Below are positions 1 to 35,092 of a DNA stretch of 35,092 nt, in pieces. Source of the DNA: a virus; the IMG/VR virus record IMGVR_UViG_3300011113_000313, positions 1 through 35,092 of that record; one strand, 5' to 3'. A program made the position numbers and the translations under genes. Below the pieces are notes generated by a model. The model had not been told where the DNA came from and made no database searches. It was given only the letters and a program-made list of their open reading frames with translations. Position 1 is the first letter of the stretch; each line of letters begins with the position of its first letter.

Positions 1-12
1 TGTCTTTGCCAT
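1..12. repeat. 12-bp terminal direct repeat, left copy
   Basis: TGTCTTTGCCAT opens the window and also closes it (35081-35092). An identical 12-mer at both exact ends is very unlikely by chance. It indicates a circular or circularly permuted molecule cut open here, or the residue of an assembly overlap. The short reading frame crossing the junction stays open if the repeat is counted once, which supports the join. Confidence 0.8.
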
Positions 13-60
13 CGCGACTTGTAAACCATTTATGATAGCTTCCTTTTGAGAAATTTTCAT
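1..60 (-). CDS. Small ORF, N-terminal part (continues across the contig join)
   Basis: ATG at 60 starts 20 codons (MKISQKEAIINGLQVAMAKT) running off the left end. If the terminal 12-mer is merged with its copy at the right end, the frame continues for 11 more residues and stops at 35045, giving a 31-residue protein. It begins 2 bases after the TAG of the nuclease gene and its stop overlaps the terminase small subunit start as TTGA, which is the coupling style of this genome. The function is unknown, and no membrane segment or known domain is visible. Confidence 0.55.
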   Translation of the reverse strand, partial: MKISQKEAIINGLQVAMAKT

Positions 61-62
61 AG

Positions 63-545
63 CTAGATGGGCCCCGCTAGTAGGTCGGCCATGCCAGAAT
101 CCAAGCATACTGACTGCTTATCCTTATATATATCATAAGGCAGCCACCACATCTTCTCTGGGATTTTATTTTGATAAATACCTAAACACACAAAGTAATC
201 AGCCTCAGATGATTGTATCTTGCATTTATCCATATTGTTTCTTACTCGCCAAGCGTTTGTGCTCCAAAGAGTAAACACATGGCCACAGTCGCTCATGTTG
301 GCTGTTTTAATGTGGATTCTTAAGAATCTGTCATCAGACCAAATAATCCTATCGATTCTAGAGTTTTGAGCTATCGGCATGAATACACTGATATCCCGCG
401 ATAAACACCATAGATCAAAGTAAGTCTCGCCTATCGAGCCAACTAATGAATTTCTGCCCGTAGTTAGGCAATCGATACCAGACGTTGTTGTCGTCTCAGG
501 CTCAGCAAATAAGTGCTGTTGATAGCTAATAGCTGTCTGAATCAT
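63..545 (-). CDS. PD-(D/E)XK nuclease, intron-endonuclease/resolvase-like
   Basis: 160 residues. The middle resembles the small PD-(D/E)XK endonucleases related to group I intron enzymes and resolvases: a GE pair (E40), a hydrophobic strand ending in D65, then a strand with H78-I79-K80 where the family usually has (E/Q)xK, followed by Thr-Ala. The start ATG overlaps the stop of the upstream gene as ATGA (542-545), so translation is probably coupled. It is the last complete gene of the early operon before the contig join. The likely role is cutting or resolving phage DNA during replication or recombination. The fold assignment is an inference from motif spacing. Confidence 0.55.
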   Translation of the reverse strand: MIQTAISYQQHLFAEPETTTTSGIDCLTTGRNSLVGSIGETYFDLWCLSRDISVFMPIAQNSRIDRIIWSDDRFLRIHIKTANMSDCGHVFTLWSTNAWRVRNNMDKCKIQSSEADYFVCLGIYQNKIPEKMWWLPYDIYKDKQSVCLDSGMADLLAGPI

Positions 546-1000
546 TGGGTCATTTCTTTGTAGGCATTCACAATCGGCTCGGCTTCGGCAAGGAACTGCG
601 CCCGCAATTCTTTGTCTTGGCTAATAAACTTTAATCCACGCGACGCAAGCCACTGCCGTGCTTTCATAATAGGAAACAGGAAGTGCTTAGGCTCGCTCGG
701 TTCGCTCATCGTGATAGGGTCGGGCAAGATACCGATCCGCAGATAAGTCTGACGCATAAGGCTAGGATCTGCATCGCCATTAGTCAGTCGCTTCTGAGTC
801 GCTGCAACCTTCTCATAACGTTTACCAACCTCCTCAGTAATCCCAGCCTCCTCACATAGAGCCAGCACGTCCTTGCCTTCAGTGCGTGCCACGGCAATGA
901 TCTCGCCAGCATCTGATGCCAGAGCAATCGTCCTGCCTACCAGCTCAATAGCCTTGTCTCGCGTTTCGTTTAGTTTGTTTATTACAGATAGTAGCTTCAT
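542..1000 (-). CDS. Hypothetical protein, DUF3102-like helical
   Basis: 152 residues, mostly helical. The N-terminal half (about residues 12-75) has the pattern of DUF3102-type phage proteins: an alpha-helical stretch, a short segment ending in an HTH-like 'GITEEVGKRYEKVA', then a basic linker. The C-terminal half is unrecognised. ATG at 1000 overlaps the stop of the HTH gene upstream by 4 bases, and its own stop overlaps the nuclease start, so the three genes form a coupled unit. A DNA-associated or partition-like role is possible but not demonstrated. Confidence 0.5.
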   Translation of the reverse strand: MKLLSVINKLNETRDKAIELVGRTIALASDAGEIIAVARTEGKDVLALCEEAGITEEVGKRYEKVAATQKRLTNGDADPSLMRQTYLRIGILPDPITMSEPSEPKHFLFPIMKARQWLASRGLKFISQDKELRAQFLAEAEPIVNAYKEMTQ

Positions 1001-1470
1001 TTCTTAATACCTTTCTTCAGTGCGGCCATGTTGAATTTAGGTGCTTCACGCCGCCGCTTTGCGTGAACACGGTATGCCCGTTTTCGGTAGGATTCGCGGG
1101 CCTTCTCGCTTTTCTGCGATCGTGCTCGAATACCCAACCGATCATAGACTTCTGTGACTTTCTTACTGATCGCCTGCTTGGTTATGCCGTACCGCTTGGC
1201 CACGGCCGTCATAGATTCAGGCGATCGGTTAAGAGATATGTTCAATACCGCATGCCCCAGCGTGTCCGTTCGGTTAGCCATAGCCGGGTGATCGGCAGAC
1301 TTATCCATTAGGTGCTCTATTACTTTTGTGATAGTCGCAACCGTTGACGTGGTAACCGTAATTTTGAGATCGTCGCATGACTCAAAGACCAAGTCTTGCA
1401 GGCTATCGATCATTGTAGCTGGATGCGGAATAACCGCTGGGATTCGTTCTATTGCTTCCTGATCTATCAT
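997..1470 (-). CDS. HTH DNA-binding protein, paralogue A
   Basis: 157 residues with a clear helix-turn-helix at about residues 87-105 (core AKRYGITKQAISKK), followed by a long basic helix and the C-terminal signature KRRREAPKFN. The same HTH and the same Arg/Lys-rich tail with PKFN occur in the gene at 4898-5194, so the two are paralogues. The start lies just downstream of the repeat cluster at 1487-1619, making this a candidate binder of those repeats or regulator of the adjacent promoter. No sigma or ligand-binding domain is visible. The DNA-binding call is firm; its target is inferred. Confidence 0.7.
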   Translation of the reverse strand: MIDQEAIERIPAVIPHPATMIDSLQDLVFESCDDLKITVTTSTVATITKVIEHLMDKSADHPAMANRTDTLGHAVLNISLNRSPESMTAVAKRYGITKQAISKKVTEVYDRLGIRARSQKSEKARESYRKRAYRVHAKRRREAPKFNMAALKKGIKK

Positions 1471-1486
1471 ATTAGATTAACCTCGC

Positions 1487-1619
1487 TAGTGCAGTCGTTA
1501 GTGCATTAATGGAAATGGTGTAATGCATTAGTGCAATAATAGGCCCTAAAGGGCCTTTATTACTGCACCTACATGCTCCCCAATACTGCACTAGTGCAAT
1601 AAGGGTTACTGCACTAACG
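1487..1619. repeat. TTAGTGCA-type repeat cluster (candidate iterons/origin or operators)
   Basis: This non-coding gap between the HTH gene and the primase-helicase carries eight TGCA-centred sites, starting at about 1490, 1502, 1524, 1532, 1564, 1587, 1595 and 1610. Most extend to TTAGTGCA or TAGTGCAATAA in one orientation or the other. Two fuse into a perfect 12-base palindrome, TGCACTAGTGCA (1587-1598), and TAATGCATTA (1521-1530) is another. The sites flank a GC-rich hairpin (1541-1556), with TAGTGCA on the left and mainly TGCACTA on the right. The layout resembles iteron origins or a multi-operator regulatory array. Confidence 0.65.
1541..1556 (-). terminator. Hairpin AGGCCC-TAAA-GGGCCT in the repeat cluster
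   Basis: A perfect 6-bp GC-rich stem with a 4-base loop lies downstream of the primase-helicase stop on the minus strand and is followed by ATTATT. The U-tract is weak, so it may be a leaky terminator. It sits at the centre of the TGCA repeat cluster, so a role in origin structure is the alternative. Confidence 0.4.
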
Positions 1620-3578
1620 TTAAAAGGGCTCATTTGTCACCTTTTTGCTGAATAAACCAGCCTCAGTTTCTTCGATCAAACCGTCCTCTTTAGCCTGCTT
1701 CACACGGGCCTTCGCTTGCCGTTCCTGCAACCCGGTGGCCTGTTGTACGAATGCGACCACTTGGCTGTATTTAGCCCCTTCGGGTAATTTGCCCCAATCG
1801 ATCGACATGGCCTTTCGGCCAACTGACTTTTCTGGCGCTCCTACCTCAATCCAGGCCATTCCCCTGTCTGCATGCTTTAGGTGGACTAACGACTGCGTCT
1901 TGGTTGCGATAAAATCGCTCGCAGTGACGCTAGGACGCAAGCCAGACCGCTTTCCGCGCTTGGTCACCTCTAGCTTATATGTGTACGTTCCTTGCTCATC
2001 CTGACCACAAGGCGACAGCATTAAAACGGCTCTTGCCCAATTCGTCAGCTCGGATGAGCCAAATCCGCTATACGCCTTGTCGTGGCCCTGATAACCGCTG
2101 CCGTCCCGTGTTGGCTTTGGCGTATGGTGCATAAGCATCCAAGCAAATCCGCCAGATAGGGCGAGCGGGTTAAGCAAATTACGCAAAAAGCCACCTGCCG
2201 TCTCCTGGCTGGATAAGTCGCCACCGATAAACGCAAGCAACGGATCTACCCAAGCTAAATCAGGCTTATGCTTTTCAGCCAAGCGCCGCATTCTATCGAC
2301 AAACCGCTCACCAGTAGACGTGCAATCACGCACGATCACGATGTTTTGCTTCACACGTTCCAACTCCTCTGCGGTGAGATCCAATGCTTTTAGAATGCCC
2401 TGTAACGCTTCAGCCACGTCGCCCTCGTCGTTCTCCGCCTGGACGATCAGCGACTTCAACGGCTTGCCGTGTGGCGATATGCCAAACAGATCACGCCCAG
2501 CCGCCCATGTGATCGCTGCCTGTAAGCACAGCACGCTTTTACCAAGGCCACTGCTACCCACCCACAAGGCCGATCCGCCACGGCAGATCCATCGCTTGCC
2601 TAGTAGTTGCGTTATATCCGCATCCTCCTTGAAATTGACCAACTGCTCCCAGCTATATGGCTCGGGGATATCACCATAGATTGTGCGCTCCATCCACTCC
2701 ATGTAGGTCAGCGTCGGCGCACCACACTCAACCAACTCCTGCTGTAAGCCTGTGGCCGTCCTCATCGCTCCGGGCAACCGCGACAATCGCCCAGCGTCCT
2801 TGTTGGCTGGATCGGGTTTCGAATGTTCAAGATGCTTGTAAATAAAATCGACTCGTTCAGCGAACTCCTTGGCATTAGCTGCTCGAATATCCACCCAGGC
2901 GTGTAGGCTACGTGCTCCGCTCTTAATGATAGCGGAAGTGGGTAATCCGCTGCGCTTAATAATGGCCCACTGCTCCGCCATCGTGCTTTCATCAAACTCG
3001 ATTAGGCAGTGGCGGTACTTAACGATCGACTCCGCTTTCCGATTCTTTCCGTTGTTAGCGTTAATCGATACATAAACGCCCACCGCATCGCCTTGCCACT
3101 CTTTCAACCCGTCGGCCTTAAACAGCTCCAGCCATTCCTCACGGCTTCGCGTCTCGCCTGCACCGTCCGGCCGCTCGCGATCGCCGTCCTTAATGGATCT
3201 TGTGATATTTATGAAATCACCCACGTCGAAACAGGTAGTAAGGAACTTATCGACCGGCCCGCTCTCCACGCTAATCGGCATAGGCGGCACCGGCAGGTCC
3301 TCCCGCACGATCGCCCCGTTCTGATAGCCATACTTGGCTTTCGGCCTCCAAGGCTCCCTGGCTGGCTTACTGTATGCGGATTTAACGGCTGCAACAGCTT
3401 CGTTTTGCGATAGCCCCACCTTGTAGGCCCACTCTTCTGCGTTCGTCGTTGCGTCGAACTCGGTTAGACCTTGGTCACGCCATTGGCAGGACAGCTTAAA
3501 TAGCTGCGTGTTGCGCTCACCTTCAGCGGCTCCATTGCGATGGATGGCTTCGATTGCGGGTGGTAGTGGTGCGATCAT
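1620..3578 (-). CDS. Primase-helicase (RepB/AEP-like primase fused to RepA-type AAA helicase)
   Basis: 652 residues. The N-terminal half has the RepB-like primase pattern: CLIEFDE at 191-197, a serine/histidine strand SGARSLHAWVD at 220-230, and RLSRLPG at 264-270. The C-terminal half is a RepA/RecA-like helicase, with Walker A GSSGLGKS at 341-348, Walker B LAWVD at 441-445 and a following MHH at 483-485. The end looks like a winged helix (about 600-640). Together these indicate initiation and unwinding at the phage origin. Its stop abuts the repeat cluster at 1487-1619. ATG at 3578 overlaps the radical SAM stop by 4 bases. Confidence 0.85.
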   Translation of the reverse strand: MIAPLPPAIEAIHRNGAAEGERNTQLFKLSCQWRDQGLTEFDATTNAEEWAYKVGLSQNEAVAAVKSAYSKPAREPWRPKAKYGYQNGAIVREDLPVPPMPISVESGPVDKFLTTCFDVGDFINITRSIKDGDRERPDGAGETRSREEWLELFKADGLKEWQGDAVGVYVSINANNGKNRKAESIVKYRHCLIEFDESTMAEQWAIIKRSGLPTSAIIKSGARSLHAWVDIRAANAKEFAERVDFIYKHLEHSKPDPANKDAGRLSRLPGAMRTATGLQQELVECGAPTLTYMEWMERTIYGDIPEPYSWEQLVNFKEDADITQLLGKRWICRGGSALWVGSSGLGKSVLCLQAAITWAAGRDLFGISPHGKPLKSLIVQAENDEGDVAEALQGILKALDLTAEELERVKQNIVIVRDCTSTGERFVDRMRRLAEKHKPDLAWVDPLLAFIGGDLSSQETAGGFLRNLLNPLALSGGFAWMLMHHTPKPTRDGSGYQGHDKAYSGFGSSELTNWARAVLMLSPCGQDEQGTYTYKLEVTKRGKRSGLRPSVTASDFIATKTQSLVHLKHADRGMAWIEVGAPEKSVGRKAMSIDWGKLPEGAKYSQVVAFVQQATGLQERQAKARVKQAKEDGLIEETEAGLFSKKVTNEPF

Positions 3579-4546
3579 GATAGAAGCTCCATTTGATCCT
3601 TAAAGCAGCTAGACCTTGTCTGGCCTCCTCGAGAATACTCATCCCAAGGCACAAATTTATAAAGACGACGGACAACCCATCTCTGGAATTTTTTAAGCTC
3701 CTTATTAGAATTATTGTAGACCATGGGATAAGGAAGCAGCCCAATCTCATTCATTTTTTCAAACCGATAGAAAATATCTTCCATCGTTTCTCCCGGCCAA
3801 TATCCACAAAGAAAATACACCATGATGTGCTGCGGTTTTATTCCTGCGTCCAAAAGAATGTTAACTCCGCGCATGAAGATCCCCTCATCCTTTCGATTGT
3901 CCCAAGCCGTATAGATTCGCTTAGTCTTAAATTGGTCGTCCCTGTATTTGATTTTGCAAAGCTCGGTTGCTCCTTCCTTGTGAATGAGGCGGATATTGAT
4001 CCCCTGGTTAAATGATACTTGAAAATCGTTTTCTAAGATTTCTTCTGTTTTCTGCTTCCAGTTTGGTTGCCCAAAAAAATCGTTATCCAAAAGAATGATT
4101 TGCTTCGGGTAGGGTTCGCCCCTCCATATTTTTTTTATGGTGGAATTGTCTCTGATCTTTCCCTCTTTTGTTGGAACTACACAAAAAGAGCACTTTAGGC
4201 GGCAGCCCCGCTGGCTGAACCCGATCGACTGCTTAAATGATGGATATATTGAATAATCGTATTCATCAAATTCTTGGCCCGTAATTTCTTCTATGGTTTG
4301 CGTTTTGCCGGATCCCGTTCCTCCAATAATTGCGTTTGGAAAGTTTTGCAGAAACAGCTCTCTTGCTGGCTGACTCCAAGCAAAGATGGAACTCCCGTAT
4401 ACTTTGTCATAATTGCCTTCCCATAGTTCCTTCTGAATAGATTTACTAAAATAAACTTCATCCCCTTGGCTTTTATGCCAAGCAGACAACTTCATTAAAG
4501 CCAAGTTTGGAAGCTTCCCGTCAAGATGTGTGATTCTTACGATCAT
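3575..4546 (-). CDS. Phage radical SAM protein of the replication region
   Basis: 323 residues. A CxxxCxxC cluster (C115, C119, C122, in RGCRLKCSFC) binds the 4Fe-4S cluster of radical SAM enzymes. The preceding region has a conserved GGTG and 'YSIYP', as in phage and MiaB-like radical SAM proteins with an N-terminal Rossmann/B12-binding-like part. The DNA is more AT-rich than its neighbours, which suggests separate acquisition. It is coupled on both sides (ATGA at 4543-4546 and 3575-3578), between a small gene and the primase-helicase. The substrate is unknown; an RNA, DNA base or peptide modification fits the family. Confidence 0.8.
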   Translation of the reverse strand: MIVRITHLDGKLPNLALMKLSAWHKSQGDEVYFSKSIQKELWEGNYDKVYGSSIFAWSQPARELFLQNFPNAIIGGTGSGKTQTIEEITGQEFDEYDYSIYPSFKQSIGFSQRGCRLKCSFCVVPTKEGKIRDNSTIKKIWRGEPYPKQIILLDNDFFGQPNWKQKTEEILENDFQVSFNQGINIRLIHKEGATELCKIKYRDDQFKTKRIYTAWDNRKDEGIFMRGVNILLDAGIKPQHIMVYFLCGYWPGETMEDIFYRFEKMNEIGLLPYPMVYNNSNKELKKFQRWVVRRLYKFVPWDEYSRGGQTRSSCFKDQMELLS

Positions 4547-4734
4547 TTTTTAGCAAACGCCTCCAGCGCCTTCACGATCACGTACTCGATCACAATCTCT
4601 GGATCTTTCTTTAGCTGCTTCAGCCCAAATGCATGTAAAGCCTTGGCCGTCTTTGCGTCGTAGGTTACGTCTACTAGTATTTGCTTCGGAGCAGGGCGTG
4701 ATTTACCAAAAGTAATTTTCCCCAGGTGTTTCAT
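4543..4734 (-). CDS. Small hypothetical protein
   Basis: 63 residues: a basic N-terminus, a beta strand (ILVDVTY), then a helical end rich in Lys and Glu. No family is recognised, though the strand-helix-helix layout would suit a small ribbon-helix-helix-like or accessory DNA protein. ATG at 4734 overlaps the preceding stop (ATGA), and its own stop overlaps the radical SAM start, so it is part of the coupled early operon. Confidence 0.6.
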   Translation of the reverse strand: MKHLGKITFGKSRPAPKQILVDVTYDAKTAKALHAFGLKQLKKDPEIVIEYVIVKALEAFAKK

Positions 4735-4907
4735 TTTTTGGCCTCCATAGCTTTTGCCTTATATCCCTCGGCCTGCTTCAGCATTTCCGTGGCCATCAGG
4801 ATCGCTAGATCCAGCCGAGTGCGTACTGCGTCGTACTGCTTTTTGAGCAAATTCTTCTTCGCACGTTCGAGCACTGCGAGATGCCAGGTGAGGCGTTTTA
4901 CGGACAT
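4731..4907 (-). CDS. Small coiled-coil protein (58 aa)
   Basis: ATG at 4907 opens 58 codons that begin MSVKRLTWHLAVLERAKKNL and end in a Lys/Ala-rich helix. The heptad-like spacing of Leu and charged residues suggests a coiled coil. It overlaps the end of the HTH gene upstream by 10 bases and overlaps the next start as ATGA. These overlaps at both ends are the main evidence that it is real. The function is unknown. Confidence 0.6.
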   Translation of the reverse strand: MSVKRLTWHLAVLERAKKNLLKKQYDAVRTRLDLAILMATEMLKQAEGYKAKAMEAKK

Positions 4908-5194
4908 AAACCATCCATTAACGATTTGATGTTAAATTTAGGAGTTTCTGTTTTTCTTTTCTTGTGAATACGCCTTGCACGTTGAGCGTAAATCTCACCA
5001 ACCCTGTCGCTCTTTTGAAAATCAAGGCGCACATCAAATTCTTCAGCCAACGAAATTAACTTTTTTGAGATGGCTTGTTTTGTTATTCCATACTGTTTTG
5101 CCGTTAAATTTAATGTGGTGGCGGGTTTGTCTTTTTTTCTTTTAGAAAAAACAAGCAGCCTAACTAAAGACGGTGGAAGAACGATGTCTCTCAC
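4898..5194 (-). CDS. HTH DNA-binding protein, paralogue B
   Basis: 98 residues from the GTG at 5194, chosen because it overlaps the preceding TGA as GTGA; the longer frame upstream encodes only improbable Arg/Cys-rich sequence. The HTH core AKQYGITKQAISKK (residues 32-45) and the tail KKRKTETPKFN match the protein at 997-1470, which is 59 residues longer, mainly at its N-terminus. It is probably a second regulator binding similar DNA. A run of A/T around the basic KRKKDK linker makes this stretch more AT-rich than the upstream genes. Confidence 0.7.
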   Translation of the reverse strand: MRDIVLPPSLVRLLVFSKRKKDKPATTLNLTAKQYGITKQAISKKLISLAEEFDVRLDFQKSDRVGEIYAQRARRIHKKRKTETPKFNIKSLMDGLCP

Positions 5195-5319
5195 CACTGC
5201 CCCATTCCCCACCTGTGCCTGTTGGCTCGCGCAGCGGTGACTGCGTCGGCGTATTGAGCGGGCGTGTAGGTGCAAATCACGCGGGCGGAGAACATGACTA
5301 GAAGATCCTGCAAGCTCAC
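5191..5319 (-). CDS. Small hypothetical protein (42 aa)
   Basis: GTG at 5319 overlaps the TGA of the upstream HTH gene (GTGA), and its own TGA overlaps the GTG of the downstream HTH gene in the same way. The product starts MSLQDLLVMF and ends HRWGMGQW: a short helical N-terminus with a basic, Trp-containing end. No domain is recognised. The coupling at both ends is the evidence that it is translated. Confidence 0.5.
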   Translation of the reverse strand: MSLQDLLVMFSARVICTYTPAQYADAVTAARANRHRWGMGQW

Positions 5320-5597
5320 AGCAGCGCCTTCGGCAGCGGCCCCGCCAGCTTGTAGTGGTACTTGCTGGCGTCGTACTCCAGCGGATAACCAAAAAAATCA
5401 CGCAGCAGATCGATGTCCCGCTGGATCGTCTTGTAGCTACATTCGAGCTCAACGCCTAACCGTGCACAGCTCGGCAGGCACAGATCCCGGCGCAACTTTC
5501 CAACGATTACGCCCAGGCGGCGGAACGTTGGACGAGTGTCCCCAAGGCCAGCGGCCCGATTGCGTTTTGATGCAAGTCTCGCGGCTCGTGTGCTCAC
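5316..5597 (-). CDS. HTH regulator, DeoR/WYL-type winged helix only
   Basis: 93 residues. The segment CSYKTIQRDIDLLRDFFGYP is the recognition helix and wing start of the HTH_11/DeoR fold found at the N-terminus of WYL-domain regulators. It is followed by the YDASKYHYKL wing. The WYL ligand domain is absent, so this is a stand-alone winged helix. GTG at 5597 overlaps the stop of the 3D-domain gene (GTGA). The basic N-terminus (first 25 residues) may extend DNA contact. It probably controls part of the early operon. Confidence 0.7.
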   Translation of the reverse strand: MSTRAARLASKRNRAAGLGDTRPTFRRLGVIVGKLRRDLCLPSCARLGVELECSYKTIQRDIDLLRDFFGYPLEYDASKYHYKLAGPLPKALL

Positions 5598-5995
5598 TTC
5601 ATCACCTCCACCATTGCCACCTTCGGCAACCGCATTGCGTTAAACTGCTTCTCACTTGCGGCGAACACGTCCACAACGGGCAACTTCCCACCGCTCGCCT
5701 TCTTACTCTTCACGGCAGTGCCCGTATCGACTGCCACCCACTCACGCTTCCCGCCCATGACGCGGATCTTCGACCAAAGCGGAATGATGTCTGGATCAAC
5801 GGCGCAGTGACGGCCAGCTCGCAAGCGGGTGCCAGTGCTCGATTGATACCGACTGCTCCACTCGTCCTCGCCGGGCCAATAGCCAGTGATGCGAACCTTG
5901 ATCTTTTTTGGCTGTGGTCGCATGTCGATCATGACGTTAGCGGCCTGCCCGCTGGTCATGCCCAAGATGGCGGCAATCCAAAGCAACGACCTCAC
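5594..5995 (-). CDS. Exported 3D-domain protein (double-psi beta-barrel, MltA/RlpA-like)
   Basis: 133 residues. The N-terminus is a signal peptide (hydrophobic residues 3-15, small residues near position 19). The rest follows the 3D (Asp-Asp-Asp) domain pattern: STGTRL, CAVDPDIIPL, VAVDTGTAV and PVVDVF, with the three conserved Asp regions present. 3D domains occur in cell-wall lytic transglycosylase-like proteins, so it probably acts on periplasmic murein. It lies in the early operon, far from the lysis cassette, so a role in wall remodelling or exclusion of other phages is as plausible as lysis. The GTG start overlaps the previous TGA. Confidence 0.7.
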   Translation of the reverse strand: MRSLLWIAAILGMTSGQAANVMIDMRPQPKKIKVRITGYWPGEDEWSSRYQSSTGTRLRAGRHCAVDPDIIPLWSKIRVMGGKREWVAVDTGTAVKSKKASGGKLPVVDVFAASEKQFNAMRLPKVAMVEVMK

Positions 5996-6144
5996 AGCCC
6001 ACTCCTAATCCGATCGATCAGATCGTTCTCGCGTCCTTCGGCAGCCGCCAGCGCAGCCTTTGCCTCCGCCAGCTCACGGGCCAGCGCCCGGACGCGGTTC
6101 AACAACTGCTCGTGCGTGGATTGTTCGGGCAATACTTCAATCAC
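5992..6144 (-). CDS. Small coiled-coil protein (50 aa)
   Basis: GTG at 6144 lies inside the last codons of the exonuclease gene, and its TGA overlaps the GTG of the 3D-domain gene. The product (start MIEVLPEQST) is almost entirely helical, with Ala, Glu and Arg in heptad-like spacing (RALARELAEAKAALAAAEGR). It is probably a coiled-coil accessory peptide. Reality rests on the tight coupling on both sides and the absence of any other gene here. Confidence 0.55.
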   Translation of the reverse strand: MIEVLPEQSTHEQLLNRVRALARELAEAKAALAAAEGRENDLIDRIRSGL

Positions 6145-6922
6145 AGCGCACCTCCCGCGGGTCGTACTTCTTCAGCCAGCGCCACACCTTGCAGATTGAC
6201 GTGAACGCCTCGAACGCCTGGGCAACTTGCTCGGCCGTGTATTTGATGTCCTGCAACTGGCCGGTGACTGGATCGATCAGAATGTTCCGGCACGCCATGC
6301 CCTCGTCCGTAAATGCGTACGCATAGGCACTGAGCTGTAAAAGGTCAGTTTCGTAGCCGGTTGCTTTTGAGATGCCTTTCGCGTCCTTCTTAAATTTGCG
6401 GGTCTTAAAATCGATCACCTCCATCTCGCCGTGAATTTGAGCAATAAGATCGACTCTGCCTGCGTAACCTTCCGCCTCGTTTACTAGGACGGACTCACTG
6501 ACGTGAACTTTAGTCACGCAACACTCGCGCCATTCTTTTAGGCCCGCATAGTGCTCCTCGTATCCTTTGACCAAGTCACCCGGCTCTTGCCGATTGATTA
6601 TCATTTCAGCCAGGGAATGAATGTGAGTTCCGCGAGCAGCAGCGGCCTCCACTTCCTTGCGGCTGTCTAGCACCACTCGCTTGGCAAAATCCGACAACGA
6701 TTCACCATCGTTCCGCGGGAGTGAAAGAGCTGCGGCAATCGCCTGCTCCTCTTTCCAGTTCATCAGCCCTTGCTTGCTGGGGCCAGCCGCTCCGAGGATG
6801 GTGGTTACCGACGGATATGCCCCCACCTTGCGGGCGGATCGCAGGTCACCGTGGCATGACTCACCCGACGCCAGGTAATAATGCGACGACTCCGTTTTTG
6901 CCGTGGCAATTAGCGCAGCCAT
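6137..6922 (-). CDS. PD-(D/E)XK exonuclease (RecB/Cas4-like)
   Basis: 261 residues from ATG at 6922, which shares its A with the TAA of the upstream small gene (TAATG). Motifs of RecB-family nucleases appear in order: RGTHIH (about 97-102), GRVD (about 155-158), EVIDFKT (D171, K173) and the QLSAYAYA helix (Q196). These give a two-metal exonuclease core. With the probable ssDNA-binding protein upstream it fits a recombination or end-processing module, although no RecT-like annealing protein is seen. The C-terminus ends in an amphipathic helix. Confidence 0.8.
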   Translation of the reverse strand: MAALIATAKTESSHYYLASGESCHGDLRSARKVGAYPSVTTILGAAGPSKQGLMNWKEEQAIAAALSLPRNDGESLSDFAKRVVLDSRKEVEAAAARGTHIHSLAEMIINRQEPGDLVKGYEEHYAGLKEWRECCVTKVHVSESVLVNEAEGYAGRVDLIAQIHGEMEVIDFKTRKFKKDAKGISKATGYETDLLQLSAYAYAFTDEGMACRNILIDPVTGQLQDIKYTAEQVAQAFEAFTSICKVWRWLKKYDPREVRCD

Positions 6923-7017
6923 TACTGCCAATCTTTCATCAGTCGCATGGTGAAAAGGGCCAGCACGACTGCTGTGGTTGGGAATACGATTTGAACTATT
7001 AAAGTTAGGATTTCCAT
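6922..7017 (-). CDS. Single-span membrane micropeptide (31 aa)
   Basis: ATG at 7017 opens 31 codons: MEILTLIVQIVFPTTAVVLA followed by a short basic end. Residues 2-23 form one membrane span. The TAA overlaps the exonuclease ATG (TAATG), which fixes both genes. No Shine-Dalgarno sequence is clear. The function is unknown. Confidence 0.5.
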   Translation of the reverse strand: MEILTLIVQIVFPTTAVVLALFTMRLMKDWQ

Positions 7018-7066
7018 AATGGTTTCTTTCTGGCCGAGCTGGGGATTGCCCAGCCCGGCCAAGTGC

Positions 7067-7549
7067 TTAGAACGGTACGGGTGTTCCGTCGGCATCTAAC
7101 TCAACGACGGCTGGTTTAGTTGCGCCAGGGCGATTGCATTTCCTGACGAAGTCTTTATCGACTTTGATTTTGGTTGCGCCCGCGGGCAGGACGGCCTGCA
7201 CGTTGGCATACGTCGATCCATCACGCTCCGCATGCGTCACGAGGATCTGGCACGGCTTACCGATTAGCGTTTCCAGATCCAGATTCTGCGGTGGAGCCTT
7301 CTTGGCATAAGACTTAAGGTCTTTGAACAAGGCCGCCTTTTCGTGGAGGCTCAGTCCGTAACGCCGGCCGATAGTGAACGGCCGCCCGTCCTCCATCTTT
7401 TCAGCGATCTGCCATACCAGGCGGATCTGATGTTTCTTTCCGTACTGTGTTTCAACTACGCCGAGATCCTCAACGTCGCAGAACACTGCGTCGTGATTAC
7501 CTTCGGGCGCTGGGGTGTATGTGCCACCCCGACTAGCTACTATTGGCAT
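7067..7549 (-). CDS. Probable ssDNA-binding protein of phage recombination modules
   Basis: 160 residues. The order of motifs matches a phage family that often accompanies recombination nucleases: DAVFCDVEDLGVVET near the start, a QIRLVWQI strand, GRRYGLSLHEKAALFKDLKS in the middle, then LIGKPCQILVTH and YANVQAV strands, and an acidic, Pro-rich C-terminus. This beta-rich body with a flexible acidic tail is typical of single-strand binding proteins. ATG at 7549. It lies just upstream of the exonuclease. The family is recognised from pattern, not by a catalytic motif. Confidence 0.65.
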   Translation of the reverse strand: MPIVASRGGTYTPAPEGNHDAVFCDVEDLGVVETQYGKKHQIRLVWQIAEKMEDGRPFTIGRRYGLSLHEKAALFKDLKSYAKKAPPQNLDLETLIGKPCQILVTHAERDGSTYANVQAVLPAGATKIKVDKDFVRKCNRPGATKPAVVELDADGTPVPF

Positions 7550-7605
7550 ATTAGGATTTCCTTTCTTGTTTATTGTTTCTTTGTTTTGGTTTCTTGGATT
7601 TGCGA

Positions 7606-7821
7606 TTACTCGTCATCGCAAAAATCGTTATTTCTGTGCGGTTGGTTAAGGTCTTGGAACTCGCGGTCGGCGTTATCCCACGCAAGGTCGTGTTGTCTGG
7701 CTAGTTTTTGAGCGGCCTGCATATCTCCGCTTTTCACGGCTTCTTTAATTTTCTTTAAATGATTGCCTTCAGCCCGAAGGGTTGCCGTTTCCATAAATAG
7801 AAATGCGTAGTTAGGCATCAT
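7606..7821 (-). CDS. Small hypothetical acidic protein
   Basis: 71 residues. ATG at 7821 shares its first base with the TAA of the upstream gene (TAATG); a second ATG follows immediately. Residues 10-50 are helical (LKKIKEAVKSGDMQAAQKLA looks like a helix-turn-helix repeat pair), and the end is Asn/Asp-rich. No family is recognised. It precedes the ssDNA-binding gene by 56 bases. Confidence 0.55.
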   Translation of the reverse strand: MMPNYAFLFMETATLRAEGNHLKKIKEAVKSGDMQAAQKLARQHDLAWDNADREFQDLNQPHRNNDFCDDE

Positions 7822-7961
7822 TACCCTCTCCTGTTGTTGCCGTAGTAATCGGCAAAACGCTGATTTTCATATTCAGAGTCAGCCTTCTCCCGCTCATAGA
7901 CGTCGTATTCGTAGTCCGGCTTGTCGTTGTTTATTGGCGTATCGTTGATTGGTTCGCTCAT
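7821..7961 (-). CDS. Small acidic hypothetical protein (46 aa)
   Basis: ATG at 7961 overlaps the TGA of the nuclease gene (ATGA), which argues against longer upstream starts in this frame. The product is strongly acidic and Tyr/Asn-rich (start MSEPINDTPINN, end YYGNNRRG), probably disordered. Small acidic phage proteins may act as DNA mimics or inhibitors, but nothing here proves that. Confidence 0.5.
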   Translation of the reverse strand: MSEPINDTPINNDKPDYEYDVYEREKADSEYENQRFADYYGNNRRG

Positions 7962-8290
7962 TTTCTCTCCTTCATGGACAGGCGGAATGATTTGGCAGTC
8001 ATCGCCACCGCTTCGGCCGTCAGGCATTTCGTGGTAAATCGCCAGATCCGCCAGCCCAGGTCGGCGGCCGCTCGATATTTTTCGCAATCCTTGACCATCC
8101 CCATCCCGCGACCGTGCCTGCCTCCAAACGGTAGGAACGCACCTCCGTCCAGCTCGATCGCACAGCGGGCGGATTTGCAGGCAAAGTCAAAACGCCACTT
8201 GCGAGTCGGGTGGAACGTATGCTCTGCGATCAGCTCTGGCCCACCGGCAACTTTCCAAAGCAGAATAAATTTGCTGGCCAGTGCGCTCAC
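7958..8290 (-). CDS. Vsr/DUF559-like PD-(D/E)XK nuclease
   Basis: 110 residues from GTG at 8290 (GTGA overlap with the previous stop). The core reads RKWRFDFA (D35) and CAIELDGG (E46, D48), then a GRH motif (H59), KDCEKYRAAADLGW and RIWRFT. This is the order of Vsr-type/DUF559 endonucleases: Asp, Glu, His-containing loop, then the strand-helix end. Phages use such enzymes as Holliday-junction resolvases or nicking nucleases in packaging and recombination. Confidence 0.7.
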   Translation of the reverse strand: MSALASKFILLWKVAGGPELIAEHTFHPTRKWRFDFACKSARCAIELDGGAFLPFGGRHGRGMGMVKDCEKYRAAADLGWRIWRFTTKCLTAEAVAMTAKSFRLSMKERK

Positions 8291-8472
8291 GATTGCACTC
8301 CCTGCTTTTCGATTAAACCTTTAATAATATCCTCGATCCGCTCCAACCGATTGCGTAGTTCCTTGTTTTTTGCTTGTAGATCGATCAACGCCATCGTCAT
8401 AGACAAGGCGCCCGAGCCGTAACTGGCGGCAGGTGCAGACAATACGCCCTCTTGTTCTAAGTCGCGTATCAT
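8287..8472 (-). CDS. Small coiled-coil protein
   Basis: 61 residues. The C-terminal half (LQAKNKELRNRLERIEDIIK) is a clear coiled coil. ATG at 8472 overlaps the upstream TGA, and its stop overlaps the nuclease GTG, so it belongs to the coupled series. It may oligomerise or tether a neighbour. No family is recognised. Confidence 0.55.
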   Translation of the reverse strand: MIRDLEQEGVLSAPAASYGSGALSMTMALIDLQAKNKELRNRLERIEDIIKGLIEKQGVQS

Positions 8473-8627
8473 AGATCCCTAAAAATTTTGCGGATTTGAT
8501 CGATCACCCAGCCCATGACGATCACGGCCACGGTTAGCCCAGCGATTCCAGAGCCCACGAACAGAGCCCAGCCAGTAATCAGCATGGATACCTGAGCGAG
8601 ATCCCGCATGACTTGCCAGTCGATCAT
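8469..8627 (-). CDS. Small membrane protein (52 aa)
   Basis: Starts at ATG 8627, which overlaps the TGA of the preceding gene (ATGA), in preference to a longer frame from 8663. Residues 13-42 are hydrophobic (one long or two short membrane spans), followed by a basic end QIRKIFRDL on the likely cytoplasmic side. It is encoded early, so superinfection exclusion is possible, but no family is recognised. Confidence 0.6.
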   Translation of the reverse strand: MIDWQVMRDLAQVSMLITGWALFVGSGIAGLTVAVIVMGWVIDQIRKIFRDL

Positions 8628-8887
8628 TTGCTGGCCTCGTGTTGGGCGTGCCACATACGGCACACGGCGGGATTGGGGTGATAAATAAACGCTTCGGCGG
8701 TCAAATCGTACCCGCCGCGCGAATTTAAATTAAGTTGCTGGTAGTACGGCTTTTTAGGCTCAGTTATTACCGCCGTGTTACTGCTTTGGCGTAAGTCGTT
8801 ATAGTGATAATTAGTGGCAGTGGAGGGATTTGAACCCCCGATTCTATTTCCCTCTACGTTTTGATTGATTATGGTTGGAAGCGTCAT
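8624..8887 (-). CDS. First gene of the early operon; attP core lies inside it
   Basis: 87 residues from ATG 8887. Residues 14-25 (NRIGGSNPSTAT) are simply the translation of the tRNA 3'-end sequence embedded here. The remainder (QQLNLNSRGGYDLTAEAFIY and the His-rich end) looks like ordinary protein, and its stop is coupled to the next ATG. Integration at the core would cut this gene after its first codons and separate the rest of the operon from sequences to the right. No function is recognised. Confidence 0.5.
   Translation of the reverse strand: MTLPTIINQNVEGNRIGGSNPSTATNYHYNDLRQSSNTAVITEPKKPYYQQLNLNSRGGYDLTAEAFIYHPNPAVCRMWHAQHEASK
8815..8844 (-). other. attP: tRNA 3'-end fragment, probable attP core
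   Basis: On the minus strand this reads as the T-arm and acceptor 3' strand of a tRNA: stem GGGGG, loop TTCAAAT, stem CCCTC, then CACTGCC and a discriminator A. No matching D-arm or anticodon arm precedes it, so it is not a tRNA gene. Its position beside a tyrosine integrase gene is that of an attP site targeting a host tRNA whose 5' strand should read GGCAGUG. No CCA is encoded after the discriminator in this copy. Confidence 0.75.
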
Positions 8888-8931
8888 GGTGTAATCTTGC
8901 CTTAAACCGAGTAAATGTTACCTTTGTGACT

Positions 8932-10029
8932 ATGGCGTATTCTTACCAAAAACGCGGCAGCCCTTGGTTCTTTATACGTTTTAAAGACCCGACCGGAAAG
9001 TGGCGCAGTAAAAGCACCCGATACCGAATCGACAATACTCTGCATCGCGCAAAGGCAACGGCCGAGGCCGCCCGAATTGGAGTGAACGAAAAGCGAAAAG
9101 ATTGCGGCCACGAGTGGGTTGAAGATTTGATCCAGAATCATCCCGTTTCCCCTCTGACGAAAATTTATTACAGGAATTCTTGGCGTCATCTGGCGAGATT
9201 TATTAGTGAGAAAAAAATAACCCTGCAAGCGTTTTCTGCTAATGATTGTGAAATTTATTTGAAATGGCGCCAAAGCCTTCCACGCACCTCTGGTCGCAAG
9301 GCCGGGCGCAACCAAGCGTGTGCGGATTTGAAGCTGCTTAAGTGGATTCATAGGCAAGGCCGACTGCTGGGAAAGATGGATTCTGTCGCTCTTCTGGATT
9401 ATCGAATTAAGCGGGGGCCGATCTCCCGAATTAAACCTGTCTTTTCGGACAATGAGATTAAAATCGTAAGGAAGGCTCTGGCTGTTAATGGTGTGCCAGA
9501 ATGGATGCGAATCAGCTTTGAAATTGCCTTGGCTACAGGTTGCCGTCTCCGTGAGACGCAGATCCCGCTCAATTGCGTGGACTTGAAGAATCGCATCCTT
9601 ACGTTTCCCTGCCCCAAAGGTGGAGCTGGCAAATCCTTCAGCATTCCCATACCGGCCGCTATTGAACCCATGCTGGCCAGAATGAAGGCCGAGGGACGCG
9701 AGGTGACTTGCATCGTTCCCAGCACGCGAGCTTCGCTTTGCTGGCGTCGCCTTCTGGATATATGCGGACTTAAACGTCACTGCTTCCACTCCCTTCGGGT
9801 AACCCGAGTGACGAGACTGCGGCTTTCAGGCTGTTCTCAATCCGTTGCCATGAGATTGGTGAATCACTCCTCGACGTTAGTTCACGAGCTTTACCAGCGG
9901 CACTGTGTGGACGACTTGCGCGATGCTGTGAATTTAGGCCAGACTGCGCCAGCCGCCATTGATCAAAATCAGAGGGAATTACCTTTCCCGCGATCTGCGG
10001 GAATCCAGGCAGTGCCTGCATTTGCTTAA
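8932..10029 (+). CDS. int: Tyrosine recombinase (phage integrase)
   Basis: 365 residues from ATG 8932; a frame extension to 8875 overlaps the divergent gene and looks non-coding. The N-terminal arm-binding part begins KRGSPWFFIRF, a core-binding SAM-like domain covers about 65-160, and the catalytic domain follows: R205 in TGCRLRET, K229 in CPKGG, H286-x-x-R289, H312 and nucleophile Y321 in HELYQRH. All six catalytic positions are present. It is one of only two plus-strand genes and lies next to the tRNA-derived core, so it should insert the phage there. The last 40 residues are a low-complexity tail overlapping the excisionase gene antisense. Confidence 0.9.
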   Translation: MAYSYQKRGSPWFFIRFKDPTGKWRSKSTRYRIDNTLHRAKATAEAARIGVNEKRKDCGHEWVEDLIQNHPVSPLTKIYYRNSWRHLARFISEKKITLQAFSANDCEIYLKWRQSLPRTSGRKAGRNQACADLKLLKWIHRQGRLLGKMDSVALLDYRIKRGPISRIKPVFSDNEIKIVRKALAVNGVPEWMRISFEIALATGCRLRETQIPLNCVDLKNRILTFPCPKGGAGKSFSIPIPAAIEPMLARMKAEGREVTCIVPSTRASLCWRRLLDICGLKRHCFHSLRVTRVTRLRLSGCSQSVAMRLVNHSSTLVHELYQRHCVDDLRDAVNLGQTAPAAIDQNQRELPFPRSAGIQAVPAFA

Positions 10030-10135
10030 TACGCACGTATCCAAGGCCGTAAGCGGCGCCTAGCTGGCGAAGGGAAAGAGCTCGGTTTTCCTGGCGGAGT
10101 TTCATGGCAATATCGTTAAGACGCTTCAAGCTCAT
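9770..10135 (-). CDS. Excisionase-like DNA-binding protein, antisense to the integrase 3' end
   Basis: 121 residues from ATG 10135, 7 bases after the stop of the minus-strand RHH gene. Residues 1-65 look like a winged-helix/MerR-like Xis: ALSLRQLGAAYGLGYVRIKQ, then PGFPQIAGKVIPSDFDQWRLA, where the Pro-Gly-Phe-Pro turn and W are typical. The C-terminal half (about 70-121) is Ser/Arg-rich and antisense to the integrase active-site codons (260-base overlap), so its true extent is less sure. Being in an operon with the RHH protein ties excision to the switch. Confidence 0.55.
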   Translation of the reverse strand: MSLKRLNDIAMKLRQENRALSLRQLGAAYGLGYVRIKQMQALPGFPQIAGKVIPSDFDQWRLAQSGLNSQHRASRPHSAAGKARELTSRSDSPISWQRIENSLKAAVSSLGLPEGSGSSDV

Positions 10136-10142
10136 GGCGTAT

Positions 10143-10304
10143 CTAGCTTTGCTCTCCCGATGCTCTTGCGAGCAGTTGGGTGACGAGCTGGGAAAGTGAA
10201 ATACGACGAGCAGCGGCCAGTTTCTGTGCTGCCTTTTTCAATACCGACGGCAGGACAAGATTTGTCTTTTCTGCTTTGTTACCATTGAGAAAGCGACGAG
10301 GCAT
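10143..10304 (-). CDS. Ribbon-helix-helix regulator, leftward (53 aa)
   Basis: ATG 10304, 53 codons: MPRRFLNGNKAEKTNLVLPS, then helix A (VLKKAAQKLAAARR) and helix B (SLSQLVTQLLARA). The beta strand TNLVL followed by two helices is the Arc/MetJ/CopG fold. It faces a second RHH gene across 107 bases, and its start codon sits inside a GGCGTAT copy. It probably forms one arm of a two-repressor switch and is co-transcribed with the excisionase-like gene. Confidence 0.75.
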   Translation of the reverse strand: MPRRFLNGNKAEKTNLVLPSVLKKAAQKLAAARRISLSQLVTQLLARASGEQS

Positions 10305-10411
10305 ACGCCTTGACTACGCATAGTCTGCGTATTGTCCATAACTTTCTTTTTATTTATTAAAGTTTCTTTCAAACTTGCAAGGCGTATAAATTACGCATAC
10401 TATGTTCCCCT
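10305..10411. promoter_or_regulatory. Divergent operator region of the RHH switch
   Basis: It holds two inverted repeats with the same half-site: TACGCA-TAGTC-TGCGTA (10315-10331) and GCGTA-TAAAT-TACGC (10382-10396). Extra half-sites are GGCGTAT on the minus strand at 10303-10309 and TACGC followed by ATAC at 10392-10400. GACTA-CGCA-TAGTC (10312-10325) is nested in the first repeat. Between them lies a very AT-rich stretch (10338-10373). This is the arrangement expected for cooperative binding by small RHH dimers. Confidence 0.7.
10375..10403 (+). promoter_or_regulatory. Promoter for the rightward RHH gene, operator in the spacer
   Basis: -35 TTGCAA (10375-10380), exactly 17 bases, then -10 TACTAT (10398-10403). 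The spacer contains the GCGTA/TACGC inverted repeat, so binding there would block RNA polymerase. The ATG lies 8 bases after the -10, so the transcript would start at or within a few bases of the start codon and would be leaderless or nearly so. Confidence 0.6.
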
Positions 10412-10555
10412 ATGAAAAAGGTGAAAACCAACCTTACAATAGATCCCAAGGTGAAACGCAACGGCGAGCGACTAGCTAAGAAAGGCGGATTAAGCCTTTC
10501 GGCCTTTATTACCACCCTGCTCGTGAAAGAGCTGGCCAAAGAAACTAGACGCTAG
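10412..10555 (+). CDS. Ribbon-helix-helix regulator, rightward (47 aa)
   Basis: ATG 10412, 47 codons: strand VKTNLTI, helix A (DPKVKRNGERLAKK), a turn, then helix B (LSLSAFITTLLVKELAKE). This is an Arc/CopG-type RHH fold with no extra domain. It is driven by the promoter that overlaps its own probable operator, implying autorepression. Its TAG (10553-10555) is interleaved with the TAG of the convergent minus-strand gene in the shared CTAG. No Shine-Dalgarno sequence is present, consistent with leaderless translation. Confidence 0.75.
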   Translation: MKKVKTNLTIDPKVKRNGERLAKKGGLSLSAFITTLLVKELAKETRR

Positions 10556-10851
10556 TTTTTGGGCGATTTGCCTGAAGTAAGCCGGTAGTGCGGCACCTTG
10601 CGGCAGTGGCCTAGAAACTTTTTTCCGCTTGAATCAACGTGAGGCAGTCGAATCACGTAACTTTTTTTCTCCGCCCTCCCGTCTGTAACCAATTGTGCCA
10701 AGAGTTTATTAGAGTAATTTGCCGATTTTCCCCACAGCTCGGCAATCTGATGTTTAGTTAGCCAGCCAGCCGGTACCACTTCCTGACGATGCCCAGCAAC
10801 ATATTCGGTCAGGACGGTTGCCCAATCTGACTTTATACTGGATATCGCCAT
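10552..10851 (-). CDS. Small winged-helix-like DNA-binding protein
   Basis: 99 residues from ATG 10851, preceded by AGGAGG, although the spacing is only 3 bases. It overlaps the phosphoesterase end by 19 bases. Residues 30-60 (WLTKHQIAELWGKSANYSNK) look like an HTH, followed by a helix LLAQLVTDGRAEKK and a wing-like strand pair ending in PHYRL. The last gene of the late strand, it ends head to head with the RHH gene at a shared CTAG. GGCGTAT also occurs at its start (10850-10856), so it may be under the same regulator. Confidence 0.6.
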   Translation of the reverse strand: MAISSIKSDWATVLTEYVAGHRQEVVPAGWLTKHQIAELWGKSANYSNKLLAQLVTDGRAEKKSYVIRLPHVDSSGKKFLGHCRKVPHYRLTSGKSPKN

Positions 10852-11579
10852 ACGCCTCCTACTGGCGAGAGCACGTTCACCGTGCATCCCTGCCCGCCTT
10901 CTACGTACTCGCCCCACGCCACACCGTGCTGCCACCTAGTAACGGATCGCTGCCGCCGGGCGTAGTGCATGCTGGGAATGTCTGCTAGGCAACCGATCGA
11001 CCAGCCGACCGGCGCTCCAAAGCTACGGCCCGCAGTTCGATCTATCCTGTGCAGATGCCCCATAACAATAGGCTTTTGAACCATCTCCACGTGATCACGC
11101 ACTGCGCTGGATTCAGAAAACATATAGCCATGCCCAAATGCCGTGCCTCCTAGAATGCGCCATCCTGTCTCTATGTCGTAAGGGATATATTTCGCTCGTA
11201 AATCCTTACACATATTAAAGATTTCAGACTTTGCCGACGTGCAGCAGTGCGCGACGATTGCGCTAGGCGAGTATTGTAGAGCCGTTAGGCGGTGCTCATG
11301 ATTTCCCTCAAAGATATAGCGTGGCGCCAATTCTCGAACGAAATTAAGGCCAGCATCAAAGTCCTCTCGGATGGATGCGGTGCGTTCGGGCGAATCTGGA
11401 TCTTTCCTTGCGCTACCCATTAACCCAGACAGATCGACAAAATCGCCAAGGTGGAGCGTCATATCTGGCTGCCACCGCCTTTTCATTTCTAAAGCAGCCT
11501 TGCAGGCGGCTGCGTTCGCCAGGTGTCCGTGGCTACAGCTCACCGCCAGCCATCGCTTCCACTTGCGAATGACTTTCAT
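10833..11579 (-). CDS. Calcineurin-like metallophosphoesterase, altered first motif
   Basis: 248 residues. The metallophosphoesterase motifs appear in order: SCSHGH at 14-19, LGDFVD at 44-49, GNHEHR at 92-97, FGHGY at 149-152 and GHLHR at 174-178. The first motif normally reads DxH; here the Asp position is C15, so one metal ligand is changed while H17 remains. The enzyme may be active with altered metal use or may be non-catalytic. It is coupled by ATGA to the gene upstream. Phage enzymes of this type often act on nucleotides or 5' phosphates; the substrate is unknown. Confidence 0.8.
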   Translation of the reverse strand: MKVIRKWKRWLAVSCSHGHLANAAACKAALEMKRRWQPDMTLHLGDFVDLSGLMGSARKDPDSPERTASIREDFDAGLNFVRELAPRYIFEGNHEHRLTALQYSPSAIVAHCCTSAKSEIFNMCKDLRAKYIPYDIETGWRILGGTAFGHGYMFSESSAVRDHVEMVQKPIVMGHLHRIDRTAGRSFGAPVGWSIGCLADIPSMHYARRQRSVTRWQHGVAWGEYVEGGQGCTVNVLSPVGGVWRYPV

Positions 11580-11902
11580 TTCTTATCGGCCGCCGACGGG
11601 AATCCCTCGAGCACGGCTAGGATCTGCCTGCAACTTTCACGCGATTGCGCTGCCACCACGCTTTCGTCGCTGGCTCCGATTAGAGCAATCTCCGCTATGA
11701 CCGAAAGCTGCATTTTCAAAGTGTGGACGTAGGTGCATAGATCTAGCACCTCTTCCCACGCATCTTTCCACACCGGCCTGCGCCATAACGCTCCACCGTG
11801 CTCGTCTTGCCCCTTGCGATATTTGGCGTCCAGATCCCTGGTTAAATCTCGCAGGATGCCAGCCAGATGCTTCTCATGTTCAGGCGTCACCGCGAACTCC
11901 AC
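11576..11902 (-). CDS. MazG/DUF5664-like helical phage protein
   Basis: 108 residues, all-alpha. The pattern KYRKGQDEHGG, a linker, then DAWEEVLDLCTYVHTLKMQL resembles MazG-like or dATP/dGTP-pyrophosphohydrolase-related phage proteins, in which the E-E-x-x-D acidic cluster binds metal. The classic EExxE plus ExxD set is incomplete, so activity is uncertain. The start used is GTG 11902, which overlaps the endolysin end by 16 bases. Confidence 0.5.
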   Translation of the reverse strand: MEFAVTPEHEKHLAGILRDLTRDLDAKYRKGQDEHGGALWRRPVWKDAWEEVLDLCTYVHTLKMQLSVIAEIALIGASDESVVAAQSRESCRQILAVLEGFPSAADKK

Positions 11903-12417
11903 GGCCTGTTACTTACTAGGCTTTTGGCCTTTGTTTTTATGCGGATATCCTTGGCCTTTATCTGTTCCACTTGTTCCACGGAGTTGCGTGAGATGTCACG
12001 CCAGCTCTTGTATTTGCTAGACTGCAAGTGGCCTGTTTCCCAAGAAATTGCGGATAATTCAAAACTGACGCCCACGTGCTCGCCTAGGCGAAAAGCCGTC
12101 TCGTTATCCCAATCCGCGATCCACAGATCCGCGTTCTTTGCCGACTGCTTGAGCGGAACCCAATCAAACGCTAGACCGTAGTTGTGATAACTTTCCCCTG
12201 GCTTGGCCTTAGTCACGATCTTGCTGCTGCCGTCTGTCCTACCTTTCGCAAAGAGCGCAGCCTGCTCCTCCATGGAACGCATACCGCAGTAGATAAGAGG
12301 CTCGATCCGGCTGGTCACCATTTCATTCACCCATCCCCTCACCTGCTTTTGAAAGCTGGCGTCTAACGAATCAATGGCCCGCAAGGTGCGGGAACTAGCT
12401 TCCGCAAGGCTGGTCAC
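11887..12417 (-). CDS. Endolysin, L-alanyl-D-glutamate peptidase (M15 family)
   Basis: 176 residues. The M15 signature SYHNYGLAFD (76-85) gives zinc ligands H78 and D85, and ETGH supplies H130. YCGMRSMEEQAALFAKGRT upstream matches the conserved substrate-cleft helix of T5 and Ply500-like endolysins. No signal peptide is seen, so release depends on the holin. The basic C-terminus (146-176) could bind the wall or membrane. GTG 12417 overlaps the lipoprotein stop (GTGA). The enzyme cuts the peptide stems of murein. Confidence 0.9.
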   Translation of the reverse strand: MTSLAEASSRTLRAIDSLDASFQKQVRGWVNEMVTSRIEPLIYCGMRSMEEQAALFAKGRTDGSSKIVTKAKPGESYHNYGLAFDWVPLKQSAKNADLWIADWDNETAFRLGEHVGVSFELSAISWETGHLQSSKYKSWRDISRNSVEQVEQIKAKDIRIKTKAKSLVSNRPWSSR

Positions 12418-12662
12418 TGCCTCGCTCGCTCTCTTTCAGTTTCTGCCAAGCTATCAGATAGCGCTTTGAGCGATTGCGCAAACAAATCTCTGTAAGCTTG
12501 CGGACAGGGCTTGTTTGTTCGCTCGGCTTTGTCCCATGCGTAGATGAAATAGCTAATCGTGTCCGGGCTTGGCGGCGGGCCGTCCTGCGTTTGGGACGTT
12601 GTCGCACAGGATGCCAGCGCGAGGCTACTGATCAGTAGGAGGGCGTTTAGTCCACCACGCAT
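12414..12662 (-). CDS. Small lipoprotein, probable outer spanin (Rz1-like)
   Basis: 82 residues with a lipoprotein signal: MRGGLNALLLISSLALASC, where LASC is the lipobox and C19 would be lipidated. A short Pro-rich linker (DGPPPSPD) and a helical end follow. It starts inside the upstream membrane-protein gene in another frame (38-base overlap), the embedded arrangement typical of Rz/Rz1 pairs. It probably links to the inner-membrane partner and disrupts the outer membrane at lysis. Confidence 0.65.
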   Translation of the reverse strand: MRGGLNALLLISSLALASCATTSQTQDGPPPSPDTISYFIYAWDKAERTNKPCPQAYRDLFAQSLKALSDSLAETERERARQ

Positions 12663-12795
12663 CTATGTCCCTTTGCCTGTTGCGGCGTTCCTTTTCGATC
12701 GCCTCAAAGTTGCGCTGAAGCGGCGATTTGCGTTTTAAGAACCACAGCACGATACCGATTATCCCGCCCAGCGCCGTTAAGATTCCGGCGATCAT
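12625..12795 (-). CDS. Short inner-membrane protein, possible i-spanin
   Basis: ATG 12795, 56 codons. An N-terminal span (residues 2-20) is followed by a basic stretch KRKSP and a charged helix with Arg/Glu alternation, the N-in topology of Rz-type spanins, although it is far shorter than most. Its 3' end overlaps the lipoprotein start. The pairing suggests a minimal spanin complex; an accessory holin is the other reading. Confidence 0.5.
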   Translation of the reverse strand: MIAGILTALGGIIGIVLWFLKRKSPLQRNFEAIEKERRNRQRDIDAWWTKRPPTDQ

Positions 12796-12801
12796 GGGTG
12801 G

Positions 12802-12972
12802 TTATTTTTTTGAGAACCGCGAGAGCACGTCTACCACGGCTTGCAACGCCTTCTCAGGCTGGTCGCCAGGGATAAAGGAGGCGATTGCAATAACCGCAGT
12901 AAGGAGCGCAGTAATCGCTCCGAGCACTCCGAGCCAATCAACACTAAGTAAGGTAGGGATAATTTGTTCCAT
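12802..12972 (-). CDS. Holin-like membrane protein (56 aa)
   Basis: ATG 12972, 56 codons: MEQIIPTLLSVDWLGVLGAI leads into one long hydrophobic span to about residue 34, then a charged C-terminal helix ending in SRFSKK. Size, single span and basic end fit a small holin. It lies between a coiled-coil/TM protein and the spanin-like pair, just upstream of the endolysin. Confidence 0.55.
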   Translation of the reverse strand: MEQIIPTLLSVDWLGVLGAITALLTAVIAIASFIPGDQPEKALQAVVDVLSRFSKK

Positions 12973-12998
12973 GCCCTTGGCGGGGTGTCAAAGCTAGG

Positions 12999-13259
12999 TC
13001 AAAAGCTGAAGCGACGTTTAATTAACTCCCACACCGTGCTTACCACTGCCCCAGATATCAACGCCACTAGCCATAGCTTCGTCTTAATCGTGTGGGCCTC
13101 TCGCTCCATGTTGGTCAAGCGGCCGTGATACTCGCCCAAGCTGGCTTGCGAGCGTTCTAATAAATCCAGAATTACCGTCTGCCTAGTTTCCACGCGAGCC
13201 ACGGCCTCTCGGACTACAGATAACCGCTCTGAAAGTTCGGCGACTTGGTCGGTGCTCAT
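12999..13259 (-). CDS. XhlA-like coiled-coil/membrane protein
   Basis: 86 residues: a helical, heptad-rich N-terminus (residues 3-58) and a C-terminal membrane span (LWLVALISGAVVSTVW, 62-77) with a basic tail RRFSF. This is the layout of haemolysin XhlA-type lysis proteins. ATG 13259 overlaps the upstream TGA. It probably works with the holin or as an antiholin. Confidence 0.6.
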   Translation of the reverse strand: MSTDQVAELSERLSVVREAVARVETRQTVILDLLERSQASLGEYHGRLTNMEREAHTIKTKLWLVALISGAVVSTVWELIKRRFSF

Positions 13260-13411
13260 AGGGTGGCCGTTTCTGCGCCTTCCGCGATGCGCACCATCTC
13301 CTCGCCCTTTTCGTTGTAAAACATTTCGATGTAGCCTTCCGCCTCAAGCCAGCGAAGGCTGGCAATAAACTCACGCCAGCCGGGCGTGTTGCGATCGTTT
13401 GGCGCACTCAT
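13256..13411 (-). CDS. Small winged-helix-like protein (51 aa)
   Basis: ATG 13411 follows the lipoprotein TGA directly, and its own TGA overlaps the next ATG. The product starts MSAPNDRNTPGWREFI; the segment SLRWLEAEGYIEMFYN looks like the helix-wing end of a winged helix. The role is unknown, and its place inside the lysis cassette is odd for a regulator. Confidence 0.45.
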   Translation of the reverse strand: MSAPNDRNTPGWREFIASLRWLEAEGYIEMFYNEKGEEMVRIAEGAETATL

Positions 13412-13531
13412 TCATTTCACCTTCCCCGCATCTTCAGCCGCACCCATATCGCTATATCGTGGCAGGGCGTTGTTATCCGTTGTGCGTGGCGAGCAGGAAC
13501 ATAGGAAGAAGGTGATGAGGAGGAGGGGCAT
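13412..13531 (-). CDS. Tiny lipoprotein (39 aa)
   Basis: ATG 13531, one base after the fibre-gene TAA. MPLLLITFFLCSC gives a hydrophobic signal with lipobox LCSC (lipidated C13), then a 26-residue soluble tail. This is a second lipoprotein besides the spanin-like one. It may be a lysis inhibitor, an exclusion protein or a second o-spanin. Confidence 0.5.
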   Translation of the reverse strand: MPLLLITFFLCSCSPRTTDNNALPRYSDMGAAEDAGKVK

Positions 13532-13532
13532 T

Positions 13533-14228
13533 TTAACCAGTTCTTTTTAAACCAATTCTCCATAAAAATGTTGCTGCTATTGGGTAAAGGTAATATCTAC
13601 TGGTTATATTTTGATATGGAGAAAAGTCAGAAATTGTGCCATTGTAATTTATTTGAGTTGCATTTGGTGTTGTTGAATTATCCCATAATAAATACTGATA
13701 TAACGCAAGATTGGACGCAAATCCAAGAGCAAATGAAGAACCATTTAACGGAAAATTATTTATAGAAAATGAAACATCTGGGCTTCCAGCAACGCCCGAG
13801 GCAGTTGTTAGTCTTGAAAGAGCATTAACTCCAATAGCAGACGAACCGTTCGATGCCCTCAAGCACAACCAATATATTCCTTTTTTCATTATACAACCGC
13901 TTAATGTTCTTGTTGATAGACTTGGAGATGCCCAATTTTGATTTATAATTGTTTCACCAACTCCAAGTAGGTCTGGTTTGTATTCGAATATGGCTTCTTG
14001 AATATTCCCACTCACATATGATGATAGTATGTATTTTACTTCATAAGTTCCACTAGTAGGAACATAGAATGGTGAAAAAGATGTGGTGTCTGTTGTTCCA
14101 GAAGACGGAACTATTGGAACAGATGATTGTGTTGTTCCCAATGAAAATGGAACTCCATTCCTAAAATATCCAACTGGTAAATCATCGCTTGATACCAACT
14201 CTTTAAAAGTGGCTTTTGTAAGAGGCAT
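13533..14228 (-). CDS. Tail fibre/receptor-binding-type protein (AT-rich)
   Basis: 231 residues, beta-rich, Ser/Thr/Asn-rich and more AT-rich than its neighbours. The N-terminus MPLTKATFKELVSSDDLPVG resembles attachment regions of tail proteins; the rest alternates short strands. AGGAG lies 6 bases before the ATG, so it is well translated. It is the last structural gene before lysis, the usual place for a receptor-binding tip protein. Its base composition suggests exchange between phages. Confidence 0.5.
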   Translation of the reverse strand: MPLTKATFKELVSSDDLPVGYFRNGVPFSLGTTQSSVPIVPSSGTTDTTSFSPFYVPTSGTYEVKYILSSYVSGNIQEAIFEYKPDLLGVGETIINQNWASPSLSTRTLSGCIMKKGIYWLCLRASNGSSAIGVNALSRLTTASGVAGSPDVSFSINNFPLNGSSFALGFASNLALYQYLLWDNSTTPNATQINYNGTISDFSPYQNITSRYYLYPIAATFLWRIGLKRTG

Positions 14229-14237
14229 CGTCTGCTC

Positions 14238-15377
14238 CTAGCTAACTTCAGTTATTCTAGCAGTTCCAGCCGTTGCGAATACTGCGGTATGAGCAAGGGA
14301 AAGTTGCCCCTGCGGACACTCCCAATAATCGCCAGCAGATAGACGCACTTGGTAGCTGATCGTTGTGCAAGTTGCACCGGGCGATAAGTGAAGATTGCCA
14401 GCTCCCTCGTTAAATACTGTAAGAACTTTTCTTCCCACAACCGCAGAAACAAGAGATGTGGAAGAAGTTAGGCTAGTGAAGTTTGAATTTGTTACGGTTG
14501 TTCCTTGTGCTGGATAAACTGTTACTGCTGTATTCGATATGGATGCTGTAACAGAGCCAATCTGTGCCGTGCCAGCGGGGAGAGCGGTTCCAATAGTAAT
14601 AGAATTCCCAATTGTAATAGATGTTCCAGAGTATTGACGAACATTGATGTAAGACCCGCCTCCAACTGGATCATAGATTACAGGCTCCGATGCAAGACTT
14701 GAGGATGGAGCTAGTCTTGCATAAAGCATTCCTTGGCTGTCTGTGACAATTTGTGTTGTTTCATTTGGACTACCGCCAGCAATCTCTCCGCATATTTTTG
14801 TAAATACAGCGGAAGATGTTGTTGCATTCCCAACAGTCACGCTTCCGATTTGTGCCGTTCCTGCTCCTATTGTGACTGTCCCTGCTCCAATCGTCACTAC
14901 TCCGATGCGATTTGTGCCAGCGGGGAGAGCAGAGCCAATGGTGACTGTGCCAGAGATGGGTAGCGTGACCGAACTAACTCCACCAATATTTACATCTAAA
15001 CTTGCGTAAGATGCACTTTGAGCGAGTAGGGCTTGTGCTAACTCAACTGCATTTGATACAGTTACCGTTCCAGCAATCGTCTGTGTGGATGGGAGGTTAG
15101 AGATGGAAACTGAGGTGCTCTGAAGCTGATCGTCGTAATAGATAACAAGCGCAGCCGTGGTAGTTAGCCCAGCGGTAGTCGCAACTAGGGTAAGTGCGGT
15201 ATTTGCGCCCGACGTAAAGGCGGAAGCTGTAACCGAGCTATCCGCAAAGTTGTACATTATCCGCCCGCGATCGGCGGCAGTCACAAGCAGAAGCTGGTCG
15301 CGATCAATATTTAGTCCGGTAAGCGTTAGGACGTTTGTGGTGGGCGAATAAGAGTAATTAGGCCAGATCTGTTTCAT
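14238..15377 (-). CDS. Repetitive beta-structured tail fibre protein
   Basis: 379 residues from ATG 15377, which has AAGGAG 10 bases upstream; a longer frame to 15407 lacks such a site. Residues about 110-310 carry imperfect repeats of the type 'IGxxLPAGTxxIGxVT' and 'VTIGAGT', typical of beta-helical or trimeric fibre shafts. The repeats are also visible at DNA level (14550-14600 against 14910-14960). The function is inferred from repeats and position downstream of other tail genes. Confidence 0.6.
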   Translation of the reverse strand: MKQIWPNYSYSPTTNVLTLTGLNIDRDQLLLVTAADRGRIMYNFADSSVTASAFTSGANTALTLVATTAGLTTTAALVIYYDDQLQSTSVSISNLPSTQTIAGTVTVSNAVELAQALLAQSASYASLDVNIGGVSSVTLPISGTVTIGSALPAGTNRIGVVTIGAGTVTIGAGTAQIGSVTVGNATTSSAVFTKICGEIAGGSPNETTQIVTDSQGMLYARLAPSSSLASEPVIYDPVGGGSYINVRQYSGTSITIGNSITIGTALPAGTAQIGSVTASISNTAVTVYPAQGTTVTNSNFTSLTSSTSLVSAVVGRKVLTVFNEGAGNLHLSPGATCTTISYQVRLSAGDYWECPQGQLSLAHTAVFATAGTARITEVS

Positions 15378-15393
15378 TTTCTTGTGCTCCTTG

Positions 15394-15528
15394 TCATCCC
15401 AACGCAATCGCCAGCGCCACGGCCGTGGCTGTAGTTACCCCAGCCGCGCCAGTTCCGCCCGTCACGATGGGCGTACCCACGGCAACCGTAATGCTGGCAG
15501 GCCCGCAGACTGTAGCGGTGATAGGCAT
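15394..15528 (-). CDS. Small Gly/Ala/Thr-rich structural protein (44 aa)
   Basis: ATG 15528 shares a base with the upstream TAA (TAATG). The product starts MPITATVCGPASITVAVGTP and is almost all Gly, Ala, Val and Thr, a beta-type composition like its neighbours. It probably belongs to the fibre or tip complex. No family is recognised. Confidence 0.5.
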   Translation of the reverse strand: MPITATVCGPASITVAVGTPIVTGGTGAAGVTTATAVALAIALG

Positions 15529-15863
15529 TATTCAGTCACCTCTCCCGCGATGGTGACGGAGCCTTGTAAAAGGCGGATTTTAGTGGCAGCGCTTGTGGTA
15601 AGAAGTAGATCCCACTTCCCGCCACTGATGGGTAGAGCTGATGCCGTGGCTGCATTCAACGCCAGGGTAAGGCTGCCGGTCGTGCCAGTAGCCGTGACGG
15701 CTGCAAATTCAGCCAGCAGGTTGCCGTTGTAGGTATCGCGGATCTGAGCGGCTGCGGTTGCGCCGACTAGTGAATACGTTGCGCCAGTGGAGTCCTTGAC
15801 CGATACCTCGAGCGCAAGATCCACGCCCTGTTCTACGGTTAGATTATATACGCCAGCGGCCAT
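15528..15863 (-). CDS. Beta-sandwich tail/baseplate protein
   Basis: 111 residues of alternating strands. AGVYNLTVEQGVDLALEVSV at the start and GGKWDLLLTT in the middle resemble the N-terminal beta-sandwich of phage tail-tip or BppU-type proteins. ATG 15863. It is an adaptor or decoration role by context only. Confidence 0.5.
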   Translation of the reverse strand: MAAGVYNLTVEQGVDLALEVSVKDSTGATYSLVGATAAAQIRDTYNGNLLAEFAAVTATGTTGSLTLALNAATASALPISGGKWDLLLTTSAATKIRLLQGSVTIAGEVTE

Positions 15864-15889
15864 ACTTCTGGATGGCGTGTGTCAAAGGG

Positions 15890-16111
15890 CTACCACTTGC
15901 CGATAGGGCACTTGCTTGTAGCTAAGCGAGTTTTTGCTTCAATAAAGCATCCGCATTTAGAGCATGTTCTGTTTTTGCGGTATTCACACAAACTACATAC
16001 ATCTAAACGAGTTTTAACTGTATCTATATTTGCAAATGGCATCCCAGCTTTTGCCCAAATAACAAGCGATTCGCCAATATCTTTAACTTTTTTGCACGCT
16101 GAACAGCTCAA
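15890..16111 (-). CDS. Cys-rich zinc-binding small protein
   Basis: 73 residues from TTG 16111, fixed by a TTGA overlap with the previous stop. Eight Cys form spaced pairs: CSAC near the N-terminus, CSLC in the middle, CSKCGC, and SKCPIGKW at the end. This resembles the DUF6171-type phage Cys-rich proteins and would bind one or two zinc ions. Its place among tail genes suggests a morphogenesis chaperone or structural part. Confidence 0.6.
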   Translation of the reverse strand: MSCSACKKVKDIGESLVIWAKAGMPFANIDTVKTRLDVCSLCEYRKNRTCSKCGCFIEAKTRLATSKCPIGKW

Positions 16112-16722
16112 GAAGGATCTCTTTCGGAGCTTGTTGTTATAACAATATTTGCACTAATTGGAGGGCAGAATGGCTCTTGAGCATATAATGGCAAAATAAC
16201 TCCGTCGATTGTAACGCTACCATTATAATAGGTATGATTAGTTGCTTCTGAGAAATTTCGACCAGCCGCAAAAAAATAGTAAATTGGAATATAGTACAAC
16301 TCATTATATAAATAAATACTATTATCATAAGCACCAAATCCAAATTGTTCTACTTCATAGCCAGATGCTTCTATATTTCCGTCGCAATTATAATCCTCTC
16401 TTAAAGCAGTGGCTTCATAATTTGCGCTGAAGTTACAAGCAAGATCGGACATTTTTAAAGGGGTTGTCGATGTGGTTTGACCAGAAAAAGTCCATATTGA
16501 ATAAGCAGGAATATTGCCTTCACAGCATTGGTATGGATAGTTTGCTGTTCCAGACAAACTAAATTTATTAGATTTCCAGATTAAAGACATGGCTTTTTCA
16601 AGGGACATTCCAGCCGGATAAATTTGAACTCCTGTAAAAACCCTAATGTCGCTTGGATTGAATGTTGTTTCTTCGACACAATCAAAGAATTCTGGAAACA
16701 GCTTAGGATACAGAAAAGCCAT
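16108..16722 (-). CDS. Tyr/Asn-rich AT-rich tail-region protein
   Basis: 204 residues, rich in Tyr, Asn, Phe and Cys, with no recognised domain. The coding DNA is clearly more AT-rich than the genes on either side, a sign of recent transfer. It sits between two fibre-type genes and ends in a TTGA overlap with the Cys-rich gene. A host-recognition module is the most likely role, from context only. Confidence 0.5.
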   Translation of the reverse strand: MAFLYPKLFPEFFDCVEETTFNPSDIRVFTGVQIYPAGMSLEKAMSLIWKSNKFSLSGTANYPYQCCEGNIPAYSIWTFSGQTTSTTPLKMSDLACNFSANYEATALREDYNCDGNIEASGYEVEQFGFGAYDNSIYLYNELYYIPIYYFFAAGRNFSEATNHTYYNGSVTIDGVILPLYAQEPFCPPISANIVITTSSERDPS

Positions 16723-16734
16723 AAGGATTTCGTT

Positions 16735-16748
16735 AGGGCATTCGCCCT
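16735..16748 (-). terminator. Short hairpin after the large fibre-type gene
   Basis: AGGGC-ATTC-GCCCT, a 5-bp GC-rich stem with a 4-base loop, begins 4 bases after the stop of the 545-residue gene. No clear U-tract follows on the minus strand, so it may stabilise the mRNA end rather than terminate. Confidence 0.3.
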
Positions 16749-16751
16749 GCG

Positions 16752-18389
16752 TTAATAACCGATGACGGTGATTCGGTAGGTGGCTGTGTTGACGTCGATT
16801 GAAGCGCTATCCGAATTTACACAAGACAAACAGACTGTGTTCGCTTTATAGGCAATTCCTTGAATTACCGCCCCTGCTGAAATTGCCGATGGTAAACCCA
16901 CCAGAACAATATCATTTACAGCCGCACCAGTAACAATCACATCTCGATAATGCTGATCGTTTGCATTAATTGTTCCAAATGTAACAGAGGTTAGCGTGGT
17001 AACAGTTCTTGGCGATTGCGGTAGGACTCCGTAAGTTGCGCTATTGGCAAGTAATCCCACGTTAATCAAACCGCTTACCGCGTTGATGTTTGCAGGCTGA
17101 GCCGTAACCGCTACGCCATAAAAGCCAAGTGGCGTGTTTGAGAATGAAAGCCCGGCACCATAGCTTACAACGGCCGTTCCTGAGATATTATTGAGCGTCC
17201 TAGCTCCAAACGCCACGGCTGTGACAGCCGATGAATCTGCCAGGCTGCGTGCGCTTGAATTAACGCCTGTGGTGGAGTTGCGGACAAAGGCAGCATACGT
17301 TTCGGCCGCCGTCAGATAAGACGCTTGAGCGGCTGGCACCGCACTGCCTGTGGTGATTAAATCTTTTCTAATCGTAACGTCCGTCTGCAGAATAGTTTTA
17401 GGCGTACCAGATTGCGTCAATTCCACTTCCAGTTTAGGTGTAATTTCATCTGCACTTGCTTCCGCAAATAGCTCCTCAATGCCAGCCGTATTTAGGGTTA
17501 CGGCGCTCTGTAAGAATGTGCCGTATATGACGCCACTGGTATCCAGAGTAAGTGCGGTAGTTACATTCTGCAGGCCCAGATCCCGAACGAATGAAATGGT
17601 ATAATTGCCATTCCCTGAATCGACGCTGATATTGCCCGCACCGATTCCCGTGACGGCGCTTAATGCCTCTCTAAAGCTGGCGGCAGTGGCTCCCAATGCA
17701 ATGGCAGTCGTGCTGTTCGTGCCAAAGTTAAGGACAACCGATCCGCCCTCTGCGTCCGCGCCTGCACTAAGGTTATAGATTTCGTTCTGAGACGCAGATC
17801 CGTCCTGTAGTTTTGTAAGCGATACGATTCCAGCAGTAGGAGATGCAGTAAAAGTATCCGCATATACGGCAGGATTGCGGACTAATTTGATTACTTGTTG
17901 AGCAGGGATTCCCGTGGCTGGATTTCTGCGTGTATTGACTAGAACCGAACTGGTCGGGAAAAGCGTGAAAGCATCCCCGCCAAACGATAAGGCCGTGTTT
18001 GCCGTGGCGGAGGTAATTAAATAAACGCCTTGTGTGATTGATCCGAACGTCGCGACGGTAACGCCTGCGCCAGCGATTGCACTGATGGCGTTGTAAACTT
18101 GTGTAGTGGTTGCGTTAAATGAAATTGCGGTGGAAGTAACTGCGCCCAGGGTAAGTTTAAATTGTCCGTCGGTAGGACTATCCTCAACACCACCGATCCC
18201 TAGTTTTACCGAGATTCCGCTTGTATCTAAGTCTCTTAAAAAGCCGCCAGAATCCCGTTCCCGCAAGCGCACGCGGAGGTTATATGAATCGTTCCTGGTT
18301 AAAGTAGGCAGTGCTCCGTTAATGGCTGATCCGCCCGTCAGCAACTCCCCTTTAGTAACGTCAATATAAAGATCAAGTGATTGCGCCAT
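16752..18389 (-). CDS. Large beta-rich fibre-type structural protein
   Basis: 545 residues, Thr/Ala/Gly-rich with repeating strand patterns. The C-terminus (DIVLVGLPSAISAGAVIQGI then a CVNSDSASIDVNTATYRITV end) matches the small C-terminal fold seen in many phage head or tail fibre proteins that form trimers. The N-terminus begins MAQSLDLYIDVTKGEL. It is likely a tail fibre or decoration fibre. Confidence 0.6.
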   Translation of the reverse strand: MAQSLDLYIDVTKGELLTGGSAINGALPTLTRNDSYNLRVRLRERDSGGFLRDLDTSGISVKLGIGGVEDSPTDGQFKLTLGAVTSTAISFNATTTQVYNAISAIAGAGVTVATFGSITQGVYLITSATANTALSFGGDAFTLFPTSSVLVNTRRNPATGIPAQQVIKLVRNPAVYADTFTASPTAGIVSLTKLQDGSASQNEIYNLSAGADAEGGSVVLNFGTNSTTAIALGATAASFREALSAVTGIGAGNISVDSGNGNYTISFVRDLGLQNVTTALTLDTSGVIYGTFLQSAVTLNTAGIEELFAEASADEITPKLEVELTQSGTPKTILQTDVTIRKDLITTGSAVPAAQASYLTAAETYAAFVRNSTTGVNSSARSLADSSAVTAVAFGARTLNNISGTAVVSYGAGLSFSNTPLGFYGVAVTAQPANINAVSGLINVGLLANSATYGVLPQSPRTVTTLTSVTFGTINANDQHYRDVIVTGAAVNDIVLVGLPSAISAGAVIQGIAYKANTVCLSCVNSDSASIDVNTATYRITVIGY

Positions 18390-18409
18390 AATGCTTTTCT
18401 TGTGTCAAT

Positions 18410-18640
18410 TTAGGCTTTTTGGACGAATACCTTAATCGTGTCTGGCGATCCATTGTTACATACGTTTAGCTCTTTTACTTCCGCATTATCTAAAGAGATT
18501 CTGATTCCGTCCGTTTCCTCCACAACTTTCAAAAAACTGCCAGCCAGGGGTTTGATGCCTTCAATCCTTTTAATAATCTTATTAAAGAATTCTAGGTTTA
18601 GCTTCCCGGCCGTGATCTCTTTTAGGCGTGCCGTGGCCAT
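18410..18640 (-). CDS. Small tail-region protein
   Basis: 76 residues: a basic helical start followed by alternating strands (IRISLDNAEVKELNVC) and an EL/VFV end. Its position between the 221-residue gene and the fibre suggests a small tip component or chaperone. No family is recognised. ATG 18640 lies one base after the upstream stop. Confidence 0.5.
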   Translation of the reverse strand: MATARLKEITAGKLNLEFFNKIIKRIEGIKPLAGSFLKVVEETDGIRISLDNAEVKELNVCNNGSPDTIKVFVQKA

Positions 18641-18641
18641 A

Positions 18642-19307
18642 CTAGCTTACCGTTGCGGTTTCAAAGTATTCCGCATACTCATGTACTACCACGACAAAGA
18701 TTCCTCTTTCCTCGGCCTGAACAGATTGAAGTACGTAACCTTGGTAATCAAAAACAGAATATCCAAATACTCCACTTGTTTGCGCTGGGGCGTTGCCCGT
18801 ACTAAAAGGATCTCGAGGATTTGCTGGAAGTAACGTTCCATTGATTGATCGTGGCATTGGCACTTTGCGGGAATAGCTCAATCCAAACTGCGCACCTGAA
18901 GGAAGCACGGAGATAATTGATGCAGTATCTGATGCGCTAATAAACTCAACGTTAATGACGCAAGGCGGCCCGAATACGCCTTTATCCATTTGCGGGATAA
19001 TTCGGACTAGTGCGGGAGGCAGTCCGCTGGCACTGGTTAGGCCGACGTAAGACACCGTCATTTCACTTAAATCCCCATCGATCTCTTTAAAAGCTACATT
19101 TTCCACAGCCATGCGGGCATATTTGGTAGAAGCTGTGCTAAAATCTTTATGCAAAGTTTCAAAGTCTGGCTGGATTGTTGTCCTGTCGGCAGTTCGGATC
19201 GTGTAGATTTCGTTAATGAATTCCAACCCATTGCGTTGAGTAGAAAACTCATTCCTACGCAAAACCTTCTGCCCTGACGCCGGGGAGCCTAATATGATAG
19301 CACTCAT
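18642..19307 (-). CDS. Tail tip-region protein downstream of tape measure
   Basis: 221 residues, mixed alpha/beta, with a Phe/Tyr-rich C-terminus. No domain is recognised. In lambda-like order, genes directly after the tape measure encode tail-tip proteins (M, L, K type), and this gene overlaps the tape-measure stop by 4 bases, so a tip role is inferred. No zinc-ligand or NlpC/P60 motif is seen. Confidence 0.45.
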   Translation of the reverse strand: MSAIILGSPASGQKVLRRNEFSTQRNGLEFINEIYTIRTADRTTIQPDFETLHKDFSTASTKYARMAVENVAFKEIDGDLSEMTVSYVGLTSASGLPPALVRIIPQMDKGVFGPPCVINVEFISASDTASIISVLPSGAQFGLSYSRKVPMPRSINGTLLPANPRDPFSTGNAPAQTSGVFGYSVFDYQGYVLQSVQAEERGIFVVVVHEYAEYFETATVS

Positions 19308-20785
19308 ACGGATACGATTGGCGAAGAGGTTATTTTTGTAAGCGCATCGTTAAGCACTTGATAAATATCCGCTAGAGACTTTGTTCCCTTAGATTCTTTC
19401 TGCGCTTCTTTCTGGATGAATTCACGACGCCTGCTTTGCATATCTCTAGGATCGCCACTTTTTGTAGTTGCACTTGTCTGCTCCATCACCTTTGCGTCAA
19501 ATTCCTTGCGGTTCACCTTTTGCTGTTCCTTGGCTGCCTTTGATCGCTCCTGTTGTACCATTGCGGAAATAGAGCGATCGCCTAGACCGCCTGCAAAGTT
19601 AAGCACTTCACTGGCAGACCCTGCTCGAGCTTGCTCAAATTGTCTGCTTGTTCCGCCAGGGCCTGCGGCCATGCCCTTTTCTTTTGCTGCTTGTTCCTGT
19701 TGTAGCTTCATCTTTTCCTGTGCTGCTTTTACTTCCAGATTAGCAGCCTCTAGCATTCTCTCGCGCTCCGTATCCCTTTTGCGCTCGTATGAATCGTTGG
19801 CCAATTTTTTTTCGGCGTCTTCTTGTTTTAAAAGGTAAAGAGCCAAGTCAGTCCGCTCTTTGATTGCGTCTTTTTCTGCTTTTTCCAACTGTTTCTGATT
19901 ATTGATTATTTCGCGCTCTGCATTTCCACGTCCTGGCGACTTCTTAGCCTTTTCGGCCTTATCCCTTTCAGCCATTTTTTCCGTGCCTAAATTACTGGCT
20001 CCTTTTACAATTTGTTTAGCTCCTGCGATATTGCCTGAAGCTGCTTCCTTTACCGCCATCCCGAGCATCACGGCCAACTCAAGAGCATCCTGCAGCCCTT
20101 TAATAAAAGGGTTTAAAAGTGCGGCAACATTTCCAAATCCCATCGTCATATTATTTTGTAATACTTTTATTTGATCAGATAGTTCTGATAGGCTTGAGAT
20201 GGTATCATCTGAAAATACTCCGATTGCATTCCCTTGTTCAATAATTGCGGACGATCCTTGGTTTAGTACTTTTATTAAATCGGTCTGAGCTTTGCCAAGC
20301 AGTTCATTAACAATTACAAATTGCCTGCCGTCGTTGGCTCCGCTCGCAAAGCTGTCGGCAATCCTTAAAAAGATATCTTCTGCTCCCATTGAACGAAGTT
20401 CTTCTAGGCTTATTCCGACTTCGGCAAATGTTGCCACTAATGCATCTGCGCCATCTTCTCCAGATACTGCTTTCTGTTGAGCCAAAGACAGCTTATTTAG
20501 GCCAGCACTAACTTGATCTAGCCCACTGCCGAATACTGATGCAGCGTTCCCAAGCATCTGCAATTTACTAGCGGATACTCCGAACTTTTCGGCAATGTCC
20601 TGAAGCTGATCGCCTTTTTCAATAGCTGAACTAAAGCCTGAGATTAGCTTATCAAACGCAAATGCTCCTGCCAGAATTGAACCTGTCTGCTTTGCGAATC
20701 GATCTAGGCTGGCGGTTGCCGACTGCAGGCCGCGATCCAGCCCGGACGCATCTAAAGCGAGTTTAGCTGTGGCTGTAGCGTCCAT
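19304..20785 (-). CDS. Tail tape measure protein (short)
   Basis: 493 residues. The N-terminus has the usual tape-measure opening: Ala-rich helices, 'LDRFAKQTGSILAGAFAF', then long helical stretches; a hydrophobic patch (about 215-245) may enter the membrane. The C-terminal half is highly charged coiled coil rich in Lys, Glu and Ala. It follows the chaperone and a 281-residue gene. At about 1.5 angstroms per residue of helix it predicts a tail near 74 nm. Confidence 0.75.
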   Translation of the reverse strand: MDATATAKLALDASGLDRGLQSATASLDRFAKQTGSILAGAFAFDKLISGFSSAIEKGDQLQDIAEKFGVSASKLQMLGNAASVFGSGLDQVSAGLNKLSLAQQKAVSGEDGADALVATFAEVGISLEELRSMGAEDIFLRIADSFASGANDGRQFVIVNELLGKAQTDLIKVLNQGSSAIIEQGNAIGVFSDDTISSLSELSDQIKVLQNNMTMGFGNVAALLNPFIKGLQDALELAVMLGMAVKEAASGNIAGAKQIVKGASNLGTEKMAERDKAEKAKKSPGRGNAEREIINNQKQLEKAEKDAIKERTDLALYLLKQEDAEKKLANDSYERKRDTERERMLEAANLEVKAAQEKMKLQQEQAAKEKGMAAGPGGTSRQFEQARAGSASEVLNFAGGLGDRSISAMVQQERSKAAKEQQKVNRKEFDAKVMEQTSATTKSGDPRDMQSRRREFIQKEAQKESKGTKSLADIYQVLNDALTKITSSPIVSV

Positions 20786-21630
20786 TATAGCCCCGCCTTT
20801 TTGCTCTCGTAATTAGCGATAATACTCAGTCGCTTAATCATTTTTAACACCTGTATGTCAATGGACTTCTGAATGGTGCCGGCGCTGATTACATTATTAA
20901 TCCAAGGGATCGTATTAGTCATTTGAACGTAAGGCTTGGAAAATGTGCCCAACGCCGTTTGGCTCTTATCATTCACGCGGCCGCCACCCGTGTGCCTGTA
21001 TACCCATTTAGGGATACCGCGAAAGCCTCCTAATATGCCGGCGCAGACGGCCCAGCCTGATTTTGCGATACCTACGTTTCCGCGCTTATCTTTAAAGTAT
21101 CGCGACAATGGACTATCTTTAGTGACGATTTGACGCACAAACTGATTTTTTGGCACTCTTTTTGATTTGCCATACCGAGCTGATTCGTGACTCTTTCCAC
21201 CGTCAAACTGACCGACTTGCGTACCCACGTAGGGTTGTTGTCGTATTCTGTTTAGAAGTTGTTGTGCGGATTCAGCACGCTTTCTTTTACTACCGCCAGT
21301 TTTGCCCAGCACAAGCGCCGCCAATGCCTTGGCCATTTGTTCTGCGTTTTGTGTCTTAGTCTTTCCCTTTGGCAACGATAGTTTCGCTATCTCTTTAGAG
21401 GCAGTACCTGCCGATTTGTAAACGCGATCAATATCCCTAGTAACTGCCTTTTCACCGACTTTCTTTACATCATTTCCAAAGCCAAAAGGTTGCGTCGAAT
21501 TAGCTAGGCTAACGCAAAGCATGCGTGCCTGTATCCGCATTTCCTTGGCTGCCTCGGCTTTAGTATTGCCAATAAAAGCCTTCATGGCTTTTTGTAGTTT
21601 GCTGGCGTCGACTGTTAAACTTGCGCTCAT
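20785..21630 (-). CDS. Tail protein between chaperone and tape measure
   Basis: 281 residues, basic, starting MSASLTVDASKLQKAMKAFI. The N-terminal helix pattern resembles HK97 gp10-like or minor tail proteins, but it is longer and carries a Gly/Lys/Arg-rich middle (130-180). ATG 21630 overlaps the stop of the frameshifted chaperone product (ATGA), and its stop shares a base with the tape-measure ATG. The function is not certain. Confidence 0.5.
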   Translation of the reverse strand: MSASLTVDASKLQKAMKAFIGNTKAEAAKEMRIQARMLCVSLANSTQPFGFGNDVKKVGEKAVTRDIDRVYKSAGTASKEIAKLSLPKGKTKTQNAEQMAKALAALVLGKTGGSKRKRAESAQQLLNRIRQQPYVGTQVGQFDGGKSHESARYGKSKRVPKNQFVRQIVTKDSPLSRYFKDKRGNVGIAKSGWAVCAGILGGFRGIPKWVYRHTGGGRVNDKSQTALGTFSKPYVQMTNTIPWINNVISAGTIQKSIDIQVLKMIKRLSIIANYESKKAGL

Positions 21631-22213
21631 AATCCTAATAGCCTTTCCATGTCACGGATCTCTTTGCCTTCAATATGAGCCGCACGACTTAGCTTTAGGC
21701 CGTCCATAAACATAAACACGTGATCGGCCTGATTGACGGCCGCCAGTGGCACTTCCCATAGAATATGCTCCATCGTCCAGCCTGTATGTTTTGCCAGGAC
21801 AAACACGCACGCGGCGGTTCCTCCTGGCGCTAGGCGTTTCCCGGCGGTGCAGCTATGGCTGAAGGGATAACGTTTACCCGCGCTTTATTAGCCTCCGCCA
21901 AGATTGCGGAGCACATGACTGAGGCGGTGTTGCGATCGTCCTCCGTCATCTCCGCAATCCAATCCATCAGCTTTTCCCTAAACACATCCTTATCCCAAGC
22001 TAGGCGGATCGTTTTTTTGCGATCTTCCGCCAGCAGGATATGCAGGTAAATAAACGACCAGACAAAGTAGATCGCGGAATCGCTATCATCTCGCACCTGT
22101 AGCATAAGCAAGCGACTGCCCTCGGTATAGGGCGCAAGCCTCTGATCTTTAAAGAATCGATCGGGCGAGATAAGCGAGTTATCCAGTTCCTGAAGTAGTG
22201 CTTCTTCACTCAT
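21627..22213 (-). CDS. Tail assembly chaperone GT fusion made by -1 frameshift
   Basis: Ribosomes that slip back one base at 21836-21842 read past the TAG at 21830-21832 and continue for 69 codons (start RLAPGGTAACVFVLAKHTGW, end RDMERLLGL) to TGA 21627-21629. That TGA overlaps the next gene's ATG, as normal genes in this genome do. The fusion would be 195 residues. This mirrors lambda gpG/gpGT, where the short form coats the tape measure and the T part recruits the tube protein. The T part has a helical, Trp-containing character (WTMEHILWEV). Confidence 0.85.
21830..22213 (-). CDS. Tail assembly chaperone, short form (G-like)
   Basis: 127 residues, helical and acidic, ending ...APPGNA at TAG. 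The unshifted product of the chaperone gene. ATG 22213 overlaps the stop of the preceding gene by 4 bases. The location directly before the tape-measure block and the slippery site at its 3' end identify its role in tail assembly. Confidence 0.8.
   Translation of the reverse strand: MSEEALLQELDNSLISPDRFFKDQRLAPYTEGSRLLMLQVRDDSDSAIYFVWSFIYLHILLAEDRKKTIRLAWDKDVFREKLMDWIAEMTEDDRNTASVMCSAILAEANKARVNVIPSAIAAPPGNA
21836..21842 (-). promoter_or_regulatory. -1 ribosomal frameshift slippery heptamer GGGAAAC
   Basis: In the zero frame the codons read G GGA AAC, exactly the X XXY YYZ pattern; lambda uses GGGAAAG at the same point. The stop codon follows one codon later, and the -1 frame is open for 69 codons. 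No obvious downstream pseudoknot was traced by eye. Confidence 0.9.
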
Positions 22214-22584
22214 AGTTTTTTAATCATCGCCCGCTTTAGTTCCGGGCTGGCCCTTTCTGAGATAAGCAACGTTTGGCTGCCACGCTTGATCGATAGGATC
22301 GGCTCTGCACGCTTCATAAGGCCGAGCAGTGTTTCCCTGTTCTCAAGTGCTGCCCTGACGTATCGAATCGCCGCTTCTGGCTCAGATTTCATATCCGCCC
22401 AAGTGCGTTCCATTTCGGCCTTAGCGTCTTGATCGCCACCCGTGCTAAACCAAAACGTAAACTTTCTATGGCCGCCTTCCTCAACGATGCACGTGACGGG
22501 ATCGGATTCTCTGAGCTTTGCGCCAAAGGCTGCAACTGCCGCAGCTACTTTAATGTTTGTCGTTCCCCAGAAGCTATCAACCAT
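22210..22584 (-). CDS. Tail-region protein between tube and chaperone
   Basis: 124 residues: an N-terminal beta strand set (TCIVEEGGHRKFTFWFSTGG) followed by helices rich in Ala, Glu and Arg. ATG 22584; its stop overlaps the chaperone ATG by 4 bases. No family is recognised; it may be a second chaperone or a minor tail component. Confidence 0.55.
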   Translation of the reverse strand: MVDSFWGTTNIKVAAAVAAFGAKLRESDPVTCIVEEGGHRKFTFWFSTGGDQDAKAEMERTWADMKSEPEAAIRYVRAALENRETLLGLMKRAEPILSIKRGSQTLLISERASPELKRAMIKKL

Positions 22585-22598
22585 TTTAGGATCTCATA

Positions 22599-22616
22599 AA
22601 CCCGCCAAAGCGGGTT
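22599..22616 (-). terminator. Hairpin after the tube protein gene
   Basis: A perfect 7-bp stem AACCCGC/GCGGGTT with a CAAA loop overlaps the stop codon of the tube protein and is followed on the minus strand by TTTAT. The layout suits an attenuating terminator that reduces transcription of downstream tail genes. Confidence 0.5.
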
Positions 22617-22962
22617 AGCTCATGTTAGGGAATCGAGTCGCCGATACGTCCACCGTGACAAATCCTTCGCTAGTACGATTAACCGTGACGCTATCGACTA
22701 CGATCTTACCGCCTGTGCTGGTAGCGTTTGCCAAGGTTGTGAGAACTGCGCCTGCCGTTGTGGCATAAGCGCCCGTAATTGTGGTGGAGAAAGAAAAGGT
22801 ATCGGTAGGATTATAGACAGCGCAACCGACTACCTCGCCGCTTTGATTGCGAATTTCCGCACGCTCTACGTTGCGAGTTTCTGTAAAAGATTGAACCAAC
22901 CCACCGGCTTCAGCAGTGATGCCAAACTGTAGGCCCGTCGTTCCGATTGTTGTGGCTGCCAT
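22615..22962 (-). CDS. Major tail tube protein (by position and fold)
   Basis: 115 residues, beta-rich and Thr/Gly/Ser/Val-rich. The sequence MAATTIGTTGLQFGITAEAG, a long loop, then VVDSVTVNRTSEGFVTVDVS and a C-terminal strand resembles small tube-forming proteins. It sits between the terminator-position gene and the chaperone, where lambda encodes gpV. The hairpin right after the stop fits a highly expressed structural gene. Confidence 0.6.
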   Translation of the reverse strand: MAATTIGTTGLQFGITAEAGGLVQSFTETRNVERAEIRNQSGEVVGCAVYNPTDTFSFSTTITGAYATTAGAVLTTLANATSTGGKIVVDSVTVNRTSEGFVTVDVSATRFPNMS

Positions 22963-22980
22963 ATTGCCTTAAATTTTGTG

Positions 22981-23427
22981 TCAACTCGCGATAGAATTCG
23001 GATATGCGATGACTGCCAGCTTAAAAGTGCGACGCATTGTGCGCTCTTCATCGTCCGCCTCTGGCTCTACAGAATCTACCTTAGCATTGTAACAACGGGC
23101 AGATCCGATGGCCGTAGTGGCGTTTAGTCTAGCAGTTAAAGTACTTGAATCATAAAAAGCCTGCAGAATCTTGGAGCATTTTTGAGTGTGTGCGTCCACG
23201 GTTGTATCGTCGTAAGAGTCGTCCACAACGATTTCAACTGGCACGGCAAACACTCCCGATCCTCGCACTGGCTCTTCCGTTCCAAGCGTGGCTTTTATTA
23301 CGATAGATGGAGGCATGTTCTCGGTCTTATCGTGCGACAAGTGATAGGTAGGCCCGGTGACTGTTGCAGTTAGAAGCTCTTGAAAAGCAGCTTCAATTAA
23401 ACGATCGAGCATGGTGACGGCTGGCAT
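22981..23427 (-). CDS. Tail terminator/completion protein (gpU-position)
   Basis: 148 residues: a helical start (MLDRLIEAAFQELL), then strands PPSIVIKATLG and FAVPVEIVVDD, a helix ending QAFYDSS, and strands to the end. This helix-strand order matches phage minor tail/terminator proteins that cap the tube. It resumes the structural series after the five-gene insertion. ATG 23427; another ATG lies at 23412. Confidence 0.6.
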   Translation of the reverse strand: MPAVTMLDRLIEAAFQELLTATVTGPTYHLSHDKTENMPPSIVIKATLGTEEPVRGSGVFAVPVEIVVDDSYDDTTVDAHTQKCSKILQAFYDSSTLTARLNATTAIGSARCYNAKVDSVEPEADDEERTMRRTFKLAVIAYPNSIAS

Positions 23428-23444
23428 ATTTTAGACGCTTCTTG

Positions 23445-24059
23445 TCACCATATCGGGCGGATCGTCGGATCAAATGTGACCATGGTTTTACAACCCGCAC
23501 CGCCATGCGGAAACGTTGGCGTGTAATGATATCGCATTACGCAATCAGGCCAAGTCATCGTGGCCTTTCCCCTAGCGGCCTTTGGCGTATCCACGGATCG
23601 ATCGTTGTCCTCAATAATAAATGTACATGGTAGATCTGCCCCAGCCACGTAGTTAACGGCTTCGTAAAAGTGGCCCTCGTCCTCAGCTCCATCGCCCAAG
23701 AAGCACCACACCTTTGCCGTGCTTCCCTGCTCTTTAATGGTATGCGCCACTCCAGCCGCTATCCCGCAAGTGCCAGCCAACACGCTGGATGTATAAAAGT
23801 TAAGTTTGCGGTCGAATACAAACATGGATCTGCCCTCTTTAATCATCTGCTCGAGCACGTCGGGATCTCCGCCAGCCAGCAGGTAGTGATAATGGGATCT
23901 GTGGCTTGAGAAGATCCAATCGCCTGGCTTAATGTCTTTAAATATCTCGATTAGTTGATCTTCATTGCCGCCGCATAGGTGAATCAAATAAGGCAGTTTG
24001 CCCTGCTCAAATAGAGCCTTAATTCTCAATTCAAAATCAATTAGATCCTGTTTGTTCAT
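23445..24059 (-). CDS. E1-alpha-like ThDP-dependent enzyme subunit (minimal)
   Basis: 204 residues, about two-thirds of a usual E1-alpha. The thiamine-diphosphate motif is intact: GDG at 122-124 (LGDGAEDEGH) and the partner D151-N152 about 27 residues later, with LPCTFIIEDN matching the canonical LPxxFxxxNN. Upstream, SSHRSHYHYLLAGGDP and the AGTCGIAAGVAHTIK stretch match the E1-alpha cofactor-site region. It ends shortly after the His-Gly-Gly of HGGAG. It should pair with the beta-like subunit two genes upstream. No E2 or E3 gene is present, so this is unlikely to be a classical dehydrogenase complex. ATG overlaps the radical SAM stop. Confidence 0.85.
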   Translation of the reverse strand: MNKQDLIDFELRIKALFEQGKLPYLIHLCGGNEDQLIEIFKDIKPGDWIFSSHRSHYHYLLAGGDPDVLEQMIKEGRSMFVFDRKLNFYTSSVLAGTCGIAAGVAHTIKEQGSTAKVWCFLGDGAEDEGHFYEAVNYVAGADLPCTFIIEDNDRSVDTPKAARGKATMTWPDCVMRYHYTPTFPHGGAGCKTMVTFDPTIRPIW

Positions 24060-25147
24060 ACAAAAGCGTCGTGGCTATCCGTGGCCAGCTTTTCAAATAG
24101 CGCTACTTTGGCGTGATTTGCACACTCGTGCAGGCAACTGACGCCAGGGTTAAACGTCTTATGCCATTTGCGTGCCTCCTCGCTAAACCAAGCCTGCTTA
24201 AACGATTGCTCTTTAATTGAACCAATGCGGCCGTGATCGCTGTACGCAGTGTTGTGGCAGGCGTAAATATTGAGATCCGCACCGACAACGCAGACGGCTT
24301 GAGCGTATAGACAGCGATGAAACGGCCTGATGGGCGACTTGCTTGGGCTATCCAGATCGTAGGTTGTGTTAATGGTAAAATCGTCGTCACAGAATGATTG
24401 GCACTCGACCAACTGCTCCCTGACTCTAACTGCAATGGTGTTGTGATATTCTTTAAAGTTTTGAACGTATACGGGCGAAAAGCGAACGTTGCTCACGCCT
24501 GCATCTTTGAGTTGTTTAGCAAACGGAACCAATCCCTCGTAATTGTAGCGGGTAATTATAAAGTTAATCCCGAGGTCACAGCTTTCCGTTTTGGTATTTG
24601 AAAAGTTTTTAATGTTTTGCATCACCGAATCAAACGACCTATCGGGCACGTTACGGCTCGACGCCATCTGCTCTGCGCTTGTATAGTCCATGGAAATTCT
24701 AACCCACTTTGCGTTGCCCAATACTTCCGCCCTTTCGCCTGCGAGCAGTTGGCCGTTGGTAATGATCGACAGATCCAAATCAGACGAAACTGTCTTAGTC
24801 ATAATCTCGACAATGTCTTTATGCAGCAGAGGCTCTCCGCCACCGCTAAACGTAACGGCTTTTGTTCCGATAGTTGCCAGATCGTCGATTAGTTCAAGCG
24901 CCTTATTTCGTGGCATCACGTCACGCTCGTTCATGCTTGTGTGCATCCCTGCCTGTAGATGCAAGTCAGGCCGATCCTTGGGCCTCGTTGTGCCGTCAGA
25001 ATAAACGCAGAAACGACAGGCGTGATTACAGATATTCGTCGGTTTAATCCGCACGTAGATGGGTGCGGTGATAATATCGTCGCGGAAACTGGCTATCTTA
25101 TCGGGGAACGAAAAGATTTTGTAATCGCTGTATTTGTTTTGCTTCAC
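24056..25147 (-). CDS. Radical SAM/SPASM enzyme
   Basis: About 363 residues from GTG 25147 (GTGA overlap; a GTG one codon earlier is also possible). CNHACRFC gives C40, C44 and C47 for the 4Fe-4S cluster, and FSGGGEPLLH is the SAM-binding motif. The C-terminus has a SPASM-type Cys set (VCVVGADLNIYACHN, then SCLHEC) for an auxiliary cluster. It is transcribed between the two ThDP subunits. SPASM enzymes modify sugars, peptides or cofactors; here sugar or alcohol oxidation is the best guess. Confidence 0.85.
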   Translation of the reverse strand: MKQNKYSDYKIFSFPDKIASFRDDIITAPIYVRIKPTNICNHACRFCVYSDGTTRPKDRPDLHLQAGMHTSMNERDVMPRNKALELIDDLATIGTKAVTFSGGGEPLLHKDIVEIMTKTVSSDLDLSIITNGQLLAGERAEVLGNAKWVRISMDYTSAEQMASSRNVPDRSFDSVMQNIKNFSNTKTESCDLGINFIITRYNYEGLVPFAKQLKDAGVSNVRFSPVYVQNFKEYHNTIAVRVREQLVECQSFCDDDFTINTTYDLDSPSKSPIRPFHRCLYAQAVCVVGADLNIYACHNTAYSDHGRIGSIKEQSFKQAWFSEEARKWHKTFNPGVSCLHECANHAKVALFEKLATDSHDAFV

Positions 25148-25662
25148 CACTCATCCTTTCGCTCGACCAGCATGGTGGAAGTTCCGACGCTTAATCTGTC
25201 CAGTGCGCTTTGATACTCGCTGACTACGATTTCCTTTTTTAGTTCGACGATTGGGAAGTCGATCATTTCTCTAAGTGCTTTAGTAAAGTCCTGCGTATGA
25301 GTCGGGCCCGTGTATAAGGGTTTATATTTATTGCCAATGACTACCCGCAAAATGGCGGCCGGTTTGAATTGATTGCAGCTAATGTGTTGCGCTGCGCCCA
25401 GGTGATTCACGATGGCATCCAGCGCATTCAAAATAAAATCCATTCGTTCAATAAAGACAACGGGTTTTAGCCCCGCCAAACTAAGGCCGGTGGATAGTCC
25501 CACCATTAGATTTTCGGCGACGGGTGTTTCGATGAGTTGCGAATCTGAGACGTGATTCAGCGTGCCCGCTGCACGCCCGCCTATCTTTACGCCGTACCCT
25601 ATAAACCTGACGGCTGGATCGGCCGCCAGTAAATCCATTGCCTGCGTCAGCTCTTGCTTCAC
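25144..25662 (-). CDS. E1-beta-like transketolase pyrimidine-binding domain protein
   Basis: 172 residues from GTG 25662 (GTGA overlap with the previous stop; the longer frame to 25758 is antisense-like junk). The fold is the pyrimidine-binding domain of transketolase/E1-beta: ETPVAENLMVG carries the conserved Glu (E50) that activates the cofactor ring, then GLSLAGLKPVVFIERMDFIL and a DAIVNH helix follow. The usual C-terminal transketolase_C domain is missing, so the protein is about half normal length. It should form an alpha2beta2 enzyme with the product of 23445-24059. Confidence 0.85.
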   Translation of the reverse strand: MKQELTQAMDLLAADPAVRFIGYGVKIGGRAAGTLNHVSDSQLIETPVAENLMVGLSTGLSLAGLKPVVFIERMDFILNALDAIVNHLGAAQHISCNQFKPAAILRVVIGNKYKPLYTGPTHTQDFTKALREMIDFPIVELKKEIVVSEYQSALDRLSVGTSTMLVERKDEW

Positions 25663-26423
25663 AGCAACCCTTCCTCTTCCAAAATATGCAGAGCGTGAAA
25701 TGCGCTTCTGGCCATCTGCCCGCGTTGGGTAAATATGACTGTTTCTGTATCTGCACAAAGCAGGTGGAAAGCATCCTTGTTGTGGACGTTAAGGCACGGC
25801 CAGCTCGGCCCGGTGGATGTTCCGATCACGGCTTTTGCTTTGGCAGCCGTCGCTCCTATCCAAGTTACATTTTTATTATCAAACGCTGGGCATAATCCAG
25901 TATCCATCGTGCTGATCACCCGATGACCCTTGCTAACTAGTTTAGATACTAGGTTACGAAAATCGTCAGGATTAAAATTTGTGAATTGACCAGAGAGTCC
26001 TGGCGAATTGATGACTACTATGTCGCATTCTGGCGCCATGGGCATAAAGGAATCCAACGCCGAATAATCAAATAACAGATCTTCAACTTTACGGATCGGA
26101 TTTTTAACGCACATCCTGCTGGCCAGTTCTTCAAACCAGCACAGGTGAAATTGGGCAAAGTTTAGTTTATCGGGGTGACGTTCCCAATATCCGCCCGTGT
26201 TACGCCACGAATCAATGCTATTGGCTGGCGCCTCGTTGATTGGGCGAATGCGTAACCGTAAAGATATGTCGCTACGCAAGGCGTCAATTTCCTCAAACTT
26301 GCACAGCTCTGGATTATGGTAGTGCGTGATTTCAAGATCAGGATTTTGCAGGCATAGCCGACGCAAAAAGTTTAGTTGTACTAGGTTGTCGCCTAACCGC
26401 AGTGCGTTGTGAGTATGAATCAC
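25659..26423 (-). CDS. GT-B-like glycosyltransferase (GT9/heptosyltransferase-like)
   Basis: 254 residues from GTG 26423. ALRLGDNLVQLNFLRRLC at the start matches the GDxxxxxPxxxxL opening of GT9 enzymes, CDIVVINSPGLSGQ the mid-domain strand, and VIGTSTGPSWPCLNV the nucleotide-sugar-binding GPSGPxH-like end. It is shorter than typical heptosyltransferases. Within the coupled cluster it probably transfers an unusual sugar to a glycan or protein. Confidence 0.65.
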   Translation of the reverse strand: MIHTHNALRLGDNLVQLNFLRRLCLQNPDLEITHYHNPELCKFEEIDALRSDISLRLRIRPINEAPANSIDSWRNTGGYWERHPDKLNFAQFHLCWFEELASRMCVKNPIRKVEDLLFDYSALDSFMPMAPECDIVVINSPGLSGQFTNFNPDDFRNLVSKLVSKGHRVISTMDTGLCPAFDNKNVTWIGATAAKAKAVIGTSTGPSWPCLNVHNKDAFHLLCADTETVIFTQRGQMARSAFHALHILEEEGLL

Positions 26424-28105
26424 GGGTTACGCTCTTTAAAAATTTTCTCGCCAAGCTCGTAGTTTTCCTTGGCGTTGTGGCGCTTAAATTCCGCGTCCTG
26501 CACTGCGCCTGTGAAGATCGGATTATTGTGGGCAAAAACGACATCTTTTGCGTCAATGATTACGCCGTCTTTTGCACCGCGTAAGCTGTACTCGTTATCG
26601 CTGAAAATGCCCGAGCATGCGTCGTACTCAGGCGCAAAGAGTGTGCCCTGCTGTTTCAGCCTAGCCTTTGTTAAAATTGCAATACAAAGCAGGTCGTCTT
26701 TGCGATGGCCGTCGGATACCGCAAGGATTGATGGTTTGCTTAGATCGCCAAGTCGTTGGGTGATGATCGTATCCCAATGCAAAGGAGGATCCCAATCGTC
26801 AGAGCCTTGAACAATGATTTCACCACGGGCCACTTCTGCCGCCCTGTTCCACGCGGCAATGCATCCACCCTTACCGCTAACAGTGCCCCAATTTTTAAGC
26901 ATGCTGGCTTTGGGATCGTCATCATCGACTGAGTAGATCCACTCGATCGAGGCTGGATCTGCCGCCTTTTTCATCCACAAGATACGGGCGTTAATGGCCT
27001 CCTGCGGTCGTCCTCGCGTTGCGTGGCAGACGCTAATCTTTACTGGCTTTTGTGCCCGCCACATGTTCTCGATCTTTTCCGCTTCCGTTGTATCGCCCAC
27101 GGCCTTGCAGGCCGCCAGATATAAATCGATGCACTCGAAGTCGTACACGGTGCGCTGGGCGTTCCAGATCTTGACGCCCGGATCGGGCTGAACCATTGCG
27201 GATTTGAGCAAGTGATATGCTTGTAACCACGCACCCACGCTCGCCTCTTCCCTAGCTAAAAAGTAAATCGCTTCTCTGCGCCCAGGATTCATCTGATGTG
27301 CCTTTTGGTATAAGCCGATCCGAACATTGCGATCTTGTGTGGCCGTAGCCTGATTGCATGCAGCCTCGTATGCCAGCGTGGCCTCTTGCCCAGGCCAGAC
27401 GGCCGCAACGTGTGACCACGGCTCCGATTCTGTCCTGCGATTGCCTAAGAATAGTTCCTGTTGGTAGTAGTACGCATACTTGCCCGCCTCGCTTAACTGC
27501 CCTTGCAGGATGCGGAGATTCCGATCGGCACTGTTTGGCTTATATCCGCCAGGGTGATGCTCCACCCATACCGCCTGTTCGCCCACAGATTCCAGCCCAG
27601 CATTAGGCAATAGCGCCTCATGTACGGCATAGTGCCACTTTCCAGACCATACGCCGTCTATACGCCTCACCATCCTCTCACGTACGGGCCGTAAAGAGGC
27701 GTTAATGACGTTATAAACGCCTGCATAGATACCGAGCTTAGGATTCTGCTCAAATGCTTCTACGCCCCTTTTAAGAGCGTTTTTGAGGTCTTTATGTGGC
27801 AAGTCGTCGCAATCCACCCATACCGCATAGTCGCCCGTGCAGGCATCCAGTGCCATGTTGCGAGCAGCGGCAAAGTTATCTACGTGGGGCCAGCTTGCGC
27901 CTGCGGGTGCGTTTTTATATTCGACTATCTTGGCGCCTGACTTCTCCGCTATCGCCCGTGTGCCGTCATCAGGCCGAGCGCCCTGGGCAATGCACACGAC
28001 CAGCTCGTCGCAGTATGGCTTAAATGCGGTAAGGCAGCGGTCGATAAATTGCGCCTCGTGCCCGGCGATCATGTAGATGGAGATTTTAGGATTTCGAATG
28101 GCCAT
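26420..28105 (-). CDS. Double glycosyltransferase family 2 protein with TPR-like middle
   Basis: 561 residues from ATG 28105, one base after the connector stop. An N-terminal GT2 domain has ISIYMIAGHE and the DxD-type YAVWVDCDDL; a helical middle (about 260-360) looks TPR-like; a second GT2-like domain contains VCHATRGRPQ, YSVDDDDP and VQGSDDWDPP. N-terminal similarity is to GT2 enzymes that glycosylate surface structures. It opens the five-gene block and is probably its glycan-assembly enzyme. Confidence 0.8.
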   Translation of the reverse strand: MAIRNPKISIYMIAGHEAQFIDRCLTAFKPYCDELVVCIAQGARPDDGTRAIAEKSGAKIVEYKNAPAGASWPHVDNFAAARNMALDACTGDYAVWVDCDDLPHKDLKNALKRGVEAFEQNPKLGIYAGVYNVINASLRPVRERMVRRIDGVWSGKWHYAVHEALLPNAGLESVGEQAVWVEHHPGGYKPNSADRNLRILQGQLSEAGKYAYYYQQELFLGNRRTESEPWSHVAAVWPGQEATLAYEAACNQATATQDRNVRIGLYQKAHQMNPGRREAIYFLAREEASVGAWLQAYHLLKSAMVQPDPGVKIWNAQRTVYDFECIDLYLAACKAVGDTTEAEKIENMWRAQKPVKISVCHATRGRPQEAINARILWMKKAADPASIEWIYSVDDDDPKASMLKNWGTVSGKGGCIAAWNRAAEVARGEIIVQGSDDWDPPLHWDTIITQRLGDLSKPSILAVSDGHRKDDLLCIAILTKARLKQQGTLFAPEYDACSGIFSDNEYSLRGAKDGVIIDAKDVVFAHNNPIFTGAVQDAEFKRHNAKENYELGEKIFKERNP

Positions 28106-28106
28106 T

Positions 28107-28406
28107 CTAAACCTCTCGCAACCCAAGCACGTAACTGCCGATAGAAGTATCAATCGACGCCACCCGATAGCTGACGGAGTTGGCCAGCAGAATAGATCCG
28201 ATAGTTGGAGCAGTGGCTAGGTTTGCCACGTCGATGGTGAAGGTAGAGTTTAGATCCAGATCATATCCGCCGAGATCGACGTTTTCTTTACGGGTAACAG
28301 TGGAAAGAATGCCAGTGACTGAAGTGGAACCGATAGTGGCGGCCGTGCCGGTTTGAGTATAAAGTGCGGCCAGACTTTCCTTGAGTGCTTCTGTGAATTC
28401 GGACAT
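28107..28406 (-). CDS. Head-tail connector (FII-like position)
   Basis: 99 residues, helix then mostly strands: MSEFTEALKESLAALYTQTG, then VTGILSTVTRKENVDLGGYD and strand-rich end. This layout and its place directly after the capsid protein fit a lambda FII-like head-tail joining protein. ATG 28406. It is the last head gene before the glycan/ThDP block. Confidence 0.55.
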   Translation of the reverse strand: MSEFTEALKESLAALYTQTGTAATIGSTSVTGILSTVTRKENVDLGGYDLDLNSTFTIDVANLATAPTIGSILLANSVSYRVASIDTSIGSYVLGLREV

Positions 28407-28428
28407 GTGAGGATTTCTTAAAGTGGAA

Positions 28429-28458
28429 AGGGCGGTGAGCCTTTCAGCCCACCGCCCT
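28429..28458 (-). terminator. Strong hairpin after the major capsid gene
   Basis: A perfect 9-bp GC-rich stem AGGGCGGTG/CACCGCCCT with a 12-base loop lies 12 bases beyond the capsid stop, followed on the minus strand by TTTCC. The stem is strong but the U-tract weak, so partial termination or mRNA 3'-end protection is likely. Confidence 0.6.
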
Positions 28459-28469
28459 CCCCGAGTGAA

Positions 28470-29360
28470 TTAGCTACCGTTGATACGCACGAGGCTGTTC
28501 GGCTCTCCGGCTTTCACGCCGTAGATCAAAGCGTAGGTGCGTTGCAGCATGCCCTTCACCACGTCGTAGTTCTCACGAACTTGGACGGAAAGGCCAGTGC
28601 GGGGTTCCGTCACAACCGAGATGTCTCCAGGGATGGGAACGCCGGTCGGAACTTCAGGAACGCGGGCCGCGATCAACAACGCTTCCTGCTGGGCGAAGAA
28701 TCCGCCGAGCGTGATGCTGTTGGAAGGCACTGCGCTGTACTGGTTGATGTTGAATCCAGCAACGTTTCCGATCCCAGCCGTGCGAACGAGGTCGCCGGTG
28801 ATCTGAGGATTGGCCACGACGGTGCTGTCGTTCAACAATGCGCCGTAGAAGCTGGGGTTAAGAACAGCGTACCGGCCGTTGACCGGGGCGTTGTTGTTGT
28901 TGAGGGTGATTCCAGCCGACACTACCGAGCGGTAGGTGAAGGCGCTAGAAGCAACCGTCAACGCGCTGGTGAATGTGGAGGAGGTTACGAGAGCGAGCAA
29001 GTCGCCAACCATCTGCAAGCCGAGGGCGTGCGCGGCTGCGCCGGCGAAACGCTCGATCAGGTTGATGTTGGAGCTGGTGCGCTCTTGATCGTCCACAGAA
29101 TACGAAACGTGCTTGAACTTGTTGAGAGTGATCTGCACGTCTGTCTGAGTGGTCGCAGTCGCTACATAACCGTTGGTCTGCGAGTAGTCCTGTGCGGTCG
29201 TCGCAGAGATGCGGTGGGTGTAGATCGAGGCGTTGTATTTAGCCGCTTCGCTGCTGAAATCCGTTACGGAGTTCTTGAGGAAGCTGTAATCCGCCACGAG
29301 GATCTCGAGAGCCCTCTGAGCGATTACATTGGCATTCGTTGTTCCGATTGAGTTGGCCAT
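28470..29360 (-). CDS. Major capsid protein
   Basis: 296 residues. The sequence has the HK97-fold character of capsid proteins: a helical N-arm (RALEILVADYSFLKNSV), a Tyr/Val-rich E-loop region, FNINQYSAVPSNS and a C-terminal VQVRENYDVVKGMLQRTYAL. It follows the protease/scaffold gene, has an AGGAGA site 7 bases upstream, and is bounded by hairpins on both sides, as expected for the most abundant protein. The exact family is not certain. Confidence 0.8.
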   Translation of the reverse strand: MANSIGTTNANVIAQRALEILVADYSFLKNSVTDFSSEAAKYNASIYTHRISATTAQDYSQTNGYVATATTQTDVQITLNKFKHVSYSVDDQERTSSNINLIERFAGAAAHALGLQMVGDLLALVTSSTFTSALTVASSAFTYRSVVSAGITLNNNNAPVNGRYAVLNPSFYGALLNDSTVVANPQITGDLVRTAGIGNVAGFNINQYSAVPSNSITLGGFFAQQEALLIAARVPEVPTGVPIPGDISVVTEPRTGLSVQVRENYDVVKGMLQRTYALIYGVKAGEPNSLVRINGS

Positions 29361-29376
29361 GTAGTGTTCTCCTAGT

Positions 29377-29393
29377 GGACTGGATTACAGTCC
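29377..29393 (-). other. Hairpin between scaffold/protease and capsid genes
   Basis: GGACTG-GATTA-CAGTCC is a perfect 6-bp stem whose loop holds the protease stop codon. It ends just upstream of the capsid ribosome binding site. It may shield the capsid mRNA 5' end or mark a processing site. Confidence 0.4.
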
Positions 29394-30308
29394 GAGTTTG
29401 CGGAGCAGTTCCGACCGACGGGTCGGATTCTTTTCCGCGTTGAATTGATTGAGGATTTCTGCCCGGCCGAGCGGTTGGCTCGATTCAGCGGGAACCGCCA
29501 CTGCGCCAGCAGCGTCGGCCTTGGCTTTTTCCAAAGTGGTCACGGCCTTTTCGTCGGCCTTTTCTTCAGTCTTTGCGCTCATCTCTTTTTTAGCCATATC
29601 TTCAGCGGGCATTTCAGGAGCTTCGGTCACGTCCTGAGTTGCGTCGGCTTTCATGAGGGCGAGCACTTCTGCAAGCATGCCGGCGATGTCGGTCAAGGTA
29701 GGTTCTGCCATTTTTTCCGCAGGCTTGTCGGAAGGCATTTCGGCCAGTTCGGCTTTAGGCGCTTCGACAACTGCGGGAGCTTCAACGGCAGGAGCTTCAG
29801 GTGCGGGAGCTGCCACGACGGCAGGTTCGCTAAGCTCTTTTTTGACTTCGACAGGTGCTTCGTTCATTTGAAGTTTTTTCATGTCAACTGCCGAAAAAGC
29901 AGAAAACATGCCTGCAGGGTTGGCGGCCGGCTCGGAGACGATCGAGCAATCGTAGATTTCGGTTACCCGTGCAAAGCGATTGCCTGCAACTTCCTCTGGC
30001 ACGCCGCTAAAAGTGAGAGACATTCCAAAGCCTTCTGGAAGCACTTGTGCTAGGTGTTGAACGAATTGTGCCTCGTTTGTATTAAACAGAGTCAGATCGC
30101 CCATTAAGCGCTCTCCTTCAATTCTGAATCCGTCGATATATCCAAGGATTCCAGTAACGGGTGCACCGTGGCCCATAGTAACTTTAATCCGCTTCATGGA
30201 TTGCGCTACGGCCAGCGCCTGCTCTAACGACTTTTCGTCGATTAAAAGGTTATGCCCACGGGCTTCCCCGATGGTAAGGATTGAGACGTTTTTAAGTTTG
30301 TTGGCCAT
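29385..30308 (-). CDS. Prohead protease with scaffold-like C-terminus (U35-type)
   Basis: About 307 residues from ATG 30308. The U35-type protease core has MGHG (His at about 47) and FGMSLTF (Ser at about 97), a 50-residue spacing like HK97 gp4, followed by YDCSIVSEPAANPAGMFSA. From about residue 145 on, an Ala/Glu/Pro/Lys-rich low-complexity stretch and a helical end (AEILNQFNAEKNPTRRSELL) look like a built-in scaffold. It should direct capsid assembly and then degrade itself. A TTG start three codons upstream is the alternative. Confidence 0.8.
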   Translation of the reverse strand: MANKLKNVSILTIGEARGHNLLIDEKSLEQALAVAQSMKRIKVTMGHGAPVTGILGYIDGFRIEGERLMGDLTLFNTNEAQFVQHLAQVLPEGFGMSLTFSGVPEEVAGNRFARVTEIYDCSIVSEPAANPAGMFSAFSAVDMKKLQMNEAPVEVKKELSEPAVVAAPAPEAPAVEAPAVVEAPKAELAEMPSDKPAEKMAEPTLTDIAGMLAEVLALMKADATQDVTEAPEMPAEDMAKKEMSAKTEEKADEKAVTTLEKAKADAAGAVAVPAESSQPLGRAEILNQFNAEKNPTRRSELLRKLGL

Positions 30309-30328
30309 GCTGGCCAACAGGTGTCAAA

Positions 30329-30832
30329 TTAGTTCCGGCTAAAGATAGGATTACGGGATACGGGATCTGCTGGATCTGGAAAGATGGGGTTGTAGACAGG
30401 TTGCCCAGGTTCGGGTGGGGTGTGCATATCTTGGATTGCCATATTAATGGCGTCAGCCAGTTGTGCGGCATGCGATAGTTTTTTCATGTACAGTAACTGA
30501 TTATTTAGGCCGCCAAACTTTAACTCAACGTAAGGACGAGAAGATCCTTTAACAATTTTCCAAAGCACAGCGGCCGACATGCAGGCGATAGTGACGCCAA
30601 AAACTGGCATATTTCTTGTGCTTACTATTCCAAACAAAATGCCAAATCCACTAAGGAATCCCCATAGAACTTGTCCAAGACCTGCGCTTTCGCTCCCATA
30701 AGCGGTTCCGACGATTGATCCCAAGTTATAGGTTTGATTGTATGGGTGGCCTACGGTAATCATTCGGCCAACTACGCTGATCGATCCGTCGTCGTAGTAA
30801 AGTGTAGCCGTATCTGGTGAGTTACCGTCCAC
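30329..30832 (-). CDS. DUF6232-like membrane protein
   Basis: 167 residues from GTG 30832. The N-terminal strand YYDDGSISVVGRMITVG and the following membrane spans (about 53-70 and 77-94), then the amphipathic strand VELKFGG and a Pro-rich tail, resemble DUF6232-type proteins. It is an unusual membrane protein placed between the portal and protease genes. It might sit in the host membrane as an exclusion or assembly-site factor. Confidence 0.5.
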   Translation of the reverse strand: MDGNSPDTATLYYDDGSISVVGRMITVGHPYNQTYNLGSIVGTAYGSESAGLGQVLWGFLSGFGILFGIVSTRNMPVFGVTIACMSAAVLWKIVKGSSRPYVELKFGGLNNQLLYMKKLSHAAQLADAINMAIQDMHTPPEPGQPVYNPIFPDPADPVSRNPIFSRN

Positions 30833-30866
30833 GCCCTAATCGTATAGGCGGATGGTGTGCGTACAA

Positions 30867-32504
30867 CTATTTTTTTCGGGTAGTTCTTGGTTTTTTATCT
30901 TTTAACCCGACGGCCTTGGCGACCATATCCAGTTCTTTGGAGGAAAGGTTAAAGTCTGGATCGTCCCTCATTGTAAAAGATTCTGATAATACTTCCTTAA
31001 CGGTTTCTTTAGGTTTAGCCGACAGCTCCGCATCTGGCCCTGCGTTTGGATCTTTCTCAGGATTGACGGGAGTTGGCTCGTCAATTGCTGGTGCCTCTTT
31101 GATTACTTCTGCCGGAGCCGCCACGTCTGTCTGCGGTGCAACCGTTCCGATCGATGCGACAAATTCACGCTCTTTTGCAATCTGTCTGACCTGTTCTTCC
31201 CAATCTTGGCCTAGCTCTCCAAAGTAATCCTGCAGGCTGGATAGGCCCGCCTTGTAGTCCTCGCGGGCTTGCTGTGCTTCTCTACCTGCGTCCACAGTCA
31301 GTGACTTGGGTGTCTGCCATGTAACCTTGGCGTAATCTTCGGCTGGCGGTAGGTCGCCGTTGGCAATCGCTCCTCCGATAAAGAATCTCCATGCTCGATT
31401 GCAAAATCTGTCGATGAGCAAGCGTTGGCGCTGTTCAAATCTGCGCTGTGCCTTTGCTACAATAAACCGCATGCCTGCCCCGCCAACGCTGGCTGGGTCG
31501 TAAACAAATTCCACCGGCAGGCCGAGGCCCATCGCCACGTCACGAATTAGGAACTTGGCGAACGGCTCAAAGCCTGCGTGCGGGCGGTTCGGCCCAATCA
31601 TCTCAATTTTTTCGCCAGGTGAAAGGCGCGGAATGGTAGCAGACGAGGTGATTTCCTCGCGGGCGATGGTGCTTTCACCGCTGTCCTGCGATTGCACAGT
31701 CCCAAAAAATCCACCCTGCCCGGCCAGCTCGTCGCCCTGGTCAGTTGTAATTACTGCCGCAATACTTCCCTGCAATTTCAATGCGTCCTTCTCAAACTCG
31801 CCAAGCATTTTTAAATCGCGGACGTGATTGAGTGCGCGAGCTAGTGCAGAGCCTCCACGGATCTGATCGGGCCGTTCCATTTCCATTAAGTGAATGACGG
31901 TATCTGAAGTTAGTTTTCTGTAGAGCTCGCCTGTTTGAACGAGGTATGCGGTGGGTTCTCCGAGCTTGCCAAGGAATACGCCGTCGGCTGTTCCGTAATC
32001 GTCGCCTTCGCAAACGCGGTGGCCTTCGACAACTTGCAACTTCCCCTTTTCAGTCATTACAACAAAAACGTCACCGTCCACATCGATCGACCGTGAAAGC
32101 GATAGCAGTAGATCTGTCCAGGTCATGCGTCCTGTAACTTCAGGTGATGGCACTACCATATCGCGCCAGTATTCCTCGCACAGTCTGCCGAAATCTTGAT
32201 CTGCCCCGCGATACTGCGGCCGGAGTCCTGGGCCAATCGAATAGGTGGCAATAGAATCCACCGCTCCTTTAATCAGCCCCACATTGCGGTACATGTGCCG
32301 AGCGAGTTTAAGCAGCTCAACTCGTGTCGCTTCGTTTAGATCCAGCCGCGAATCGCGGGCGTGTGCCCCGTAGATGACGGGCCGTTTGCGTGAAAAGCCT
32401 GCGCCCTCGTAAGGTTGGAACGTACTGATGCCTGCACCGAATCCTGCGCCGAACGCTTTGATCCCTGCACCCACCCGAGCCACAAGTGAAAGTTTCTGCG
32501 CCAT
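30867..32504 (-). CDS. Portal protein (lambda family)
   Basis: 545 residues. Typical lambda-type portal features: YGAHARDSRLDLNEATRVEL near residue 50, ATYSIGPGLRPQYRG, a VDGDVFVVMTE strand, then the clip/wing region and a FVYDPASVGGAGMRF helix. The last 100 residues are acidic, Pro-rich and Lys-tailed, probably disordered. ATG 32504 lies 2 bases after the connector gene. It forms the packaging ring through which DNA enters the head. Confidence 0.85.
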   Translation of the reverse strand: MAQKLSLVARVGAGIKAFGAGFGAGISTFQPYEGAGFSRKRPVIYGAHARDSRLDLNEATRVELLKLARHMYRNVGLIKGAVDSIATYSIGPGLRPQYRGADQDFGRLCEEYWRDMVVPSPEVTGRMTWTDLLLSLSRSIDVDGDVFVVMTEKGKLQVVEGHRVCEGDDYGTADGVFLGKLGEPTAYLVQTGELYRKLTSDTVIHLMEMERPDQIRGGSALARALNHVRDLKMLGEFEKDALKLQGSIAAVITTDQGDELAGQGGFFGTVQSQDSGESTIAREEITSSATIPRLSPGEKIEMIGPNRPHAGFEPFAKFLIRDVAMGLGLPVEFVYDPASVGGAGMRFIVAKAQRRFEQRQRLLIDRFCNRAWRFFIGGAIANGDLPPAEDYAKVTWQTPKSLTVDAGREAQQAREDYKAGLSSLQDYFGELGQDWEEQVRQIAKEREFVASIGTVAPQTDVAAPAEVIKEAPAIDEPTPVNPEKDPNAGPDAELSAKPKETVKEVLSESFTMRDDPDFNLSSKELDMVAKAVGLKDKKPRTTRKK

Positions 32505-32506
32505 AA

Positions 32507-32800
32507 TCAGCTATCCAGAATGTAAGAAAATGATGCGCTGGTGCGTGTGACCTGTACGCCGTTTAGGTAATCAATGGCAGCCTGAAATAGCTCAACCCGT
32601 TCGGTAGGTTTTAAGTCAATCTGAAAGCTGGCGGATTGCCCGCCCGCTGAAGATCCCACAAGAGCACGGCCTGATGCTGCGCCCGTCATTGCCGCATTGC
32701 GGTCAGTGGCAAGGTTGGTCAGGGCGCTTGCGGTAACTCCGGAGGCTTGAGCCAGGTAGTTTACAGCAACGGCCCGCGTGAGTCTGCGGGAAATAGCCAT
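32507..32800 (-). CDS. Head-tail connector in gpW position
   Basis: 97 residues from ATG 32800, overlapping the terminase stop by one base (TGATG); longer frames from 32935 run inside the terminase. The C-terminal part (RVELFQAAIDYLNG, then RTSASFSY) resembles the end of lambda gpW, and the order TerL-W-portal is the same as in lambda. It likely stops DNA leakage after packaging. Confidence 0.6.
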   Translation of the reverse strand: MAISRRLTRAVAVNYLAQASGVTASALTNLATDRNAAMTGAASGRALVGSSAGGQSASFQIDLKPTERVELFQAAIDYLNGVQVTRTSASFSYILDS

Positions 32801-34548
32801 CACGACGCCACAGGTGTCAACGATTCCTCGTCGAGTGAAGCGGTTGGCCGAATCACTTTCCCGTACACGGCAAAGCCAGCTAGGTAAGTTTCGCAATCGT
32901 ACAAGTGATCCTGCCTGCTTTTGATCCGTATCCATTCATAATGATCGCGCCCTGTCTTTCGGTTTATTCGATGTACCTTTTTGTGGCTACTCATGTGCTC
33001 CCGATAATCTGCGCTTACGTCATGGGCGATCTCCCATGTTGGCCCCTGCCCTCTCCGCAACCATGCCAGCAAATCCTGGCAGGCTGGCGAACTTAGCAGC
33101 AAAAGCATACAGCCTGCGTCCGTGGGTTGCTCTGCTGAGTGTACTGATTTCATCCGCCCGCGTGGCGTTTCAATCCAGTAGGCTGGACGCTCTTCGCCCT
33201 TTAATGCAGTCCACTTGTAGCGAGCACAGATTCGATATGAGTCCTGAGTCTCGTATCCGCTATCCATTGCCGTGTGCTTAGGTTGAACTCCCAAAGCGTG
33301 CAGGTGTTGCGCTACGTCCTCGATCGTCCTTGCCCGTCCTTCGTCGATTAGCCTGCTCGTCCCGTCCCTGGCGAACGCCCTCACGACAAACCAGTACTCG
33401 TCGATCTGTCTGTCTATGGCCGCCAGTTTTATGTGTTCCGTTTCCCAATTCTGCTTTTTGGCAAACGCGCCGGCGGGAATGTCGACGGTTGTATCACTAT
33501 CGAACTGATCCTCCCACGGCATCGCACTCCATCCGTTTACGAATCCTTGCAAGCCGTGCAGGTAGTGCTTTTGAGTTAGGAACTGCTTGGCGCAGTCGGC
33601 GATGGTTACGGTTGGCGAATACCAGCTAGGCAGTCGCATGCTTCGTCGCCCGCGCTCTGCGTTAGGATTAGCCGCCACCCACTTACCCTGCTCAACGGCC
33701 GAGCGTCTGTGGCCTTCCGTCCACGGCTCATTACACTTTGTGCAATAGTAAGCGGCCGTGTCTGCCACTTTCTGTAGATCCCATTTGCCGTCAGCGTTGC
33801 GTGCGCTGTCTGCCCATCGCACTTGCCCGAATTCCATCGCTTGAAATTCTCCGCAAGCGTGGCAAGGGACGTGAAAAGTTTCCTGCGTTCCTGCCTGATA
33901 GTTCTGCCAAATGTCGCCAGTTGAAAGCGTGGGAGTGCTAGTCAGTACGTGCTTTCGGTTTGGGAAAGCCTTCGTGCGTTCCAGCGCCAGATTGTAAGCG
34001 GCCGCTTCGCGTTCGGTCGGTGGTGCAAACTTGTCCAGCTCGTCCAATACCGCAATGCAGATCGGCCGTGAGCTGATGTTGGCCGGGCTATTCGATCCCA
34101 CCAGGCTGAGAGTCATGCTGGTAAATTGCATTTCTAGGATTTTAAAATCGTCGCTATCGTACGGGAACAGTGCACGCACAGGTTTGCACTTCTCAAAGAT
34201 CGGAGTCAGTCGCGTTTCGCTGTAGCTCCTAGCCAGATCAGCGTTAGGCATTACAAGCAATGCTGGCGCTGGATCGTTCGCAATCCTATACGCCAGCCAG
34301 ATAGCGAGCGTGAGCGTCTTGCCTGTCTGACTACCCCAGCAAAGGCTTACTGTATGTACGCCCGGATCGGCCAGCGCTTCCAGTACGCCAGCCACGTAAG
34401 GCGTGTACTTGGTTGAGTAAAGACCAGGGCGGGCCGTGATCCTGCTATCCAGCTCGATGTACTTTTCCGCCCACTCGATTACGGACGGCGGTGGCTCGAA
34501 GTTCCAGCGATCGCGCTCGCGTTTGAGTAGCTGTTCAGCCGCCTTCAC
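32800..34548 (-). CDS. Terminase large subunit (GpA type)
   Basis: 582 residues from GTG 34548. Walker A GSQTGKT (72-78), Walker B IAVLDE (165-170), then a zinc-ribbon-like pair CHAC/CTKC (about 230-265) and a C-terminal nuclease region with conserved Asp (AAIDR, AMDSGY). These are the features of phage lambda gpA-type terminases. It cuts concatemers and powers packaging with the small subunit. GTGA overlap with the small subunit stop. Confidence 0.9.
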   Translation of the reverse strand: MKAAEQLLKRERDRWNFEPPPSVIEWAEKYIELDSRITARPGLYSTKYTPYVAGVLEALADPGVHTVSLCWGSQTGKTLTLAIWLAYRIANDPAPALLVMPNADLARSYSETRLTPIFEKCKPVRALFPYDSDDFKILEMQFTSMTLSLVGSNSPANISSRPICIAVLDELDKFAPPTEREAAAYNLALERTKAFPNRKHVLTSTPTLSTGDIWQNYQAGTQETFHVPCHACGEFQAMEFGQVRWADSARNADGKWDLQKVADTAAYYCTKCNEPWTEGHRRSAVEQGKWVAANPNAERGRRSMRLPSWYSPTVTIADCAKQFLTQKHYLHGLQGFVNGWSAMPWEDQFDSDTTVDIPAGAFAKKQNWETEHIKLAAIDRQIDEYWFVVRAFARDGTSRLIDEGRARTIEDVAQHLHALGVQPKHTAMDSGYETQDSYRICARYKWTALKGEERPAYWIETPRGRMKSVHSAEQPTDAGCMLLLLSSPACQDLLAWLRRGQGPTWEIAHDVSADYREHMSSHKKVHRINRKTGRDHYEWIRIKSRQDHLYDCETYLAGFAVYGKVIRPTASLDEESLTPVAS

Positions 34549-35048
34549 AGCGCGGCCTGTACTTGTCGCATGACTTGCCCCACCTCATTTTCCACTTCTT
34601 TCTGGATCTCAGCAGCCGTGCGATGGGCGCAGATAGGTGCTAGCCGTTTGGGCATGCCAAGCAGTAGCGGAATAAGTGCGTTGGTACGGCGTGCCAGTAT
34701 CTTGTCCGCCTCGTCGATCGGAACCATCTTGCCCTCCGCCTCGTTAATGTCGGGCCGATCGCCCTTCATTTTTCGCAGTGCCTCAACGACGCGGGTGTAA
34801 TCGCCGATCAGTGACGACCGCTCCGGCCCGCTGGCTTCCTTGGCAGCCTCGCCAAGTGTAGCCGCCAAGGATTCAAGTCGATCGATCTCGCCATCCAATC
34901 CTATCCCGGCGATGGGTTTCATAGCCTTACCCGTTGCAACGCCTTGACCTTTCTCGAGCTGGCGCCGTGCCTGACGCAAACCGACGCCGGTGGCAGCGGC
35001 TTGAGCGAGGATTGCGGTGTTTGGTCGGCGTCCCATAACGTCATTCAA
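34545..35048 (-). CDS. Terminase small subunit (by position)
   Basis: About 167 residues from TTG 35048, which overlaps the preceding small gene as TTGA; ATG 35036 is the alternative. The N-terminus has an HTH-like arrangement (AAATGVGLRQARRQLEKG), followed by a helical middle (LESLAATLGEAAKEAS) for oligomerisation and an acidic/basic helical end. Position directly before the large subunit and DNA-binding character identify it. It would recognise the phage packaging site. Confidence 0.7.
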   Translation of the reverse strand: MNDVMGRRPNTAILAQAAATGVGLRQARRQLEKGQGVATGKAMKPIAGIGLDGEIDRLESLAATLGEAAKEASGPERSSLIGDYTRVVEALRKMKGDRPDINEAEGKMVPIDEADKILARRTNALIPLLLGMPKRLAPICAHRTAAEIQKEVENEVGQVMRQVQAAL

Positions 35049-35092
35049 TGTTTTTGCAAAAAACTCAAGTAATTACCGAATGTCTTTGCCAT
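35045..35092 (-). CDS. Small ORF, C-terminal part (continuation of the left-end ORF)
   Basis: In frame with the fragment at 1-60 across the 12-bp repeat: MAKTFGNYLSFLQKH then TGA at 35045-35047. The stop overlaps the terminase small subunit TTG. Together the two fragments give a 31-residue product. Circularity of the genome is what joins them. Confidence 0.55.
   Translation of the reverse strand: MAKTFGNYLSFLQKH
35081..35092. repeat. 12-bp terminal direct repeat, right copy
   Basis: TGTCTTTGCCAT, identical to bases 1-12. See the left copy; it marks the join of a circular or permuted genome. Confidence 0.8.

Follow-up and report, generated by a model that had tools for sequence, protein, structure and literature searches.

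The stretch of viral DNA analysed here (IMG/VR record IMGVR_UViG_3300011113_000313, positions 1 to 35,092; 35,092 nucleotides, referred to below as the window) encodes two short proteins, related to the alpha and beta subunits of E1 enzymes, and their sequences suggest, as the best explanation, that together they form a minimal E1-type ThDP enzyme with two domains (PP plus Pyr). Along with the oxidase gene next to them, these subunits may represent an exchangeable two-step sugar-branching unit, found in a phage swap slot and in cellular glycan loci, and the first virus-encoded ketone-accepting ThDP carboligases, a proposal for and against which we find the case evenly balanced.

All the cassette genes are found on the minus strand of a tailed dsDNA phage, recognizable by its terminase, portal, P22-type coat protein and tape measure genes, and lie between its capsid and tail regions. 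The genes for the glycosyltransferase, p254, the E1-beta-type protein, the radical SAM protein and the E1-alpha-type protein form a single run (Table 1), and, since adjoining genes overlap by 4-7 bp, the cassette was considered one translationally coupled run. The longest open frame of beta extends to a TTG at 25758, and its start was taken at the GTG at 25662 because the overlap with the p254 stop codon and the homologues support that position. The p254 gene accompanies the ThDP pair in several loci, both phage and cellular; the possibility that its product is a family-9 glycosyltransferase was rejected, as profile comparison with GT9 neighbours gave a probability of about 1% or less.

Table 1. 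Genes and motifs of the cassette and its downstream neighbour, in window coordinates.
Feature	Positions	Strand	Basis
148-aa protein, downstream end of the swap slot	22981..23427	-	unchanged in sister phages with different slot contents
Alpha: E1-alpha-type ThDP (PP domain) subunit, 204 aa, ATG start	23445..24059	-	E1_dh, PHROG 34187, tree
ThDP/Mg binding motif GDG(AEDEGHFYEAVNYVAGADLPCTFIIED)N, alpha residues 122-152	23604..23696	-	sequence and family alignment
HRSHYH motif, alpha residues 53-58, at the AYRAH histidine region of E1-alpha	23886..23903	-	phmmer and family alignment
Radical SAM protein, 364 aa, predicted twitch-type (shortened SPASM) C-terminal domain	24056..25150	-	Radical_SAM, SPASM, model
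Putative auxiliary-cluster cysteines C280, C298, C339, C343 (stretch)	24122..24313	-	invariant, 26 homologues
Radical SAM CxxxCxxC motif, C41/C45/C48	25007..25030	-	invariant, 26 homologues
Beta: E1-beta-type Pyr-domain subunit, 172 aa, GTG start	25144..25662	-	Transket_pyr, PHROG 34187, fused-homologue match
THTQ motif, beta residues 121-124, at the conserved THSQ of E1-beta	25291..25302	-	alignments
Proposed catalytic Glu, beta E50 in TPVAEN	25513..25515	-	phmmer alignment to 1qs0_B and 1ik6; family AEN
p254, 254-aa protein, no Pfam or PHROG match	25659..26423	-	profile searches
Two-domain family-2-like glycosyltransferase, 577 aa	26420..28153	-	Glycos_transf_2 1.1e-12; PHROG 13126 and 14945 (glycosyltransferases)

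Descriptions of E1-type and transketolase-type ThDP enzymes normally include a third, C-terminal domain. The original prediction held that the beta protein was reduced to its Pyr domain, that alpha was truncated, and that both the transketolase C domain and the usual partner proteins were missing, and all four points were borne out. Alpha matches the Pfam profile E1_dh (PF00676, 1.6e-17) over only positions 6-174 of 300 and ends at residue 204, so that the last third of E1-alpha, including the phosphorylation loop, is absent. Beta matches Transket_pyr (PF02779, 3.5e-6), aligns with only the first half of E1-beta chains and ends where the transketolase C domain would begin, the C-terminal, E2-binding domain of E1-beta being absent. 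No E2 or E3 gene is present in the cassette, where the neighbours of the pair are the glycosyltransferase, p254, radical SAM and 148-aa genes. Because both the E2-binding C domain and the E2/E3 partners are missing, a function as a 2-oxo-acid dehydrogenase complex is unlikely. The parts of the two subunits that are present retain their motifs: alpha contains an intact GDG-X27-N signature, which fits the GDG-X(25-30)-N pattern of E1 PP domains, and the E1-type His (phmmer and family alignment), and beta the catalytic-Glu position and the conserved His. The Glu of the beta TPVAEN sequence aligns with the E1-beta Glu that contacts the ThDP aminopyrimidine, AEN being nearly universal in the family, and the motifs of both subunits are conserved across the aligned phage, bacterial and archaeal members of the family.

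Both proteins align with PHROG 34187 (405 positions), alpha at 13-195 (1.2e-72) and beta at 240-403 (3.2e-42). This family, with function listed as unknown and including proteins of cyanophages S-SM2 and P-TIM68 annotated as 'transketolase central region-containing protein', is thus the same as that of the window pair; however, the cyanophage proteins are single fused chains of about 400 aa adjoining a Zn-alcohol dehydrogenase gene, whereas in the window there are two genes, in the reverse order and separated by a radical SAM gene. A fused viral homologue (396 aa) was modelled with AlphaFold2 from a 68-row alignment that included the window proteins; the model, which depicts a fused relative and not the split pair itself, reached a mean pLDDT of 95 and a pTM of 0.94. 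It superimposes on human transketolase over residues 17-478 of the latter (359 aligned residues, Z 21.7, 3.7 A) and stops where the C domain starts, so that, compared with the PP, Pyr and C-terminal domains of a transketolase chain, the fused homologue lacks the last one. Its second half matches residues 1-178 of the about 325 of E1-beta (Z about 24, 1.6-1.7 A).

The same short forms were then found in other phages: 138 relatives were detected in viral contigs, and 80 of these loci were kept. Many phages of fresh water carry the genes, as do some bacteria and archaea, with metagenomes as the source of most loci, and, as gene identity of 55-97% is maintained across the 80 viral and 22 cellular loci, the presence of the cassette genes is not due to chance. 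The 22 cellular contigs (55-67% identity, from a set of genomes with one per species) are mostly MAG contigs, with short ones among them, and a viral origin or mis-binning is possible for some; they were assigned to Nanoarchaeota, Woesearchaeota, Pacearchaeota, Nitrospirae, Verrucomicrobia, Methylococcaceae, Desulfobacterales and others. Their alphas measure 200-241 aa and their betas mostly 174-180 aa, the fused chains have 392-395 aa, within an overall range of about 390-405 aa, and the domain content is that of the phage proteins. Since cellular contigs carry the same short forms, this content is not a phage invention, and the suggestion that the enzyme had been shaped for phage use must be abandoned: proteins of identical domain content, split or fused, exist in the 22 bacterial and archaeal contigs. 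Several cellular copies lie on long contigs near genes for NDP-sugar epimerases, aminotransferases and glycosyltransferases, and, more generally, the neighbours in cyanophage and cellular loci include NDP-sugar epimerases, sugar kinases, PseC-like aminotransferases and glycosyltransferases. In two cultured cyanophages, the fused form is encoded in a sugar-biosynthesis cluster together with a Zn-alcohol dehydrogenase, a sugar kinase, epimerases and nucleotidyltransferases, and phosphoheptose isomerase, kinase and nucleotidyltransferase genes occur near the fused form in cyanophages.

The proposal of a distinct ThDP subfamily was supported by phylogeny, in which 58 short alphas grouped as one clade (100/100 support) apart from full-length E1-alphas, the reference set being a small one of seven plasmid sequences without AviB1 or Pau11. 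An earlier tree with DXS and TktA as outgroups gave very long branches and low support (71) for the family. Plasmid-borne short forms were also sought and discarded, as the matches, among the rows listed, reached only about 25-34% identity and were full length where examined; the plasmid E1 loci that were fetched encode full-length proteins, mostly accompanied by E2. A correlation on the tree between gene fusion and type of partner involved too few independent pairs to be informative.

The position of the radical SAM gene between the two halves of the enzyme was confirmed, although the original prediction was mistaken in regarding it as unusual: a radical SAM gene is the usual partner of the ThDP genes, replaceable by a Zn-alcohol dehydrogenase gene. 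In a survey of 57 representative loci (non-redundant at 90% alpha identity, with oxidases counted when on the same strand and at most 2.6 kb away), every one had an oxidase gene adjoining the ThDP genes, namely radical SAM in 34, Zn-alcohol dehydrogenase in 22 and both in one, where the radical SAM match is weak, with no locus having neither. These loci are related and not independent, with only 3-4 partner switches on the alpha tree, and the alcohol dehydrogenase query set was derived from neighbours of these same ThDP genes. The median gap between the ThDP and oxidase genes is 6 bp (150 bp or less in 51 of the 57), and the density of radical SAM or alcohol dehydrogenase matches close to the pair is 17 times that in the remainder of the loci. 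Four phage loci (L065, L068, L069 and L075) have an alcohol dehydrogenase gene together with split alpha and beta genes and p254; two of them, L068 and L069, have it between beta and alpha, behind a homologue of the 577-aa glycosyltransferase, which is the layout of the window with the alcohol dehydrogenase replacing the radical SAM protein.

The radical SAM protein of the window matches the Pfam profiles Radical_SAM (5.1e-18) and SPASM (4.7e-5) and contains seven cysteines that are invariant among 26 homologues, three in the CxxxCxxC motif and four downstream; the latter are expected to be the ligands of one auxiliary cluster, as would suit a twitch-type enzyme. In structural comparisons, the closest matches to its model (pLDDT 90) were DesII (Z 25.8, 331 residues), SkfB and BlsE (Z 23.8), with BtrN giving a Z of 17.1. 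BtrN, which has a single 4-Cys auxiliary cluster, oxidises DOIA (PMC9012708), and DesII dehydrogenates TDP-quinovose (PMC11434129). BtrN, DesII and BlsE are similar to the window protein in fold and in having a C-terminal domain of the auxiliary-cluster type, but they are only 14-20% identical to it, and their substrates are sugars or cyclitols. By analogy with them, the window protein is proposed to be an alcohol-to-ketone dehydrogenase, and the same net step would be expected because a Zn-alcohol dehydrogenase takes its place in other loci. NAD-dependent DOIA dehydrogenases such as NeoA provide a precedent for such an exchange between a radical SAM enzyme and an alcohol dehydrogenase; KanK was also considered as the alcohol dehydrogenase counterpart of BtrN and was dropped, since published work makes it a different enzyme. 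The partner radical SAM protein of most archaeal loci belongs to a different subfamily (22-26% identity to that of the window), and the two may catalyse different reactions. A search of the viral contigs with a cellular radical SAM protein (from locus L090) as query gave no match.

The exchange also affects the ThDP enzyme. Among sister phages, defined by a capsid protein 81-100% identical to that of the window, the slot between the glycosyltransferase gene and the 148-aa gene varies, while both flanks are constant. It contains either p254, beta, radical SAM and alpha, as in the window, or a 222-aa protein (for which profile comparison with p254 gave a probability of about 1% or less) along with methyltransferase genes, to which a DUF5672 gene is added in some cases, or, in four loci (L223, L228, L234 and L240), p254, proteins of 213 and 151 aa, a methyltransferase-like protein and a radical SAM protein 93-95% identical to that of the window. 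The 213-aa protein matches Transketolase_N (4.4e-12, PP) and the 151-aa protein Transket_pyr (1.6e-22, Pyr), the nearest PDB chains of the pair are a split transketolase and DXS, and the C domain is absent here too. A further virus (L270) has a related radical SAM gene with transketolase-type PP (241 aa) and Pyr (160 aa) genes and an SDR gene, and an archaeal contig (L102) carries transketolase-type PP, Pyr, radical SAM, alpha and beta genes in a single run. Across these swaps an oxidase stays next to a ThDP enzyme, whereas both the ThDP type and the oxidase type are exchangeable.

Several known systems resemble the window pair. The E1-alpha/E1-beta-like pairs AviB1/AviB2, Pau11/Pau12 and KbDH-alpha/beta, which similarly act in sugar modification, are regarded as using pyruvate to put C2 branches on keto-sugars, and for split transketolases hydroxyacetyl branches, added after ketone formation by an oxidoreductase, have been proposed (PMC12247030, PMC4425429). 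However, Pau11 and Pau12 are full length (325 and 345 aa), and the loss of both C-terminal regions seen in the window pair is without precedent among the sugar-branching pairs checked; the window family also differs from pairs of the AviB1/AviB2 type in having a radical SAM or Zn-alcohol dehydrogenase gene as a regular neighbour. The split-gene transketolases of the miharamycin and amipurimycin pathways and of Carboxydothermus (6yak/6yaj) have separate PP and Pyr genes, as the phage pairs do, although the Carboxydothermus chains are of 309 and 341 aa, compared with 213 and 151 aa in the transketolase-type phage pair. The two-domain ThDP decarboxylases ComDE and RhiEF are also minimal PP plus Pyr heteromers with no third domain (PMC12141560), but they are of the decarboxylase type, whereas the window proteins match E1 and transketolase families; decarboxylases of this type were not among the structure matches listed, and the best sequence and structure matches were E1 and transketolase, but a relationship to them keeps some probability.

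From the observed domain content, motifs, fold, partner conservation, swaps and glycan-locus setting, we infer the reactions, the donor and the acceptor as follows. In the scheme that we hold to be somewhat on the probable side, the oxidase makes a sugar ketone, the ThDP carboligase adds a C2 unit to it, and the resulting branched sugar joins a surface glycan. The radical SAM enzyme would abstract a hydrogen from the carbinol carbon and pass the second electron to the auxiliary cluster, as proposed for BtrN, with a net outcome, conversion of a sugar hydroxyl to a ketone, comparable to that of DesII on TDP-quinovose; in other loci, the Zn-alcohol dehydrogenase would perform this step. The ThDP enzyme, acting as a stand-alone carboligase, would then decarboxylate pyruvate or another short 2-oxo acid and add the C2 (acetyl) carbanion to the sugar ketone, yielding a branched-chain sugar, the branch being acetyl with the E1 type and hydroxyacetyl with the transketolase type. 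Where present, the SDR may reduce the newly formed carbonyl, and the accompanying glycosyltransferase would attach the branched sugar to the surface glycan, either on the virion or on the host, as the late-operon position would fit either.

This reading has to be weighed against others. The oxidase could instead yield an aldehyde or a 2-keto sugar that the ThDP enzyme elongates, in the manner of a transketolase, to a higher-carbon sugar. The transketolase-type replacement pair beside the same radical SAM gene would agree with such chain extension, as would the cyanophage genes for phosphoheptose isomerase, kinase and nucleotidyltransferase that neighbour the fused form, but BtrN and DesII oxidise secondary alcohols and, where E1-type pairs are known to use sugars, it is a ring ketone that receives the C2 branch (PMC12247030), so we consider it rather unlikely. 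Conceivably, the oxidised sugar might serve as the donor, with the ThDP enzyme cleaving the keto-sugar to shorten or remodel it, comparable to the cleavage of acetoin or of ketoses. ThDP carboligations are reversible, which speaks for a lyase of this kind, and E1-type Ao:DCPIP oxidoreductases do cleave acetoin (PMC12247030); against it stand the glycan-biosynthesis setting and the lack of acceptor-side enzymes (E2/E3) in the cassette, and it is given a low probability.

That the pair represents a fragment of an ordinary pyruvate or 2-oxo-acid dehydrogenase E1, or an AMG that supplies central metabolism in the infected cell, might be argued from PDH E1 being the closest curated family, yet the score (85 versus 394 bits) falls far under the curated cut-offs. 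With no C domain and no E2/E3, with radical SAM or alcohol dehydrogenase neighbours in the 57 loci and with the short alphas forming a separate clade, this explanation is very improbable. Finally, the shortness of the subunits might point to a decaying remnant without catalytic function, but motifs kept across phages, bacteria and archaea, in-frame forms both fused and split, and a high-confidence fold leave hardly any likelihood to that idea.

We therefore retain the branching scheme, in which the phage or cellular oxidase and ThDP pair probably builds a branched sugar of an unusual kind that goes into a surface glycan. If true, the construction of a branched sugar by an oxidase and a stripped-down ThDP enzyme would be a chemistry new to viruses; a 2025 review counted ketone-accepting ThDP enzymes from only three of nine superfamilies and named viruses as a possible source of surprises (PMC12247030). 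The E1-type family and the parallel transketolase-type family suggest that the C domain may be lacking in what appear to be stand-alone C-C ligases, and the pairing with a radical SAM enzyme or a Zn-alcohol dehydrogenase gives a concrete reaction scheme for a phage family annotated as of 'unknown function'. Phages appear to swap whole sugar-chemistry modules beside a constant glycosyltransferase, possibly varying the glycan of the virion or of the host.

In four sister phages (L223, L228, L234 and L240), the E1-type alpha and beta genes are replaced by a transketolase-type pair lacking the transketolase C domain (213+151 aa), together with a methyltransferase-like gene, and the radical SAM protein (rSAM) is the same as that of the window. 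Transketolase-type genes also lie beside rSAM in a further virus (L270), and in an archaeal contig (L102) a single rSAM is flanked by both kinds of minimal ThDP pair. In L147, which is one contig with L052, two radical SAM genes separate beta from alpha. In several phage loci, and in cellular ones too, the ThDP pair is accompanied by the p254 family (window member at 25659-26423, minus strand), across which a STGPSWP-type motif is conserved; p254 matched no Pfam or PHROG family.

The window's other radical SAM gene, which overlaps a primase-like gene (1620-3578), has no relation to the ThDP cassette.

Coordinates of the features compared
Locus	Position	Strand	Feature
Window	3575-4546	-	Second radical SAM gene (PHROG 9298, 5.9e-60)
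L190	8658-9808		Alternative slot content
L218	3095-4392		Alternative slot content
L210	8886-10859		Alternative slot content
L228	12700-15589		Transketolase-type pair, methyltransferase-like gene, rSAM
L270	4989-7906		Consecutive rSAM, transketolase-type PP (241 aa), Pyr (160 aa), SDR
L102	5587-9151		Single run: transketolase-type PP and Pyr, rSAM, alpha, beta
L147	3878-5998		Two adjacent radical SAM genes, different subfamilies

The slot, the variable stretch between the glycosyltransferase and 148-aa genes, is filled in L190, L218 and L210 by differing methyltransferases or a DUF5672 protein. Behind each of these comes a conserved protein of 222 aa that matches no Pfam family. The slot looks like a variable site for glycan modification.
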